DNA from: Thiomicrospira sp. XS5
Lineage (GTDB): Bacteria > Pseudomonadota > Gammaproteobacteria > Thiomicrospirales > Thiomicrospiraceae
DNA: 64,000 nt
Direction of reading: 5' to 3'
NCBI RefSeq assembly: GCF_001507555.1
Contig: NZ_LQBO01000001.1
Location: 186,001-250,000, forward strand
Every line of letters begins with the position of its first letter. Positions within the stretch are counted from its first letter, which is position 1. The notes beneath the pieces were generated by a model that worked only from the letters and a program-made list of their open reading frames with translations, was not told the DNA's origin and searched no databases. This document shows, piece by piece, positions 1 to 64,000 of the stretch. The translations under genes were made by a program, and so were the position numbers.

Positions 1-1989
1 CAAATCGAAGCCGATTTTCGGGAGGCCGACATTCAACAAAGTACCTCCAGTGTCACGGCGGTGACGCCGGTCGAGATGCAAGAGCGCGATGCCCAAAACA
101 TTGAAGATGTGATTGGTTTAATGCCGAATGTGAATGCCTCCAGTGGTGGCGCCACCGCACACTATTATCAAATTCGCGGCATGGGAATCACGGAACAGTA
201 TTACACCCCGGTGAATCCTTCTGTTGGGGTGCTGGTCGATGACTTCGATTACAGCCAAATGGGCGCCGCCGCCACAATGTTTGATGTCAAACAAGTGGAA
301 GTGCTGCGCGGCCCACAAGGGACACGCTTTGGTTCTTCCGCATTAGCAGGCTTGATCCAGGTACAAACCAATGAAGCCTCTTATCAACCCTCAGCCAGAC
401 TGGAAGGCACGGTGGGTTCGCATAACACCTATGCCGGTGGCGTAGTATTGAACGGCCCCATCGTCAACGACACGTTAGCGGGGCGTTTGGCGGTGTACCA
501 ATACAATTCCGATGGGTATATGGAAAATGATTATTTGGATAAAAAGAATACTCAAAACCGAGATGAACTGACCGCCAGAGCGAACCTGAAATGGAATGTC
601 AATGAGCGTCTGACACTGGATTTAAAATTGTTACACATCAATGTTGATAATGGTTATGACGCGTTTAATTTTTCAAATGACTATACAACCCTTTCCGATG
701 AACCGGGGCAAGACACACTCAAGTCCGACGGCGTGGCTCTGAAAGCCGATTACGCGGTGAACCCATTCATCGATATGGTCGCGGCCATCACACACATCAG
801 CAGCAAAAGCACTTATTCATATGACGGTGACTGGGCCAACCCAGGATACGACCCCAGCCTGGTCACTCAAACGGATCATAACGAACGCAAACGGAACAAC
901 CAAACATTAGATTTACGTTTCTTATCCTCTGAAGATGGCCGTATTTTCAACGGAACAACAGACTGGGTGGCCGGTTTTTATTATCTGGCACAAGATGAAG
1001 ACTATACAGGAGGCTATGATTACGGCGGCTATTTAACCCCTTCCGGATACGATTACAAAACCTCCAGCCAATCCCTGTATGGGCAATTAGACCATCATTT
1101 AACGGATAAATGGACGTTAATGGCGGGTTTGAGAGTTGAAAACTACCATTATGATTATGACGGTACCGTCAGTGGGTTCAGCAAAAAATCCAGTGAGGTC
1201 CTTTACGGTGGGAAACTCGGTGCCAGTTACCAAGTCACTCCAAACCATCTCAGCTTTTTAACCCTATCCAGAGGTTATAAAGCGGGCGGCGTCAATGATG
1301 AAGGGCGTTTGCCGAGTGACAAACCGGTTCTTTATGATACCGAGACATTGTGGAACCTGGAAGGGGGCCTCAACTCATCCATGCTCAATAACCGCCTCAA
1401 CACCCGTTTGAATGTTTTCTACGGACAGAATCAAGACCGCCAAATTCCGGTGTCCTACTATGATAGCAATGGAAACTGGATGCTTTATACCGAGAATGCT
1501 CCGAAATCAACCTATTACGGGCTAGAGGGACAAGTCGATTGGCTGATCGTAGACGACGTCAGATTTTTAGGGTCTTTAGGGTTGTTAAAGAGCACCTATA
1601 CGGACTATACCTATGAGGAACAAGGGCAACCCGATCTCGTTTTGGATGACCGTGAAACCGCTCGTTCGCCCAACTATACCTTTAGTGTCGGTGGCGAATA
1701 TTACTTGACCGATCACTGGACCTTGTCGGCCAATATCGAAGGAAAAGATGCGTATTACTTCTCCAGCACCCAACCGCAGAAGTCCAAAGCTTACTCCTTA
1801 GTCAACAGTGCCGTGACCTATCAACGTAAAAACTGGACAGTCATTGTATGGGGCAAAAACCTGGGCGATACGAAATATGCCACGGAAGGGTTTTATTTTA
1901 ATGCCGACCCGAAAAGAACGGATGCCGCTTTATACACTCAACAGGGCGCGCCCAGAACCTATGGCGTGACCGTCGCTTACGATTATTAA
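1..1989 (+). CDS. TonB-dependent outer-membrane receptor (5' end outside window)
   Basis: The reading frame is open from base 1, so the start, signal peptide and TonB box lie upstream; about 662 residues are visible. The plug domain is seen early (ERDAQNIEDVIGLMPNV, then QIRGMG and EVLRGPQGTRFG), followed by a long beta-barrel rich in aromatic residues that ends in an alternating C-terminal strand (TYGVTVAYDY), as expected for outer-membrane insertion. The two downstream genes look like thiamine-binding and PnuC-type permease proteins, so thiamine or a precursor is the likely substrate. That is inferred from context; the barrel itself does not show the ligand. A TPP riboswitch, if present, would lie outside the window. 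Confidence 0.9.
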   Translation, partial: QIEADFREADIQQSTSSVTAVTPVEMQERDAQNIEDVIGLMPNVNASSGGATAHYYQIRGMGITEQYYTPVNPSVGVLVDDFDYSQMGAAATMFDVKQVEVLRGPQGTRFGSSALAGLIQVQTNEASYQPSARLEGTVGSHNTYAGGVVLNGPIVNDTLAGRLAVYQYNSDGYMENDYLDKKNTQNRDELTARANLKWNVNERLTLDLKLLHINVDNGYDAFNFSNDYTTLSDEPGQDTLKSDGVALKADYAVNPFIDMVAAITHISSKSTYSYDGDWANPGYDPSLVTQTDHNERKRNNQTLDLRFLSSEDGRIFNGTTDWVAGFYYLAQDEDYTGGYDYGGYLTPSGYDYKTSSQSLYGQLDHHLTDKWTLMAGLRVENYHYDYDGTVSGFSKKSSEVLYGGKLGASYQVTPNHLSFLTLSRGYKAGGVNDEGRLPSDKPVLYDTETLWNLEGGLNSSMLNNRLNTRLNVFYGQNQDRQIPVSYYDSNGNWMLYTENAPKSTYYGLEGQVDWLIVDDVRFLGSLGLLKSTYTDYTYEEQGQPDLVLDDRETARSPNYTFSVGGEYYLTDHWTLSANIEGKDAYYFSSTQPQKSKAYSLVNSAVTYQRKNWTVIVWGKNLGDTKYATEGFYFNADPKRTDAALYTQQGAPRTYGVTVAYDY

Positions 1990-2044
1990 CGACCCAGTTT
2001 AAAGCGAAAACGTTTAAACCCAATGCCGCATTAAGGAGATATTC

Positions 2045-2323
2045 ATGCCATTACAAGCGTCTATCGACATCAGCATGTACCCATTGCAGGATCAATATTG
2101 CCAGCCGATTCTCGATTTCATCGAATCGCTGGAAAAACGGCCGGACATTCGTATCGCCCGCAATGCGATGAGCACGCAGATTTTCGGCGATTATCGCACC
2201 TTGATGGCCGCCCTCACCGACGACATCGAAACCGTGCTCGCCGAACAACCCAAAACCGTTTTCGTGCTGAAATTGCTCGGCACGGATCGCTCCGAAGCGG
2301 ATATTGAACGCTGTGGCGATTGA
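2045..2323 (+). CDS. YkoF/MTH1187-like thiamine-binding family protein
   Basis: A 92-residue soluble protein with a strong ribosome site (AAGGAGA, about 5 bases before ATG). The pattern (ASIDISMYPLQD at the start, a central IFGDYRTLMAAL, then VFVLKLLG) resembles the small ferredoxin-fold proteins that bind thiamine or hydroxymethylpyrimidine. It lies 55 bases after the TonB receptor and its end overlaps the start of the permease gene, so the three probably form one transport operon. A role in holding or sensing thiamine in the cytoplasm is inference from family and neighbours. Confidence 0.65.
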   Translation: MPLQASIDISMYPLQDQYCQPILDFIESLEKRPDIRIARNAMSTQIFGDYRTLMAALTDDIETVLAEQPKTVFVLKLLGTDRSEADIERCGD

Positions 2324-2936
2324 GCAATTTGCCGACGGCGTTCTGGCCTCCATGTCAGCCTTATCCGGCTGGGAAATCGTCGCCACGCTACTCGGTTTGG
2401 GCTACATCCTGTTTGCCATCCGTCAATCGGTTTGGGCCTGGCCCTGTGCCTTTTTCAGCACGCTGATCTACACCCTGCTGTTCTGGCAAGGCCAACTGCC
2501 CTTGCAGGCGGTGCTGAACGGCTATTATCTGTTGATGGCCATTTACGGCTTCTGGCTCTGGCGCCAACCGGTAAAAAGTGACAACGGCATTGCCGTGCAT
2601 CGCAAATCGTTTGGATTCCATCTACTGTATCTGGTGACGGGGTTCAGTTTGACGTTCGCGCTGGGCGGTTTTCTGGAAAGCGGCGATCATTCACGCTTTC
2701 CATATCTGGATGCCGGGGTCATGGTGTTTTCGGTCATGAACACCTATCTGATGGCGCGCAAAGTGCTGGAAAACTGGCTCTACTGGCTGGTCATCAATTC
2801 GGCCGCCATCGTGCTTTATTGGCAAAGCGGCTTCTACTTCACCATCGTGATGTTTGTGCTGTATTTCGGCTTGGCGATTGTCGGGTATCGGGAATGGCGT
2901 CAGGACTGGGCACAACGTCAGCACTCCGAACCTTAA
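2304..2936 (+). CDS. pnuT: PnuC/PnuT-type vitamin transporter, probably thiamine
   Basis: About 210 residues with around seven hydrophobic segments. The conserved PnuC features are visible near the start of the membrane region: GLGYILFAIRQSVWAWP followed by a second helix, then GYYLLMAIYGFWLWR. PnuC-family proteins move nicotinamide riboside, riboflavin or thiamine by facilitated diffusion, with trapping by phosphorylation. The linked TonB receptor and YkoF-like gene favour thiamine. The TTG start at 2304 overlaps the upstream gene by 20 bases; GTG at 2313 or ATG at 2352 are alternatives. A kinase-fold gene converges from the other strand and could supply the trapping step. Confidence 0.8.
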   Translation: MNAVAIEQFADGVLASMSALSGWEIVATLLGLGYILFAIRQSVWAWPCAFFSTLIYTLLFWQGQLPLQAVLNGYYLLMAIYGFWLWRQPVKSDNGIAVHRKSFGFHLLYLVTGFSLTFALGGFLESGDHSRFPYLDAGVMVFSVMNTYLMARKVLENWLYWLVINSAAIVLYWQSGFYFTIVMFVLYFGLAIVGYREWRQDWAQRQHSEP

Positions 2937-2961
2937 AAAAGAAGTACTCGGTCAGTTTGGC

Positions 2962-3888
2962 TCAATCCAGCCAAACCGGCCGTTCCTGCCAGGCCTGGTA
3001 GTTTGATTCCCCAAAGACATTCATCAGAAACAACGCGGCGCGATACGGCGCGCGAACCTCAGAAACCGTCGGAATTTCCGCCAATTTTTGATATTCGTTA
3101 CAAAAATCATCAAATTGATTTTCGTTCAGCAACAGCTCAACCAACACCCAATCCAAAGCAATCGGCCCGGCCACCAACGCGTCCAGATCGGTCAAACCGG
3201 TTAAGCGGCCGTCCTGTTGCAGAAACTGATCCCACCGTAAATCGGGCATAATGATGCCAAACGGCCCGGCGTCGAAGTTCGGCTGAAAAACCTTATCACA
3301 CTCGGCCAACAAAGCGTCGCGTTCGGAAGCCGGCACACCTTTCTCCGGCGTCGCTTGTTGTTCTAACCACGTTTTCAAATGGTTTGACCAGGCCTGGTGA
3401 TTTTGCCGATTAAACTCTGGACAGGTGATGTCGCCCAAGCCCTCGAAAGACACTCGATGCAACCCCGCCAAATGACGCGCCAACTGTGCCACCATCTCCG
3501 AAGTAACCGACTCGGCCGTCACCGCTCGCCCCGGCAAACAATCGGTGCGCAAGCCCCACAACCCGGCAGAGGGTTTTAACCACAGTTGCCGAAGGGCCGG
3601 AATCCGCAACTCGGTCGCGTCCGCCACCATCGGATACAAGGTTTCAAACCTGGAAATCTGCTGCGGTAAATCCACATCGAATAACGCTTGCATCCCCTGC
3701 CAGAAGGGCCCGGCATCATGTGTAACGGAATTCAAAACCTTAATAACATCACGCTGTCCAGCATCGTCGTAAAACCAAATTTGATGACTGCTGTCTTCAA
3801 ACACCGTCGGCAAAGGCTGCAGGGCTTCCCGTTTCAATTCGGGCACTAGGGACAATAAGCTGGTTAAAGGGTCTGAGTCAGGCAACAT
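2962..3888 (-). CDS. Aminoglycoside-phosphotransferase-fold kinase, possibly thiamine or choline kinase-like
   Basis: A 308-residue APH/choline-kinase-fold protein. The catalytic-loop region reads IIMPDLRWDQFL where most members have HGDLxxxN: the Asp is kept, but the His and Gly are changed and the metal-binding Asn appears to be Gln. The second metal site is TDLDALVAGP. E. coli thiamine kinase ThiK belongs to this fold, and the convergent PnuT-like permease 26 bases away makes a vitamin kinase attractive, but a different small-molecule substrate is equally possible. It contains two exact CCAGGCCTGG copies, both read as Gln-Ala-Trp. Confidence 0.65.
   Translation of the reverse strand: MLPDSDPLTSLLSLVPELKREALQPLPTVFEDSSHQIWFYDDAGQRDVIKVLNSVTHDAGPFWQGMQALFDVDLPQQISRFETLYPMVADATELRIPALRQLWLKPSAGLWGLRTDCLPGRAVTAESVTSEMVAQLARHLAGLHRVSFEGLGDITCPEFNRQNHQAWSNHLKTWLEQQATPEKGVPASERDALLAECDKVFQPNFDAGPFGIIMPDLRWDQFLQQDGRLTGLTDLDALVAGPIALDWVLVELLLNENQFDDFCNEYQKLAEIPTVSEVRAPYRAALFLMNVFGESNYQAWQERPVWLD
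2989..2998. repeat. CCAGGCCTGG in the APH-fold kinase gene
   Basis: Exact copy, read NYQAWQ on the minus strand. Confidence 0.9.
3388..3397. repeat. CCAGGCCTGG in the APH-fold kinase gene (second copy)
   Basis: Exact copy with an N3-TTTT right arm, read NHQAWS. Only 399 bases from the previous copy. Confidence 0.9.
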
Positions 3889-4041
3889 AAAACCGTCATA
3901 TTAAAAGTCAAAGGCATTAAGAAGAGAGTGAAGTGACTATATCAGAAGATGTGTTTTTAAAATCGGAAAAAGTTCGAAATCCGTCTCAGAAACAGATTCC
4001 GAAAACATGAGCAACGTACTCAAACTCTGGAACAAATACGA

Positions 4042-5436
4042 TTAGGCCTCTCGCCATTCACCAAACACCCACCAGCCATGCCAGTGCATTTTTTTGACCG
4101 TACAATCGGCCTCTTGGTAGGAACGTTCCCAATCCAAAAGCGGTGAGGTCCAAATGCGGCGCATCACTTGAAAAAAACCGTTTCGGGAGGACTGTAATCC
4201 GGAGAAGTCTCGGCAGCTGTAATAATGTTCATTGGCCCCTGTGGAACCATTAATTGCGTCCATAAACCCTTTAATCGGTGACGCAAAATCGTATTTCAAA
4301 TCCGGGTCAGCCGAGTAACGAATGCAATCAGTTTCGCCAAACATAAAGTCTTGTATCACATCCATAAAACCGCCAAAAAAACCTTTATTCGGATAGGCAC
4401 ACACACCGGATCGTCCGACATAAAAAGTATCGTTATCCAACACCCAAGGATCCTTATATTTCGAGTAAGTCATCATAAATGAGGAAACTTTCTTACGACC
4501 GGCAAATTGCATCGGAGCATTCCCAGCCACCCACTGCGCATCGACTGCATTCCAATGAGCTTCCGGAAAAGGATTCACGCCGTCGTTAATGGTTAAGGGT
4601 TCATCGGCCAACACCGCTTGCCAGGCCTGGCTGGTTTTATCCGTCGGATTCATCCCTTCATAAGGCTTCGCCACCCATTGCGGCGAGAACGCCACGGTAT
4701 CCGCCTGATAGTATTCCGCATCCCCACCAAAAAAACCACCAACGGAAGGGGCAATCCCGGTTTCACAATAACGTTTCCGATCCCCTGAATTCGGTGCGCC
4801 CATCACGCTTTGCGTTTCTTCCGCCACCAAGCAAGCGTTGTAGCGGGCATCACAGTAACAACTGGCCATATCCGGCGAATCAATGTCGCTGGCCGATAAA
4901 CCGTAAACCGCACGTCCGACCGGACGAAAAAACGGCAAAAGCGACGAAGCACTACTTTCTTTAATCTCAATACTCACCGCACTGAAATCCGGCGGCATTT
5001 CGTCCTCTGCCAAACCGAACTTAGGATTCTCCGCATTATGTTCCAACGGCTCGAATTCTTCGTGATAAGTGTACTCCATACCACTGGAAGGATCGGTATA
5101 AGTCACCGGCGAATCCAGCGGCACCATATTGCCGAACTTGACCGTCAAATTCACATTACTATCCACCTGATGCCCCAAGTCCTTGAGCATATCGGATAAT
5201 TTTTCACGCACCAAATCCCCCTGACCATTGGCCACCATTTCACGTGTTAAAGACATTTCAGTGCGAAGGGCCACCGGTGCAATGGCTTGGGCATAATTAT
5301 CAAAATTACGATCCATAATCATTTTATTGCCCAACTCCAAGGCCGTATAAAAGCCGGTAAACCCAATGGACATAATGGCAATTCCGATAATCGAAATCGC
5401 GCCTCTTTGTGAATGCAACTTCTGACGCTGTCTCAT
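4042..5436 (-). CDS. tadG: TadG-like Tad pilus minor component
   Basis: 464 residues. The N-terminus has the short basic leader and single hydrophobic helix of TadE/TadG proteins (SQRGAISIIGIAIMSIGFTG), but without the Glu at position +5 seen in processed pilins. The rest is exported and unusually cysteine-rich (CYCDARYNAC near residue 195 and several further Cys), suggesting disulfides. Last gene of the leftward Tad operon, overlapping tadD by 4 bases. TadG is thought to anchor the pilus in the envelope; the family is divergent, so the exact name is less certain than the locus assignment. Confidence 0.7.
   Translation of the reverse strand: MRQRQKLHSQRGAISIIGIAIMSIGFTGFYTALELGNKMIMDRNFDNYAQAIAPVALRTEMSLTREMVANGQGDLVREKLSDMLKDLGHQVDSNVNLTVKFGNMVPLDSPVTYTDPSSGMEYTYHEEFEPLEHNAENPKFGLAEDEMPPDFSAVSIEIKESSASSLLPFFRPVGRAVYGLSASDIDSPDMASCYCDARYNACLVAEETQSVMGAPNSGDRKRYCETGIAPSVGGFFGGDAEYYQADTVAFSPQWVAKPYEGMNPTDKTSQAWQAVLADEPLTINDGVNPFPEAHWNAVDAQWVAGNAPMQFAGRKKVSSFMMTYSKYKDPWVLDNDTFYVGRSGVCAYPNKGFFGGFMDVIQDFMFGETDCIRYSADPDLKYDFASPIKGFMDAINGSTGANEHYYSCRDFSGLQSSRNGFFQVMRRIWTSPLLDWERSYQEADCTVKKMHWHGWWVFGEWREA
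4621..4630. repeat. CCAGGCCTGG in the tadG-like gene
   Basis: Exact copy, read TSQAWQ; the only one in the Tad locus. Confidence 0.9.
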
Positions 5437-6086
5437 ACACCCTCCACGGTTTTGAGCAGGTTTAAATTATTGGCCGCTTTGGTATTGAGCGGATCTTTTT
5501 GTAAGGCTTGTTGAAAATACTGTTTGGCCTGAGGGTAGCGTTTTTGCAATAACGCACTGAACCCCAGGTTATTCAGCGCACTGACTTGCTCGCTGTTGGA
5601 AGCCCCATCATCATCCAGCCAGGATTGGTATATTTTTTCCGCCAATGCATAGTCATCATTCATTAACGCCAGTCGAGCCAGTTCTCCCTCATCATCTCGA
5701 CTAAAACCGGACAAGCCCTGTGCCTGCTTCCAGGCCGACAACGCCAGTCCATATTTCTTTTGGCCTTCATAACTTTGCGCTAGCAGACGGTAGACGTCGA
5801 TATCCTGTGGCCGAAACTTACGCATTTTTTGCAGCAGGTTTTCCGCCGCTTGATAACGCTCATCCTTGATTTGCATTCTGGCCATATCGAGGGCAAACTT
5901 ATACTCATCTTCGACCCCCAAATTTTCCGCCAAAGGCTTGTCTTCCTGAGCGCTTTTGGCATAATCCAGGCGAGTTGGCTCATTTACGTCCAAGCTGCTG
6001 CAACCGGAAAGCAGCACCAATAGAGAAAAGGCGCTTAAGGCAAAAACAAACCTTCCCGTCCAATGATTATGTGTGTTTTTTAACAT
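5433..6086 (-). CDS. tadD: TadD-like TPR lipoprotein
   Basis: 217 residues with a lipoprotein signal ending LLVLLSGC (lipobox Cys about residue 29). TPR units follow, clearest at the C-terminus (LNNLGFSALLQKRYPQAKQY). TadD is the outer-membrane-linked TPR lipoprotein that helps Tad secretin assembly. It is packed between tadC (sharing a base) and the TadG-like gene (4-base overlap), indicating translational coupling. Confidence 0.85.
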   Translation of the reverse strand: MLKNTHNHWTGRFVFALSAFSLLVLLSGCSSLDVNEPTRLDYAKSAQEDKPLAENLGVEDEYKFALDMARMQIKDERYQAAENLLQKMRKFRPQDIDVYRLLAQSYEGQKKYGLALSAWKQAQGLSGFSRDDEGELARLALMNDDYALAEKIYQSWLDDDGASNSEQVSALNNLGFSALLQKRYPQAKQYFQQALQKDPLNTKAANNLNLLKTVEGV

Positions 6087-6985
6087 TAAAAACTCCTTCC
6101 AAACTGCACCATTTGTTCCGCCAAAAGCAAAATCAAATACGGAATCATCAAGAACGGCATAATCACCAAGGCCATTTTTGCAGACGTTTTCGCGGCTTTT
6201 TCCTGCATCATCTGCTCACGGTTCAAATACATACGGCGCGAAAACTCATTAATCGCTTCACTGATGGAGCTCCCCAGTTTTTCATTTTGAATCAACATTT
6301 GAATCAAACTCTCAATGTCCTTGGTCGGGTTACGCTCGGCAAACTGCCGCAATGCTTCGGTTCGAGGCACGCCCAGTTGAATTTGGTCCAACAAATAATC
6401 AAACTCGCCGCACACTTCAGGCGCAATTTCTCGTAATTCCTGCGTGACCCGTTTCATCGCCACCATATAACTCAAGCCGGCATTCATGCAGATATTGCTC
6501 ATATCCAAAAAATCCGGTAACTGAATATTAATGCGTGCCAAACGTTTATTGCCCAGATAAATCAACACCCGTTCCGGCAACAGCAACATCACCGCGGGCA
6601 CCGCAATCATCCAAATCGGCGAAATCGCCCACCAGCTCCACAAAACCACCATCAGCAAAGCCGCCCCAATCACCAGGGCGTATTTAATGAAAAAATAAGC
6701 CCCAAACGCATTGGGTTGGCGGAATCCAGCGCGAGACAATTGCTGCTGAACCGTTTCAATTTCTTTCGACGTTTTCGGGCCCAACGCCCTGCCCAACGCA
6801 CACCAACCACACCCTTGATAGCCGTCTTCTTTGCGCGTTTTAAACACTTGCATCAGCCCAACACGTACCTTTAAGTGCTCCACCGCCAACTGCCTGTTCT
6901 GAGCGCGCAACAAATGACGCACCACCATCAACGTCACGATAAACGTCAAGGTGGCGACCAAAATCAGCAATATCGCTAAATTCAT
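6086..6985 (-). CDS. tadC: TadC inner-membrane platform protein
   Basis: 299 residues with a type II secretion F domain in the second half (PDFLDMSNICMNAGLSY, then RMYLNREQMMQEKAAKTSAK) and several membrane helices, the last at the C-terminus. TadB and TadC form the inner-membrane platform on which the TadA ATPase acts. Three bases separate it from tadB. A short Cys pair (CGWC) near residue 60 is not something I associate with the family. Confidence 0.88.
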   Translation of the reverse strand: MNLAILLILVATLTFIVTLMVVRHLLRAQNRQLAVEHLKVRVGLMQVFKTRKEDGYQGCGWCALGRALGPKTSKEIETVQQQLSRAGFRQPNAFGAYFFIKYALVIGAALLMVVLWSWWAISPIWMIAVPAVMLLLPERVLIYLGNKRLARINIQLPDFLDMSNICMNAGLSYMVAMKRVTQELREIAPEVCGEFDYLLDQIQLGVPRTEALRQFAERNPTKDIESLIQMLIQNEKLGSSISEAINEFSRRMYLNREQMMQEKAAKTSAKMALVIMPFLMIPYLILLLAEQMVQFGRSF

Positions 6986-6988
6986 CCG

Positions 6989-7930
6989 TTAAAACCTCAT
7001 GGTCAGCATCTGCTTTAAAATCAAGGTGCCCGTGCCAATCAAAGCCAGCGACAAAATAAATAATTTAATCCCCAAAGAGTCCTGCAAAAAAAACGTCATC
7101 GATTCAGGGTCAAACAAATATTTATAAAGAATGTATGCGACCGGAGCGCCACCGATAAACCAAGCGGTAAAGCGCGACTCGGCGGTCATGGTTTTCAGCT
7201 TGGCCTGAAATTGCTCCCGCCGGCGCATCAAGCGCGACAACTCGGTCAAAATCGCCGACAGCTGCCCACCCGTTTCCCGCTGAATAATCAACGTAATCAC
7301 AAAAAACTGCGCTTCCTGCAAGGCCACACGAGATTGAAACTCTCGCAGAATATCCCGCATACTGATGCCCAATTGCAGTTGCTTGTTGACTTCTTGAAAC
7401 TCGTCCGCCAAAGGGCCTTTCATGTCTTCAGCCACCGACGCTAAAGCCCCGTCAATGCTGTAACCCGATTGCAAAGCCCGAACAGTGTTATCCAGCATTT
7501 CAGGGAAGTCGCTCCGCAATTGCTTTTGACGTTGACGTATTTTTAACAAGAGATAAATGCCCGGTAGAAACGGCAATAGCAAAAGAACAAACAACGTTTT
7601 TTCGTTTAACACCGAATATTGTGTCGCCAGGAAAAAGGCACTGACAAATAGCAAGACAAACTGCAACGCCACTAAACTGATAAACGCTTTTCGATCCGTC
7701 AACCCGGCCTTTTTAAATTGGCTTTTTAACCAAAGCCACAAACCATTGTCGGAAGCCTGCCACCAAGGAAGGTTCTGTTCCTCTTTGGTCGCCAATTCAA
7801 ACCCAACCCGAAACTTAAGACGATTCAGCGCCTGTTGATGCGCCTGGCGACGCTCCGTCTGTTTCGCCACCACAAACAAAATAAACGGCAACATCAACAC
7901 CAGCGCAACGCCGACAAACCCCCAGCTCAT
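6989..7930 (-). CDS. tadB: TadB inner-membrane platform protein
   Basis: 313 residues, hydrophobic N-terminus, type II secretion F domain from about residue 140 (DFPEMLDNTVRALQSGYSI, later RETGGQLSAILTELSRLMR) and two C-terminal membrane helices. It overlaps tadA by 4 bases. Paralogous to TadC, with which it forms the pilus assembly platform. Confidence 0.9.
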   Translation of the reverse strand: MSWGFVGVALVLMLPFILFVVAKQTERRQAHQQALNRLKFRVGFELATKEEQNLPWWQASDNGLWLWLKSQFKKAGLTDRKAFISLVALQFVLLFVSAFFLATQYSVLNEKTLFVLLLLPFLPGIYLLLKIRQRQKQLRSDFPEMLDNTVRALQSGYSIDGALASVAEDMKGPLADEFQEVNKQLQLGISMRDILREFQSRVALQEAQFFVITLIIQRETGGQLSAILTELSRLMRRREQFQAKLKTMTAESRFTAWFIGGAPVAYILYKYLFDPESMTFFLQDSLGIKLFILSLALIGTGTLILKQMLTMRF

Positions 7931-9333
7931 GCCACCACCTCTTGACGGAATTCAAACCATTCCGCCGGTAAAGCCAAGCCCATGGCCTCACATTTCTTAC
8001 CACAACCGGGGCGTAAGCCAGTCGCCCGGAAAGCCCCTTTGATTTGATTCGTTCCTTTATCGATTTGGTTTTCGAATACGAAAATATCTTGCAGAACGAC
8101 ATTATCCTCTTCCACGCCAACCACTTCGGTCACGGATTCCATTCGCCGCTTACCGTCCTTGCCGCGATTAACATAAATAATCAAATCAATGGCACTGGCA
8201 ATCTGTTTACGAATCGACTGCGCCGGAATATCAACACCACTCAGGTTAATCATCAGCTCCAAACGTGCGATACTGTCCCTCGGGCTGTTGGCGTGCAAGG
8301 TCGCCAAAGAACCATCATGCCCGGTGTTCATCGCCTGAAGCATGTCCAGCACTTCACCGCCCCGCACTTCCCCCAGCACAATCCGGTCTGGACGCATTCG
8401 CAAGGCATTTTTTAACAATTCCCTTTGCGTCACTTCCCCAATACCTTCCGCATTCGGTGGACGGGTTTCCAAACGCACCACATGCGACTGTTGCATACGC
8501 AATTCAGCACTGTCTTCAATGGTCACGGTGCGTTCATTTTCCGGAATCAACCCCGAGAGCATATTCAAGGTGGTGGTTTTACCCGAACCCGTCCCGCCAC
8601 ACACCAAAACATTCAAACCCGCTTTGACGGCATAATCCAAGAACAGAAACATCTGCTCCGTCATGGCGCCAAACGCAATCATGTCCTTGGCACGCAAATG
8701 CTTTTCGGGGAAACGGCGAATCGACACGCTAATGCCGTCCACCGCCAAAGGTGGGATAATGATATTAATACGCGAGCCATCCGGTAGACGAGCGTCTACT
8801 AACGGCGAGGATTCATCCACACGACGACCGGTGGTATAAAGCATCCGATCGACCTTATTACGTAAGTGCTCTTCACTGATAAATCTTACATCCGTGAGTT
8901 CCAGCTGCCCGTTTCGTTCCACATAGATCTGGTTATAACCGTTAATCAGAATATCGGACACAGAACTATCCGCCAATAAGGGTTCAATTGGCCCCAAACC
9001 GTAGATTTCATCCAGCAACTCCACGCCCAGTTGGCGCACCTCGACATCCGATAAGGGATACCCCATATCCGCCGCCACTTCACGCACCAACTCTTCCAGG
9101 CGCGGACGCAACTCCTGTCGAGTCTCCTGACTATCCGCCTGATAAAAAGCATCGTCTTCGGTGGCCTTTTTCTGGCAACGATGTTTAATTTCCTGAAAGC
9201 TATTGCTTTGTTTAAGGTCTGTGTCTTTTTTCAAACCACTTGGCCGCACTTTCGGTAACGACTCTTTGGTGGCCAATTCATTTTGCAACTTTCGGTGCTG
9301 CTCAGCTTGGTGTAAACGCTCTCGAATTCCCAT
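7927..9333 (-). CDS. tadA: TadA/CpaF secretion ATPase
   Basis: 468 residues. The N-terminal domain carries the family pattern EPLLADSSVSDILING; Walker A is VCGGTGSGKTTTLN near residue 240, followed by the Asp box (TVTIEDSAEL), Walker B (RMRPDRIVLGEVRGGE) and the His box (GHDGSLATLHANSP). All catalytic motifs are intact, so it should power Flp pilus assembly and perhaps retraction. The start abuts the stop of tadZ. Confidence 0.95.
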   Translation of the reverse strand: MGIRERLHQAEQHRKLQNELATKESLPKVRPSGLKKDTDLKQSNSFQEIKHRCQKKATEDDAFYQADSQETRQELRPRLEELVREVAADMGYPLSDVEVRQLGVELLDEIYGLGPIEPLLADSSVSDILINGYNQIYVERNGQLELTDVRFISEEHLRNKVDRMLYTTGRRVDESSPLVDARLPDGSRINIIIPPLAVDGISVSIRRFPEKHLRAKDMIAFGAMTEQMFLFLDYAVKAGLNVLVCGGTGSGKTTTLNMLSGLIPENERTVTIEDSAELRMQQSHVVRLETRPPNAEGIGEVTQRELLKNALRMRPDRIVLGEVRGGEVLDMLQAMNTGHDGSLATLHANSPRDSIARLELMINLSGVDIPAQSIRKQIASAIDLIIYVNRGKDGKRRMESVTEVVGVEEDNVVLQDIFVFENQIDKGTNQIKGAFRATGLRPGCGKKCEAMGLALPAEWFEFRQEVVA

Positions 9334-10602
9334 TTACGACACCACTGACTTTTCATTTAAGCTACCGTTTGTTTTCGGCTCACCCATTCGTTTGAACATG
9401 CGCTGTTTCAATACTGGCCACCAACGGTTTTGCTTTGGCCGTCTGACATTTTCGGCCTGAGCTTCCATTTCAGGTAAAGACGCACCATTATGTAATAGGT
9501 TAGCCAAGCTGTGCAGTTGAAAATTGGCTATCGAATCCGCGTGGGAATCTTTCAGCAAGCGTCCTTCTTTCAACGAATCATTAAAAGCGCGATAATCGTT
9601 GGATACTCGCACCACCGTATCCACATCCATATCTTTAACCACTTCCTCCAGCATTTCGTCCTGCTGGCTGGCACTCCGGTTCAAAACCAATTTTAAAGAG
9701 TCTTTTAAATAACCCAGTGTCTGAGTGAGTTTAATGGCGGTATTCACGGCGCGGAAAGAGGACAGTGACGGCTCTGCAACCAATACGATATTATCGGACT
9801 CATCCAAACAACTCAGTGTCAAATCCGACAAATCACTTGCGCAATCAATGACCACATGGTCGTAATAGCGTCGCAAAGAATGAATGATGGTTTTGATTAA
9901 TTCACCATTCAGATTATCCAACTCACTGACTTCCGACGGTAACGACAACACATATAACCCGGATTCATGACGGGATAAAGACTTGTAAATCAGGTTTTCA
10001 TCAAAACGATTCAAGTTATAGACAAAGTCCGTCAAAGAATAGAGACGTTGATTTTCCATGTTCAGATACAAAGACGTATCCCCCAACGGCATATTCAAGT
10101 CCACCAAGACGGTCCGGCCATCGGTCAACTCTGTCAAGTGCGACGCCAGATTGGTGGCGAGTGCCGTACAGCCCACGCCACCTTTTAAACTGAAAAAAGA
10201 CGATACATTGCCGTTTTTTCCTTGCCGACGTCGATCCTGCATATGCAGAATGGACAGAATATGCAACACTTCACCCGGGCACTCGATAAAGCCTTGCACG
10301 CCCTGGTGGTTCGCCTCAATGATAAAGTCCACATTTTTACGCTTTAACAGCACATAAAGCGACACCCCTTTTCCGAGAGTTAATACGCTATTAATGCGCT
10401 CCAAAGCCAATTCAACATCACCATCAAATTCCAATAACGCCAAACTGACATCTTCCGGCCAAACATGCGGCACTTCGCTGACCGCCTCCAATGAATATTT
10501 CGAGGCAATCGAGACCTTAACCGCCTCCAAAATATCCTCATCAGACCCAATGTAAATGGCTTGGTTTTGTGCAATGCCGTGTGTTGTTATTGAATTTGTC
10601 AT
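9334..10602 (-). CDS. tadZ: TadZ/CpaE localisation ATPase
   Basis: 422 residues: an atypical receiver-like N-terminal domain (residues 1-120) and a MinD/ParA-like domain starting FFSLKGGVGCTALATNLA. The deviant Walker A keeps the first Lys, but the Lys after Gly is replaced by Cys (GGVGCT instead of GGVGKT), a kind of change known in TadZ proteins, so ATP turnover may be weak. TadZ marks the pole or site where the Tad machine assembles. It shares one base with the secretin gene. Confidence 0.88.
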   Translation of the reverse strand: MTNSITTHGIAQNQAIYIGSDEDILEAVKVSIASKYSLEAVSEVPHVWPEDVSLALLEFDGDVELALERINSVLTLGKGVSLYVLLKRKNVDFIIEANHQGVQGFIECPGEVLHILSILHMQDRRRQGKNGNVSSFFSLKGGVGCTALATNLASHLTELTDGRTVLVDLNMPLGDTSLYLNMENQRLYSLTDFVYNLNRFDENLIYKSLSRHESGLYVLSLPSEVSELDNLNGELIKTIIHSLRRYYDHVVIDCASDLSDLTLSCLDESDNIVLVAEPSLSSFRAVNTAIKLTQTLGYLKDSLKLVLNRSASQQDEMLEEVVKDMDVDTVVRVSNDYRAFNDSLKEGRLLKDSHADSIANFQLHSLANLLHNGASLPEMEAQAENVRRPKQNRWWPVLKQRMFKRMGEPKTNGSLNEKSVVS

Positions 10603-12185
10603 CAGGGCTTCTCCAATCCAACTTTCACATCCAATTCCGGTAAAGCGCTTTCACCTTCCGGCAACAAGTCGGCCACTTTGCCCATAAAGAAACCTTCAGT
10701 GGCGCTCGGACGGGTTAAACGCTCGCCCGGTAACGACACCTTTTGACCTTTCTCAATCGGTTGAACAAACTCCGGTGTCACCAGTATCGCCAACTCCGTC
10801 TGATCTTTGTCATAGCTGGTGGAACGAAACAAGGCTCCAATAATCGGAATGTCGCCCAATAACGGAATCTTATTGATGGAGGTACGCAGGTTGTCTTGAA
10901 TTAAGCCCCCAATGACAAAACTTTGTCCATCCGCCAGCGTAATGGTTGTCGAGGCACGGCGCGACCGAAAACCGGGCACAATAATCGAACCATTTTGAGA
11001 ACCGGCACTCTCATCAATATTGCTCACTTCCGGTGCCACCGTCATTTGAATCAGGCCGGACTCGGTAATCACCGGACTGAAACGTAGCCGCACCCCAAAT
11101 TCCTTATATTCCACCGTAATAGTATTTTCGTTTTGAGACACTGGAATCGGCACTTCACCACCGACCAGGAAATCGGCCGTTTCACCCGATTGCACAATCA
11201 GCTCCGGCTTGGCCAGAACACGCGCCAGGTTATTGCCCTCCAAAAGGGATAACACTCCGAAAATATTACCGTTGCGCGGGTTGATCCCAATTTGAAAACC
11301 ATCCGAAAATGGAAAGGCCAAACTGGCGGGCGTGCCGGAAGCCACCTTATCCACATTCAGAAGAAAGTTGGCATTCGTTCCCAGGTTGCCGGGTGGAAAT
11401 AAGCCAAACGTATCTTTTTTACTGCGCATGGCCACGCCACTGCGGAAGGGGTTGCCCTTCACCACTTCCGCCACGCGCACCGACAACTTAATCTGCTGCG
11501 GCCCCGTGACCTTAATCATATTCACCACACTCAGCCCTAAAGCCGACACCACCGATTGAATACGGCTTCGTTGTGCGTCATTCGGCACTTCACCACTCAA
11601 CAGCACCATATAATTTCCGGCCAACGGCTGGGCACCGAAACTGCCTGCGGTTTGTGCGGCTTGCAGCACTTCTTGATCCTGACGGCGCATATTCGGTGCC
11701 GTGGCATCCTCGTCCAACTGAGTGCCGATTTCATCCACCTGACGGCGCACGGCGGTTTCCGGTTGCAACCAAACATTTTTCAGTTGAAAACGTACCCCGC
11801 CTTCCGGGTTCAAATCTTTCAGCAACCCCGTCAAAGTAGATTCAATTTCTTCTCGACGCGATTGATCCGGCGCCACATTCAAAACCACCTTATGGTCTAC
11901 TTTCGGCGTATCCCGATAGGTGACAATCAATTGCGTTCGCCCAGCCCCTCGTCCGGTAATCAGCAACTCATTTTTGCTAAGCACCTTGACGGTGGCCAAA
12001 TCCGGGTTGGCAATCAACGCGCGCTTCAAGCTCTTATCGAATTTGATAATCTGACTGTCGGTTTCGGTTAAATCATAGGTCTTAGCCAAGGCTGCAGATT
12101 GGGACTGGGATGGAAAAATCATCATCCCCAAACAAGCCGCTAAAACGCCTGTCTTCAAAAAGCCATAGTCGCTTCTCGGTTTCAT
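10602..12185 (-). CDS. rcpA: Tad secretin (RcpA/CpaC)
   Basis: 527 residues with a signal peptide, an N-terminal BON/pilus-secretin domain (KRALIANPDLATVKVLSKNELLITGRG) and the C-terminal secretin core (LARVLAKPELIVQSGETADFL; FVIGGLIQDN; IPLLGDIPIIGALFRS). It forms the outer-membrane pore for the Flp pilus. No separate RcpB/CpaD gene is seen between it and tadZ. It overlaps the upstream rcpC gene by 4 bases. Confidence 0.93.
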   Translation of the reverse strand: MKPRSDYGFLKTGVLAACLGMMIFPSQSQSAALAKTYDLTETDSQIIKFDKSLKRALIANPDLATVKVLSKNELLITGRGAGRTQLIVTYRDTPKVDHKVVLNVAPDQSRREEIESTLTGLLKDLNPEGGVRFQLKNVWLQPETAVRRQVDEIGTQLDEDATAPNMRRQDQEVLQAAQTAGSFGAQPLAGNYMVLLSGEVPNDAQRSRIQSVVSALGLSVVNMIKVTGPQQIKLSVRVAEVVKGNPFRSGVAMRSKKDTFGLFPPGNLGTNANFLLNVDKVASGTPASLAFPFSDGFQIGINPRNGNIFGVLSLLEGNNLARVLAKPELIVQSGETADFLVGGEVPIPVSQNENTITVEYKEFGVRLRFSPVITESGLIQMTVAPEVSNIDESAGSQNGSIIVPGFRSRRASTTITLADGQSFVIGGLIQDNLRTSINKIPLLGDIPIIGALFRSTSYDKDQTELAILVTPEFVQPIEKGQKVSLPGERLTRPSATEGFFMGKVADLLPEGESALPELDVKVGLEKP

Positions 12186-13066
12186 TGTGTAATTACCTCT
12201 TGCACCTGATCACCCTGCATAATTTGGATGACTTCACGGCGTGATTTCGGTTTAAACTTAGGCGGACGCTGACGACTGCGCTCGATGACTTTGACATTGA
12301 CGCCGTCGGTTTCCACCAATTTGACGTCTGCCGCGCCCCGCAAAGCGAGATGCACCGCACCGACATTCATGGCGAGCGCCAATTGTTCCGATTGAGATGT
12401 ATCCACATTCAAAGCCACCATCGATTCTTTGACAAACGCCTCACCCTGATGATTTTTTTGCTCTTTTTGCGCTTGCTCTTCTTTGAGATACCCCATTCGG
12501 TTGGTTTGCCCAATTGACAGCACCTCAATGTTTTGCAAAATGGTTCGGCTGATCATGCGTTTGCCGTCCGCGCTTTCAAACACACTGATGACATCCACGT
12601 GATCGCCTGGGTTCAACATTCCCAACAGACCGCTTTCCGCGGAAACCGGCAAGCGTATCGCACGTCGTCCCGGCTTCAGAATGGCTTCCACACTTTTATC
12701 GGACTGGCCTTCCAACCCGACCTTTTGATCCAGAAGCCATTCCCCCACATAAATATGCTGTTTCGCCACGCGTCCGACCACATTTTCCGGTTGCGTGACC
12801 ACGCCATTCACCAACAAACCTTCTGTCGGCACCATCAGCACTTTAATGTCGTCGGCTTCGATTTTTTCGCCGCGATACAACTCTCGGTTGGCCACCACCA
12901 CCGAACGCATATCCGGCTTTTCAACCACGGTAATGGTTTTGACTTCGGCTTGGGATTTGGCTTCATTTACCCGGCTTTCAACGTAGCCGTACACCAGGCC
13001 AATCGCCAATACGGCCGCCAAAAGCGAGGTTCCGTACAGCACGAAATCGCTTCGTTGCATTTTCAT
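12182..13066 (-). CDS. rcpC: RcpC/CpaB Tad assembly protein
   Basis: With the ATG at 13066 the protein has about 294 residues: a short N-tail, one membrane anchor (LYGTSLLAAVLAIGLVYGYV), a SAF domain (VVVANRELYRGEKIEADDIK) and the RcpC-type domain (GRRAIRLPVSAESGLLGMLNPGDHVDV). The frame is open up to a TTG at 13126, but that would add 20 residues ahead of the expected anchor; no strong ribosome site decides between them. RcpC/CpaB acts in the periplasm with the secretin. Confidence 0.88.
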   Translation of the reverse strand: MKMQRSDFVLYGTSLLAAVLAIGLVYGYVESRVNEAKSQAEVKTITVVEKPDMRSVVVANRELYRGEKIEADDIKVLMVPTEGLLVNGVVTQPENVVGRVAKQHIYVGEWLLDQKVGLEGQSDKSVEAILKPGRRAIRLPVSAESGLLGMLNPGDHVDVISVFESADGKRMISRTILQNIEVLSIGQTNRMGYLKEEQAQKEQKNHQGEAFVKESMVALNVDTSQSEQLALAMNVGAVHLALRGAADVKLVETDGVNVKVIERSRQRPPKFKPKSRREVIQIMQGDQVQEVITQ

Positions 13067-13145
13067 AATGGTTAGAATCTCTGTATTGCACCAAAAGACC
13101 TCCGCTTGAATCTCAAACCGATTCAATCAGACTGACAAATGTCTT

Positions 13146-13613
13146 TTAGCAGCTCAAATCAAAACTGATAATCAGTTTGGCTTTCACTGGAAAGCTCTGA
13201 GCAAACGCGTCCGGCAGGAATAGCGTCTGCGAGGGAAATTGGGCTTTGAAGATATAGGTTGAGGGCGACTCGCCCGGTTGCTTTTGAATATCCACGCTCA
13301 CGTCACTTTTGCCCAAGCCGTCAAACATTCCGGTAAAGCCATCCTTAATGAAGGTTTCGGCCCCACCTGAATTCAGTTCGACTTTGTGAGCTTGACATGT
13401 CACCGTATTCAAGGTGAGATTCGGGTCAATCGCCTGCGCATTGGCCTGATTCATCATCAACTGATAGGCATCGGCCATGACATCATTGGCCGACAGTCGA
13501 TCGGCCACATAGCCGATCAAATCCACCACGGCCAACAACGCAATCATCATAAAAGGCAGCAAATAAGCCGCCTCAATCATCAAAGCCCCTTTTTGAAATT
13601 TAAGCGGTTTCAT
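13146..13613 (-). CDS. tadE: TadE-like pseudopilin
   Basis: 155 residues with a class IVb-type leader: QKG followed by ALMIEAAYLLPFMMIALLAV. Cleavage after Gly would leave Glu at +5, the residue needed for processing and assembly. One N-terminal helix then an exported domain with two Cys, one at the extreme C-terminus. It lies between flp and rcpC and is probably a minor pseudopilin processed by the same peptidase as Flp. Confidence 0.82.
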   Translation of the reverse strand: MKPLKFQKGALMIEAAYLLPFMMIALLAVVDLIGYVADRLSANDVMADAYQLMMNQANAQAIDPNLTLNTVTCQAHKVELNSGGAETFIKDGFTGMFDGLGKSDVSVDIQKQPGESPSTYIFKAQFPSQTLFLPDAFAQSFPVKAKLIISFDLSC

Positions 13614-13622
13614 GTAAGCCGC

Positions 13623-13865
13623 TTACGATCCAGAGTCGGAATCGGCTCCTGTCGCTTTTTTCGCAGCACCGTCGACAATATCACTAACAGCCTTAGCCAT
13701 AGTACCTTCTTTACTGGTATCATCCGTAAAGACGACGGCCGCAATGCCCACCACAGCCGCCACAACAAGAGCATACTCAACCATGGTAGCGCCTTTTTGT
13801 TTTTTCAGCTTTTTATTCATTGATTGTTCGATCGTAGATTTTGAATTATTGGTTTTCACTAACAT
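13623..13865 (-). CDS. flp: Flp major pilin
   Basis: Flp-type pilin of about 80 residues. The leader ends QKKG-like (KKLKKQKG) and the mature protein begins ATMVEYALVVAAVVGIAAVV, giving the hallmark Glu5-Tyr6 of Flp pilins; the tail is short and rich in Ala, Asp and Ser. The start was set at 13865 because AAGGAAG lies at 13872-13878 on the coding strand; an in-frame ATG at 13925 and an internal ATG at 13820 lack such a site. First gene of the Tad operon, preceded by a long A+T-rich leader. Confidence 0.92.
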   Translation of the reverse strand: MLVKTNNSKSTIEQSMNKKLKKQKGATMVEYALVVAAVVGIAAVVFTDDTSKEGTMAKAVSDIVDGAAKKATGADSDSGS

Positions 13866-13871
13866 CTTTAT

Positions 13872-13878
13872 CTTCCTT
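13872..13878 (-). promoter_or_regulatory. Ribosome binding site that fixes the flp start
   Basis: AAGGAAG on the minus strand, 6 bases before the ATG at 13865. It favours this start over the longer and shorter in-frame options. Confidence 0.7.
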
Positions 13879-14100
13879 GATTTTTTGTCAAATTTAGAGT
13901 GCAGCCGATTTCGGCGTTTTTCCATTTAAACGTAAGGACTTTTACCATGCAATAAAATTAATAACTTTTCATAAGCAAAACTTTTAATAGAAAGATAAGC
14001 GTTTTTTAATAGTTTTTTTAACTTCAAAAAAAACCAACTAAATAATTGATATAACTAATAAATATTAATTTTTTATCACCATAAGGTAACTTAATTTAAT

Positions 14101-14122
14101 AATATTCTTATATAAGAATATT
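14101..14122. repeat. Perfect 22-bp A+T-rich palindrome
   Basis: The arm AATATTCTTAT is followed immediately by its exact reverse complement. It lies between the divergent flp and chemoreceptor genes, about 235 bases upstream of flp. It could be an operator for a dimeric regulator of the Tad operon, or a cruciform-prone element. Confidence 0.6.
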
Positions 14123-14220
14123 CTAATCTTAAGGGCGCTTTTAAGACCTCATTCAGAAAATGTCGCATCTTTTTTCTAAAAACACCCTCAAAAACCGACC
14201 AATTCATCTCCGAAAAATGA

Positions 14221-14230
14221 CCAGGCCTGG
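14221..14230. repeat. CCAGGCCTGG dispersed palindrome, intergenic, full extended form
   Basis: Exact copy with AAAA-N3 before and N3-TTTT after it. It lies between divergent genes, so it is not a terminator of either. Confidence 0.9.
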
Positions 14231-14433
14231 CCGTTTTCGTCCATCATTCGTTCACCCAAAATTGGTGCAAGCCTGTAACAAATTAAAATCACTTCTGCCC
14301 ATCAACGCCAGTATCTCTTTTATTTTTAAGTGTTTTCCCTAATCAGAACAGAAATTGCTTTTACACTATAAAGAACTTATTTTAACCAAGAAGAATCTTT
14401 CTGGAATTTCCATAAAATCTGATAGGAACTGAA

Positions 14434-16488
14434 ATGCGCATAACGTTTGTTGGAATCGTCTTCATTAACCTTCTACTCGGAGCCTTGATATCGGCCTTGT
14501 ATGTCAACAATCCCGACCTCACCCCTTGGGGGCTGGTGCCGGCCGCTCTAGCCGTTGGACTGGTGTCGGTGGCCATCTTTTATCAAAAACTCCTGTCGCA
14601 CCAACAAGCCTTTATCGCCGACTTACAGAAAGACAGAGGGGCCTCTACGGACCTTCCCAGCGGTTTGCAGAACCAGCTACGCGCGCTCGTCGAAGTGCCG
14701 AGTTCCAATCAGGATTACGAAGTCTTGCTGGAAGCCTTCAAGACGGGTCAAACCGACACTCTCGCTGAACAGGGCTTGCCGGAAAAGGTTGTCACCGAAC
14801 TGAATGACCTGACCCGACAAAACCAACGCGCCGACCAGGTCATGAGCGACGTCATCGAAGCGATTCAATCCGCCGACTTTGGCGGGCAATTGACGTTGGC
14901 GAAAGCGGAAAACGACATCCAAACCGCCCAAACCGTGGTGGCAAAGATGGCGGACGATTTGCTGGCCCTGCACAAACAAGGCGCCGACCGCGAAACCGCC
15001 TTGAACCGCATTCAGGAACACCTGAAAGACAACCCGACGTTTCTGGCTTGCTGGAGCGGCTGGGAGCCGAATGCCTACGACGGCCAGGACACAAAATTTC
15101 AATCCAAGGACTGGCACGATGCCACCGGACGCTTTATGCCGTTTTGGGGGCGTTCCGGCGACCAGATGGCGTTGGAACCGCTGGTGGGTTACGAAGTACC
15201 CGGCCTGGGCGATTTTTACCTGCAACCCTTGCAGACACGCCAACCGCAAATTGTCGAACCCTATATGTATCCCGTCGGTGACGACGAATTCCTCATCACC
15301 AGCGTGGTCACACCAATCATCGATAACGGCACCGTCGTCGGGGTCGCCGGGATCGACATTTCCTTGTCGCAACACCTGGATGCCTTGTCCGACAACCTGA
15401 TGCCGCAGCATCAAAAAATCGTGCACAACAGCGTTCAAGCGATGATGACATTGAAAAGTGCGCTGGCCGAAGTCACCCGCGTGATGTTCTTTATGGCCAA
15501 TGGTCAATTCTCGTATCGCGTCGACCAAACCCTACCCGGCGACCTCGAAGCACTGAAGACCACGGTCAACGATTCGGTTTCCGCACTGGACAATGCCTTC
15601 AGCGACATCAACCGCTGCATGAACGCTTTCTCGCAAGGCGACTTAACGCAACAGATTCAAAACCAGTACAACGGCGATCTGGAGAGCCTCAAACAAGGCA
15701 TCAACCAAGCGATGGACAACCTCCACCGGATACTGATTCAAACCGCCGAAACCGCCGACTCGGTGGTCGACAATATGCAATCGCTCGGCCAGGACAACCA
15801 GAACCTGAATGCCCGCACCCAACAGCAAGCGGCTTCGTTGGAAGAAACCGCTTCAAGCATGGAAGAACTCACCCACACCATCCGCAACACGGCGCAGGAA
15901 TCCAAAACCGCGATGCAACTGGGGAACCAGGTGAAATCGCACGTGGCACAAGGCAGCGACATCGCCAACCAAAGTCAGGAAGCCATGAATGAAATCAGTG
16001 CGGCCAGCCAGAAAATCGCCGACATCGTACAAATCATCGACGGCATATCCTTCCAAACCAATCTCTTGGCCTTGAACGCTTCAGTGGAATCGGCCCGTGC
16101 CGGTGAGCATGGCCGAGGATTCGCTGTGGTGGCGGGTGAAGTGCGCTCTCTGGCGTTACGCGCCTCCCAATCGTCCAATGACATTAAAGAACTGGTGGAG
16201 AAAAACCTGGCCTCGGTTAACCGTGGACAACAGCTCTCGGAACAATCCGCGCAATCGTTAAACGAAATCAACCAAACCATTGACGAGTTGGCAACCATCG
16301 TCACCGAAATCAGTGCCGCGGCCGATCAAGAAATGAGCAGTGTCGAACAGGTCAATCAAGCGGTGTCGCAATTGGATCAATTCACCCAGGAAAACGCGGC
16401 GCTGTCCGACCAGTCGGCACAACTCAGTGCGACCATGACCGGCAAAGCGCAAGAACTGCAAAAAACCATGAACGCCATTAAACTCTAA
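14434..16488 (+). CDS. Methyl-accepting chemotaxis protein with apparently cytoplasmic Cache domain
   Basis: 684 residues. Two closely spaced hydrophobic helices (about 3-24 and 31-50) form a hairpin at the N-terminus. A Cache-like domain follows at about 200-310 ([40 protein letters not shown]), then HAMP-like helices (about 355-420) and the signalling domain with an intact tip ([20 protein letters not shown], near 545). No convincing membrane helix lies between Cache and HAMP, so the sensor would face the cytoplasm, unlike the usual periplasmic Cache receptors. The C-terminus lacks a CheR/CheB pentapeptide. The ligand is unknown. Confidence 0.9.
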
Positions 16489-16595
16489 ACCTGTCAAATA
16501 CACTGAAAAGGATGTTACGTATCGCTTCAATAAACGTAAAATTCACTTGTCACCAACAATTTAAAGACGAATCGCAAGATTCTTGAAATAAAGGT

Positions 16596-16624
16596 TTGAC
16601 AGCGCCCTGGGGCATCTCTATAAT
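16596..16624 (+). promoter_or_regulatory. Strong sigma-70 promoter of the tRNA cluster
   Basis: A consensus -35 TTGACA (16596-16601) and consensus -10 TATAAT (16619-16624) are separated by 17 bases, ending 16 bases before tRNA-Phe. A G+C-rich discriminator (ACGCCG) follows the -10, as in stringently controlled stable-RNA promoters. Confidence 0.9.
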
Positions 16625-16640
16625 ACGCCGAATTAATTCA

Positions 16641-16716
16641 GGCCACATAGCTCAGTCGGTAGAGCAAAGGATTGAAAATCCTTGTGTCCCTGGTTCGATT
16701 CCAGGTGTGGCCACCA
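16641..16716 (+). tRNA. tRNA-Phe (GAA)
   Basis: 76 bases. The acceptor arm GGCCACA pairs with TGTGGCC, and the gene encodes its own ACCA end. The anticodon stem AAGGA/TCCTT encloses TTGAAAA, giving anticodon GAA. The T arm contains GGTTCGATT. First of three tRNAs behind one promoter. Confidence 0.97.
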
Positions 16717-16723
16717 CATTTTT

Positions 16724-16807
<84 letters not shown>

Positions 16808-16812
16808 CCTTT

Positions 16813-16838
16813 AAAGCCCGAGTTTTCTCGGGCTTTTT
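16813..16838 (+). terminator. Rho-independent terminator after tRNA-Phe/tRNA-Leu
   Basis: A 10-bp stem (AAAGCCCGAG / CTCGGGCTTT) with a TTTT loop and a T-rich tail begins 5 bases after tRNA-Leu(UAG). It would end the two-tRNA transcript, so tRNA-Leu(CAG) probably has its own promoter. Confidence 0.9.
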
Positions 16839-16939
16839 CATTTCTACGTCCTTGAAACTTTCCTTCCCGGGATCATCACCAAGCATTCTCGCTTGACAAG
16901 CGTCAAGCCATTGATAATAATGCGCCTTCCAAACATCAT

Positions 16940-17026
16940 GCGGATGTGGCGGAATTGGTAGACGCGCAGGGTTCAGGTCTCTGTGGGGTAAAACCCGTGG
17001 GAGTTCAAGTCTCCCCATCCGCACCA
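16940..17026 (+). tRNA. tRNA-Leu (CAG)
   Basis: 87 bases. The acceptor arm GCGGATG pairs with CATCCGC, followed by encoded ACCA. The anticodon stem CAGGG/CTCTG (one G-T pair) encloses TTCAGGT, giving anticodon CAG. It has a long variable arm. Confidence 0.95.
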
Positions 17027-17199
17027 TTATGACCGAAGGCGATTCACCGCTTTCATCCTCTCTTTGACACTCACCATCCATTTTTTAGTCATTTTCTGCT
17101 ATCCCCTGCCGATACATTTTGTGATAAAGTTAAATAACTCCCCCGAACCGCAAACCGGTTCACTGAAACCCCGAACAACCTGTCATTGGGTATGCCGCT

Positions 17200-17550
17200 A
17201 TGGGCAAACGAGAATTTAAAACCGAACTGGATTACGAAATCATCGACTGGTTACTGACCTTACCGACAGACCAGCGTAAGAAAGAATTGCATCAATGCAA
17301 TATGAACTCGCTCGCCCGTGCGATGGCCCAAAAATACGCACTGGCCGATGCCAAAAAAATGGTGAACGGCATGGACAAAACCATGGAAGCCGAATTCATT
17401 AAAGCGGTGCGCATTTATAAAGGCGACCTGCCAACTCCGACCAAAACCCGCAAAAAAATTATGCAGACCAGACCCCGTTACTGGCCACCCGTTTTAGCCA
17501 GCCTTATTTTATTACTGCTGATCGTCTTTCTCGACCGCCTGATGCCTTAA
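17200..17550 (+). CDS. Small tail-anchored protein of unknown function
   Basis: 116 residues, not recognised. The first 90 residues are charged and probably helical; a single strongly hydrophobic segment (PVLASLILLLLIVFLDRL, about 96-113) sits at the C-terminus, so the protein should be anchored with its bulk in the cytoplasm. A Pro/Thr/Lys-rich linker joins the parts. A small inverted repeat (GAACCG / CGGTTC) lies at 17145-17161 upstream. Its 3' end overlaps the convergent MFS gene by 4 bases. Confidence 0.65.
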   Translation: MGKREFKTELDYEIIDWLLTLPTDQRKKELHQCNMNSLARAMAQKYALADAKKMVNGMDKTMEAEFIKAVRIYKGDLPTPTKTRKKIMQTRPRYWPPVLASLILLLLIVFLDRLMP

Positions 17551-18866
17551 CCTGCCTCAAAGTCTGCACCCCACTGCCGCCCTTGGCGAAAGACCCAAAC
17601 GACCGCCACCAACTTCAAGACCACCGGCACAAGCCCGTACATCCACCACAAAGCATTCATCGCCGCCGGGGCACCTTGTTTCAGCTGTAAAGCCTCCAGA
17701 AGCGGCAAAGCGATGCCCAGCGATAACGCCACCGCCAGCTTGGTCAACAGCCCCCATAAACCAAACATGGTGCCGGCGGCTCGAACCGACTTTCTTTCCA
17801 GCCGGTGCACCAGATCAACCTGCAAGGATGACGGCAAAGCCAAATCGGCTCCCAAGCTGAGGCCTGTCAAGATACACACCAATAAATACCCGTTAAAATC
17901 ACCCGCACCGACCCAGATCAAACCGGTGAAACTGATGGCGGAAAACAGCATCGAAAACGCCCAGGCCTGGTACTTTTCCACCTTGGTGGACAGCCAGAAC
18001 CAAAAAGGCAACCCCAACACGCCGGACACGAAAAACACCGCCAGTAACACACCCGCTTGCGCTTCCATCTGCAATGCGTAGGTCACAAAAAACATAAACA
18101 AGGTCGCCGGAAAGGCATTGGCGAGATTGTTCAAAAAATACGCCGGCATAATGCCAAAACTCCAACGATGTTGCCGCCACAAAGTTTGAATGGAAACCGG
18201 GTGATTGAAATCCCCTTCCGGGCCATTTAAAACCTCTTTAAACCACCAGGCCTGCAATAGCAAAGCCAGCGCTAAGCCAAACAGCAACAGAACAAACAGG
18301 GTTTGAAACACCTCGAGGGAGGTTGGCGACTGCGATAAGATAACCGGCAAACTTAACGCCAGCATGACACCGATTAACCCAAACCCTTCGCGAAACGACG
18401 TCAAACGGGTTTTTAAATCGGTCTGATGCGTCAACTTGGAGACCAAAGCTTGATACGGCACGGAGATCAACGTCCACCCCAAAAACGTCATAAAACTCCA
18501 AAGCACCAAATACCCGAAGGTGTGTTGCTGAAACGCGGGTTCAAATGGAAAAAATAACGACCCACACCCCACCACCAAGAGTAAGGAACCCAATTGAATT
18601 TGCCGTAAATACCCCAGATGCCGCACCCATCGGTCGGAATAAAACCCCACTAATGGATCGGTCAGCATATCGGTTAATCGCGTCACGAAAAGTGCCAAGC
18701 CAATGGCCGTCAAACTTACGCCCCAGTTCTCAAACCAGTAATTCGGCATGTAAAAATAAAACGGCACCCCCAACATGGCCAACGGCAAGCCCATCAAACC
18801 ATAACCGATGTCCATCGACCAGGAAGCCCCGGGTTTCCGGCCCGCAGACAGGGGCTTAAATATCAT
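17547..18866 (-). CDS. MFS transporter of the GPH/MelB-like (MFS_2) family
   Basis: 439 residues with about 12 membrane helices. The family signature of the first loop is clear (RLTDMLTDPLVGFYSDRW). GPH transporters carry sugars or other solutes with a cation; related genes recur in light-induced gene clusters where the substrate is unknown. Third gene of the leftward operon, overlapping the NTF2-like gene by 4 bases. One exact CCAGGCCTGG lies inside with both AAAA and TTTT arms. Confidence 0.85.
   Translation of the reverse strand: MIFKPLSAGRKPGASWSMDIGYGLMGLPLAMLGVPFYFYMPNYWFENWGVSLTAIGLALFVTRLTDMLTDPLVGFYSDRWVRHLGYLRQIQLGSLLLVVGCGSLFFPFEPAFQQHTFGYLVLWSFMTFLGWTLISVPYQALVSKLTHQTDLKTRLTSFREGFGLIGVMLALSLPVILSQSPTSLEVFQTLFVLLLFGLALALLLQAWWFKEVLNGPEGDFNHPVSIQTLWRQHRWSFGIMPAYFLNNLANAFPATLFMFFVTYALQMEAQAGVLLAVFFVSGVLGLPFWFWLSTKVEKYQAWAFSMLFSAISFTGLIWVGAGDFNGYLLVCILTGLSLGADLALPSSLQVDLVHRLERKSVRAAGTMFGLWGLLTKLAVALSLGIALPLLEALQLKQGAPAAMNALWWMYGLVPVVLKLVAVVWVFRQGRQWGADFEAG
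17961..17970. repeat. CCAGGCCTGG in the MFS gene, full extended form
   Basis: Exact copy with AAAA-N3 and N3-TTTT arms inside coding sequence, read KYQAWA. A copy with one end base changed lies at 18246-18255 in the same gene (LLQAWW). Confidence 0.92.
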
Positions 18867-19300
18867 GTCGCCGGTCTCAATTTGCGGTTAATCCAACGAA
18901 TAATGGCACCCAACACCGGCACTTTCTGATAAATATAAAGACCGGTATCCCAATAATCGACGTGAGACAATACCCGACCCTGTGCATCAAACACCACTTT
19001 CGACGTGCCGTAGATTTTATGCCCCTGATACTGGCGATCAAAAAACGTAAATTGCCATTCCAAAAACGCCGTATCGCCGCTCAAGGCACGCGTCAAAACA
19101 TCGAACTTCGGATGATGCACAGTGTGAAACATGTGTTCGAAAATCGCTTCGATCGCCTCCCAACCATAAACCTGATTGAACGGGTCTTCAAAATAGGCCT
19201 GTTCGGCATAAAGCGGCCCCAAATCGCTGGCCAGATTTTGAGGCATCAAGGCTTCAAACGCCGCCGTATAAGTGTCCAAATCCGTTGTATGATCACGCAT
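18863..19300 (-). CDS. NTF2/SnoaL-like domain protein
   Basis: 145 residues with the cone-shaped NTF2 fold pattern: N-terminal helix (YTAAFEALMPQNLASDLGPL), then AYFEDPFNQVYGWEAIEAIF and strands ending in RVLSHVDYWDTG. Proteins of this fold bind or isomerise small hydrophobic molecules. It overlaps the SDR gene by 8 bases. It recurs with the SDR and FAD oxidoreductase of this island, so it may act on the same lipid or pigment substrate (inference). Confidence 0.78.
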   Translation of the reverse strand: MRDHTTDLDTYTAAFEALMPQNLASDLGPLYAEQAYFEDPFNQVYGWEAIEAIFEHMFHTVHHPKFDVLTRALSGDTAFLEWQFTFFDRQYQGHKIYGTSKVVFDAQGRVLSHVDYWDTGLYIYQKVPVLGAIIRWINRKLRPAT

Positions 19301-20060
19301 GTTTCAACATCCTCCGGGTCAAGGCAAACACCCAACGCGAGGGCAGACACCGCAACAACTTCAACACCCATGTCAATTTTTTCGGAAAATGCAATTCAAA
19401 GCCATGAGAGTCGCTCGCCAGCCAATCGGCGATGCGTTCCGCCGCCGCTTCCGGTGTCATCAGCCCCGGCATCTCAAAGGTATTCTTGGCCGTTAGACGG
19501 GTTTTCACAAAACCATGATTCACCACTTGCAGTCGAATGCCGGCCTGTTGCAACTCCGGCTGAAGCGATTCCGCCAGATTGAAAAGAGCGGCCTTCGGCG
19601 CGGAGTAACCGCCACCATACGGCAGCCCCACCTGACTGGCGATGCTCAGGTTCCACACCCAGCGCATCGGCGGTTTATCGTGGCGCAGCCACACATCGCG
19701 CACCGCCAGTTGCAACGCCACACAACCGAGGTAATTGACCTGCGTCATCGTCAGATAATCCGACCATTTGGCTTCCTGCCAGGGCGACGGCGTATAGGTT
19801 CCGGCATTGTAGAACCACACATCCACCTGCCCGAAAATCCGCCAGGCCTGGGTGGTTTTATCGGGCAAGGATTCCGGCACCGAAACATCCACATCCAAAC
19901 AAGCCAACTGCCCGGGAAAGCGTGATTTCAATGCCGACAAATCGGCACTTTTCTCGGCATTCCGGGCCGATGCCACCACCTGATAACCTGCCTGCAACAG
20001 GCGTTCCGTGAGCTGAAAACCGATACCAGACGACGCCCCGACAATCCACATTACCGCCAT
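19293..20060 (-). CDS. Short-chain dehydrogenase/reductase
   Basis: 255 residues from the ATG at 20060, chosen because AAGGAGG lies 6 bases upstream; a longer frame to 20114 has no such site. The nucleotide-binding motif GASSGIG is at the N-terminus (VMWIVGASSGIGFQL), the catalytic Ser is in NLSIASQ, and the YSAPK motif supplies Tyr and Lys. First gene of the leftward operon, facing the FAD oxidoreductase operon across a shared control region. Confidence 0.9.
   Translation of the reverse strand: MAVMWIVGASSGIGFQLTERLLQAGYQVVASARNAEKSADLSALKSRFPGQLACLDVDVSVPESLPDKTTQAWRIFGQVDVWFYNAGTYTPSPWQEAKWSDYLTMTQVNYLGCVALQLAVRDVWLRHDKPPMRWVWNLSIASQVGLPYGGGYSAPKAALFNLAESLQPELQQAGIRLQVVNHGFVKTRLTAKNTFEMPGLMTPEAAAERIADWLASDSHGFELHFPKKLTWVLKLLRCLPSRWVFALTRRMLKHA
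19842..19851. repeat. CCAGGCCTGG in the SDR gene
   Basis: Exact copy, AAAA and TTTT arms four bases away on each side, read TTQAWR. Confidence 0.9.
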
Positions 20061-20117
20061 AATCGCCTCCTTAATCCGATTGAATTTGTAAAAACATTCT
20101 TGAATGTCTTGCACTCA

Positions 20118-20158
20118 TTGTACAACTTATGTATAAATATATACAAGAAGTTATACAA
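20118..20158. promoter_or_regulatory. Divergent overlapping promoters with paired LitR-type operator
   Basis: Rightward promoter: TTGTAC (20118-20123), 16-base spacer, TATACA (20140-20145). Leftward promoter: TTGTAT (20158 to 20153), 17-base spacer, TATACA (20135 to 20130). Each -35 is the start of the same longer element: TTGTACAACTTATGTATA on the plus strand (20118-20135) and TTGTATAACTTCTTGTATA on the minus strand (20158-20140). A third copy lies at the MerR gene of this island, so these are its probable operators, positioned to control both operons. Confidence 0.7.
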
Positions 20159-20200
20159 AAGGCTTTTTAAAGCGATTTCTTGCTAAGAGGCACGAAGATT

Positions 20201-21541
20201 ATGACAAACGGAACAACGCAACCCCCTCGAATCGCCGTCATCGGCAGCGGCATCAGCGGACTGGCCAGCGCCTGGATGCTCAGCCAGCAATACGACGTGA
20301 CCTTGTTGGAAAAAAACAATTACTTCGGCGGACACACTCATACGGTGTCGCTGGAGACGGCCGATTGCGGCCCGGTGGCCGTCGATACCGGCTTCATTGT
20401 GTATAACGAACCCAATTATCCGTTGCTGACCGACATGCTGGATTTCCTGAACATCGCCACTCAACCGACCGAGATGAGTTTTTCCGTGTCGATCAATCAG
20501 GGCGAAATCGAATATTCCGGCAACAACCTCAATACCTTGTTTGCCCAACGTCGCAACCTGTTCTCACCAACCCACTGGCAAATGCTGACCGACATCATTC
20601 GTTTCAACCGACTGGGCAAACAAACTCTGGCCGCCGACCCGGCTTACACGCCCGAGCAAACACTGGAAACCTTCCTGACGGACAACAGCTTCAGTGACCC
20701 GCTGATTCATCATTACCTGCTGCCGATGGCGGCGGCCATCTGGTCGTGCCCGACCCAAACCATGCTCAAATTCCCGGTACGCAGCTTTTTGCAGTTTTTT
20801 GAAAACCACGGTTTGCTGAACATCGAAAACCGGCCACAATGGCAGACCATCTGCGGCGGCAGTCACCAATACATCCACGCCATTTTCGACAGGGTGGTTT
20901 CAAGCGGCGCTCTCAACGCCCACACCAACGCCCAAGTCGAAGCCATCACCCGGCACGGGAATCATTACAGCATCCAAACCCCGCAAGGCATGTACGAAGG
21001 CTTTGACCACCTGGTGTTCGCCAGCCACGCCGACGAAAGCTATGCCTTGATACCGAACGCGCTGCAAGCGGAATTCCAAGCCTTAAGCGCTTTCCAATAT
21101 CAAAAAAACATCGCTTACCTGCACAGTGACCGTGCACTTATGCCGAAACGCCGCATGACCTGGGCCGCCTGGAATTACCTGCGCAACACCGATGTGGCCG
21201 AAAACCGCGTCGCCGTCACCTACTGGATGAACAAACTGCAATCCCTGCCCACCCAGCAGGATGTGTTTGTCACCCTCAACCCGACACAAATACCCGAACC
21301 ACACTTGACCCAGGCCATCTTCGAATACGATCACCCGGTGTTCGACCAGGCCGCCATGGCCGCACAAGACGCGTTGGCACAATTACAAGGCCGCCACAAC
21401 CTGTGGTTTGCCGGCGCTTACACCGGCTACGGCTTCCACGAAGACGGACTGCGCAGCGCCGTCAACATTGCCAAAGCCTTCGGCGTGACGCCGCCCTGGC
21501 AAACGACTTCGGACGAACCGAAAGAGGTGCGCCATGCCTAG
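20201..21541 (+). CDS. FAD/NAD(P)-binding amine-oxidase-like oxidoreductase
   Basis: 446 residues from the ATG at 20201 (an upstream TTG frame is less likely). The N-terminal dinucleotide motif is clear (VIGSGISGLASAWML) and is followed by the Glu that binds ribose (VTLLEKNNYFGGHTHTV). The C-terminal FAD contact is NLWFAGAYTGYGFHEDGLRSA. It belongs to the flavin amine oxidase / phytoene-desaturase-like group that sits beside DUF1365 and CFA synthase genes in many bacteria. The substrate is unknown; modification of unsaturated lipid chains is plausible. It overlaps the DUF1365 gene by 8 bases. Confidence 0.88.
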   Translation: MTNGTTQPPRIAVIGSGISGLASAWMLSQQYDVTLLEKNNYFGGHTHTVSLETADCGPVAVDTGFIVYNEPNYPLLTDMLDFLNIATQPTEMSFSVSINQGEIEYSGNNLNTLFAQRRNLFSPTHWQMLTDIIRFNRLGKQTLAADPAYTPEQTLETFLTDNSFSDPLIHHYLLPMAAAIWSCPTQTMLKFPVRSFLQFFENHGLLNIENRPQWQTICGGSHQYIHAIFDRVVSSGALNAHTNAQVEAITRHGNHYSIQTPQGMYEGFDHLVFASHADESYALIPNALQAEFQALSAFQYQKNIAYLHSDRALMPKRRMTWAAWNYLRNTDVAENRVAVTYWMNKLQSLPTQQDVFVTLNPTQIPEPHLTQAIFEYDHPVFDQAAMAAQDALAQLQGRHNLWFAGAYTGYGFHEDGLRSAVNIAKAFGVTPPWQTTSDEPKEVRHA

Positions 21542-22331
21542 CGCCCTCTACGACGGCCAAGTCATGCACCAACGCTTTGGCGATGTGCCGTATCGTTTTA
21601 AATACCGGGTATTGGGCCTCAAAATCGACATTGACCGTTTCGAAGAGGAAGTGCGGCCACTGCGCTGGCTCTCGCTGAACCGCTTCAACCTGATTCAAGT
21701 CAACACCGCGGATTTCGGGGCACGAAACGGCCAGGCCTGGCGTGAATGGATAAATGAACTGTTAAAGCAATACGCCATCGACACGCCGCCGAACCGAGTG
21801 GAACTGGTCTGCATCCCACGGGTACTGGGAATGGCTTTCAACCCCTTGGCGGTCTGGTACGCCTTTGATGCCGACAACCGACTCATCGCCATCATCGGCG
21901 AAGTCAGCAACACCTTTGGGCAGTGGCATCATTACGTGCTCGCCAACCATGGACAACCACTGGATGAACAGGCACACACCATCCAAAGCCGCGCGGAAAA
22001 ACGTTTTCACGTTTCGCCGTTTATCGGCATGAACAGCCATTACGAATTCCGCTTCGCCGCCCCGGGTGAACACTATCGACTCGGCATCAAACAATTCGAA
22101 GACGGTGCGCCCCGCCTGATCGCCACCCAGTCCGGCAAACAACAGCCCTTGAAAGACAGCCTGTTACTGAAAGCCTTCCTGCGCTTTCCGTTCCACGCCC
22201 TGAAAGTGCTGGGACTGATTCACTGGTGGGCGCTGAAAATCTGGCTACGCGGCGGGAAATTTCACCGCACCCCGGAGCACTTGAACGACATTCAACACAG
22301 CCACTCGGAGATGACGCTATGTTCAAAATAA
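21534..22331 (+). CDS. DUF1365 family protein
   Basis: 265 residues. Family features include the opening ALYDGQVMHQRFGDVPYRFKYRV, the PRVLGMAFNPLAVWYAFD stretch and KRFHVSPFIGMNSHYEF. The biochemical function is unestablished, but it is consistently found between the FAD oxidoreductase and the cyclopropane-fatty-acid-synthase-like gene, as here, suggesting a step in the same lipid modification. It overlaps both neighbours. It carries an exact CCAGGCCTGG. Confidence 0.87.
   Translation: MPSALYDGQVMHQRFGDVPYRFKYRVLGLKIDIDRFEEEVRPLRWLSLNRFNLIQVNTADFGARNGQAWREWINELLKQYAIDTPPNRVELVCIPRVLGMAFNPLAVWYAFDADNRLIAIIGEVSNTFGQWHHYVLANHGQPLDEQAHTIQSRAEKRFHVSPFIGMNSHYEFRFAAPGEHYRLGIKQFEDGAPRLIATQSGKQQPLKDSLLLKAFLRFPFHALKVLGLIHWWALKIWLRGGKFHRTPEHLNDIQHSHSEMTLCSK
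21731..21740. repeat. CCAGGCCTGG in the DUF1365 gene
   Basis: Exact copy, AAA-N3 before, read NGQAWR. Confidence 0.9.
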
Positions 22332-23557
22332 TCACTCATCCGCTCGAACAACTCCTGCCGAACTTTGTCTGGCAACGGCTGATTAAACGCCTGCCGTTCG
22401 ACCGCATTCAATTCGGCAGCCTAACCATCCGTTACCGCAATGAAGCCTATCGCTTTGAAGGCACCGAAGACGGCGTCCACGCCGACCTGACCATCACCGC
22501 CATGCTGCGTTTTCTGTTTTTATTGAAAACTCAGGGCGAACTCGGCGTCACCCAGGCGTACGTCGAACACACCATCGACAGCCCATCGCTGTACCACCTG
22601 ATGACCTTCGCTCACCAGAACCGGCAAGCGCTGGCGCATCTGCTAAACGCCCAAAAGCCGCTCGGTTGGTGGCATCTGTGGCAACACCGCCGTCGGCATA
22701 ACTCCCTGCAAAACAGTCGCCGCAACATCGCCGCCCACTACGACCTCGGCAACGATTTTTATCGCCTGTGGCTGGATTCCGGCATGACCTATTCCAGCGG
22801 TATTTTCGAAAACGATTCGACGGATTTGGCTCAAAGCCAACGCCGCAAATACCAACGCATCTTCGAACAACTCGACCTGCAACCGGGCGAAACGATTCTG
22901 GAAATCGGTTGCGGCTGGGGCGGTTTTCTGGAAGCCGCGGCGCAACGCAATGTGCGAACCAAAGGCTTAACCCTATCGACAGAGCAACGGCAATACGCGG
23001 AAGAACGCCTCGCCAAACAGGAACTCTCCGTCTTTGCCCAACCGGAGTTACAGGATTACCGTCACGAAACCGGGCAATACGACCACATCGTGAGCATTGA
23101 AATGTTCGAAGCCGTCGGTCGTGAGTATTGGGACACCTACTTTACGCAACTGCAGCAAAACCTCAAACCGGGCGGCAAGGCGGTGTTGCAAATCATCACC
23201 ATCGACGAGACCGTGGCGGAAGACTACCAAAACAGCGTGGATTTCATCCAGGCCTACATTTTCCCGGGCGGTCTGCTTCCGAGCCTGACACAACTGAAAC
23301 AGCTGGCGGTGCGCCATCATTTCGACTGGCTGGACGACTTCGCTTTCGGTCAGGATTACGCCACCACCCTGCAACACTGGCAAACCGAATTCAATAAACA
23401 CACGCTCGCCCTCGAATCGCTCGGATACGACGTGCATTTCCGCCGATTATGGCGTTATTACCTGGATTATTGCCGGGTCGGGTTTGAGCAGGAACACATT
23501 TCCGTCTACCAAATCACCTTACAAAAACAATCGCCACAGGAGGTGTGCGCATGTTGA
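22319..23557 (+). CDS. cfa: Cyclopropane-fatty-acyl-phospholipid synthase-like methyltransferase
   Basis: 412 residues from the ATG at 22319, which has GGAG 8 bases upstream and overlaps the DUF1365 stop. The SAM-binding motif is ILEIGCGWGGFLEAAA; before it comes HYDLGNDFYRLWLDSGMTYSSG, and IVSIEMFEAVGREYWDTYF and FIQAYIFPGGLLP follow, all typical of CFA synthases. These enzymes methylate double bonds of phospholipid acyl chains. A light-controlled paralog would remodel membranes under photo-oxidative stress (inference). Confidence 0.92.
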   Translation: MFKIITHPLEQLLPNFVWQRLIKRLPFDRIQFGSLTIRYRNEAYRFEGTEDGVHADLTITAMLRFLFLLKTQGELGVTQAYVEHTIDSPSLYHLMTFAHQNRQALAHLLNAQKPLGWWHLWQHRRRHNSLQNSRRNIAAHYDLGNDFYRLWLDSGMTYSSGIFENDSTDLAQSQRRKYQRIFEQLDLQPGETILEIGCGWGGFLEAAAQRNVRTKGLTLSTEQRQYAEERLAKQELSVFAQPELQDYRHETGQYDHIVSIEMFEAVGREYWDTYFTQLQQNLKPGGKAVLQIITIDETVAEDYQNSVDFIQAYIFPGGLLPSLTQLKQLAVRHHFDWLDDFAFGQDYATTLQHWQTEFNKHTLALESLGYDVHFRRLWRYYLDYCRVGFEQEHISVYQITLQKQSPQEVCAC

Positions 23558-24099
23558 AACGTATACTGTTGTGCCTCATGCCCCTAACCCTGACCGCTTG
23601 CAGTCACACACCGGTCAGCCAGTACGCATCACTAGAACCCAAGTTCGACTTGTTTGAATACTTTGCCGGAAACACCCAGGCCTGGGGACAATTCCAGAAT
23701 CGCAGCGGCGAACTGGTGCGCCGTTTCACGGTGGACATTACCGGGACCGTGTCCCGAACCGAAGACGGTTTGCCGCAACTGATCCTCGACGAACGTTTCG
23801 TCTATGACGACGGGGAACGCCAAACCCGCATCTGGACCATCGTCGAAACCGCCCCAAACCAGTATCGCGGGCAAGCCGGTGACGTCATCGGGTTCGCCCG
23901 TGGGGAATCCGCCGGCCCGGCGCTGAACTGGCAATACACCCTTGATTTGCCGTATCAGGACAGCACCATCCACGTTCAGTTTGACGACTGGATGTACCTA
24001 CAAGACGCCACCACGTTGATTAATCGGGCGGAAGTGACGAAATGGGGCTTCAAAGTCGGGGAAGTGACCTTGTTTTTCCGCAAAGGCGGCAGCGGATGA
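23551..24099 (+). CDS. DUF3833 lipoprotein
   Basis: 182 residues from the ATG at 23551, which has AGGAGG at the right distance; GTG 23545 is too close to that site. The N-terminus is a lipoprotein signal (LCLMPLTLTAC). The body matches the DUF3833 pattern (EPKFDLFEYFAGNTQAWGQF; ITGT; LDERFVYDDGERQTRIW). Function unknown, with consistent co-occurrence with the FAD oxidoreductase, DUF1365 and CFA genes. It overlaps its neighbours at both ends and contains one CCAGGCCTGG. Confidence 0.85.
   Translation: MLKRILLCLMPLTLTACSHTPVSQYASLEPKFDLFEYFAGNTQAWGQFQNRSGELVRRFTVDITGTVSRTEDGLPQLILDERFVYDDGERQTRIWTIVETAPNQYRGQAGDVIGFARGESAGPALNWQYTLDLPYQDSTIHVQFDDWMYLQDATTLINRAEVTKWGFKVGEVTLFFRKGGSG
23676..23685. 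repeat. CCAGGCCTGG in the DUF3833 gene
   Basis: Exact copy, AAA-N3 before, read NTQAWG. Confidence 0.9.
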
Positions 24100-24614
24100 A
24101 ACGCCTACTCGTGTTCATTTTTAGCGGCCTCGGCTTATCCTCAGGCCTGGCGCAAACCGTTGCGCTCCAGCCTGTCGGCCAGGCCACCGGTTACTGGGCC
24201 GGGCTGATTCCGGTTTACGACGCCACCCTCTGGGTTCAGCCGGGCACCACGCAAACCGATCTTTTGTCCGACCAAACCTCATTGAAACTCGAACTGTGCT
24301 ATCGCGTTGGCCTCACCGAAAAGGAATTCATCAAGGCCGCCGACCAAGCCTTGCCCAAACAACTTCCGGTCGCCCTGCGTCTGGCAACCGAACGGTTGCA
24401 CCAGCACTATGAAGCCGTGCAACCGAAGGACTGTTATGAATTGGCCTATCAACCGGAAACCGGCGTACAATTACGCTTAAACAACGAACTGAAATACCAG
24501 GATCGAACGCAAGGGTTCAAAGCGGTTTATTTCGGCATTTGGCTGGGCGACACCCCCTTATCCGAAGCGGTCAAAGCCGACTTGACCGACGCCTTGCCAA
24601 CAACATCCAATTGA
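24096..24614 (+). CDS. Exported chalcone-isomerase-like protein
   Basis: 172 residues. The ATG at 24096 overlaps the previous stop (ATGA). A signal peptide (KRLLVFIFSGLGLSSGLAQ) is followed by a small alpha/beta domain with features of bacterial chalcone-isomerase-like proteins (ALRLATERLHQHYEAV, then the end region FKAVYFGIWLGDTPLSEAVK). These bacterial proteins are not flavonoid enzymes and may bind fatty acids. It closes the lipid part of the operon. Confidence 0.72.
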   Translation: MKRLLVFIFSGLGLSSGLAQTVALQPVGQATGYWAGLIPVYDATLWVQPGTTQTDLLSDQTSLKLELCYRVGLTEKEFIKAADQALPKQLPVALRLATERLHQHYEAVQPKDCYELAYQPETGVQLRLNNELKYQDRTQGFKAVYFGIWLGDTPLSEAVKADLTDALPTTSN

Positions 24615-24621
24615 GGCGCTT

Positions 24622-26073
24622 ATGACGACATTGGTTTGGCTCCAACGCGAATTACGACTTCAGCATCATCCGGCGCTGGAAACCGCTTTAAGCTCCGCCG
24701 CCAAAAACGACAGCGCCGTGATTGTCGCCTACTTTCACGACCCGAAACACACCGTCGGCGACGCCAACTCGGCCTGGCTGGCGGACAGCTTGCTCGACCT
24801 GAAACAGCGTCTGGCCGCCCAAGGCGGTGCCCTGTGGTTAATCGAAGGCGACTTTGCCGAGCGCTTTCAAACCCTGCTCGACACTTATTCTATTAAACGG
24901 GTGCATTACACCTTTCAACTCGGCACCCCCTTCAAAACCCTGCAACAAACCGCGCTGACCATCTGCAAAGAACGGAACGTCACCTTAACGCCCTTCGAGA
25001 CCGAAAACTGGTTGCCTTATGAAACGGTTCGCAACCAATCCGGCCAACCTTATAAAGTCTTTACGCCGTTTTATAATGCCCTGATGCAACGCATCGGCGA
25101 CGTCGAGCCTTTCGACGAAACACCGTTGGACTTCCATACCACAGCGCGCATTGACTGTCCGCCGGAACACGACCGCCTGCCGCAACATTTGTCGGCGCTT
25201 CGCAATCAACCCTGGGCGGAGAAAGTCCTCAAACACTGGCGCATCGGCGAAGCGCAGGCCTGGCAAAAAGTGGATGATTTCGTAGAAAACCGTTTGTCGC
25301 ATTATGCCCATGACCGCGATTTCCCGGCCTTGGCCGCCACCAGCGAACTCTCCCCGCACCTGCATTTCGGCGAGCTCCACAGCCGGGCGGTTTTACTGAG
25401 CTTATCACCGCTCAACCCCGACACCCCCACTGCGGCGGCCAGCTGGATTCGCCAGTTGGCATGGCGCGAATTCGCCCGCGCCATCCTGTGGCATTTTCCC
25501 GACACCGAAACCACACCGTTTCAACCCAAATTCCAAGGCTTTTTCACCCCGTTATCGGAACAGGATGAAGCACATCAAGATTTCTACCAGGCCTGGTGCC
25601 GCGGTGAAACCGGCGTGCCCATGATTGACGCCGGCATGAAACAACTTTGGGAAACCGGCTGGATGCACAACCGGGTGCGGATGTTGGTGGCTTCCTGGCT
25701 CACCAAAAACGCCGACATCGATTGGCGGGCCGGCGAACACTGGTTTCGCCACACGTTGGTGGATGCCGATCCGGCCAATAATGTGATGGGCTGGCAATGG
25801 GTGGCCGGTTGCGGCGTGGATGCCGCGCCCTATTACCGGCTGTTCAACCCGGTTCGTCAAAGCGAGAAATTCGATGCCGACGGTCGCTATCTCAGGCAGT
25901 GGTTACCGGCCTTGGCCAACTGGCCGAGCAAACGGATACACGCGCCCTGGATCAGCGGCGCACAACCCGATCTATGGTCGGAGACACCCGAACCCATTGT
26001 GGATCTGGAGGCCAGCCGCCAACGTCATCTGGAAAAGGTTCAGGCGCTGAAACAACGGCGCCTGCAAGATTGA
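24622..26073 (+). CDS. phrB: Deoxyribodipyrimidine photo-lyase (class I CPD photolyase)
   Basis: 483 residues. The N-terminal photolyase domain opens TTLVWLQRELRLQHHPAL. The FAD-binding half shows SELSPHLHFGELHSR, WIRQLAWREFARAILWHFP, VPMIDAGMKQLWETGWMHNR and NNVMGWQWVAGCGVDAAPY. It repairs UV-induced pyrimidine dimers using blue light. Only 7 bases follow the previous gene, so repair is co-transcribed with the lipid genes and the MerR regulator. One exact CCAGGCCTGG and one copy with a changed first base lie inside. Confidence 0.95.
   Translation: MTTLVWLQRELRLQHHPALETALSSAAKNDSAVIVAYFHDPKHTVGDANSAWLADSLLDLKQRLAAQGGALWLIEGDFAERFQTLLDTYSIKRVHYTFQLGTPFKTLQQTALTICKERNVTLTPFETENWLPYETVRNQSGQPYKVFTPFYNALMQRIGDVEPFDETPLDFHTTARIDCPPEHDRLPQHLSALRNQPWAEKVLKHWRIGEAQAWQKVDDFVENRLSHYAHDRDFPALAATSELSPHLHFGELHSRAVLLSLSPLNPDTPTAAASWIRQLAWREFARAILWHFPDTETTPFQPKFQGFFTPLSEQDEAHQDFYQAWCRGETGVPMIDAGMKQLWETGWMHNRVRMLVASWLTKNADIDWRAGEHWFRHTLVDADPANNVMGWQWVAGCGVDAAPYYRLFNPVRQSEKFDADGRYLRQWLPALANWPSKRIHAPWISGAQPDLWSETPEPIVDLEASRQRHLEKVQALKQRRLQD
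25587..25596. repeat. CCAGGCCTGG in the photolyase gene
   Basis: Exact copy, read FYQAWC. A copy with its first base changed is at 25254-25263 (EAQAWQ). Confidence 0.9.
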
Positions 26074-26074
26074 A

Positions 26075-26103
26075 TTGACGCTTGTATAAGTTTTGCATAA
26101 GAT
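26075..26103 (+). promoter_or_regulatory. Promoter of the MerR gene with embedded operator
   Basis: TTGACG (26075-26080), a 17-base spacer and TAAGAT (26098-26103). Within the spacer lies TTGTATAAGTTTTGCATA (26082-26099), matching the paired elements at 20118-20158 with the same internal spacing as the rightward copy. The ATG at 26111 is only 7 bases after the -10, so the message would be essentially leaderless. Autoregulation is likely. Confidence 0.6.
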
Positions 26104-26110
26104 ACGATCT

Positions 26111-26953
26111 ATGAATACGAAGACATCCGACGCCCGCCTCGTTCCCATCCGAGAAGTAGCTAAAATCACCGGCTTAAACCCCATCACCCTGCGTGCCTGG
26201 GAAAGACGTTATGGTTTGATCGAACCGGTGCGCACCGAATCCGGTCATCGTCTTTACACCCCCGAACACATCGAAATGTTGCAGGAAGCCATCAAGCTCA
26301 CCGAGCAGGGCATTCCCATCAGCCAAATCAAAGCGCTGCTTCCGGAGCCTAAAGCGTCCTTGCCAGACCAGAACGGCGACATTGCAACGCAATTGAAGAC
26401 CACGGCACAACAACAGGATTTGGACAGCCTCAATGCACTACTCGACACCTTGCTGGCGGATTTTCCGGACGATTTTTGGCGGGAAGCGCTGGTCAACACC
26501 CATCTGATGCTGCGTGACGAGGAAACGGCCGTGGTGGTTTTCTGGGAAAGTGCCGTGCTACCGAGATTGTACTCCCGCCTGTATTTGACACAACGCCATC
26601 GCAGACGGCGAAGTGGCACATCGATTTGGGTTCAGAATCTGGCACCGCAGGATGCGGTATTGAAAGCGCTCATCGCGCTGCAACTGGAACAGGCCGGACG
26701 ACGCCCGTTATTGTGCTCTTGGACGTTGCAACCGGATACGCAAGCCGCAACGCAGCTCGAAGCCAACCGTTGCGCCGACATCGCTGTCATCGCGGGCGCC
26801 AGCGATGCCGATCGGCAAAATGCCCAGGCCTGGCAAAAATGGGCGGAAGCTCACCCTGGCCTGAGCGTGCAAATGTTTATGCCTTCCGGTTCAAAAGCGC
26901 CGAACGACGCCGCCGATTTCAGCGTCAGCTATCTCGGCACAAACGCTCATTAA
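26111..26953 (+). CDS. litR: MerR-family light-response regulator, LitR-like, without cobalamin motif
   Basis: 280 residues. The N-terminal MerR helix-turn-helix is complete (REVAKITGLNPITLRAWERR, then YGLIEPVRTESGHRLY). The remaining 200 residues resemble the effector region of LitR/CarH proteins, but the DxHxxG cobalamin-binding motif is absent (the region reads IAVIAGASDADRQ). This matches the class of LitR that senses light through a separate LOV protein, and a LOV gene is 26 bases away on the other strand. It has no visible ribosome site. It probably represses both operons of the island in the dark. Confidence 0.85.
   Translation: MNTKTSDARLVPIREVAKITGLNPITLRAWERRYGLIEPVRTESGHRLYTPEHIEMLQEAIKLTEQGIPISQIKALLPEPKASLPDQNGDIATQLKTTAQQQDLDSLNALLDTLLADFPDDFWREALVNTHLMLRDEETAVVVFWESAVLPRLYSRLYLTQRHRRRRSGTSIWVQNLAPQDAVLKALIALQLEQAGRRPLLCSWTLQPDTQAATQLEANRCADIAVIAGASDADRQNAQAWQKWAEAHPGLSVQMFMPSGSKAPNDAADFSVSYLGTNAH
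26824..26833. repeat. CCAGGCCTGG in the litR-like gene
   Basis: Exact copy, AAAA-N3 before, read NAQAWQ. Confidence 0.9.
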
Positions 26954-26979
26954 TCGGTTCCGCTTAATTCCGATTCCGC

Positions 26980-27432
26980 TTACTTGGCCGGAAGCTGCGC
27001 TTCCAATTCAGCGATGCGGGCTTCCGCGGCCTCCAGTGACTGCTTCAACTCGACGATTTCGGTCACATCCTTTTGAATACCGATGTAATAGGTCAAGCCA
27101 TCGGTCTTGTCATAAAACGGCGTGACGCTCAACTCATTCCAAAACGGCGTGCCGTCCTTACGGTAATTTTTCAGAATGGTACGCACCGGCGCACTCTCGT
27201 CAATCGCTTGGCGGATTTGTTGCACCGGCACTTGTTCGGTGTCGTCGCCTTGCAAGAATCGGCAATCCTGATAGAGGATTTCATCCGACGTGTACCCCGT
27301 CAATTTTTCAAACGCCGGGTTCACATAAATCAACACCGTGTCCTGGTCTTCCTTTTCCGCGATGACGATTCCGTCCTGAGCATTTTCCACTAACTCTAAA
27401 AGCGTTTCGTAACGCAGCTTCGCATCTTTCAT
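26980..27432 (-). CDS. Short LOV-domain blue-light photoreceptor
   Basis: 150 residues: one LOV/PAS core with short helical flanks and no output domain. The flavin-binding motif is YQDCRFLQGDD with the adduct-forming Cys at about residue 57; other FMN contacts are NYRKDG, FWNEL and GIQKDV. The C-terminal coiled helix (VELKQSLEAAEARIAELEAQ) is the usual dimer element. The motif with Asp in place of the usual Asn before Cys is the one I know from the Pseudomonas putida short LOV protein PpSB1-LOV. It converges on the LitR-like gene and is its probable light input. Confidence 0.92.
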   Translation of the reverse strand: MKDAKLRYETLLELVENAQDGIVIAEKEDQDTVLIYVNPAFEKLTGYTSDEILYQDCRFLQGDDTEQVPVQQIRQAIDESAPVRTILKNYRKDGTPFWNELSVTPFYDKTDGLTYYIGIQKDVTEIVELKQSLEAAEARIAELEAQLPAK

Positions 27433-27612
27433 TCCATCACCGTTTATCCGAGATCACTGACGCCATTCTACCCAAAAACCGTCACCGCCGACACCACTGC
27501 GAAATTTTTTACACTTGACTTGCTTCCCAAAACCCTTAGCCTTTCAAACGATAGGTTTATTTCAAGGAACTTCTGTCTGACTGGGGCAGAAATTCCAAAA
27601 GAGGAGAGATAC

Positions 27613-28635
27613 ATGAAAACAGCCCTTACGCTCATTGCGGCCGTCGGCTTTTCCGGCTCGCTGTTCGCGATGGACATCAGCCCCTATAAAGTGGGCGAAA
27701 AACTCAATGCCGAACAGGCCAAGGAAATGGAAAAGCGCTTCAAGGAACGCCAAGTACAGGATTGGCAAGTCCCGAAAGCCGCCGATATCGACAAAGAGCC
27801 GAACGCCAAGGAAATTCGTTATGGCATTCAGCTGCTTGATAAAACCGTGGAAACCGTCGGACCGAAAGTCACCAACCCGAACCTGCGTTACTCCGGCAAC
27901 TCCCTGAACTGTACCAGCTGCCACATCAAAGGCTCCGATGGGTTACCGGGCACCATGCCGTTCGGCATTCCATTCGTCAACGTCATGAACGACTACCCGA
28001 ATTTTCGCAAACGCAGCATGACCATCGGTTCGCCAGAAGACCGAGTCAACGGCTGCATGACGCGCAGCCAGGGCAGCGGCAAAGCCATGCCGAACGATTC
28101 CACGGAAATGAAAGCCATCATCGCCTACTTCACCTGGCTGGCCAAAGGCACCAACCCGAATGACGCCATGCAATACACCGGTCTGCCCAACGTTGACCTG
28201 CCTAACCGTGCCGCCGATCCAAAAGCCGGCAAAGCTCTGTATACGGAACACTGCGTCGCCTGTCACCAAGCGGAAGGCAAAGGGCTGAAAACCGCCACCT
28301 ACGCCAAAGACGGCAGCTACACCTTTCCGCCATTGGCCGGTGACGACTCATTCAATAACGGTGCCGGCATGAGCCGCATCATCACCGCCACCAAGTTCAT
28401 TCACGCCAATATGCCGCTGGGTGCAACGTATAAATCACCGGTCCTAAGCGTCGGCCAGGCTTATGATATTGCCGCTTATGTGGAATCCCTTCCGCGCACC
28501 ACCCATCCGGACCGCGCCAAGGATTTCCCGAATCCGGATTTCCGCCCGGCCGATTATCCGGTACCGGCCTACTTCAACGGTGACAAAGCCGCGTTGGAAA
28601 AAGCCAAATACGGTCCTTTCGACAGCGGAAAATAA
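27613..28635 (+). CDS. tsdA: Thiosulfate dehydrogenase (tetrathionate-forming), TsdA-type dihaem cytochrome c
   Basis: 340 residues with a signal peptide (LTLIAAVGFSGSLFA) and a strong ribosome site (GAGGAGAG). Two haem c motifs are seen, CTSCH and CVACH. The segment EDRVNGCMTRSQGSGKAMP matches the TsdA region that supplies the unusual axial Cys ligand to the catalytic haem, and HANMP could supply Met to the second haem. TsdA oxidises thiosulfate to tetrathionate in the periplasm. The gene stands alone; a weak hairpin follows. Confidence 0.88.
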   Translation: MKTALTLIAAVGFSGSLFAMDISPYKVGEKLNAEQAKEMEKRFKERQVQDWQVPKAADIDKEPNAKEIRYGIQLLDKTVETVGPKVTNPNLRYSGNSLNCTSCHIKGSDGLPGTMPFGIPFVNVMNDYPNFRKRSMTIGSPEDRVNGCMTRSQGSGKAMPNDSTEMKAIIAYFTWLAKGTNPNDAMQYTGLPNVDLPNRAADPKAGKALYTEHCVACHQAEGKGLKTATYAKDGSYTFPPLAGDDSFNNGAGMSRIITATKFIHANMPLGATYKSPVLSVGQAYDIAAYVESLPRTTHPDRAKDFPNPDFRPADYPVPAYFNGDKAALEKAKYGPFDSGK

Positions 28636-28646
28636 CCGTTAAATAA

Positions 28647-28670
28647 ACGGTCCGAAACCATTCGGGCCGT
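28647..28670 (+). terminator. Hairpin after tsdA
   Basis: ACGGTCCGAA and TTCGGGCCGT form a 10-bp stem (one G-T pair) around ACCA. No clear T run follows, so termination may be weak. Confidence 0.45.
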
Positions 28671-28733
28671 ATCTTCACCCGCGGTTTTCTTTTATAATGT
28701 TGGTTTTCAACCGCATTTAAGGAGCCGCTTTTT

Positions 28734-29606
28734 ATGATTCGCACGTCCGGACTTGTTCCACTTTCCTTCATCGCTTTCGGTCTGCTCATCAGCGGCTGTT
28801 CCGAATCGGACACCTCCGCGCCAACGTCAACGGCCGACGCACCACAAACACCTGCACCGAAACCCGTTGAACAACCCGCGGCCACACCCGAAACACAAAT
28901 CGCACCACCGACACCGGCCAAAGTCGACGTCAAACAGCAAGCCCTGCCGACGATTCCAAAATTCTCCGACTTCCCGGCTGGCCCACCACGCAAACAAGCT
29001 TTCTTTGATTTTATGACCCCGCTGGTTCACCGCGCGAACGACGCGGTGCTGGAAAAGCGCCATCGCTTGCAATCCATTATTCTGAAAAACGACCCCAGCC
29101 AAAACGACCAGGCCTGGCTAAAATCGCAAGCTGACTTTTACGGCGTGGAGCCGTTTGATTTCAACCAGGCCGCCGACCGCACCGCCCTGCTGAAACGAAT
29201 GGACAAAGTCCCGACCGCTCTGGCCTTAGCACAAGGCGCCAATGAAAGTGCCTGGGGCACCTCACGCTTTGCCCGCCAAGGCAACAATTACTTTGGTCAA
29301 TGGTGCTTTACCAAAGGCTGTGGTCTGGTACCAAAACAACGCTCCCAAGGTGCCATTCACGAAGTACGCACCTTCAAGCACCCGTACGATTCGGTGGTCA
29401 GCTACATTCACAATTTGAACAGCCACAACACCTATGCCGAGCTACGCAGCATCCGAGCGAAAACCCGCGCTGAAAACGACCCCCTGACCGGTTTGGAAAT
29501 GGCTGAAGGATTGGTCAACTATTCCGCCCGAAAACACGAATATGTTAAAGAATTACAAAGCATGATTCGTTACAATAAGCTCACGCAATACAACCAAAAA
29601 CCTTAA
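28734..29606 (+). CDS. bax: Bax-like lipoprotein with glucosaminidase domain
   Basis: 290 residues. A lipoprotein signal ends LLISGC and is followed by a Pro/Thr/Ala-rich linker (about 25-70). The glucosaminidase-type domain contains VPTALALAQGANESAWGTSRFARQ, with the Glu expected for catalysis in this family, then GNNYFGQWCFTKGCG. Bax-family proteins are predicted peptidoglycan hydrolases; the cellular role is poorly defined. One exact CCAGGCCTGG is read as Gln-Ala-Trp. Confidence 0.85.
   Translation: MIRTSGLVPLSFIAFGLLISGCSESDTSAPTSTADAPQTPAPKPVEQPAATPETQIAPPTPAKVDVKQQALPTIPKFSDFPAGPPRKQAFFDFMTPLVHRANDAVLEKRHRLQSIILKNDPSQNDQAWLKSQADFYGVEPFDFNQAADRTALLKRMDKVPTALALAQGANESAWGTSRFARQGNNYFGQWCFTKGCGLVPKQRSQGAIHEVRTFKHPYDSVVSYIHNLNSHNTYAELRSIRAKTRAENDPLTGLEMAEGLVNYSARKHEYVKELQSMIRYNKLTQYNQKP
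29108..29117. repeat. CCAGGCCTGG in the bax-like gene
   Basis: Exact copy, AAAA-N3 before, read NDQAWL. Confidence 0.9.
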
Positions 29607-29662
29607 TAGTATTAAGGCGTTAAGCGCACATTACTTAACACAAAACACGAAAGGACACTCTT

Positions 29663-30184
29663 ATGCCACTACTCGACAGCTTCACCGTTGACCACAAAAT
29701 CATGAAAGCCCCGGCGGTTCGCGTCGCCAAAACCATGACAACCCCGGGCGGCGACACCATCACCGTGTTCGACCTGCGCTTCAACAAACCGAATGTCGAC
29801 ATGATGGGCGAAAAAGGCATCCACACTCTGGAACACCTGTTTGCCGGCTTTATCCGCGCGCACCTCAATGCCAACGACGTTGAAATCATCGATGTCTCAC
29901 CGATGGGTTGCCGCACCGGTTTTTACATGAGCTTGATTGGCACGCCGGACGAACAACGCGTGGCTGATGCGTGGTTGAAAGCCATGCAAGACGTTTTGAA
30001 CGTCACCAAAATGGAAGACATTCCGGAACTGAACGAATACCAGTGCGGCACTTACAAAATGCATTCCCTGGACGAAGCCAAAGCCATCGCCCAGAACATC
30101 ATCGACCACGGCATCGGCGTCAATAAAAACGATGACCTGGCCATGGATGCGGATACGCTGCGCAAACTGGGCAATGAGGTTTAA
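29663..30184 (+). CDS. luxS: S-ribosylhomocysteine lyase
   Basis: 173 residues, the family's usual length. The metal site HTLEH gives His54, Glu57 and His58, with the third ligand Cys128 in YQCGTYK; the catalytic Cys83 is in MGCRTGFYM. It cleaves S-ribosylhomocysteine to homocysteine and the autoinducer-2 precursor. The next gene, pfs, makes its substrate and follows after 4 bases. Confidence 0.97.
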
Positions 30185-30188
30185 TGAA

Positions 30189-30899
30189 ATGAAAGTCGCC
30201 ATTATCGGAGCCATGGAAGAAGAGGTGGCGTTGCTGCGCAACCAGATTCAAAACCTCTCCACCGAAATCCACGGAGGGTTTGAATACTACCTTGGTCAAA
30301 TCGACGGGTTGGACGTGGTGCTGTTGCGCTCCGGCATCGGCAAAGTCAACGCCGCCATCGGCACCGCTCTGTTGATTAAGTTGTACGAACCGGATTACGT
30401 CATCAACACCGGCTCGGCCGGTGGCTTCCATGCAGATTTGGAAGTGGGCGATATTGTCATCAGCGCGGCCGTTTGCCATCACGATGTGGACGTCACGCCT
30501 TTCGGCTATGCGCGAGGTCAGGTTCCGGGCCACCCGGAAAACTATACCGCCAACGCAGACCTGGTGGAAATTGCCAAAAGCAGTATTGAAGCCTTACAGG
30601 AAGTCAGCCACATGCACGGTTTGATTGCCACCGGCGACCGCTTTATGCATTTGCCGGATGATGTGGAGACCACCCGCAGTTATTTCCCGGAAATGATCGC
30701 CTGCGAAATGGAAGCGGCGGCCGTGGCGCAAACCTGCCATGCTTTTGACGTGCCGTTTGTCATTATCCGTTCGCTGTCGGACATTGCCGGCAAAGAAAAC
30801 GCGGTGACGTTTGAACAATATCTGGACAAGGCGGCCACGCATTCGGCCCGCTTGATTTTGGAAATGTTAAAGGAATTAAAAATCCAAGCCGCGGCTTAA
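30189..30899 (+). CDS. mtnN: 5'-methylthioadenosine/S-adenosylhomocysteine nucleosidase
   Basis: 236 residues from the ATG at 30189; longer frames would run into luxS. Features: KVAIIGAMEEEVALL with the catalytic Glu, the VINTGSAGG substrate loop, and SLSDIAGKE with the catalytic Asp. It removes adenine from SAH and MTA, and with LuxS recycles SAH in the activated methyl cycle. Confidence 0.96.
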   Translation: MKVAIIGAMEEEVALLRNQIQNLSTEIHGGFEYYLGQIDGLDVVLLRSGIGKVNAAIGTALLIKLYEPDYVINTGSAGGFHADLEVGDIVISAAVCHHDVDVTPFGYARGQVPGHPENYTANADLVEIAKSSIEALQEVSHMHGLIATGDRFMHLPDDVETTRSYFPEMIACEMEAAAVAQTCHAFDVPFVIIRSLSDIAGKENAVTFEQYLDKAATHSARLILEMLKELKIQAAA

Positions 30900-30916
30900 G
30901 GCGTTTCAAAAACGCC
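30900..30916. terminator. Hairpin between convergent pfs and GGDEF genes
   Basis: GGCGTTT and AAACGCC pair around CAA. No T run follows on either strand, so this is a weak or Rho-assisted candidate. Confidence 0.4.
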
Positions 30917-30924
30917 GGAGCGAC

Positions 30925-32433
30925 TTAGGTTAACAGCTGCTCAAATTCCTGCGAGTCAATGGGCTGCGTCCAATAAGGCCCTTGCCCGAGAGAGCAGCCC
31001 CATTTTTTCAAAGCCATCGCTTCCGATTCTTCTTCCAGACCGGTGGCAATCATACAGGCATCCAGGCCTTCGCCCATCTGAATCAACGCTTGCACCCATT
31101 TCTGACCGGCCGACGAAGTCATTTGCGCTTTTAACCAGGCCTGGTCAAATTTAAACTCTTGCACATTCAACCCGGACAAAGCCGGTAAGTTCAATGGTAC
31201 GGCGCCCAAACCGGTTAAGGTCATCTGAAAGCCCGCTTCGGAAAGCGCTTTCAGCTTCTCGACTAATTGGCCGTCGAACTGATCAAACTTCTCCATGGAA
31301 AAGGCCAACTGCAGTTGATTGGCGGTAATGTCATAGCGCACCAATCGTTGTAACAGCAATGTTAAAAACGCGTCCTTTTGCCACAAGGCATCCATGACCG
31401 GCACGGTGACCACCAGCTCGGCATCACGCTTCGACCATTGTTTCAGATAAAAACAGGCCGTATCCAACAGCCACATGCCCAGGGTTTCTTCATAACCGCT
31501 GTTTTTCAACAGTGTCTGCCAATTTTCATAAGGCTGACGAGAACCGTCTTCTTTGACCCATTCCAGCGTCATGTAACCGCCGACAATCCGGCTTTGTTTT
31601 AAGTCGATCTGCGGTTCAACATACGTATGGAACTGCGACGCCTGAATGGCTTCATCAAAGGCCAATTGCAACTCATGCGATTTCACCGGCACTTCAAATT
31701 TCACATCGTCATAAAAACGGAAGGTTTTCTTACCTTTCGACTTGGCTACATACAAAGCCTCGTCGGCCTGTTCAATCAATTCGGAAGAGAGTTTGGAATC
31801 CTGCGGAAATTGCGACACCCCAATACTGGTGGACGTCGTGACCTCGACGCCATTAAACCAATAAGGGCGGGAAATTTCGGTCACGATACGATGACAAATG
31901 ACTTCGATGTCGTCTCGGGACGAGACATCCGATAACAAGATGACAAACTCATCTCCGCCCAAGCGACTGACAATATCGCCTTCTCGTACGGATGATACAA
32001 GACGACCACTGACATAACGCAACAATTCATCGCCGATGTGATGCCCCAGCGTGTCATTAACCTGCTTAAAGCCGTCCAAATCCAAAAACAAGAGCGAAAA
32101 AATGGTATCTTTTTCCGTGGCGCCTTGAACCAATTTATCGAGAATATCGTGAAAGTAGCTGCGGTTTGGTAAATGCGTCAAGGAGTCGTAATTCGCTTTA
32201 CGGTACAGATCGGCGGTACGGTGACTCACTTCGGACTCAATTAAGTACGCCACGTCCACCGAATCGGAAAAGCGGGTTTGAAGGTCTCCCAACAGCCGAT
32301 GAACGTTGGCTCGGTCATCTCCCATCTCTTCCTGCAACAGTGCCGGGTCAAAGGCCGCTTTTTTCACACGGCGCTCTTCCTGTAACTGTTCCAGGCGTGG
32401 TTCCTGAGTCAAATTGTGTGCTAACTGAGTCAT
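30925..32433 (-). CDS. GGDEF protein with degenerate EAL domain
   Basis: 502 residues, no membrane segment. The N-terminal 80 residues are helical. The diguanylate cyclase domain is intact (SRLGGDEFVILLSD) with a product-inhibition site five residues upstream (REGD). The C-terminal half has the EAL fold, but the signature is lost (GYMTLEWV where EALLRW is expected, and LTGLGAVPLN where DDFGTG is expected), so it should not degrade c-di-GMP. It probably makes c-di-GMP, with the EAL remnant acting in regulation or protein contact. Confidence 0.88.
   Translation of the reverse strand: MTQLAHNLTQEPRLEQLQEERRVKKAAFDPALLQEEMGDDRANVHRLLGDLQTRFSDSVDVAYLIESEVSHRTADLYRKANYDSLTHLPNRSYFHDILDKLVQGATEKDTIFSLLFLDLDGFKQVNDTLGHHIGDELLRYVSGRLVSSVREGDIVSRLGGDEFVILLSDVSSRDDIEVICHRIVTEISRPYWFNGVEVTTSTSIGVSQFPQDSKLSSELIEQADEALYVAKSKGKKTFRFYDDVKFEVPVKSHELQLAFDEAIQASQFHTYVEPQIDLKQSRIVGGYMTLEWVKEDGSRQPYENWQTLLKNSGYEETLGMWLLDTACFYLKQWSKRDAELVVTVPVMDALWQKDAFLTLLLQRLVRYDITANQLQLAFSMEKFDQFDGQLVEKLKALSEAGFQMTLTGLGAVPLNLPALSGLNVQEFKFDQAWLKAQMTSSAGQKWVQALIQMGEGLDACMIATGLEEESEAMALKKWGCSLGQGPYWTQPIDSQEFEQLLT
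31135..31144. repeat. CCAGGCCTGG in the GGDEF/EAL gene
   Basis: Exact copy, read FDQAWL on the minus strand. Confidence 0.9.
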
Positions 32434-32510
32434 AATCGCTTTACCCTTGTCTCCACATCATCGGCCGTGCTCTTTCATTCATTTTGTTTTTAGCGGAACA
32501 CGAAATCTTC

Positions 32511-32516
32511 TATAAT
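32511..32516 (+). promoter_or_regulatory. Probable -10 of the purT promoter
   Basis: Consensus TATAAT 79 bases before the purT start, with only weak -35 candidates (TTGTTT at 32485 is 20 bases away). Confidence 0.4.
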
Positions 32517-32594
32517 TGGCGCTCAACTTTCTGTTTTAGCGGCCGATACATAACGCTATTTTTTCGTTAACTTCTCATAAGCAAAGGGGATGCC

Positions 32595-33776
32595 ATGTTA
32601 AAAATTGGGACACCATTTTCACCGACCGCCACCAAAATTCTGCTCTGCGGATCCGGCGAATTGGGCAAAGAGGTCGCCATTGAAGCCCAGCGTCTCGGCC
32701 TGGAAGTCATCGCCTTAGATCGCTATGAAAACGCTCCCGCCATGCAGGTGGCAGACCGCCACTACACCTTAAGCATGCTGGACGGCGACGCCTTGCGCGC
32801 GATTATCGAAAAAGAAAAACCGGATTACATCGTGCCGGAAATTGAAGCCATTGCCACCGACACCTTGGCGGAACTGGAAGCGGAAGGCTACAATGTCGTG
32901 CCCACCGCCAAAGCCACTCAATTAACCATGAATCGTGAAGGCATCCGCCGTCTGGCCGCGGAAACGCTTTCCTTGCCGACCAGCCCTTACGCGTTTGCCG
33001 ATAACGAAGCGGACTTTTTTGCCGCCGTGGAACGCATCGGCATGCCGTGTGTGGTCAAACCCATTATGAGTTCATCCGGTAAAGGTCAAAGCGTGATCAA
33101 AGCCGCTTCAGACATCGAATCCGCCTGGCAGTACGCCCAAGAAGGCGGCCGGGCCGGAAAAGGCAAAGTCATCGTTGAAGGCTTTGTCGACTTCGATTAT
33201 GAAATCACCCTACTGACCATCCGTCATAAAAATGGCACCGCGTTCTGCGCGCCGATCGGCCACCACCAGGAAGACGGCGATTACCGCCAATCCTGGCAGC
33301 CGCATCCGATGTCCGACCCCGCCATCGCCAAAGCCGAAACCATTGCCACCCAAATCACCGATGCCTTAGGGGGACTCGGCTTGTTCGGCGTGGAATTGTT
33401 TATTAAAGGCGATGAGGTCATTTTCAGCGAAGTCTCGCCACGCCCGCACGACACCGGTTTGGTCACGTTGATTTCACAAGACGTTTCGGAATTTGCGTTG
33501 CATGTTCGCGCCATTCTCGGCCTGCCGATTCCGAATATCGCCCAACACGGTCCGTCGGCTTCCAGCGTTATTTTGCCGACCGGACAATCCACCCAGACAT
33601 GCTTCTCCGGTCTGGAAGAGGCCTTATCCGAGCCGAACACTCAACTGCGTCTGTTCGGCAAACCGGAAATTGCTGGCCGTCGTCGAATGGGCGTTGCGCT
33701 GGCACGCGGCGAAACCATTGACGACGCCATTGAAAAAGCCAAACGGGCCGCGGCGGCGGTGCAGGTCAATTTCTAG
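32595..33776 (+). CDS. purT: Formate-dependent phosphoribosylglycinamide formyltransferase
   Basis: 393 residues, full family length, ATP-grasp fold. The N-terminal PurT/PurK pattern is [21 protein letters not shown]. The ATP-grasp region includes [18 protein letters not shown] and [21 protein letters not shown]. It makes formyl-GAR from formate in purine synthesis, an alternative to folate-dependent PurN. It appears to be a single-gene unit. Confidence 0.95.
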
Positions 33777-33908
33777 CCGCCCATTTCAGTTTAAGTGATC
33801 AATCATTAAGGTGGCCCCTCACTCAGGAAGCCACCGACCTTCGTCTTTTTCAGGCCTGCCATTTTTTTGGCAACTCCAGCCCCACCCCCAACCACACCAT
33901 CAAAACCA

Positions 33909-33918
33909 CCAGGCCTGG
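33909..33918. repeat. CCAGGCCTGG dispersed palindrome, intergenic, full extended form
   Basis: Exact copy with AAAA-N3 before and N3-TTTT after, between purT and fliS. Only about 50 bases from a shorter variant at 33851. Confidence 0.9.
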
Positions 33919-33979
33919 CGCTTTTCAATCCACACTAAACAGCTTTTTATTCAACAACTTATAAAAATTAATTGCTTTA

Positions 33980-33995
33980 TGGCACGCTCTCTGCT
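33980..33995 (+). promoter_or_regulatory. Sigma-54-type promoter upstream of fliS
   Basis: TGGCACG (33980-33986), four bases, then CTGCT (33991-33995), with GG and GC exactly 10 bases apart. The -24 element matches the RpoN consensus completely and the -12 has one change. It lies 81 bases before the fliS start, in keeping with RpoN control of flagellar genes in many gammaproteobacteria. Confidence 0.75.
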
Positions 33996-34076
33996 GAAAG
34001 ACTCGCAACACATTCGCTCGGCACCACAACATCATAAGAACGAATGCTTGATTCATTTGCACACAGGAGTTACACC

Positions 34077-34511
34077 ATGACAATGAACCAGACCATGGCT
34101 ACCGAAGTTAAAGCCCCAATTCTTCAAGAATACAACCAAAACCCGGATACAGAAGCCCAGCTGGCGGATAACCCAAGCAAAACCATTTTATTGTTGCTGC
34201 AAGGCGTCGTTGACAAAGGCAACCTGGCGAAAGTTTGCCATCAAAGCAACGCTTTAGTGGAAAAAGGCTTTCACCTTGGGCGTATGACCACTATTCTGGA
34301 TGCGCTGCGCGACCGCCTAAATTTAACGCAAGACAGCTCTCTAGCGTTTGACCTGGACGAACTGTATCGTTACGCAGACAAATCCATCCAAGAAGCCGTG
34401 TTTGAAAAAGACACCTTCTATCTGGACAGCGCGATCGAAATCCTGACTGAAGTTCGTGATGCCTGGTTGGAAATGATGCAACAGTCCGGCCAGGTATCGG
34501 CAGACGCCTAA
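34077..34511 (+). CDS. fliS: FliS-like flagellin export chaperone
   Basis: 144 residues from the ATG at 34077 (AGGAG 7 bases upstream). The helical pattern of FliS is visible: KTILLLLQGVVDKGNLAKVC, KGFHLGRMTTILDALRDRL, the LYRYADKSIQEAV helix and the terminal LTEVRDAWLEM. FliS binds the C-terminus of flagellin before export. Here it lies alone, away from fliD and flagellin. The sigma-54-type promoter supports a flagellar role. Sequence divergence leaves some doubt. Confidence 0.72.
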   Translation: MTMNQTMATEVKAPILQEYNQNPDTEAQLADNPSKTILLLLQGVVDKGNLAKVCHQSNALVEKGFHLGRMTTILDALRDRLNLTQDSSLAFDLDELYRYADKSIQEAVFEKDTFYLDSAIEILTEVRDAWLEMMQQSGQVSADA

Positions 34512-34531
34512 CCCTTTCCCGCATGACTCCA

Positions 34532-34565
34532 ATGGCCGAAAACACCTTTGTTTTCGGCCATTTCT
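34532..34565 (+). terminator. Rho-independent terminator after fliS
   Basis: A perfect 13-bp stem (ATGGCCGAAAACA with its complement) around CCTT, followed by TTCTT. Confidence 0.85.
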
Positions 34566-34731
34566 TGAGCTTTTTTCTTTCCTGGCAACCCGCCACCCAT
34601 CTCGCCAAACCCTACGCCACACAAATAAACAACCAACATTAACAACCTTTCTTAACCAATTGTTTTTATAAAAAATTCATTCTCAATAATTTCTAACCAT
34701 TTTCGTCATAAAACCTTAGCACTCTATTGAC

Positions 34732-34759
34732 TTGACTGCTAAAAAAAGTGTAGTATGAT
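34732..34759 (+). promoter_or_regulatory. Sigma-70-type promoter of rpoH
   Basis: TTGACT (34732-34737), a 16-base spacer and TATGAT (34754-34759), 39 bases before the rpoH start. Confidence 0.65.
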
Positions 34760-34798
34760 GACATTAATGATTAAACCGAATACTCAAGGAGAAAGCGC

Positions 34799-35653
34799 AT
34801 GACAAATCAACTGATTCCGTTCGCGAATAATCTTACTCCTGGCCAGAACATTGAAAGTTATCTCAAAACGGTTCAAACCATGCCGCAATTGACGGCTGAG
34901 GAAGAGAAAACACTCGCGGAAAAGCTGTATTACCAAGAAGACTTGGCGGCGGCACGCCAACTGATTTTATCGTCCCTGCGTTATGTGGTGCCGATTGCCC
35001 GCTCCTACCGGGGCTATGGCTTACCATTAGGTGACATTATTCAAGAAGGAAATATTGGCTTGATGAAAGCGGTGAAACGCTTTAATCCGGCTGAGAATGT
35101 TCGCTTAATGACCTTTGCCGTGCATTGGGTGCGCGCGGAAATCAACGAATACGTGATTCGAAACTGGCGTATCGTCAAAACCGCCACCACCAAAGCACAG
35201 CGCAAATTGTTCTTTAAACTGCGCAGCACGAAAAAATCGCTGGAATGGTTCGGTGATAAAGACGCCGATGCCGTGGCGGAAGAACTGGGCGTGACCCGTA
35301 AAGACGTACTGGAAATGGAAACCCGTTTGTACGGGCAGGACATGTCCGTTGACTTGCCGTCCGACGATGATGAGTCGCCGTCTAAAAGCTATCCTGTCCT
35401 AATCAGCCCGGAACTGGATCCGGAAACCCAGTTGGTAAATGAGTCGCAAGCCGACTATGAACTGGGGCAGATGAAACAGGCCTTGCTGGGCTTGGATGAG
35501 CGTAGCCGCGACATTCTGCAACAACGCTGGTTAAGTGAAAGCAAAACCGGCCTAAAAGAATTGTCGGAAAAATACGGCGTGTCCATGGAACGCATCCGCC
35601 AAATCGAACAACAGGCGATGAAAAAGCTGCGCTCCAATATGGTCTTCGGCTAA
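34799..35653 (+). CDS. rpoH: RNA polymerase sigma-32 (heat-shock) factor
   Basis: 284 residues. Region 2 contains DIIQEGNIGLMKAVKRFNP and FAVHWVRAEINEYV; the RpoH-specific box QRKLFFKLR follows; region 4 ends in GVSMERIRQIEQQAMKKLR. AAGGAGA is well placed before the ATG. It directs heat-shock transcription. A strong terminator shared with the convergent mutarotase gene follows. Confidence 0.97.
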   Translation: MTNQLIPFANNLTPGQNIESYLKTVQTMPQLTAEEEKTLAEKLYYQEDLAAARQLILSSLRYVVPIARSYRGYGLPLGDIIQEGNIGLMKAVKRFNPAENVRLMTFAVHWVRAEINEYVIRNWRIVKTATTKAQRKLFFKLRSTKKSLEWFGDKDADAVAEELGVTRKDVLEMETRLYGQDMSVDLPSDDDESPSKSYPVLISPELDPETQLVNESQADYELGQMKQALLGLDERSRDILQQRWLSESKTGLKELSEKYGVSMERIRQIEQQAMKKLRSNMVFG

Positions 35654-35676
35654 ATTCACTTCAGACTTCACAAACC

Positions 35677-35705
35677 AAAACGGCGCTTTTCAGCGCCGTT
35701 TTTTA
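35677..35705. terminator. Bidirectional terminator between rpoH and mutarotase
   Basis: AAAACGGCGCT and AGCGCCGTTTT form an 11-bp stem around TTTC; the T run serves rpoH and the A run serves the convergent gene on the other strand. Confidence 0.9.
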
Positions 35706-35750
35706 TGTCCGTTCCATATCCTGTTTCTGAATGAATTTCGGGTCAATCGC

Positions 35751-36680
35751 TCAACTTGACCCAAGCGAATACGACTGTTCGGTCAGCACCATGCGAAAGG
35801 CGTGTTCCGAACCCGGAGGCACGGTTACCGCATTCTGCAGCACATTACCGGCTTCCACACACAGCATTTTCGGCCAGGCCTGGTCGTCCATGTCAGCAAA
35901 ACCTTTGATGATTTCCGGCCCCGGATTCCACACCACCGACGACACGGCCGATTCCTTTTCGATACAAAGACAGCGACCATAGCCCAAATCCCGAATGACC
36001 ACTGGTTCTGCTTGATCAATGAAGACTGAATCAATCGGCGGGTGAATTTTGAGCGGCGCGGTTTGAAAATAGCTTTCGGCATAGGTCAGTTTGTCGAAAC
36101 ACTCACTGCCCTGTAGTCCGTCGACCACAACCTCCGGCGCATTCGACACCGAAAAATAAGTATGCAGCGCTTCGGTAATGTCCACCGGCTGGTCGCTTTG
36201 GTTATGCGTGGTAAGAACCACTTCCAGTGACTCACCAATGGTGACTTTCAACTGTAACTTAAAGGCGTGAGGCCATAACGCGAGCGTTTCCGGAGTGGAT
36301 ACGGTGGTCAGCACCAGCTCGGTTTGTGTCGGCGACACGGCGGAGACCGACGTCAGATCCCAGACTTGGTTTCGCACGAACCCGTGAGCGGGCAACCCCG
36401 GTTTATCGGCCGGCCCAAACCACGGCCAGCAAACCGGAATACCGCCGCGAACCGGCTTTTCACCCGTGTAAATCGCCGCTTCCGATACCCAAAGCCAATC
36501 TTGTTGGGAGCTTGCTTCCGACAAGGGCGTGAAGCTCAGCACACTGGCGCCATGCGTCGTCAACAAGGCGCTTGCGGCCGCATTTGTCACTTTCACCATC
36601 ACCAAACCGTCTCGGCGGCAAAAGCGTACGCCTTCCACGGAAAACGTTTTTTGCAATGCTTCGACACTCTGCATGGTCAC
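35751..36680 (-). CDS. D-hexose-6-phosphate mutarotase (YeaD-like aldose 1-epimerase)
   Basis: 309 residues of the galactose-mutarotase-like fold. Features: RGGIPVCWPWFGP near residue 80, LPAHGFVRNQVWDL, ITEALHTYFSVS with the catalytic His region, and VVWNPGPEIIKGFADM. It should interconvert anomers of hexose 6-phosphates. 32 bases downstream of aroB on the same strand, so perhaps co-transcribed. One CCAGGCCTGG copy is read as Gln-Ala-Trp. Confidence 0.88.
   Translation of the reverse strand: MTMQSVEALQKTFSVEGVRFCRRDGLVMVKVTNAAASALLTTHGASVLSFTPLSEASSQQDWLWVSEAAIYTGEKPVRGGIPVCWPWFGPADKPGLPAHGFVRNQVWDLTSVSAVSPTQTELVLTTVSTPETLALWPHAFKLQLKVTIGESLEVVLTTHNQSDQPVDITEALHTYFSVSNAPEVVVDGLQGSECFDKLTYAESYFQTAPLKIHPPIDSVFIDQAEPVVIRDLGYGRCLCIEKESAVSSVVWNPGPEIIKGFADMDDQAWPKMLCVEAGNVLQNAVTVPPGSEHAFRMVLTEQSYSLGSS
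35874..35883. repeat. CCAGGCCTGG in the mutarotase gene
   Basis: Exact copy, read DDQAWP on the minus strand. The next exact copy to the right is 16.6 kb away. Confidence 0.9.
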
Positions 36681-36712
36681 TCCTTAAGACGGTTAGGAAA
36701 GGTCTGATTGAT

Positions 36713-37795
36713 TCAACGGTACTCGGCCAGGGTTCTTTCCAAAAGTGCCGGCGGATAATCACCGGTGACATACGCCTGCCCAATCGCTTTCAGCAACACC
36801 AGACGGATTTTGCCGGCTTGGACTTTTTTGTCACCAGCCATTAATGCCAAAAAGCGTTCATTGGGCATGTCATCGATTGACGGCGGCAACACCGGCAAGC
36901 GGGCGGCACTTAAAATCGCCGCGGCACGTTCCTGGTCGGCTTGGGTCAAATTGCCCATCAACTTGGACATGTAAATCGCCTGCATCATCCCGGCACTCAC
37001 GCCTTCGCCGTGCAGCCAGACGCCGTAACCCATGCCGGCCTCGATGGCGTGGCCGAACGTGTGCCCTAAATTAAACAGCGCCCGCAATCCGGCTTCTTTT
37101 TCATCCTTGGCGACAATGTCCGCTTTGTTCTGGCAGGAGCGCTCAATGGCTTCCGCCAAAACATCGGCTTTGCGATCCAGCAGGCCCGGTAGATTTTGCT
37201 CCAACCACTCAAAGAACGGATAATCGACAATCAGACCGTACTTGATGACTTCCGCCAAACCGGCGGACAGTTCGCGATCTTCCAAGGTGTTCAAGGTATC
37301 GGTATCGATGACCACACACTCGGGCTGATGAAACGCGCCGATCATGTTTTTGCCCTGCGGATGGTTCACCCCGGTTTTACCGCCAACCGAAGAGTCCACC
37401 TGAGACAACAATGTGGTCGGCATTTGAATGAAGTTCACCCCGCGCTGATAGGCCGCCGCGGCAAATCCGGTCATATCCCCGATGACCCCGCCGCCCAACG
37501 CGACAAAGGTACACTTTCGGTCGAAATGATGTTCAATGGCCACGTCGAAAATGCGGTTCAAAATCTCCAGGTTTTTATACTGCTCGCCGTCCGGCAATAC
37601 CACTGTTTGCACATCGTAATCGGAAAAGGTTTGTTTGACCCGCTCCAAATACAACGGCGCCACCGTGGTATTGGAGACAATCAGCACTTGCGTGCCGGTC
37701 ACATAGGGTTGAATCAATTCGGGCTGGTCAATCAGGCCTTGACCGATGAAAATAGGGTAACTGCGATCCCCTAAATCGACTGTAAGAGTTTTCAA
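36713..37795 (-). CDS. aroB: 3-dehydroquinate synthase
   Basis: 360 residues, normal length. Features: the NAD site [46 protein letters not shown], and the metal ligands in [16 protein letters not shown] and [13 protein letters not shown]. Second step of the shikimate pathway. It follows aroK after 10 bases, the common aroK-aroB pairing. Confidence 0.97.
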
Positions 37796-37805
37796 TTGCT
37801 CATCC

Positions 37806-38330
37806 TTAAATCACTTGCTGTTGCTGAAGGCGGTCGACAATCTGCTTCACCACGCGATGCACCGAAACCTGTTCGGTTTCAACCACCAAATCGGCCACTT
37901 CTTCATACAAGGGGCCACGCTCCTCGATGACTTGACGCAACACCGCCTTCGGGTCTTCGGTTTGCAATAACGGACGGTTGCGGTCGTGGCGCGTTCGCTG
38001 CACCAAGGCTTCCACCGACGACTTCAAATACACCACGAACCCGCGTGTGCGCAGATGCTTGCGATTTTCCGTCATCAGCACCGCACCGCCACCGGTCGCC
38101 AGCACGATTTCCGGCCGCTGCGTCAACTCGTCAATCACGCCGGCCTCTCGCGCCCGAAAACCGGACTCGCCTTCGATATCGAAAATCATCGGAATGGTGG
38201 CGCCGGTTTTCGCTTCGATTTCATGATCGCTGTCGACGAATTCATAACGGAGCTTTTCCGCCAGAAAACGACCGACCGTCGACTTGCCCGCACCCATCGG
38301 ACCCACTAAAAAAATACTTTTATTTTGCAT
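37806..38330 (-). CDS. aroK: Shikimate kinase
   Basis: 174 residues. The P-loop is [15 protein letters not shown]; the DSDHEIE motif and [13 protein letters not shown] supply shikimate contacts, and VLATGGGAV is the Walker-B-like stretch. It phosphorylates shikimate. First gene of aroK-aroB, divergent from gmk. Confidence 0.97.
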
Positions 38331-38372
38331 ATTTCTTATTGTAGCCTAATCGCAACAAATTTAGGTAAACTC

Positions 38373-38381
38373 TGTTAAAAT
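38373..38381 (+). promoter_or_regulatory. Extended -10 promoter of gmk
   Basis: TGTTAAAAT, 116 bases before the gmk start. The same extended form TGnTAAAAT is seen before ridA and recG. Confidence 0.5.
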
Positions 38382-38496
38382 GTCGTGTCTAAAATAAGCG
38401 ATGCTGCCAATACGCTTACCGAATCAAGCGCCTTATCCGTCCAGCATCCTTTTCAGAACGATTGCAACAGACGAGACGCTAAGGAATCAAACTCTT

Positions 38497-40315
<1,819 letters not shown>

Positions 40316-40323
40316 ACGCTTAA

Positions 40324-41424
<1,101 letters not shown>

Positions 41425-41492
41425 CCTTCGAACCTGTCGCCTAACAGGCTCGCTTGCATGAAAGCGGGCCGTTTCAAGGACCCGAATTTTCT

Positions 41493-42239
41493 ATGAAAAC
41501 CTATGTTTTTATTCCCGCACGCTACGGCTCATCTCGCCTGCCGGGCAAACCCCTAAAACCCATTAACGGCCAACCGATGATTCAACACGTTTTCGAGCGT
41601 ATTTCGAAAGCGCGCGGCATCGAAGCGGTGTACGTCGCCACCGATGACGAACGCATCAAAACGGTTGTGGAAGGGTTTGGTGGCCAAGTCGTCATGACCC
41701 CACCGGAGGCCGAATCGGGCACAGACCGTATCGCCCAAGCCGCCAAAGAAGTCGGGTTAAGCGATGACGACTTGATCGTCAATGTGCAAGGCGATCAACC
41801 CCTGGTCAACCAAGGGTCGATTGAAGCGGTTATCGCACCGTTCAAGGCCGACGACTATGACGGCTCCTTTGAAATGAGCACTCTGTCTTTCAAGATTGTC
41901 AATGAGGCCGAAATCACCAGCCCGAAAGACGTCAAGCTCGTCACCGACGTCAATGGTTTCGCGTTGTATTTTTCGCGTGCCACCATCCCGCATGGTCGCG
42001 ACTACTGGGACCACGATTCCTTCAAACACCTCGGCGTTTACGCTTACACCAAACGGTTTGTCGATACCTTTAACGCCTTACCAATGGGGCGCTTGGAAGA
42101 CATCGAAAAGCTGGAGCAGTTACGCGCGCTGGAGTTTGGGTATAAAATTAAAGTGGTCGAAAGCCAATGGGATTCCCCTGAAGTGGACTTACCCGGTGAT
42201 ATCGAAATCATGGAAGCCCTACTCAACGCTGGCCATTAA
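41493..42239 (+). CDS. kdsB: 3-deoxy-manno-octulosonate cytidylyltransferase (may use 8-amino-Kdo)
   Basis: 248 residues from the ATG at 41493 (AAGGA upstream). Features: [41 protein letters not shown] and [13 protein letters not shown]. It activates Kdo to CMP-Kdo. Its place after kdnAB suggests the natural substrate here is 8-amino-Kdo, as reported for the Shewanella enzyme. Confidence 0.93.
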
Positions 42240-42273
42240 GGCCCGCCCATTTAAGCTCTAAGACGCCTTCAAG

Positions 42274-43515
42274 ATGTTGTATCAAGTTCTGATTCGCCTG
42301 CTCAGCCCACTGGTTTTCATGATTACGATCCTGGAAGCCATCAAACGTCACGGCGGTTGGCGCTATTTTGCACAACGTCTAGGCCTTTCATCTCCACAGC
42401 CTGCCAAGCCGGGTTACCTCTGGGTTCATTGTGCGTCAGTCGGCGAAGTCAAAGCAGCCGAAGCCTTGATACGCCGCCTACAGCCAGACGAAAACCTGCT
42501 CGTTACCACCAATACCCCCACCGGCGCGGAATTGGTCGAAAACCTATTCCATCACACGGTACGGCATCATTATCTGCCATTGGATTACCCTTACGCCCTC
42601 CGACGATTCTTAAACAATCAAAAGCCCAAATCACTTTGGGTCGTGGAGACCGAAATTTGGCCTAACTTATACCGCTTGGCCCATAACGCTGGCGTTCCGA
42701 TTCAGTTGATCAATGCCCGCTTGTCGGTCAAAACCCTCAACAGTCCAGATTGGCTCAAACGCCTCTATCGTGAAACGCTCAGCTATGTAGAAACCATTTA
42801 TGCGCGTAACGCTTCTGAGGCAGCACGTTTTCGTACCCTCGGTGCGGAAACAGGCAAAATCATTGTACTGGGCAATCTCAAGTATGCCGGTTTAACCCCA
42901 CAACCGGATTTCCCAAACCCCATTGCTCCAATCGCCCCACCCCCAGCCGACTATGTGCTCGCCGCGTCGACCCACGCAGGCGAAGAAGAGGCACTGGTAC
43001 AACTCTGGCAAGCCTTAAAGCGCCCGGAACTCTTGGTCATTGTTCCCAGGCACCCAAGGCGGCGAAACCGGATTTTAAAGGCGTTAGCCCCCCAACGCAC
43101 ACAAGTGGCCGTATTGAGCTTAAACGAACCTCTTACACCGAATACTCAGTTTTATCTTTATGACCGAATCGGTGCCTTGATACCGCTCTATCAACACGCC
43201 AAACTGGTGATTATGGGCGGAGCCTTCACCCCCAAAGGCGGGCACAATGTATTGGAACCGGCATCGGTAAAAGCCTGCATTTTGACCGGGCCTGACATGT
43301 CCGACTTTGAGGAAGAAACCCAAGAACTTCTGGATCACGGCGGCTTAATTCAATTATCTCAACTAAACGATTTGTATCAACGGCTGCCGCCCTTATTGAG
43401 CGATGCCGAAAAACGCCAAACAATGGGCCAAGCCGCTTTTGACGTCATTCAACAAAAAAGTCATATTCTCGACGACTATTTAGCCCACCTTCGCCCCCGA
43501 CAATCGAACAAATAA
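42274..43515 (+). CDS. waaA: Kdo transferase
   Basis: 413 residues. The N-terminal domain contains the catalytic Glu in WVHCASVGEVKAAEALI, followed by VTTNTPTGAELV and WVVETEIWPNLY; the C-terminal domain has VPRHPRRRNRIL and GGAFTPKGGHNVLEPA. It transfers Kdo (here probably 8-amino-Kdo) to lipid IVA at the inner membrane. Last gene of the inserted lipopolysaccharide block. Confidence 0.95.
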   Translation: MLYQVLIRLLSPLVFMITILEAIKRHGGWRYFAQRLGLSSPQPAKPGYLWVHCASVGEVKAAEALIRRLQPDENLLVTTNTPTGAELVENLFHHTVRHHYLPLDYPYALRRFLNNQKPKSLWVVETEIWPNLYRLAHNAGVPIQLINARLSVKTLNSPDWLKRLYRETLSYVETIYARNASEAARFRTLGAETGKIIVLGNLKYAGLTPQPDFPNPIAPIAPPPADYVLAASTHAGEEEALVQLWQALKRPELLVIVPRHPRRRNRILKALAPQRTQVAVLSLNEPLTPNTQFYLYDRIGALIPLYQHAKLVIMGGAFTPKGGHNVLEPASVKACILTGPDMSDFEEETQELLDHGGLIQLSQLNDLYQRLPPLLSDAEKRQTMGQAAFDVIQQKSHILDDYLAHLRPRQSNK

Positions 43516-43537
43516 CACCGCTTCTTCTTAATACTTA

Positions 43538-43567
43538 TTGAAAGTCACTAAGGTTATTCGGTAAAAT
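43538..43567 (+). promoter_or_regulatory. Probable promoter of rpoZ-spoT
   Basis: TTGAAA (43538-43543), an 18-base spacer and TAAAAT (43562-43567), 36 bases before rpoZ. Confidence 0.5.
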
Positions 43568-43602
43568 ATTAATTTACTGAATTTTAAGGAAGAATATCGC
43601 TC

Positions 43603-43827
43603 ATGGCACGCGTTACTGTAGAAGATTGTTTAGATCAAGTTGAAAACCGTTTTGAATTGGTAATCCTAGGCGCCAAGCGCGCTCGTCAATTGTCTAACGG
43701 CGCTGAACCGACCTTAGACTGGGATAAAGATAAGCCAACGGTTATGGCTTTGCGCGAATTGGCGGAAAACACCATCAATAAAGACGTGGTAATGTCCGAT
43801 CCAGATACCCCTCCATACTTCGCGTAA
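43603..43827 (+). CDS. rpoZ: RNA polymerase omega subunit
   Basis: 74 residues. Features: [29 protein letters not shown] and ALRELAE. It stabilises beta-prime and forms part of a ppGpp site, and is followed within 25 bases by spoT as in most gammaproteobacteria. Confidence 0.97.
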
Positions 43828-43850
43828 TCACAGGAGCCCCTATATAATTT

Positions 43851-46013
43851 ATGCCCACCCCAACTTCACTTGACGGCTTGATTGAGAAAGCATCGGTCTA
43901 TCTCAAAAAAAAACACCTGAAACAACTCCGAGCCGCATTTGAATTTGGAGCGGAAGCTCACCAAGGCCAAACCCGAAAATCAGGCGGCGATTATATCTGG
44001 CACCCAGTGGCCGTCGCCGAAATCCTCGCGGAAATCCAGCTGGATCACGAAAGCCTGATCGCTGCCATCCTGCACGACGTCATTGAAGACACCCCCTTCA
44101 CCAAACAAGACATTATTGACCGCTTCGGTGAAAACGTCGCTGAAATAGTGGATGGCGTCACCAAACTCGGGAAACTCGAATTCGACAACCCGCAGGAAGC
44201 GCAAGCGGAAAACTTCCGTAAGATGGTATTGGCCATGGCACGCGACATTCGTGTCATCCTCATCAAACTCGCCGATCGCCTCCATAACATGCGCACCCTC
44301 GGCGTCATGCGCCCGGACAAACAACGCCGCATCGCTCGCGAAACCTTGGAAATCTATGCCCCCATCGCCGCTCGTCTAGGCATCAACGCCATTCGGATCG
44401 AACTTGAAGACCTGGGCTTCAAAGCCATGCACCCTTTCCGCTTCGCCGTGCTGGAAAACGCCGTGAAAAAAGCCCGCGGCAATCGCGCGGAAATTGTCGA
44501 GCAAATCAACGAAGCCATTACCCAACGACTGCAGGAAGACAATATTCCCGCCCACGTCATCGGCCGGGAAAAGCACTTATACAGCCTCTACAAAAAAATG
44601 AAGTATAAGCAGCTGAGTTTTGACGAGATTCTCGACATTTTCGCCTTCCGGGTTGTGGTCAACAGTGCCGACGAATGCTATCGAGTGCTCGGTTCCGTGC
44701 ATTCACTCTACAAACCGTTTCCTGGGCGTTTCAAAGATTACATCGCCATCCCCAAAGCCAATGGCTACCAATCGTTGCACACGGTGTTATTCGGCCCCTT
44801 CGGGGCCTACATTGAAATCCAGATTCGCACCAACGAAATGCACGAAGTCTCCGAGCACGGGATTGCGGCCCACTGGGTCTACAAACAGAACCTGGACGAT
44901 GAAAACGAAACCCATGGCGAGCGGCCACTTTCAGCCGTGGAAGTCCGTGCTCAAGAATGGGTTAAAAATTTGCTGGAAATCCAACAAGGGGCTGGTAACT
45001 CTTTAGACTTCCTGGAAAACGTCAAAATCGACCTTTTCCCAAATGTCATTTACGTCTTTACCCCGAAAGGTGACATCATCACTTTACCCGCCGGTGCCAC
45101 GGCGGTCGACTTTGCTTACGCAGTACACACCAATATCGGCCACGCCACCGTCGGCTGTCGAGTCGACAAGAAGCTCATTCCATTGCGCACCCATTTGGAA
45201 AGCGGCCAAACCGTGGAGATCATCCGCAGTAAAGAACTGCAACCGAACCCATCTTGGCTCCATTTTGTCACCACGGCAAAAGCCCGTTCGCAAATTCGTG
45301 CTTTCTTGAAAAACCAGCAATCCGAGTCCGCACAGGCTTTAGGAAAGCGCTTACTGGAAAAAGGCCTACGCAATTTCAATATGTCCTACAACGGGTTGAC
45401 CGATGCCATCCGAGAAGGCATTGTCATCGAACTGAAACTGGAAAGCTGGGATCATTTATTGGAAGAAATCGGTTTAGGCAAACGCTTGGCCAAACTGGTC
45501 GCCAAACAAATCCACGATGTGGTGCTCGGAAAAGAAGACTCCGTACTGCGCAACCCGGAATCCGATCAATCCATGCAGCCGCTGGTCATTACCGGTACAG
45601 AAGGCATGGCCGTCAATTACGCCGGCTGCTGTCACCCCATTCCCGGGGACGAAATCATCGGCTTCATCAGCGCCGAAAAAGGGCTGGTGATTCACCGCCA
45701 GGAATGCAAAAACGTCAAACACTTCAAAAACCATCCGGAAAAATGGCTGGATGTGAACTGGGAAGACAACATCACCCAAACATTTGATGTGGAGCTGCAA
45801 CTTGAGGTCCACAACCGACGTGGCGCCTTGGCGACGATTGCCAGCAACATCGCGGAAATGAAAACCGACATCGATCGTGTCCGCTCCGAGGACAAAGACG
45901 AAACCTATAGTTTGATGAATATCGTCATTCGCGTACGCACTCGCAAGCACTTGGCGGACGTCATGCGCAAACTCAAACGCCTCTCCATTGTCGAAAAAAT
46001 CCAACGCCTTTAA
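43851..46013 (+). CDS. spoT: Bifunctional (p)ppGpp synthase/hydrolase
   Basis: 720 residues. The hydrolase domain is intact (SGGDYIWHPVAVAEIL, HDVIEDTPF, LIKLADRLHNMRTL). The synthase region carries RFKDYIAIPKANGYQSLHT, the RxKD form of bifunctional enzymes. TGS (VYVFTPKGDIITLPAGATA), zinc-finger-like (YAGCCHPIPGDEI) and C-terminal ACT domains follow. It sets the stringent-response alarmone level. Confidence 0.97.
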   Translation: MPTPTSLDGLIEKASVYLKKKHLKQLRAAFEFGAEAHQGQTRKSGGDYIWHPVAVAEILAEIQLDHESLIAAILHDVIEDTPFTKQDIIDRFGENVAEIVDGVTKLGKLEFDNPQEAQAENFRKMVLAMARDIRVILIKLADRLHNMRTLGVMRPDKQRRIARETLEIYAPIAARLGINAIRIELEDLGFKAMHPFRFAVLENAVKKARGNRAEIVEQINEAITQRLQEDNIPAHVIGREKHLYSLYKKMKYKQLSFDEILDIFAFRVVVNSADECYRVLGSVHSLYKPFPGRFKDYIAIPKANGYQSLHTVLFGPFGAYIEIQIRTNEMHEVSEHGIAAHWVYKQNLDDENETHGERPLSAVEVRAQEWVKNLLEIQQGAGNSLDFLENVKIDLFPNVIYVFTPKGDIITLPAGATAVDFAYAVHTNIGHATVGCRVDKKLIPLRTHLESGQTVEIIRSKELQPNPSWLHFVTTAKARSQIRAFLKNQQSESAQALGKRLLEKGLRNFNMSYNGLTDAIREGIVIELKLESWDHLLEEIGLGKRLAKLVAKQIHDVVLGKEDSVLRNPESDQSMQPLVITGTEGMAVNYAGCCHPIPGDEIIGFISAEKGLVIHRQECKNVKHFKNHPEKWLDVNWEDNITQTFDVELQLEVHNRRGALATIASNIAEMKTDIDRVRSEDKDETYSLMNIVIRVRTRKHLADVMRKLKRLSIVEKIQRL

Positions 46014-46031
46014 TCCCACACCCAAAACAAG

Positions 46032-46051
46032 GTTAAATTAAGTAATTTAAC
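46032..46051. repeat. A+T-rich perfect inverted repeat after spoT
   Basis: GTTAAATTA and TAATTTAAC flank AG, 18 bases after the spoT stop. No T run follows, so it is either a weak terminator or a binding site. Confidence 0.45.
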
Positions 46052-46176
46052 GAAGCTTCTACGCACCAAAACAAATCAATTTTCACCTCAAAAAGTGCTC
46101 CCCATCCGTAGCACAACACACTGAAAAACCGTCAAAAATTGCATCTAACGCTTGTTTTAAAAGTAAAACCATAACA

Positions 46177-46192
46177 TGGCATTATTAATGCT
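46177..46192 (+). promoter_or_regulatory. Possible sigma-54 promoter of the tandem Cache gene
   Basis: TGGCATT (46177-46183), four bases, then ATGCT (46188-46192), with GG and GC 10 bases apart, 112 bases before the ATG. Less close to consensus than the fliS site. Confidence 0.45.
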
Positions 46193-46303
46193 TAAATTTC
46201 AGTAAATAATTATATATTGACCAACCACTTCAAACACATAACAAACGGTTGGCAGCCCGATTCGATCTGAACGAATAGATTTAAAAACTATGGAACGTAA
46301 CTC

Positions 46304-48301
46304 ATGCAAGAACTTAAGCAATACACTCAGTATCTGCCGGAAGTAAAACGCTATCTCGGCGAACTGGAACACCAGGATCTTTGGTGGACGACCGTGGCCA
46401 TGGTCGGCAAAATCAACAACGAAAACATCGACCCGCAATTACTGGAGTCAATCGTTGACACGCAAAAAGAATTCCAAAGCCTGCGCAATATGATGATTGA
46501 TGCCTTGGTCAGCCGTTACCTAAACCAGGCCAATAGTGAAATCATCCTCAAGTCGCAAGCCACCATTGATATTCTGATCCGAAACTTGTTTGAACGCACC
46601 GCCGACGTGGGTTTCCTCGCCACTGACGATGATCTGGTCGATTTTCTCGCCAACCCCGAAACCACCGAAAGTGACGCCGAGTTTATTCACCGACGCATTG
46701 AAGAGTACGTTGCCAAATACAGTGTTTATGACGACATCTTGCTACTGGACCCCAGCGGTCAAGTCAAGGCCAAACTCAACCCAGACAACCCGGTGACCAT
46801 CAGTCGCGACCCGATTATCCAAGAAGCCTTAACCACCAACGAACCCTACACCGAAGTGTACCGACATTCGGATCTGTTCCCGAACAAACCGAAAAGTTTG
46901 ATTTACGCCAAACGCATTGAGGCGACAGTAAATGGCGAAAGCCAAACCGTCGGCGTCCTGTGTCTCAGCTTTGAATTCGATGAAGAAATGGCGTCCATCT
47001 TCCCCAAACTCAGCAGTGCAGAGGAAGGCTACGAGATCATGATTCTCGACGATCAGGGCAGCGTCATCGCCACCAACAACGCCATCACTCACCCACTGGA
47101 CAAAAAATTCCCGGTACCAGAGCAGATGCGCACTCCCAAAGGCGATGACAAAGGCTTGAATTACATCACCCAAACGCACGGTTACCAAGGGTTTCACGGC
47201 CTTCCCTGGTTCTGCTACACGCACGCGGCGCATTCCGTCGCCTTCGCCAGCAGTCAATCCACGGAAGATTTAGGCGTCACCATCAATGAGGAGTCGCCAA
47301 TTTACCTCAGAGGCTTGGACGAAACCAATCTGAAAGTCAGCACCCTGTTGCTGATTGTTATCCTCAACGGCAAGATCACCTCGTTGAAAAAAGACGTGAA
47401 GTCCTTCCTGCCGGTACTCGACAGCTTCCAGGATATCAGCCGCGACATCCAGGCCATCTTCAGTGACTTTATTCATCACATCCATACCGTTTTGGTGGAA
47501 ACCATTCAGAACAAGGTTAAATTCAGCGCCACGCTGGCCGTTGAAATCATGGATCGAAACTTATATGAACGGGCCAACGACTGCCGTTGGTGGGCACTGA
47601 ACAGCACCTTCCGAAAGGTTTTGACGGATCACCAAGACAAGGCTCCGATTGAGGAAGAAGAAACCGAAACACTGACCGATGTTCTTCAGTACATCAATCA
47701 GCTTTACACCGTCTACACCAACATTATGTTGTATGACCGCAAAGGCAAGATTCTCGCCGTCTCCAATCCGGCCGAAGCGCACTTAATCGGCACCATTTTG
47801 CCGCAACCGCAAGACACATCTGCTTGCCTAGGCATCCAAGACACCCAAGCTTATGTGGTGTCAGACTTCCACAAAACCGAACTCTACAATGACCGTTACA
47901 CTTATATTTACCACGCCGCGGTCAAACACTGGCACAGTGAACATAAAAACGTCGGCGGCATTGCATTGGTCTTCGACAGCGAGCCGGAATTCCTCGCCAT
48001 GCTGGAGGACACCAAACCGAAATACATCAACAAAACCGTCGATGAATCCACGTTCAGCTTATTTACCACACCGGAAGGCGAAATCATTGCCAGCACCACC
48101 GACACCTACCCGATCGGCACCCAAATCGCCCTACCGGATAAGGTCAAGCACAGCGCCAACGGCGATTCCGGTTCTTTGCGCTGGGACATTGGCGAGTGTA
48201 AATACATTATGGGATACAGAATGTCAGAAGGGTACCGCGAATACAAGAACGGTGACGGCTATAGCAACGACGTCTTATCCTTGGTCTTTACCGGCATCTA
48301 A
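46304..48301 (+). CDS. Soluble tandem Cache-like sensor without output domain
   Basis: 665 residues, no signal peptide and no membrane segment. It appears internally duplicated: each half has a helical lead with a shared motif (IRNLFERTADVGFLATDD near residue 91; MDRNLYERANDCRWWAL near 415) followed by a Cache-like sensor with DDILLLDPSG or TNIMLYDRKG and a GVLCLSFEF or GGIALVFDS strand. No HAMP, kinase, GGDEF or MCP output is visible. It may pair with a separate partner such as a chemotaxis component. The name of the family is not known to me. Confidence 0.75.
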   Translation: MQELKQYTQYLPEVKRYLGELEHQDLWWTTVAMVGKINNENIDPQLLESIVDTQKEFQSLRNMMIDALVSRYLNQANSEIILKSQATIDILIRNLFERTADVGFLATDDDLVDFLANPETTESDAEFIHRRIEEYVAKYSVYDDILLLDPSGQVKAKLNPDNPVTISRDPIIQEALTTNEPYTEVYRHSDLFPNKPKSLIYAKRIEATVNGESQTVGVLCLSFEFDEEMASIFPKLSSAEEGYEIMILDDQGSVIATNNAITHPLDKKFPVPEQMRTPKGDDKGLNYITQTHGYQGFHGLPWFCYTHAAHSVAFASSQSTEDLGVTINEESPIYLRGLDETNLKVSTLLLIVILNGKITSLKKDVKSFLPVLDSFQDISRDIQAIFSDFIHHIHTVLVETIQNKVKFSATLAVEIMDRNLYERANDCRWWALNSTFRKVLTDHQDKAPIEEEETETLTDVLQYINQLYTVYTNIMLYDRKGKILAVSNPAEAHLIGTILPQPQDTSACLGIQDTQAYVVSDFHKTELYNDRYTYIYHAAVKHWHSEHKNVGGIALVFDSEPEFLAMLEDTKPKYINKTVDESTFSLFTTPEGEIIASTTDTYPIGTQIALPDKVKHSANGDSGSLRWDIGECKYIMGYRMSEGYREYKNGDGYSNDVLSLVFTGI

Positions 48302-48335
48302 CATCACGGACTGATCCAACGTTAACCCAAAACCA

Positions 48336-48364
48336 CCAGGCCTGCCATCGCGCAGGCTTTTTTG
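48336..48364 (+). terminator. Terminator built on a near copy of the dispersed palindrome
   Basis: CCAGGCCTGC (48336-48345; one base from consensus, preceded by AAAA-N3) supplies GCCTGC, which pairs with GCAGGC at 48352-48357 across six bases and is followed by seven T. It terminates the tandem Cache gene. Confidence 0.85.
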
Positions 48365-48374
48365 TGGCATCCGC

Positions 48375-49244
48375 TCAAGCCTGAGCCAAGTGCCCTTGGC
48401 GGCGCACTTTCAACGCCTGCAAGACCAAGACGGTCACCATTAACAACAGCCCGGCCATCACGGCAATCGACGCCGCAATCGAACTGTCTAACCAGACGGC
48501 CACCGCATAGCCTGCCAGCACGGAAAGCTGTGCGTAGCCCGCCGCCAACCACAACATGCCTTTTAAGGACTTGGCTAATAAATAAGCCGCACTGGCCGGA
48601 ATCACCAGCAAAGCCACCACCAAAATCGCCCCCACCGCATCAAAAGACGCCACCGTCGTCAACGACACCATCGTCATCAACAAGTAATGCCAGAACACCA
48701 CATTCACGCCCAAAGATACCGCCAGCGCCGGATGAAACGCCACCAGTTTAAAGCGTTCAAAACCGATCAGCACAATCAACAGGTTCAGTACAAACACGCC
48801 GAGAATCAACCAAAAAGCGCGCGGCCCGATGTCGGTCTCCCCCCAGATAACCGTATCAAACGGCACAAATGCGATTTCACCATAGAGCACACACTCCTGA
48901 TCCAAATCCACCTGACCCGCGTACACCGAAATCAAAATCACCCCGACGGCAAAAAACCAGGTAAAAATAATACCGATACTGGCATCGGTCTGCAGCTTAC
49001 TGACTCGGTGCAACGTATTGGATAACCAAGCGGTTAACAAACCAATGGCTGTGGCGCCAATCATCATCGCCACCACCGAACGGCTGCCGACAGCCAAGTA
49101 CGCCAATACAATGCCCAATAAGACCGAATGGCTGATCGCATCGCCTAATAAACTCATGCGACGCAATACCAGAAAAACGCCCACCATCGAACAGCTGACG
49201 GCCACCAAGCTGGCCGTCGCCAGAATCCAAACATCACCCATCAT
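48375..49244 (-). CDS. Metal ABC transporter permease (ABC-3 family)
   Basis: 289 residues with eight or nine membrane helices. Features: VAVSCSMVGVFLVLRRMSLLGDAISHSVL, typical of manganese/zinc/iron ABC-3 permeases, and GAILVVALLVIPASAAYLL. Second permease of the importer, overlapping the fused permease gene by 4 bases. Confidence 0.92.
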   Translation of the reverse strand: MMGDVWILATASLVAVSCSMVGVFLVLRRMSLLGDAISHSVLLGIVLAYLAVGSRSVVAMMIGATAIGLLTAWLSNTLHRVSKLQTDASIGIIFTWFFAVGVILISVYAGQVDLDQECVLYGEIAFVPFDTVIWGETDIGPRAFWLILGVFVLNLLIVLIGFERFKLVAFHPALAVSLGVNVVFWHYLLMTMVSLTTVASFDAVGAILVVALLVIPASAAYLLAKSLKGMLWLAAGYAQLSVLAGYAVAVWLDSSIAASIAVMAGLLLMVTVLVLQALKVRRQGHLAQA

Positions 49245-50650
49245 GACTCGGCTCCTTTCTGGTCTGACCCGACCTGCGCCGCCGGAATCCGTCGTCCATG
49301 CGGGTCTTTCAATGAACCGGTTTTCTGAACACTGTGTAACTCTCGCTCCAAAGCCTGCGTCTCCTCATCCGTCAATAAGTGCTCGATCTGCTCGGCTTGC
49401 GAATGCACCCGATCCGGCGTCAAAGCCACCTGCTCGGTCAAATAGTTCTCCCACAGGCGATGACGACGCGTCAAGGCGACCGCCCGCTCGACCCCTGTTG
49501 GTGACAGCGCCACGGCCCGCACGGTATCGGTCCCAGTCAACCAACCGTGTTTTTTCATTCGGGCCAAGGTCTCTTTCAATTCCGCCAACGGCATGGTGCG
49601 CAACGCCAAAATATCCTCTTCACCAAACGGTAAATCCAACGCCAAAGCGTTTTGGGCATGATGGCGATTGACGGGATGACGCTCATTCAATACATACAAG
49701 GTACGCAGCACATTTTCGTCACACACCTGACGGCGTAGTCGGCGCTGTTTCAACATATTGGCAATCAGGCCCCGTTGCGGCGCAAACAAAAAGGACACCG
49801 CAAACACCAACGACAACACCACCACCATCCAGGGCCCGGTCGGCATCGCCGGTGCCATATAGGAAATATTGGCACTGAACAATCCGCTGATCCCGCCGAT
49901 AAACCCGGCGGTCAACAACATCACCGACAGACTGTGCCCCCAAAAGCGAGCTGCGGCCACCGGTGTCAGCAAGACCGCCGCCATCAACACCACCCCGACA
50001 ATCTGCAAACCGATGACCACCGACATCACAATCAGCAACGCCAGCACCAGCTCATAAAACGCGATGTTCAATCCCAACGATTGGGCATAGGTTCGGTTAA
50101 AGGCAATCAAACGGAATTTTTGGAAGAAAACCGCCACGGTCAGCAACACCACCAACGCCACCGCCGACAACAGATAAATATCACTCGGCAGCATTGCCGC
50201 CGCCTGCCCAAACAGAATTTTGTCCAGGCCTGACTTGCCCGCCACTTCCATACCCTGAATGTACGACAACTCCATCAGACCCAGCGCGAAAAAAAACGAT
50301 AAGGTTATGGCCATGGCCGCATCCGGTTTGATTTTGGTGTGCTTGGGAATCCAGTCCATCAGGAACAGACCGAGAAAACTGCTGATCAAAGCACCGAAAA
50401 ACATCAACAACGGCGTATGGGCATGAAACAGAATAAAGGCCGTCATCACGCCGGGCAAAGCGGCATGTGCCAAGGCATCGCCCATCAAGGAGCGCTTGCG
50501 TAAAAAGGCAAATCCGCCAATCACCGACGCACTGATGCCCAGCAAAATCGAACCGACCATCACCCAAACGGCGTTGGCGTCTTCAAACCGCCAGAACTCC
50601 AGAAACAACGCCCAGTAATCCGGCGAATAGGCGACAAAATCACTCGTCAT
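49241..50650 (-). CDS. Metal ABC permease fused to a DtxR/MntR-like module
   Basis: 469 residues. Residues 1-300 are an ABC-3 permease (VIGGFAFLRKRSLMGDALAHAALPG; GVVLMAAVLLTPVAAARFW). After residue 300 a cytoplasmic winged-helix stretch (PLAELKETLARMKKHGWLTG, ALSPTGVERAVAL) is followed by an MntR-type metal-binding and dimerisation helix (RRHRLWENYLTEQ; VHSQAEQIEHLL; then DPHGRRIP). The His and the ExxEH cluster of the metal site are kept, while the first-helix Asp/Glu ligands look replaced. It could sense cytoplasmic metal and gate transport or act as a membrane-bound regulator. Confidence 0.9.
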   Translation of the reverse strand: MTSDFVAYSPDYWALFLEFWRFEDANAVWVMVGSILLGISASVIGGFAFLRKRSLMGDALAHAALPGVMTAFILFHAHTPLLMFFGALISSFLGLFLMDWIPKHTKIKPDAAMAITLSFFFALGLMELSYIQGMEVAGKSGLDKILFGQAAAMLPSDIYLLSAVALVVLLTVAVFFQKFRLIAFNRTYAQSLGLNIAFYELVLALLIVMSVVIGLQIVGVVLMAAVLLTPVAAARFWGHSLSVMLLTAGFIGGISGLFSANISYMAPAMPTGPWMVVVLSLVFAVSFLFAPQRGLIANMLKQRRLRRQVCDENVLRTLYVLNERHPVNRHHAQNALALDLPFGEEDILALRTMPLAELKETLARMKKHGWLTGTDTVRAVALSPTGVERAVALTRRHRLWENYLTEQVALTPDRVHSQAEQIEHLLTDEETQALERELHSVQKTGSLKDPHGRRIPAAQVGSDQKGAES

Positions 50651-51440
50651 CGTGCACCTTATCCAGGTTAGAGCGATAGAGCTTTTCGGTCATTTCGCTC
50701 AACAGCGACAGACGACCGCCATAGGTTTTATTGAGGTTTTCCGGCGTCATCACGTCTTGCACCGGCCCGGCCGCCACCAAACGTGCATTCACCAGCAACA
50801 CCCAATCGAAATAATCACCGACGGTATTCAAGTCGTGGTGCACGCAAACAATGGTTTTATTCTGGGATTTCAGTTCGTGGAACAGTTCGATAATCGCTTT
50901 TTCGGTGGTGACATCCACCCCGGCGAAAGGTTCGTCCATCAGGTACAGGCTGGCTTTTTGCGCCAAGGCGCGCGCCAGAAATACCCGCTGCTGCTGACCA
51001 CCAGACAACTGGCTGATTTGGCGGTCTTTAAAATCCAACATACTGACGCGCGCCAAGGCCTGCTCGGCAATCATCACGTCATCGCGTGACGGGCGTTGCC
51101 AGAACTTCAAATGGCCGTGCCGCCCCATCAACACCACATCCATGACATTAATCGGAAAATCCCAATCCGATTCCTCGCGCTGCGGCACATAGGCCACCGA
51201 CAACTGCTTCTGCTTCAACGGCTGTCCGAAAAAACGTACTTGTCCGCTCATCAAGGGCTCCAAGCCCATAATGCCTTTCAGCAAAGTGGACTTACCCGCT
51301 CCGTTCGGCCCGACGATGGCGATGTTCTGGCCTTCCGGAATGGCAAAGCTGACATCCGTCAACACCGGCTTATACTGATAACGCATGCTGAGTTGATTGA
51401 CGGTCAACGGCGGATTTTCAATGGTTTTCCAAGCATCCAT
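50640..51440 (-). CDS. Metal ABC transporter ATPase
   Basis: 266 residues. Walker A is IVGPNGAGKSTLLKGIMG, the Q loop is VPQREESDWDFPI, the signature is LSGGQQQRVFLARAL and Walker B is LYLMDEPFAG. It resembles MntA/SitB/ZnuC-type ATPases. It lies between the binding-protein gene (1-base gap) and the fused permease (11-base overlap). Confidence 0.94.
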   Translation of the reverse strand: MDAWKTIENPPLTVNQLSMRYQYKPVLTDVSFAIPEGQNIAIVGPNGAGKSTLLKGIMGLEPLMSGQVRFFGQPLKQKQLSVAYVPQREESDWDFPINVMDVVLMGRHGHLKFWQRPSRDDVMIAEQALARVSMLDFKDRQISQLSGGQQQRVFLARALAQKASLYLMDEPFAGVDVTTEKAIIELFHELKSQNKTIVCVHHDLNTVGDYFDWVLLVNARLVAAGPVQDVMTPENLNKTYGGRLSLLSEMTEKLYRSNLDKVHDDE

Positions 51441-51441
51441 A

Positions 51442-52335
51442 TTACTTCAAGGCCCCAACAATGGTATTCACATTATGTTTCACCATACCGATATAGGTGC
51501 CCTCCGGCGTACCGGACAAGCCCATGGCGTCGGAATAGAGTTCGCCGCCAATGGCAAGATGGCCATCGGCTTCATTCACACCCGCCACCAACGATTTCAG
51601 GAATTTTTTCGGCACACTCGATTCCACGAACACGGCTTTGATATGGCGTTCCAGAATCAAATCTTTCAGACGCTTAATATCATGCAACCCAAACTCAGTG
51701 GCGGTGCTGATCCCCTGCAGTCCTCGTACTTCCATGCCGTAGGCCCGCCCGAAATACCCGAAAGCATCGTGCGCGGTAATCAAAACGCGCTGCCCGGCCG
51801 GAATCGTCTGCACCTGGTCTTTCACCCAGGTGTTCAAATCGGCCAACTGCTGCAAATACACCTTGGCATTCTGGCGGTAAAAATCTTGATGCATTGGATC
51901 GTGCTGGATTAATTTTTCCAACACCAAACGACCGGCCTGCTCCCACAGGCCGACATCAAACCACACGTGCGGATCCGGCGCCTGTCCAAAGTGCAAAATC
52001 GCGCCCTTTGGAAATTCCGACGTCACCGCATAAACCGGTTTTTTCCGCGCCAGTTTTTCAAAGACTTCCTGCATTTTGCCTTCCAAGTGTAAACCATTGA
52101 AAAAAATCACATCGGCTCGTTGCAGTCGCCGCAAATCACCGTGGGTGGCTTTATACAAGTGCGGGTCAACCCCCGCCCCCATTAAGGCGGTCATCGTGAC
52201 TTTATCCTGTCCGATATTCGTCACCAAGTCGCCGATCATGCCGGTGGTCACCACCACATTCAAAGGCTTGGCCTGCACCTGAAACGCCATAAAACCGATG
52301 CACACCAAGATCAATCTGCTCAAATACGTCTTCAC
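51442..52335 (-). CDS. Periplasmic metal-binding protein of the Mn/Zn/Fe ABC importer
   Basis: 297 residues with a signal peptide (LSRLILVCIGFMAFQVQA). Cluster A-I metal ligands are visible: His in VDPHLYKAT, His in PDPHVWFD, Glu in FVESSVPKK and Asp in LYSDAMG. There is no His-rich loop of the kind common in ZnuA, which with the MntR-like context favours manganese (inference). First gene of the leftward operon behind a palindromic operator. Confidence 0.9.
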   Translation of the reverse strand: MKTYLSRLILVCIGFMAFQVQAKPLNVVVTTGMIGDLVTNIGQDKVTMTALMGAGVDPHLYKATHGDLRRLQRADVIFFNGLHLEGKMQEVFEKLARKKPVYAVTSEFPKGAILHFGQAPDPHVWFDVGLWEQAGRLVLEKLIQHDPMHQDFYRQNAKVYLQQLADLNTWVKDQVQTIPAGQRVLITAHDAFGYFGRAYGMEVRGLQGISTATEFGLHDIKRLKDLILERHIKAVFVESSVPKKFLKSLVAGVNEADGHLAIGGELYSDAMGLSGTPEGTYIGMVKHNVNTIVGALK

Positions 52336-52361
52336 AATATTTTTCTCATCTTATACAAAGT

Positions 52362-52375
52362 TTAGCCTAGGCTAA
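52362..52375. promoter_or_regulatory. DtxR/MntR-type operator in the metal importer leader
   Basis: A perfect 14-bp palindrome TTAGCCTAGGCTAA, 27 bases before the binding-protein start. On the minus strand a TATACT (52397 to 52392) could be the -10, placing the palindrome just after the transcription start, where a bound repressor would block transcription. The pattern resembles sites of the DtxR/MntR family. Confidence 0.7.
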
Positions 52376-52457
52376 TATTTTCAATAAACAAAGTATAGCA
52401 CAAAGAAACTTACCCACAAACCCCTTTAAACAGCTTAAAAAACCGCTGCAAAATCGG

Positions 52458-52467
52458 CCAGGCCTGG
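52458..52467. repeat. CCAGGCCTGG dispersed palindrome, intergenic
   Basis: Exact copy between the divergent metal importer and ridA. AAAAT-CGG precedes it, but the right arm is TCA-AAAG rather than T-rich. Confidence 0.9.
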
Positions 52468-52511
52468 TCAAAAGGCGTCATTTGCTCGCTCGGCACATCA
52501 TTGGAATTCTA

Positions 52512-52520
52512 TGCTAAAAT
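52512..52520 (+). promoter_or_regulatory. Extended -10 promoter of ridA
   Basis: TGCTAAAAT, 40 bases before the ridA ATG. The identical element lies before recG. Confidence 0.5.
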
Positions 52521-52559
52521 CCAAAGCCTCTATTTAATACACCGAATAACGAGGCCCCC

Positions 52560-52946
52560 ATGCGAGAAATCATTGCCACAGACAAAGCCCCACAAGCCAT
52601 CGGCACCTATTCCCAAGCCGTCAAAGCGGATAACACGGTTTACCTTTCCGGCCAAATCGCCCTGATTCCGGAAACCATGGAGTTAAAAGAAGGTGATATT
52701 TCCGAACGCATCCACCAAGTCTTCAAAAACCTGTCAGCGGTTTGCGAAGCCGCCGGTGGCAATTTGCAAGACATCGTCAAACTGAATATTTTCCTGACCG
52801 ATCTGAGCCATTTCACCACCGTCAACGAAATCATGGCGCAGTATTTTGAACAGCCTTACCCGGCCAGAGCCGCGGTTGGCGTTAAAGAACTGCCAAAAGG
52901 CACCGACGTCGAAATGGATGGCGTGATGATTCTATCCGCTTACTAA
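52560..52946 (+). CDS. ridA: RidA (YjgF) enamine/imine deaminase
   Basis: 128 residues, normal length. Features: [28 protein letters not shown], the catalytic-site Arg in [16 protein letters not shown] and the end VEMDGVMIL. It hydrolyses reactive enamines from PLP enzymes such as threonine dehydratase. In relatives it follows spoT directly; here the Cache gene and the metal importer lie between. Confidence 0.96.
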
Positions 52947-52984
52947 AACAAGCACACCCCTTATAAAGCGTTAGACGCTCAGAT

Positions 52985-53036
52985 GGAAATCGGCCTCAAA
53001 TAAGTCGATTTCCGAGTGCTTTCGCACTCAAAAAAA
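52985..53036. terminator. Two tandem hairpins after ridA
   Basis: GGAAATCG/CGATTTCC (52985-53013) is followed at once by GAGTGC-TTTC-GCACTC (53014-53029) and seven A. The A run would give a T tail only on the minus strand, so the second hairpin looks like a minus-strand terminator or a processing site. Confidence 0.45.
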
Positions 53037-53135
53037 CCAATTTCACACCAAAAAAGCGCATTTCGGCATTACAATTTCAAGCTAGAAAGCCGTTTTGTTT
53101 CAAATACTTTTATTTTATAAGCATAATTTAATGAA

Positions 53136-53150
53136 GGTATAAAGTTTGCT
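53136..53150 (+). promoter_or_regulatory. Weak sigma-54-like site before amt
   Basis: GG at 53136-53137 and GC at 53148-53149 are 10 bases apart; the -12 half (TTTGCT) is good but the -24 half has only GG. Nitrogen control through RpoN is common for amt genes, which is the reason to list it. Confidence 0.3.
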
Positions 53151-53190
53151 TGTCAAAGATATTTACCCCTGAGCGTAGGTATCGATAACG

Positions 53191-55026
53191 ATGAGTGAAC
53201 AACCGATTGATATTCTATGGGTTCTCATCAGCGCCGTTCTCGTCGCCATGATGCAGCCTGGCTTTACCGCCCTTGAAGCCGGCGCCACCCGAACCAAAAA
53301 CTCGATTTCAACCGCCATCAAAAATGTCAGCGACTTCCTGATCGCCTTTATGATTTTCGTCATCATCGGCGCCAGCATTATGCTCGGCAGCAGCCAAAAC
53401 GGCTGGATCGGCTGGGACAAACTGTTCTTTTACGAAGACTCTTTATCTGGCCTGGTGCTGACTTTGTTCCACGCCATGTTCGCCTCCACGGCCGTCACCA
53501 TCATTTCCGGTTCCATTGCCGAACGCACCAAATACACCTCTTACCTGATCATCGCCATCATCGTCTCCTTGTTCATTTACCCGGTTCAAGCACACTGGAT
53601 TTGGAACAGCGACGGTTGGCTCGCTCAGATGGGGTTCATCGATTTCGCCGGTTCCACCGTGGTGCACTCGGTCGGCGGTTGGGCGGCTCTGGCAGCCATT
53701 TTGATTATCGGCCCGCGGTTAGGCCGCTTTGAAAACAACGAACGTCCGTTTGAGCAGGCCAACCTCGCTTACAGTGCCCTCGGCGTCTTTTTGATTTGGT
53801 TGGGGTGGATCGGTTTCAACGGCGGCAGTGTACTGGCCTTGAATATCGAAACCGGGAAAGTTGTGCTGAACACCTTGATTGCCGGTGCGGTCGGCGGCAT
53901 TGCGGGGCTCATCGTCAGCCGCCTGATGACCGGTTACTATCAGGTCATCGACATCATCAACGGCATTCTGGCCGGACTGGTGGCCATCACCTCCTGCGCT
54001 CATCTGGCCTCGCCGTTCAGCGCCATGGTGGTCGGCGCCATCGGCTATCTGGCGTATCTAGTCGGCAAAATCCTGCTGATTCGCTGGCGGATTGACGACG
54101 CCATTGAAGCCGTTCCGGTCCATTTGTTTGCCGGCATCGCGGGCACCCTGGCCGTGGCGTTTTTGGTCGAGGAAACGTTGTTCTGGCAGCAGTTCAAAAC
54201 CCAAGCCACCGGCGTCTTTTTCGTGGGCCTCCTGACCTTCACGGTCACCTACATCATGCTGAAAATCATCAACCGTTTTTACGCCTTGCGCGTCTCCGAA
54301 GCCAAAGAGATTCTCGGCTTGAACATCAGTGAACACCAGGCCTCCACGTCCATGTTTGACTTAGCGCGCGCCATGAACGCTCAGGCCCAAGACCAGGATT
54401 TCAGCAAAAAAATCATGGTGGAACCTTATTCCGACGCCTCCCTGATTGCCACTTATTACAACCATGTGACCCAGGCCTTCAATCAATTGAACGATGAAAA
54501 AGAAACGCTGATTGAAGAGTCCTATCACATGGCCAATTACGACCAGTTAACCGGATTGGCGAAACGCCGCCTGTTGGTGAACGAACTGTCACGCTCCATT
54601 CTACGGCTGGATCGCCAGGACCAGACCAATGCGATTCTGTTCATCGATCTGGACGGTTTCAAAGCCATCAATGACCAGTACGGTCATAATGCCGGCGACA
54701 TCCTGCTGAAGGAAGCCGCCAACCGCATCCAAACCATTATCCGCAAAACCGATTTGGCCGCGCGTTTCGGCGGTGACGAATTTGTGATTCTGCTGGAAAA
54801 TATTCAGAATGAAAGCTTCGCCGCCCAAGTTGCGGACAAGATCATTGACTCCATCAAACAGCCGATTCAACTGCCAAACGACGTCACCGGCTGTGTGAAT
54901 GCCTCCATTGGCCTCAAGGTGTTTGACGGCGGTTCGAAAAAGAACGTCGACGACATTTTGAACATGGCCGACAAAGCCATGTACGAAGCGAAACGCCGCG
55001 GCAAAGGACAGTGGGTGATTGCTTAA
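53191..55026 (+). CDS. Ammonium transporter fused to a GGDEF diguanylate cyclase
   Basis: 611 residues. Residues 1-400 are an Amt/Rh channel of about 11 helices (QPGFTALEAGATRTKNS; STVVHSVGGWAAL and VHLFAGIAGTLAV carry the two pore His). After a linker of about 60 residues a complete GGDEF domain follows (AARFGGDEFVILLEN) with an RKTD inhibition site five residues upstream. Ammonium binding or flux could control c-di-GMP synthesis directly. Confidence 0.93.
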   Translation: MSEQPIDILWVLISAVLVAMMQPGFTALEAGATRTKNSISTAIKNVSDFLIAFMIFVIIGASIMLGSSQNGWIGWDKLFFYEDSLSGLVLTLFHAMFASTAVTIISGSIAERTKYTSYLIIAIIVSLFIYPVQAHWIWNSDGWLAQMGFIDFAGSTVVHSVGGWAALAAILIIGPRLGRFENNERPFEQANLAYSALGVFLIWLGWIGFNGGSVLALNIETGKVVLNTLIAGAVGGIAGLIVSRLMTGYYQVIDIINGILAGLVAITSCAHLASPFSAMVVGAIGYLAYLVGKILLIRWRIDDAIEAVPVHLFAGIAGTLAVAFLVEETLFWQQFKTQATGVFFVGLLTFTVTYIMLKIINRFYALRVSEAKEILGLNISEHQASTSMFDLARAMNAQAQDQDFSKKIMVEPYSDASLIATYYNHVTQAFNQLNDEKETLIEESYHMANYDQLTGLAKRRLLVNELSRSILRLDRQDQTNAILFIDLDGFKAINDQYGHNAGDILLKEAANRIQTIIRKTDLAARFGGDEFVILLENIQNESFAAQVADKIIDSIKQPIQLPNDVTGCVNASIGLKVFDGGSKKNVDDILNMADKAMYEAKRRGKGQWVIA

Positions 55027-55028
55027 TG

Positions 55029-55049
55029 GTCGGTCATTCTGTGACCGAC
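55029..55049. terminator. Hairpin between convergent amt-GGDEF and phosphatase genes
   Basis: GTCGGTCA and TGACCGAC pair around five bases, shortly after the amt-GGDEF stop. No T run is present on either strand. Confidence 0.4.
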
Positions 55050-55064
55050 TGGGCCTGACGACCG

Positions 55065-55661
55065 TTAAGGCGCGACAGAATAACGCGCAATCAAATCAAA
55101 GACCGTATCGCTCGGCTCGCGGCCCAGCGGTTCCAACACCGCCATTTCTCCGGGCTGCAATCGCTGGTAAATCAGCTCACCGATATTCGGGCGATGCGTG
55201 ACCAGAATCAAATTTCCCTCACCGTTGAATTGGCTGATCCATTGACGCGTGACCTGCAAGTTCGCTTTCGCTTTGTCTTCTGGCAACGCCCGAATCAGGC
55301 GCAGTTCGGGCATCACGTCAAATTCGCCAAAGGCCAAACGCGCGGTGTCCTGGGTTCGGCAATGCGGGCTCGCCAGAACCTGATCCACCTGAATGCCGTG
55401 CGCTCGAAACTGTTCACCGATCTTCTTTGCCTGCGCCTGACCGTCCTCATTTAAATTGCGTTCACTGAAACAACTGCTGTCCAACAAAAACGCATCGCCG
55501 AACTCGCGGTCAATTTGCGCATGCCGAATCAACACCACTTTGCCACCTTCCTGCAACGCCGCCCAAAAATCGTCACCTGAGCTCTCGGCCCAACTCGCCG
55601 CCCCGAACAAACTCCAGACCCACACACTGCCGAACCCCCATGCTTTCCATACCCGTTCCAT
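55065..55661 (-). CDS. Periplasmic histidine phosphatase (SixA/phosphoglycerate-mutase-like)
   Basis: 198 residues from the ATG at 55661, chosen because CGGAGGAAA lies upstream; a frame extending to 55850 has no such support. A signal peptide (GSVWVWSLFGAASWAES) is followed by a histidine phosphatase domain: VVLIRHAQIDREFGD (RH motif), LASPHCRTQDTARLAFG and ILVTHRPNIGEL. The exported location distinguishes it from cytoplasmic SixA. The substrate is unknown. Confidence 0.82.
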   Translation of the reverse strand: MERVWKAWGFGSVWVWSLFGAASWAESSGDDFWAALQEGGKVVLIRHAQIDREFGDAFLLDSSCFSERNLNEDGQAQAKKIGEQFRAHGIQVDQVLASPHCRTQDTARLAFGEFDVMPELRLIRALPEDKAKANLQVTRQWISQFNGEGNLILVTHRPNIGELIYQRLQPGEMAVLEPLGREPSDTVFDLIARYSVAP

Positions 55662-55748
55662 GGCTTTCCTCCGTTTTTCATCATCATACGCGGCTGACCA
55701 CGTCGGATTTTGAAAAAAATAAGGTTTACGCCCGACGTCACCAACCCA

Positions 55749-55758
55749 CCAGGCCTGG
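55749..55758. repeat. CCAGGCCTGG dispersed palindrome, divergent intergenic
   Basis: Exact copy, extended to a 16-bp perfect palindrome (CCACCAGG and its complement, 55746-55761) followed by TTTT. It lies upstream of both flanking genes, so a terminator role for them is unlikely. Confidence 0.92.
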
Positions 55759-55826
55759 TGGTTTTCCGCTTTCCGATGACGCCATCGAACCCACTGACAA
55801 ATAACGCTCAACAGGACTTGAATTTT

Positions 55827-55847
55827 ATATGTTATGTTATAACATAT
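55827..55847. promoter_or_regulatory. Zur-box-like operator of the zinc-starvation operon
   Basis: Inverted repeat ATATGTTAT / ATAACATAT around GTT, 30 bases before the GTPase start. Repeats of the TGTTATA/TATAACA type are typical gammaproteobacterial Zur sites, and zur is the second gene downstream. Confidence 0.78.
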
Positions 55848-55877
55848 CATTATTCATCCATTCGTGAGGACTCCGCC

Positions 55878-57080
55878 ATGAAACAACTTCCCGTCACCGT
55901 GCTGTCCGGTTTTCTCGGCGCCGGTAAAACCACCCTGCTCAATCACATTCTGAACAACCGCCAGAATTTACGCGTCGCCGTCATCGTCAACGACATGAGC
56001 GAAATCAACATCGACGCCAGTTTGGTGGAAGGCGAAGTCAGTCTGAACCGTTCCGAAGAAAAAATGGTGGAAATGTCCAACGGCTGCATTTGCTGCACCT
56101 TACGCGAGGATTTACTTCTGGAGGTGTCCGCTCTGGCAAAGGCCGGTAAATTCGATTATCTGGTCATCGAATCCACCGGCATCTCCGAACCGCTGCCAGT
56201 TGCCGAAACCTTCACCTTCGAAGACGAAAACGGCCTCTCCCTGTCAGACGTCGCGCGGCTCGACACCATGGTCACGGTGGTGGACGGCGGCAATTTCCTC
56301 ACCGATTTCCGTCAGGCCAAATCCCTGCAAGAAGCCGGGGAAAGCCTCGGGGATGAAGACGAACGCAGCGTTGCCGACCTTCTCATTGATCAGGTCGAAT
56401 TCGCCGACGTGCTGCTCATCAGCAAAACCGATTTAATGACACACGACCAAATCGAAGAACTGCGCGCCATTTTGCATTCCCTGAACCCGCAAGCCGACAT
56501 CCACACCTTGCAACACGGAAAGATTCCGCTCGAAACGGTGCTCAACACCCAAAAATTCAATTTCGAAAAGGCCCAACAAGCGCCGGGCTGGTTGCAGGAA
56601 ATGCGCGGCGAACACGTGCCGGAAACCGAAGAATACGGCATCGGCAGTTTTACCTTCACCGCCCGCAAACCGTTTCACCCGGTCAAGTTCCACTGTTTTC
56701 TGACCCAGCCTTGGCCAACGGGCAAACTCATTCGTTCCAAAGGGTATTTCTGGCTCGCCAGCCAACCGCAAATGGCCGGCATCTGGAGTCAGGCCGGAGG
56801 CATTGCCCATCACCACTGGGCCGGCATGTTCTGGAAAGCCGTGCCGGAAGAACGCTGGCCGGACGATGCAGCATCGCGTGACTTCATCCGCACCAAATGG
56901 GTGGAACCTTTCGGCGACATGCGACAGGAATTGGTGTTCATCGGACAAGGTTTAGATGAACACGCCACTCGAAAACAGTTAGAATCCTGTTTATTGACCG
57001 ATGAAGAACTTTACGCCGGTGTGACCTATTGGATGCAAATGGACGACCCGTTTGCCGACCCCACCGCACCGACTGCCTGA
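55878..57080 (+). CDS. COG0523/CobW-family GTPase, Zur-linked zinc metallochaperone
   Basis: 400 residues from the ATG at 55878 (GAGGA upstream). The GTPase domain has VLSGFLGAGKTTLLNHIL, the metal motif NGCICCTLREDL (CxCC), ESTGISEP and SKTDL; the CobW C-terminal domain follows. Zur-controlled members (ZigA, ZagA, ZNG1-like) deliver zinc to essential enzymes in starvation. First gene of the operon, directly after the Zur-box-like repeat. Confidence 0.9.
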   Translation: MKQLPVTVLSGFLGAGKTTLLNHILNNRQNLRVAVIVNDMSEINIDASLVEGEVSLNRSEEKMVEMSNGCICCTLREDLLLEVSALAKAGKFDYLVIESTGISEPLPVAETFTFEDENGLSLSDVARLDTMVTVVDGGNFLTDFRQAKSLQEAGESLGDEDERSVADLLIDQVEFADVLLISKTDLMTHDQIEELRAILHSLNPQADIHTLQHGKIPLETVLNTQKFNFEKAQQAPGWLQEMRGEHVPETEEYGIGSFTFTARKPFHPVKFHCFLTQPWPTGKLIRSKGYFWLASQPQMAGIWSQAGGIAHHHWAGMFWKAVPEERWPDDAASRDFIRTKWVEPFGDMRQELVFIGQGLDEHATRKQLESCLLTDEELYAGVTYWMQMDDPFADPTAPTA

Positions 57081-57092
57081 CAGGAGATCGCC

Positions 57093-57557
57093 ATGACCGA
57101 TATCGACGCACGCTTAAAACTCGCCCACGAAACCTGCCAGGCCAACGGCCAGCGCCTAACGGCGATTCGCGAAAAGGTGTTGCGCTTGCTGCTGGAAGCC
57201 GACAAACCCATGAGCGCTTACGAACTGCTGGAGCAGTACAAACTTGACGAACAAAGCGGCACCCAGCCGATGACCATCTACCGCGCCCTGAGCTTTTTGG
57301 AAGCGCAATCACTGATTCACCGCTTGGCCTCGACGCGCCAATACGTGGCGTGCCATCATGCGCATGAGGAAGCTCCCCACAGCGAGCTCACCCAGTTTCT
57401 GATGTGCGACCATTGCGGCGGCATCGAAGAAACACCGTTATCCGATGCGCTTTGGCAGGCGATTCAAGCCAATGCCGAGCTCACCCACTTTCACATTGAC
57501 CAACCCAGCCTGGAAATTCACGGCACCTGCCGCACCTGCCAGCAACACGGAGCCTGA
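57093..57557 (+). CDS. zur: Zinc uptake regulator Zur (Fur family)
   Basis: 154 residues. The winged helix (RLTAIREKVLRLLLEADKPM; MTIYRALSFLEAQSLIHRL) and the two Cys pairs of the structural zinc site (MCDHCGG and CRTCQQH) identify a Fur-family protein, and the local genes identify it as Zur. It should repress this operon when zinc is plentiful, giving autoregulation. 12 bases after the GTPase gene. Confidence 0.92.
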   Translation: MTDIDARLKLAHETCQANGQRLTAIREKVLRLLLEADKPMSAYELLEQYKLDEQSGTQPMTIYRALSFLEAQSLIHRLASTRQYVACHHAHEEAPHSELTQFLMCDHCGGIEETPLSDALWQAIQANAELTHFHIDQPSLEIHGTCRTCQQHGA

Positions 57558-57560
57558 TTC

Positions 57561-58121
57561 ATGATTCGACACAACCCCAGTGGCGATTTGCCGCAGATTC
57601 ATCCATCCGCCTTTGTGGACCCGACCGCGATTCTGTGCGGTAAAATCGTCGTGGCCGAAAACGTTTTCATCGGCCCTTACGCCGTTATCCGCGCCGACGA
57701 AGTCAATGAACAAGGCCAGATGGATCCCATCGTCATCGGCGCCCACTCCAATATTCAGGACGGCGTGGTCATTCACTCCAAAGCGGGGGCCGCCGTCACC
57801 ATCGGGGAACGCACCTCCATCGCTCACCGCTCGATCATTCACGGCCCTTGCCAAATCGGTTCCGGCGTTTTCATCGGTTTCAACAGCGTGCTGTTCAACT
57901 GCACCGTGTCCGACGAAGTGGTGGTGCGCCATAACTCCGTGGTCGACGGCTGCGACTTGCCACACGGCTTCTATGTGCCGTCCACCGCACACATCGACCG
58001 TCACACTGATTTAAGCCTTTTCCCGGCCAAAACCGCTACACTGTCGGAGTTTTCCGAATCGGTCGTTCAGGCCAATAACCAATTGGTCAGCGGCTACAAA
58101 GCGATTCAAAACGAATTTTAA
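57561..58121 (+). CDS. Gamma-class carbonic-anhydrase-like hexapeptide protein
   Basis: 186 residues of left-handed beta-helix repeats. The three zinc ligands of gamma carbonic anhydrases appear present: His in GVVIHSKAG, and the pair in SIAHRSIIHGP. Its place in a zinc-starvation operon suggests a spare carbonic anhydrase or a zinc-storage or alternative-metal version (inference). It follows zur after only 3 bases. Confidence 0.85.
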   Translation: MIRHNPSGDLPQIHPSAFVDPTAILCGKIVVAENVFIGPYAVIRADEVNEQGQMDPIVIGAHSNIQDGVVIHSKAGAAVTIGERTSIAHRSIIHGPCQIGSGVFIGFNSVLFNCTVSDEVVVRHNSVVDGCDLPHGFYVPSTAHIDRHTDLSLFPAKTATLSEFSESVVQANNQLVSGYKAIQNEF

Positions 58122-58149
58122 ACACGGTTACCTTATCGAAGGAAATGAC

Positions 58150-58707
58150 ATGACACTTCGCCCGCTCACGCTTCTAATCTGTGCCGTCCCCGGTCTGCTA
58201 GCGGCCAATGTTCAAGCCGAAACCCATGCCGCTCACGAACACGGTGTGGCCGAACTCAATCTGGCCCAAGTGGAGTCGGACATCCTATTGGAAATCAACA
58301 GCCCGGCGCATAATGTCTTCGGCTTTGAACATCCGCCGCATTCCGAAACGGAAAAAGACATGGTCAAACAACGGCTTCAACAAATCAAAACCAAACCGCT
58401 GGTGACCTTTAATCCAGAAGCAAAATGTCAGCAACAGTCGGCACTTATTGACAACCCATTCCATGCCAAGCATGAGCATGAGCATGAGCATGAGCATGAG
58501 CATGAAAAGTCTGCCCACACTCATAAAGATGTCCACATCGAATACACTTACCGTTGCCAGAATCCGCAGGCCCTGTCCTCTCTGGATTTGAAGAATCTTT
58601 TCCAACACTGGCCACAACTGGAAACGGTGCGTGCGCAATGGTTGCTCAGTGACCAACAATCCGGCGGCACTTTATCCCGTCAGGAACCGAGCATTTCATT
58701 TCAGTAA
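58150..58707 (+). CDS. zrgA: ZrgA-like exported zinc-binding protein (DUF2796)
   Basis: 185 residues with a signal peptide (LLICAVPGLLAANVQA). The DUF2796 start is HAAHEHGVAELNLA. A His-Glu run occupies about residues 108-119 and is followed by further His (SAHTHKDVHI), a likely zinc-binding patch. The run is encoded by a tandem hexamer. In Vibrio cholerae the homologous ZrgA belongs to the Zur-controlled ZrgABCDE zinc importer; the following genes match that system. Confidence 0.88.
   Translation: MTLRPLTLLICAVPGLLAANVQAETHAAHEHGVAELNLAQVESDILLEINSPAHNVFGFEHPPHSETEKDMVKQRLQQIKTKPLVTFNPEAKCQQQSALIDNPFHAKHEHEHEHEHEHEKSAHTHKDVHIEYTYRCQNPQALSSLDLKNLFQHWPQLETVRAQWLLSDQQSGGTLSRQEPSISFQ
58471..58506 (+). 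repeat. Tandem hexanucleotide repeat (CATGAG)5 plus CATGAA
   Basis: Five perfect units and one variant, each coding His-Glu in the zrgA-like gene. Slippage by whole units would change the number of metal ligands without breaking the frame. Confidence 0.95.
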
Positions 58708-58725
58708 CCGCCGAGTCGTTCCGCC

Positions 58726-59430
58726 ATGCATGCATCCGCCGTGATTGAAATCGAACAGCTTCGCTACCGCTGGCCCGACCAGGCGCAAGACACCCTGAAC
58801 CTGCCCGAACTCCACGTCCGACGTGGCGAACACCTGTTCATCAAAGGGCCGAGCGGCAGCGGCAAAACCACTTTACTGAATTTGCTGGCGGGCGTGTTCA
58901 CCGCCCAAAGCGGGCATTTAAAGGTGCTGGGTACCGAGCTGGCCAGTTTATCGGCCCTGCAACGCGACCGGTTTCGCGGCGACCATCTCGGTGTTATTTT
59001 CCAACAATTCAATTTGCTGCCCTACCTGACCACGCTGGACAATATTCTGTTGCCGCTGAGCTTTTCCAAACACCGCCGCCAACAGGAACCCGACCCGCAA
59101 CACCAGGCCCAGGCCTGGTTAAAATTGCTGCAACTGCCGGATAACATCCTGACCCAGCCCGTCAACCGTCTCAGCATCGGCCAACAACAACGGGTCGCCA
59201 TAGCCCGTGCGCTGATGGGACGGCCGGAACTCATTATCGCCGACGAACCGACCTCCGCTTTGGACGCTGACAATCGCGACCGTTTCATTGACTGGCTGTT
59301 CGCCGCGGCAGAGCAATCCGGTGCCACGCTCGTATTCGTCAGCCACGACGCCCATTTGGCACAACACTTCCAACAGGAAATCGACCTGGCCCAACTCAAT
59401 CAAGCCGGTGTTTCGGAGACGGCGTCATGA
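58726..59430 (+). CDS. Zrg-like ABC transporter ATPase (LolD/MacB type)
   Basis: 234 residues. Walker A FIKGPSGSGKTTLLNLLAG, Q loop VIFQQFNLLPYL, signature LSIGQQQRVAIARALMG and Walker B LIIADEPTSALD are intact. It pairs with the FtsX-like permease that overlaps its end by 4 bases. In the Zrg system such a pair is thought to drive zinc uptake with the DUF2796 protein. One exact CCAGGCCTGG lies inside. Confidence 0.9.
   Translation: MHASAVIEIEQLRYRWPDQAQDTLNLPELHVRRGEHLFIKGPSGSGKTTLLNLLAGVFTAQSGHLKVLGTELASLSALQRDRFRGDHLGVIFQQFNLLPYLTTLDNILLPLSFSKHRRQQEPDPQHQAQAWLKLLQLPDNILTQPVNRLSIGQQQRVAIARALMGRPELIIADEPTSALDADNRDRFIDWLFAAAEQSGATLVFVSHDAHLAQHFQQEIDLAQLNQAGVSETAS
59109..59118. repeat. CCAGGCCTGG in the Zrg-like ATPase gene
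   Basis: Exact copy, read AQAWLK. Confidence 0.9.
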
Positions 59431-60680
59431 CCTTGCTGTCTCTCGCACTCAAAAGCGCCTGGAGCCGCAAAGGCAGCTTATTGCTGGCGATGTTTTCCAT
59501 CACCATCAGCGTGGTGTTGCTGCTCGGCGTGGACACCTTGCGCAAGGAAACCAAAAACAGTTTCCTCAACACCTTGTCGCAAACCGACCTGATTGTCGGC
59601 GCTCGCAGCGGCCCGGTGAACCTGTTGCTCTACAGCGTATTCCACATCGGCAACGCCACCAACAACATCGATTACCAAACCTATTTAACACTGCAAAAGA
59701 TGCCGGACGTCGCCTGGGCCGTGCCCTTGTCGTTGGGCGATTCGCATCGCGGTTTTCGGGTCATCGGCACCTTGCCGAGCTTTTACCAACATTATCGTTA
59801 CGGTGAGGAACAACCGCTCGCTTTCCAGAAAGGCCAAGCCTTCTCGGACTTATACGACGTGGTGCTCGGCGCGAAAGTTGCCCAGAAATACGGTTACCGA
59901 CTCGGCGATCGCATCGTGTTGTCGCACGGTTTGTCTTCCGGACGCTTAGCGCCGCAGCATAACGACAAACCCTTTACCGTCAGCGGCATTCTTGCACCGA
60001 CCGGCACGCCGGTGGACAACAGTTTGCAAGTCTCGCTCGACGCCATCGAAGCCATCCACATCGACTGGCGTGGCGGCATGCAATCGCCATTGAAGATTTC
60101 CGCCGACCGGGCACGCAAACTCATTGTCGAACCGGAAGCCATCACCGCGGTGCTGGTCGGTTTGAAAAACAAACTCACCACTTTCAAAATGCAACGCCGT
60201 CTCAATGAATTTAAAGACGAACCGCTGCTGGCGATTCTGCCTGGCAGCACGCTGGCCAGCTTATGGCAAATCATGGCACCGTTTGAACGCGGATTGCTGG
60301 CGATTGCCAGCATGGTGTTGCTGGCAGGCCTGGTGGGAATGCTGATTACCTTACTCAGCACGCTCAAGGAGCGCCAACATGAAATCGCCGTACTCCGCGC
60401 CATCGGCATTCACGGTTACGACGTGCTGCTGCTGTTCGCTTTCGAAGCGCTGTTCATCCTGATACTCGGTACCCTGTTCGGCATCGTGTTACTTTACGGC
60501 GGCCTGGCCTGGCTGGCGCCGTATCTGGCGGAGCATTACGGTCTCTTTATCCAATTGCCCTGGCCCGACACCCAGCAATGGCTGTTTATCGGCTTGGCCT
60601 GGTTGCTGGGCGTGCTTATCAGCTTAATTCCGGGTATCATGGCGTATCGAACCAGTTTAACCAAAGGACTCAGCCGTTGA
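59427..60680 (+). CDS. Zrg-like FtsX-family ABC permease
   Basis: 417 residues: an N-terminal helix (LLLAMFSITISVVLLLGVD), a large periplasmic domain and three C-terminal helices (GLLAIASMVLLAGLVGMLIT; YDVLLLFAFEALFILILG; WLFIGLAWLLGVLISLIPG), the MacB/FtsX arrangement. Such permeases usually transmit force rather than form an import channel, so the mechanism of Zrg zinc uptake is not obvious. Confidence 0.9.
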   Translation: MTLLSLALKSAWSRKGSLLLAMFSITISVVLLLGVDTLRKETKNSFLNTLSQTDLIVGARSGPVNLLLYSVFHIGNATNNIDYQTYLTLQKMPDVAWAVPLSLGDSHRGFRVIGTLPSFYQHYRYGEEQPLAFQKGQAFSDLYDVVLGAKVAQKYGYRLGDRIVLSHGLSSGRLAPQHNDKPFTVSGILAPTGTPVDNSLQVSLDAIEAIHIDWRGGMQSPLKISADRARKLIVEPEAITAVLVGLKNKLTTFKMQRRLNEFKDEPLLAILPGSTLASLWQIMAPFERGLLAIASMVLLAGLVGMLITLLSTLKERQHEIAVLRAIGIHGYDVLLLFAFEALFILILGTLFGIVLLYGGLAWLAPYLAEHYGLFIQLPWPDTQQWLFIGLAWLLGVLISLIPGIMAYRTSLTKGLSR

Positions 60681-61258
60681 CGACTCAACCCGCGTGGCTT
60701 AAAGCCGTTATAACGATTGTTTTCCCCGCTTTTTTATGGGCGCTGGTCGCTTCGGTGGCCGTCGCTGAAGAACCCCGTAAAATCAAGTGGAGCGATTTGA
60801 TTCCGGAAGGCTATGAACCGGAAAAACTCTTGCAGGCCTACGAAGACGACATCAACCGGCTCAACGATCTGCCGGACAACAGCCCGGAAGGCTTAGCGAT
60901 TTTAGAAAAGCTGCAGGACGTCATCGCCAATTCCCCCGTTAATGAAAAACTGGACGGTCAAACCATTGCACTGGCCGGCTTTATCGCGCCGCTGGCCATC
61001 AAAAACGGCACCGTCACCCGCTTTTTGTTTGTGCCCTATTTCGGCGCCTGCATCCACGTTCCCGCCCCACCGGTGAACCAGACCATTCTGGTCGACACTG
61101 CGCCGGGACAAGGCATCAAACTGCATCAGGTGGATTTTCCGTTTCTCGTCACCGGCAAGTTGACCTTGCAGCACACCCAAACCGACATCGGTTCGGCTGG
61201 CTATCATTTGATCGATGCCCACACCGAACAATACAAGGACGAAGTCTGGCTGGAATAA
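60677..61258 (+). CDS. Zrg-like exported DUF3299 protein
   Basis: 193 residues starting at TTG 60677, which overlaps the permease stop (TTGA). A signal peptide (VITIVFPAFLWALVASVAVA) is followed by the DUF3299 pattern KIKWSDLIPEGYEP, ALAGFIAPLAIKNGTVTRFLFVPYFGACIHVPAPP. The Cys-Ile-His in the last motif could bind metal. Final gene of the Zur operon, closed by a symmetric terminator. Confidence 0.85.
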   Translation: MTTQPAWLKAVITIVFPAFLWALVASVAVAEEPRKIKWSDLIPEGYEPEKLLQAYEDDINRLNDLPDNSPEGLAILEKLQDVIANSPVNEKLDGQTIALAGFIAPLAIKNGTVTRFLFVPYFGACIHVPAPPVNQTILVDTAPGQGIKLHQVDFPFLVTGKLTLQHTQTDIGSAGYHLIDAHTEQYKDEVWLE

Positions 61259-61275
61259 ATTAGGTTCCAAATGTT

Positions 61276-61301
61276 AAAAACGCCCAGGCCTGGGTGTTTT
61301 T
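61276..61301. terminator. Symmetric bidirectional terminator centred on CCAGGCCTGG
   Basis: AAAAACGCCCA pairs with TGGGTGTTTTT (one G-T pair) around GGCC; the exact 10-mer is at 61284-61293 with AAAAA-N3 and N3-TTTTT arms. It follows the zinc operon and precedes the recG promoter. Confidence 0.88.
61284..61293. repeat. CCAGGCCTGG dispersed palindrome, intergenic, full extended form
   Basis: Exact copy at the centre of the terminator hairpin after the zinc operon. Confidence 0.92.
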
Positions 61302-61311
61302 GCGGAATTTT

Positions 61312-61320
61312 TGCTAAAAT
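61312..61320 (+). promoter_or_regulatory. Extended -10 promoter of recG
   Basis: TGCTAAAAT, 34 bases before the recG ATG and identical to the element before ridA. Confidence 0.5.
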
Positions 61321-61353
61321 TGATTTTATTTCACACGCTTCGAATCCACCTCT

Positions 61354-63450
61354 ATGCCCGCAACCGACAACCAGCCTTTGGCACAACAAAAACTGACCTC
61401 CCTGAAAGGCGTCGGCGATAAGTTGGCGGAAAAGCTCAATCGCCTGGGACTGTTCGTGGTGCAGGACTTGTTATTCCACCTGCCGTTGCGTTATCAGGAC
61501 AAAACCAAGCTCACCCCCATCGCCAACCTGTTCATCGGCCAGGAAGCCTTGATTGAAGGCGAAATCATCAGCCACCATATGACGCAGAGCCGCAACAGCA
61601 GCCTGATCGTCAAACTGGTGGACGAAAGCGGCCAAACCCTAAGTTGCCGCTTCTTCCATTTCCACTATCGGCAAGCCCAGCAATTCAAACGCGGCCAAAT
61701 ACTGCGCGGTTACGGCGAAGTGCGCTCCGGTCCCAGTGGACTGGAAATCGTGCACCCAGCGTATCAACTTTTTGCTCGCGATAACACGCCGCCGCTGGAA
61801 CAAACCCTGACGCCGGTTTATCCGGTCACCGAAGGACTGGGGCAGCCAACCCTGCTAAAACTGATTCAACAGGCGCTGACGTTACTCAAACAATATCCGT
61901 TGGCGGAAGCCTTACCTACGCATTTATTGAACGAGTTGCAACTGCCGCCCATCAATGAATCCTTGTTACGGCTGCATCAACCGCAACCGGAAGACGACTT
62001 GTTTCTGATCAAACAGTTCCAGCACCCGGCGCAAAAACGCCTGATTCTGGAAGAATTGCTCACCAGCCAACTGAGCTTGCAACTGTTGCGGCAATCCGAA
62101 AAACAACGCCAAGCACCGATATTTCCACCCAGCCAAACCGCCAACCAACTGCTGGCCTCTTTGCCGTTTGAGCTCACCGGTGCCCAACAACGGGTGCTGG
62201 ATGAAATCCGTCAGGACGTCAATCAACCGCATCCCATGCAACGCTTGGTGCAAGGGGACGTCGGCTCCGGCAAAACCGTCATTGCCGCGCTCGCCGCGAT
62301 TCAAGCCGCCGATGCCGGTTACCAGGTGGCCATTATGGCGCCGACGGAAATTCTCGCGGAACAACACCGCAACCACTTTCAGGAATGGCTGGAACCGCTC
62401 GGCATTCCGGTCGCCTGGCTCAACGGCCGCATGAAAGCCGCCGAAAAACGCTTTAGGCTGGCGCAAATCGAATCCAACGAGGCCAAAGTAATCATCGGCA
62501 CCCACGCCCTGTTTCAGGAAAGCGTCACCTTCAACCGACTCGGGTTGGTCATCATCGACGAACAACACCGTTTTGGCGTGCACCAACGCTTGGCGTTGCA
62601 CGATAAAAGCCAGCTCGACGACGACACCCATCCGCACCAACTGATTATGACGGCCACGCCGATTCCACGCACCTTGGCGATGACCGCTTACGGCGACCTG
62701 GATTTATCCATCATCGATGAACTGCCGCCCGGCCGCCAGCCCATCGACACCGCAGTATTAAACAATCAAAAACGCTTTGAGGTGATGGAACACCTCTATG
62801 CACAGTGCAAAGCCGGGGTACAGGCCTATTGGGTCTGCCCGCTGATTGAAGAATCGGAATTACTGCACGCCCAGGCGGCGGAGGTCACCGCCCAACAATT
62901 CAAAGACCATTGGCCGGATTTACGCGTTGGCTTGATCCACGGCCGTTTGAAAGGCGACGAAAAAGCCGAGATGATGGCGGCTTTCCAGAACCATGAATTG
63001 GATTTACTGGTCGCCACCACGGTGATTGAAGTGGGCGTCAATGTACCGAATGCCAGCTTGATGATTATCGAAAACGCCGAGCGACTCGGTCTGGCGCAAT
63101 TGCACCAATTACGCGGTCGCGTGGGCCGGGGGCATAAGAAAAGCCACTGTGTGCTGTTGTACCAGGCCCCACTGGGCGAAACCGGCAAGGCGCGTCTCAA
63201 CATCATGCGCGACACCAACGACGGTTTCCGCATTGCAGAAGAAGACCTGAAATTACGCGGCCCGGGCGAAATTCTCGGCACTCGACAAACCGGCGGCCTG
63301 CAATTTAGAATAGCCGACTTGAAGCGGGATCAGGAATGGATTCCAGTCGCCAAACATTGGGCCGAAACCCTGGCCGTCAGCGACCCGGACATTGTCGACG
63401 CCTTGCATACCCGCTGGATAGGAGAACGAATGGATTACAAACATGCCTGA
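61354..63450 (+). CDS. recG: ATP-dependent DNA helicase RecG
   Basis: 698 residues. The N-terminal wedge domain opens LTSLKGVGDKLAEKLNRLGL and includes FHLPLRYQDKTK. Helicase motifs: I LVQGDVGSGKTVIAALA, Ia APTEILAEQH, II IIDEQHRFGV, III MTATPIPRTLA, V ATTVIEVGVNVPNA, VI QLRGRVGRG. It remodels stalled replication forks and Holliday junctions. The spoT/ridA/recG neighbourhood is conserved but stretched here. Confidence 0.97.
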   Translation: MPATDNQPLAQQKLTSLKGVGDKLAEKLNRLGLFVVQDLLFHLPLRYQDKTKLTPIANLFIGQEALIEGEIISHHMTQSRNSSLIVKLVDESGQTLSCRFFHFHYRQAQQFKRGQILRGYGEVRSGPSGLEIVHPAYQLFARDNTPPLEQTLTPVYPVTEGLGQPTLLKLIQQALTLLKQYPLAEALPTHLLNELQLPPINESLLRLHQPQPEDDLFLIKQFQHPAQKRLILEELLTSQLSLQLLRQSEKQRQAPIFPPSQTANQLLASLPFELTGAQQRVLDEIRQDVNQPHPMQRLVQGDVGSGKTVIAALAAIQAADAGYQVAIMAPTEILAEQHRNHFQEWLEPLGIPVAWLNGRMKAAEKRFRLAQIESNEAKVIIGTHALFQESVTFNRLGLVIIDEQHRFGVHQRLALHDKSQLDDDTHPHQLIMTATPIPRTLAMTAYGDLDLSIIDELPPGRQPIDTAVLNNQKRFEVMEHLYAQCKAGVQAYWVCPLIEESELLHAQAAEVTAQQFKDHWPDLRVGLIHGRLKGDEKAEMMAAFQNHELDLLVATTVIEVGVNVPNASLMIIENAERLGLAQLHQLRGRVGRGHKKSHCVLLYQAPLGETGKARLNIMRDTNDGFRIAEEDLKLRGPGEILGTRQTGGLQFRIADLKRDQEWIPVAKHWAETLAVSDPDIVDALHTRWIGERMDYKHA

Positions 63451-63994
63451 CCGTTTGCATTGGTACCCGGCCGCCCTGTTCGGACGCCTGGGCATTGAAC
63501 CGGCTTACCGGGAATGGTTGCTGGAAACCGGTTCCTTGACCGCCAAAATCCGCCAGGCCTGCCCGGAAATGCACGTGACGGTTTTATCGGAAAGATGGGA
63601 AGTGCCGTTACGCTTTGAAGCGGAACGTTTGAAACTGGCCGACAACCGCAAAGCCTGGGTACGATGTGTATTGCTAAAATGCGGCGATGAACCTTTAGTG
63701 TACGGCCGTACCGTGATTCCCGACTGCGTGCCGGGCAATGCCTGGTACCGTCTGCGCCAACTGGGGAATCGTCCTTTGGGCGAAATCCTGTTTCAGCTCC
63801 CCAAGGTGCAACGAACGCCGTTTGAAATCGCCCACACCCAAACGACCGACTGGCCGTATTTGGCCGAAGCCGAACCGGCCAGACCGGTCTATGCAAGACA
63901 ATCCACCTTCACACAAGACGGCGACACCTTGTTGCTCTCGGAAGGCTTTCGCGCCCGCCCAGCCGGTTCACCGCCGTCTCAAGTTCTGCCTTAA
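63443..63994 (+). CDS. ubiC: Chorismate lyase
   Basis: 183 residues; the ATG overlaps the recG stop by 8 bases. Features: WLLETGSLTAKIRQAC, RCVLLKCGDEPLVYGRTVIP with the conserved Arg, LPLG-like RPLGEILF, ARQSTF and LLLSEGFR. It makes 4-hydroxybenzoate for ubiquinone. A near copy of the dispersed palindrome (CCAGGCCTGC, 63553-63562) again reads Gln-Ala but with Cys instead of Trp. Confidence 0.93.
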   Translation: MPDRLHWYPAALFGRLGIEPAYREWLLETGSLTAKIRQACPEMHVTVLSERWEVPLRFEAERLKLADNRKAWVRCVLLKCGDEPLVYGRTVIPDCVPGNAWYRLRQLGNRPLGEILFQLPKVQRTPFEIAHTQTTDWPYLAEAEPARPVYARQSTFTQDGDTLLLSEGFRARPAGSPPSQVLP

Positions 63995-64000
63995 ACAAGA

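Follow-up and report, generated by a model that had tools for sequence, protein, structure and literature searches.

The genome of Thiomicrospira sp. XS5 (GTDB family Thiomicrospiraceae) encodes an ABC-type metal importer in which one permease is fused to a C-terminal DtxR/MntR-type module. This YtgCR-type fusion probably acts as a metal valve on the importer, and a stand-alone MntR would control transcription of the same operon. The importer was identified in a stretch of 64,000 nt (NZ_LQBO01000001.1, positions 186,001 to 250,000), which is called the window below and in which all positions are given.

The operon is encoded on the minus strand and comprises four genes in the order A, B, C, and D. 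Gene A (51442 to 52335, GTG start) encodes a periplasmic metal-binding protein of the ZnuA/TroA type (PF01297, 253.6 bits), gene B (50640 to 51440) the ABC ATPase (266 aa; PF00005, 110.2 bits), gene C (49241 to 50650) the fused permease (469 aa; PF00950 and PF02742), and gene D (48375 to 49244) a second, unfused permease (PF00950, 160.4 bits). PF00950 permeases, a PF01297 protein, and an ABC ATPase in a single operon identify an ABC-3 metal importer of the PsaBCA/TroABCD kind. The gene B product had no extra regulatory domain above the Pfam cut-off among the best 25 of 30 rows. A scan of positions 52300 to 52600 for sigma-70-type promoters gave no hit above threshold, where 0.6 were expected by chance.

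The permease part of gene C (residues 1-295; 49766 to 50650, minus strand) matched PF00950 at residues 28-289 (194.6 bits). In a fold search with the predicted model, it matched PsaC of the manganese importer PsaBC (7kyo, 7kyp), which has the same permease fold, with a Z score of 34.6 over 283 residues (2.8 Å, against 7kyp). The PsaC chain (290 residues) stops where the sensor module of gene C starts. Residues 306-461 of the model matched DtxR residues 3-139 (Z 17.4), corresponding to a complete two-domain DtxR/MntR fold, and PF02742 (Fe_dep_repr_C) was assigned to residues 384-456 with 58.8 bits (cut-off 27). A permease with a C-terminal winged helix and an MntR-type metal-binding part, as the original prediction had described it, was thus recovered by the fold search, and its permease and metal-binding parts by the domain search as well. 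PF01325, the DtxR DNA-binding family, was not called in the gene C protein even at E 10, despite the winged-helix fold in the model. The chlamydial module L178 likewise had no PF01325 call, so that the absence of this call need not mean an absence of DNA binding. The two parts are joined by residues 295-324 (49679 to 49768, minus strand), which lead from the permease into helix 1 of the module and were modeled as one continuous 30-residue helix rather than a loop (block pLDDT 84-96).

The metal-binding and dimerization part (residues 384-441; 49328 to 49501, minus strand) contains H397, E401, H416, E420, E423, and H424, and the H397xxxE401 and E420xxE423H424 motifs are retained. These six ligand columns of helices 4 and 5 were invariant in all 37 fused proteins of the family. 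The first-helix ligand position, which we take to be equivalent to DtxR M10 and MntR D8, was occupied by asparagine in the same 37 proteins (N313 in gene C, within the joining helix). The alignments therefore agree with the predicted pattern of an altered first-helix ligand alongside intact HxxxE and ExxEH. Among 58 fused-C rows from across phyla, 57 had N or H at this position, and two of the six ligand columns varied, with D in the H98 column of 9 rows and in the C102 column of 16. The asparagine also occurred in two of eight stand-alone rows and is thus no marker of lost repressor function.

The DtxR/MntR-type palindrome that had been predicted in the operon leader was also confirmed. The perfect 14-bp palindrome TTAGCCTAGGCTAA (52362 to 52375) is located 26 bp ahead of gene A, and a motif scan together with copies in mntH leaders of relatives marks it as a putative MntR operator. 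It occurred as a single exact copy in the window, with three matches when up to three mismatches were allowed (0.81 expected). Genome-wide, it was the sole match to TTAGYCNNGRCTAA, a count of little weight by itself because the reversed control pattern gave three matches in the same genome. Across 62 family genomes, the control pattern was nearly as frequent as TTAGYCNNGRCTAA (about 68 and about 80 matches, respectively). The site is conserved in the family: TTAGN6CTAA was found in 33 of 36 usable operon leaders, against 0.46 expected from dinucleotide shuffles, so that the location of TTAGCCTAGGCTAA is more than chance would give. The shuffles used all 37 leaders read, one of which, a 60-base contig end, was excluded from the 36.

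Around the TTAGYCNNGRCTAA match, 29 family loci were read. The site was ahead of gene A in 12 of them and ahead of an mntH-like gene in six (G007, G008, G012, G013, G014, and G018), with Nramp confirmed by Pfam in the three neighbors scanned. The site in G018 lies between divergent mntR and mntH. Nine loci had no adjacent metal gene, and in five of these the site was inside a large ORF. Since the site is shared with mntH and the repressor is of the MntR type, the metal of the importer is most likely Mn, perhaps Fe. Gene A scored under the cut-offs of both NCBIfam equivalogs AztC (zinc) and MntC (manganese), and the best NCBIfam match of gene B, the manganese/iron ABC ATPase PRK15056, was likewise under the cut-off of that model.

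The original prediction had proposed a search for a separate mntR, and a full-length MntR-type protein was indeed encoded elsewhere in the genome (G000:C1:1376865-1377518; PF01325, 58.3 bits); the fused module is not the sole DtxR-type regulator of this organism. The fusion was detected in 37 of the 62 family genomes, and 34 of these 37 also possessed a stand-alone. With the stand-alone protein as query, G006 (E 0.08) and G038 (E 0.19) gave very faint matches, both running through a stop codon, and these were not counted as stand-alones. TTAGN6CTAA was present in all 31 readable leaders of fused operons from genomes with a stand-alone and in none of the three from genomes without one (one-sided Fisher 1.7e-4, kinship ignored). 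These three genomes were G006 (Hydrogenovibrio halophilus), G020, and G038, a MAG of 93% completeness. Gene A of G020 is split into two ORFs and its DPHG tail is lost, and this operon may therefore be decaying. Conversely, G010 and G011, the two fusion-less family genomes in which the operon was read, have the site and a stand-alone, yet their permease is unfused (317 and 316 aa). The site was also found ahead of an A gene in G035 (82% complete), with no fused match. Seven of the 37 fused operons of the family have mntR as the fifth gene, directly after D.

Outside the family, the fusion in G165 was accompanied by no site and no stand-alone that was detected, and stand-alone, site, and fusion occurred together in G175. 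In G202, a stand-alone is encoded roughly 1 kb away from the operon, and no site precedes A. The operator scan in other phyla comprised 17 chosen loci and is weak evidence; a stand-alone lies ahead of A in L113, L122, and L151, with TTAGN6CTAA absent from the stretch searched. Judging from these genomes, operator and fusion appear separable, and each can be lost alone. Because they dissociate in both directions, TTAGCCTAGGCTAA as the operator of the fused module itself was ruled out as the best reading.

This distribution bears on a tethered or cleaved repressor comparable to YtgCR, which together with metal would bind the palindrome and repress its own operon. Permease-repressor fusions of this architecture are already known from Chlamydia YtgCR (CT069/CTL0325, ytgABCD), which the original prediction had not named and in which, as in the ABCD operon of the window, an ABC-3 permease of a metal importer carries a C-terminal DtxR-type module. 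According to the cited portions of the reports on C. trachomatis, the YtgR module is cleaved off and represses its own operon in an iron-dependent manner (PMC5599777, PMC6504234, PMC7755916). The location of the site in the operon's own leader, the complete two-domain fold of the module, and its position on the chlamydial side of a supported branch (see below) would all fit such a repressor. We nevertheless consider it unlikely in the window, since a separate MntR exists, the operator follows this MntR rather than the fusion, and the recognition helix has drifted although the operator is conserved. A continuous helix rather than a loop was modeled at the joint, which also speaks against it. 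In Chlamydiota, a further DtxR-type protein was lacking from most of the genomes searched, whereas the genome of the window has both an MntR and its putative operator.

In the winged-helix part (residues 335-383; 49502 to 49648, minus strand), the recognition helix (residues 355-367) was unconserved, with a mean pairwise identity of 0.40 in 37 fused proteins versus 0.83 in 38 stand-alone rows. The corresponding values for the two metal helices were 0.71 and 0.70 in fused proteins versus 0.76 and 0.85 in stand-alone rows. Pooled over 34 overlapping sequence pairs, pN/pS was 0.087 for the transmembrane part, 0.106 for the metal part, 0.204 for the HTH, and 0.339 for the wing. As far as substitution patterns indicate, the HTH is drifting yet remains under some constraint (pN/pS 0.20), with its fold kept. 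The fused module thus retains its metal sites, whereas the surface for reading DNA seems to be lost.

The architecture, the predicted fold, the conservation of the ligands, the drift of the recognition helix, and the co-occurrence of operator and stand-alone were obtained directly. On this basis, two layers of control are proposed. At plentiful metal, the stand-alone MntR, as the presumed reader of TTAGCCTAGGCTAA, would bind this site and shut operon transcription. The fused module, which the continuous helix ties to the permease at its cytoplasmic end, would bind metal at its conserved sites, and the metal-loaded module would alter transport, most likely making the importer slow down or close in a replete cytoplasm. 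Such a valve would constitute feedback on the protein level, as in trans-inhibition. Of the two functions originally suggested, the valve on the transporter, with sensing rather than DNA binding, is the better supported. To our knowledge, protein-level stopping of Mn, Fe, or Zn ABC importers is an open question. Trans-inhibition is described, in the cited part of a review, for ABC importers that carry methionine and molybdate/tungstate; in MetNI (C2 domain) and ModABC, a cytoplasmic accessory domain is described as binding the substrate and stopping the importer (PMC10710835). The likeness is limited to the proposed way of working, and the gene C system is not a member of this group: in MetNI/ModABC, the regulatory domain belongs to the ATPase and is folded differently, whereas that of gene C is on the permease and is repressor-derived.

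Two other roles for the module were considered. It might serve in assembly, stability, or metal hand-over, pairing transporters, protecting the permease, or passing on incoming metal. DtxR modules dimerize, and such a module is also present on the second permease in nine loci of planctomycetes, so that the subunits could pair. The complete ligand set of helices 4 and 5 in the 37 family proteins would be needless for a mere assembly domain; hand-over would account for this conservation too, and overall we regard these roles as improbable. The same pair of planctomycete modules could, under the preferred valve, form a sensor across the twofold axis of the transporter. Alternatively, the module might pair with the stand-alone MntR through their shared dimerization domain family and hold it at the membrane, so that the transport state feeds into transcription. 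The proximity of the genes would suit such pairing, as mntR belongs to the operon in the seven family cases above and precedes A in 15 of 17 fused loci of Bacteroidota (the other two end at a contig edge). The fusion persists, however, in G006, G020, G038, and G165, where no stand-alone was detected with PF01325 at E 1e-5, and the tree separates modules from stand-alones, which makes this pairing very doubtful.

The tree was unrooted and comprised 79 hand-picked rows (45 fused C, 7 fused D, and 27 stand-alones, two of them identical), with some columns derived from the permease end, which stand-alones lack. Because fused-C modules and stand-alones formed separate sets, a recent capture of the local MntR was rejected as the origin of the fusion. 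The chlamydial modules fell on the same side as the module of the window of a supported branch (96/87). The fusion is rare in Gammaproteobacteria: a search of 143 genomes, each representing a different genus, detected it at E 1e-5 in four (G000, G165, G175, and G202). It is tentatively suggested that a DtxR-type factor was captured by an importer, perhaps once and long ago, lost its DNA reading, and became a valve now found across many phyla including Chlamydiota; the valve may then be the ancestral function of the whole family, with YtgR acting as a repressor either as a special case or in a second role.

If the valve is real, a fold that once served repression now regulates transport, and a direct question arises as to which roles the chlamydial YtgR module has besides repression. 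The free-living relatives provide a clean test system, with operator, repressor, and fusion occurring in several combinations. No report of a permease-DtxR fusion outside Chlamydia was found in the open-licence literature, as judged by titles and the start of abstracts, and no account of MntR in these genera was found in the open-licence literature. The TroABCD-TroR system of Treponema denticola resembles the seven family operons with a fifth gene, as its DtxR-like regulator is the fifth gene, but differs in that the cited portion of that report lists five genes, each separate, and mentions no fusion (PMC2628430).

Within Chlamydiota, a PF02742 match was present in 48 of the 50 genomes searched, and three of these had a second one. 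In five of 22 chlamydial rows, 12-20 of the 28 columns over HTH helices 2 and 3 were missing and the metal core stayed; one of these HTH-reduced rows, L134, is represented by a structure model.

The metal ABC importer operon comprised four minus-strand genes, encoding a metal-binding protein (A; 51442-52335, GTG start), an ATPase (B; 50640-51440), a 469-aa permease carrying the fused module (C; 49241-50650), and a second permease (D; 48375-49244). The genes overlapped by 11 bases (B/C) and 4 bases (C/D), and the palindrome TTAGCCTAGGCTAA (52362-52375) was located 26 bases upstream of the GTG of A. A second transporter-signalling fusion, combining an ammonium transporter (PF00909, residues 9-385) with a GGDEF diguanylate cyclase (PF00990, residues 448-606), adjoined the operon on the plus strand (53191-55026). 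Further, a CobW-type GTPase with a CobW_C domain, a possible metal chaperone, was encoded near the operon (55710-57080, plus strand).

An ABC-3 domain (residues 28-289) and an Fe_dep_repr_C domain (residues 384-456) were identified in C. In a structure model based on 38 sequences (mean pLDDT 91.2, pTM 0.84), residues 12-310 matched PsaC (Z 34.6, 283 residues, 2.8 Å) and residues 306-461 matched residues 3-139 of DtxR (Z 17.4, 136 residues, 2.0 Å). The latter match indicates that the two-domain repressor core is present in C, in agreement with the C-terminal winged helix and metal-binding part recognized on the permease in the original prediction. The FeoA-like third domain (PF04023) was found in the stand-alone MntR-type protein of the genome and was absent from C. 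As modelled, residues 295-324 form a single unbroken helix linking the permease to helix 1 of the module.

Metal ligands were equated using the sequence alignment and the matched ranges of the fold comparison, with the DtxR ligands taken by us to be M10, H79, E83, H98, C102, E105, and H106. H397, E401, H416, E420, E423, and H424 of C corresponded to the last six, with an offset of 318 throughout, and N313 aligned with M10. The first-helix ligand that had looked altered was thus N313, and H397xxxE401 and E420xxE423H424 were retained, as had also been noted. In the family of 62 related genomes, the six ligand columns of helices 4-5 were invariant and the M10 column was N in all fused proteins (37/37), whereas both the M10 and H98 columns were D in all 38 stand-alone rows (36 genomes). 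A cross-phylum alignment contained 58 rows (38 fused-C and 20 chlamydial) and eight stand-alones besides. The H79, E83, E105, and H106 columns were kept in 58/58 rows. At the H98 column, 49 rows had H and nine had D; at the C102 column, 42 had E and 16 had D; and at the M10 column, 57 had N or H. Since N at M10 also occurred in two of the eight stand-alones, it is by itself no sign of lost function.

A separate mntR, for which a check had been proposed, was present in the genome as one further PF02742 protein (218 aa; PF01325, PF02742, and FeoA domains). Among the 62 family genomes, a PF02742 match was found in 59, the fusion in 37, and the fusion together with a stand-alone in 34. Leaders, the DNA ahead of A, were read for 35 fused and two unfused operons; loci L063 and L070 had no A on the contig and were left out, and one fused leader, a 60-base contig end, was excluded, giving 36. 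TTAGN6CTAA was present in 33/36 leaders (0.46 expected from shuffles), and the strict form TTAGYCNNGRCTAA in 25 (0.005 expected). The leaders lacking it belonged to G006, G020, and G038, exactly the fused family genomes without a detected stand-alone. No stand-alone was found in these three by PF02742 or by PF01325 at E 1e-5, and a search with the stand-alone protein returned none, save two very weak matches spanning stop codons. Their fusions retained all six ligands. In G020, A was split into two ORFs and the DPHG tail was missing, and this operon may be decaying. Conversely, genomes G010 and G011 had both site and stand-alone, together with unfused permeases (317 and 316 aa) that stopped soon past FAPYQGW.

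Around the strict match, 29 loci were read. The site lay upstream of A in 12, upstream of an mntH-like gene in six (G007, G008, G012, G013, G014, and G018; Nramp by Pfam in three and by sequence start in three), upstream of an outer-membrane-type gene only in two, and near no metal-related gene in nine, five of these within a large ORF. Genome-wide in the 62 genomes, the site matched about 80 times and a reversed control about 68 times, so that its position is informative and its number is not. The mntR gene directly followed D in seven fused operons. In Bacteroidota, it preceded A in 15/17 fused loci, the remaining two ending at a contig edge, and TTAGN6CTAA preceded mntR in all four loci checked (L107, L110, L111, and L115); it was not found in the stretch searched ahead of mntR in L113, L122, and L151 from other groups. 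In other gammaproteobacterial families, G175 had stand-alone, site, and fusion, G165 had the fusion with neither stand-alone nor site found, and G202 had a stand-alone nearby and no site ahead of A. Because the site tracked the stand-alone and not the fusion within the family, we conclude from these sequence comparisons that the stand-alone MntR is the probable reader of the predicted operator. The DtxR/MntR character ascribed to the palindrome was upheld; the suggestion that the fused module is its repressor was disfavoured, as site and fusion dissociated in both directions (G006, G020, and G038 versus G010 and G011).

Starts of an outer-membrane-type protein were also observed beside MntR-type sites (L190:713-1474, minus strand; L203:659-1477, minus strand; L202, L206, and L208). 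PF13557 (Phenol_MetA_deg) was detected in the two proteins scanned (L190 and L203), and the other three were recognized by a similar sequence start. In L203, L206, and L208, the gene was opposite gene A. We regard this protein as a candidate member of the MntR regulon, possibly a metal channel in the outer membrane.

Mean pairwise identity was lower in fused than in stand-alone rows for the recognition helix (0.40 vs. 0.83) and the wing (0.34 vs. 0.62), with values of 0.71 vs. 0.76 for metal helix 4 and 0.70 vs. 0.85 for metal helix 5. Pooled over 34 overlapping pairs, pN/pS in fused C rose from 0.087 in the transmembrane part and 0.106 in the metal part to 0.204 in the HTH and 0.339 in the wing, an order in agreement with the identity contrast between the DNA-reading and metal parts. 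The widest contrast was found in L072, L074, and L075, where mntR was the fifth operon gene (HTH pN 0.36-0.37 vs. metal part 0.02-0.04); L065 and L067, which are very closely related and also have mntR fifth, gave 0.028 (HTH) and 0.007 (metal part). In five of 22 chlamydial rows (L134, L155, L175, L176, and L182), 12-20 of the 28 columns over HTH helices 2-3 were absent and the metal core was intact; the L134 model (mean pLDDT 90.6) places one short helix there. Such a loss is hard to reconcile with a module that generally serves to bind DNA in Chlamydiota. Two ORFs matching the stand-alone reference, L124:2159-3184 (plus strand, 341 aa, Ignavibacterium) and L137:4905-5966 (plus strand, 353 aa, Verrucomicrobia MAG), matched well over the metal half and weakly over the HTH half, and may represent DtxR modules with a degraded HTH that were put to other uses.

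In a metal-replete cell, MntR would shut the operon, which is well supported by comparison of the sequences, and the metal-filled fused module would keep the importer slow or closed; in a metal-poor cell, both blocks would be lifted. We infer gating by the module, and propose both its existence and its sign, because constraint on the metal core is nearly transmembrane-like, the permease-module joint is helical, the DNA-reading part has drifted, and the module survives where site and repressor are gone. PMC10710835 describes ABC importers that are trans-inhibited through a domain carried by their ATPase.

The genome scan returned 80 loci, fused and stand-alone counted together, spanning Pseudomonadota, Bacteroidota, Planctomycetota, Chlorobiota, Chlamydiota, Armatimonadota, and others. 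Of the 79 modules picked by hand for an unrooted tree, the 45 from fused C fell on one side of a branch (support 96/87), the 27 stand-alones on one side of another (100/99), and the seven from planctomycete fused D formed a third set (100/93). Among 50 Chlamydiota genomes, 48 had a PF02742 match within an open reading frame whose length suited the fusion, and three had a second, shorter match. Judged by this branch and survey, C groups with the permease fusions of Chlamydiota, among which YtgCR is the one that has been studied. In C. trachomatis, the YtgR part is reported to be released by cleavage and to act as a repressor of the operon that encodes it (PMC5599777, PMC6504234, PMC7755916). 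Whether the YtgC part contributes to import is called unclear in PMC7755916, and no account of a permease-DtxR fusion outside Chlamydia was found in the open-licence literature searched. In nine planctomycete loci (L118, L123, L128, L130, L135, L139, L143, L144, and L145), D also carried a DtxR-type module, and its first-helix ligand was D in 9/9.
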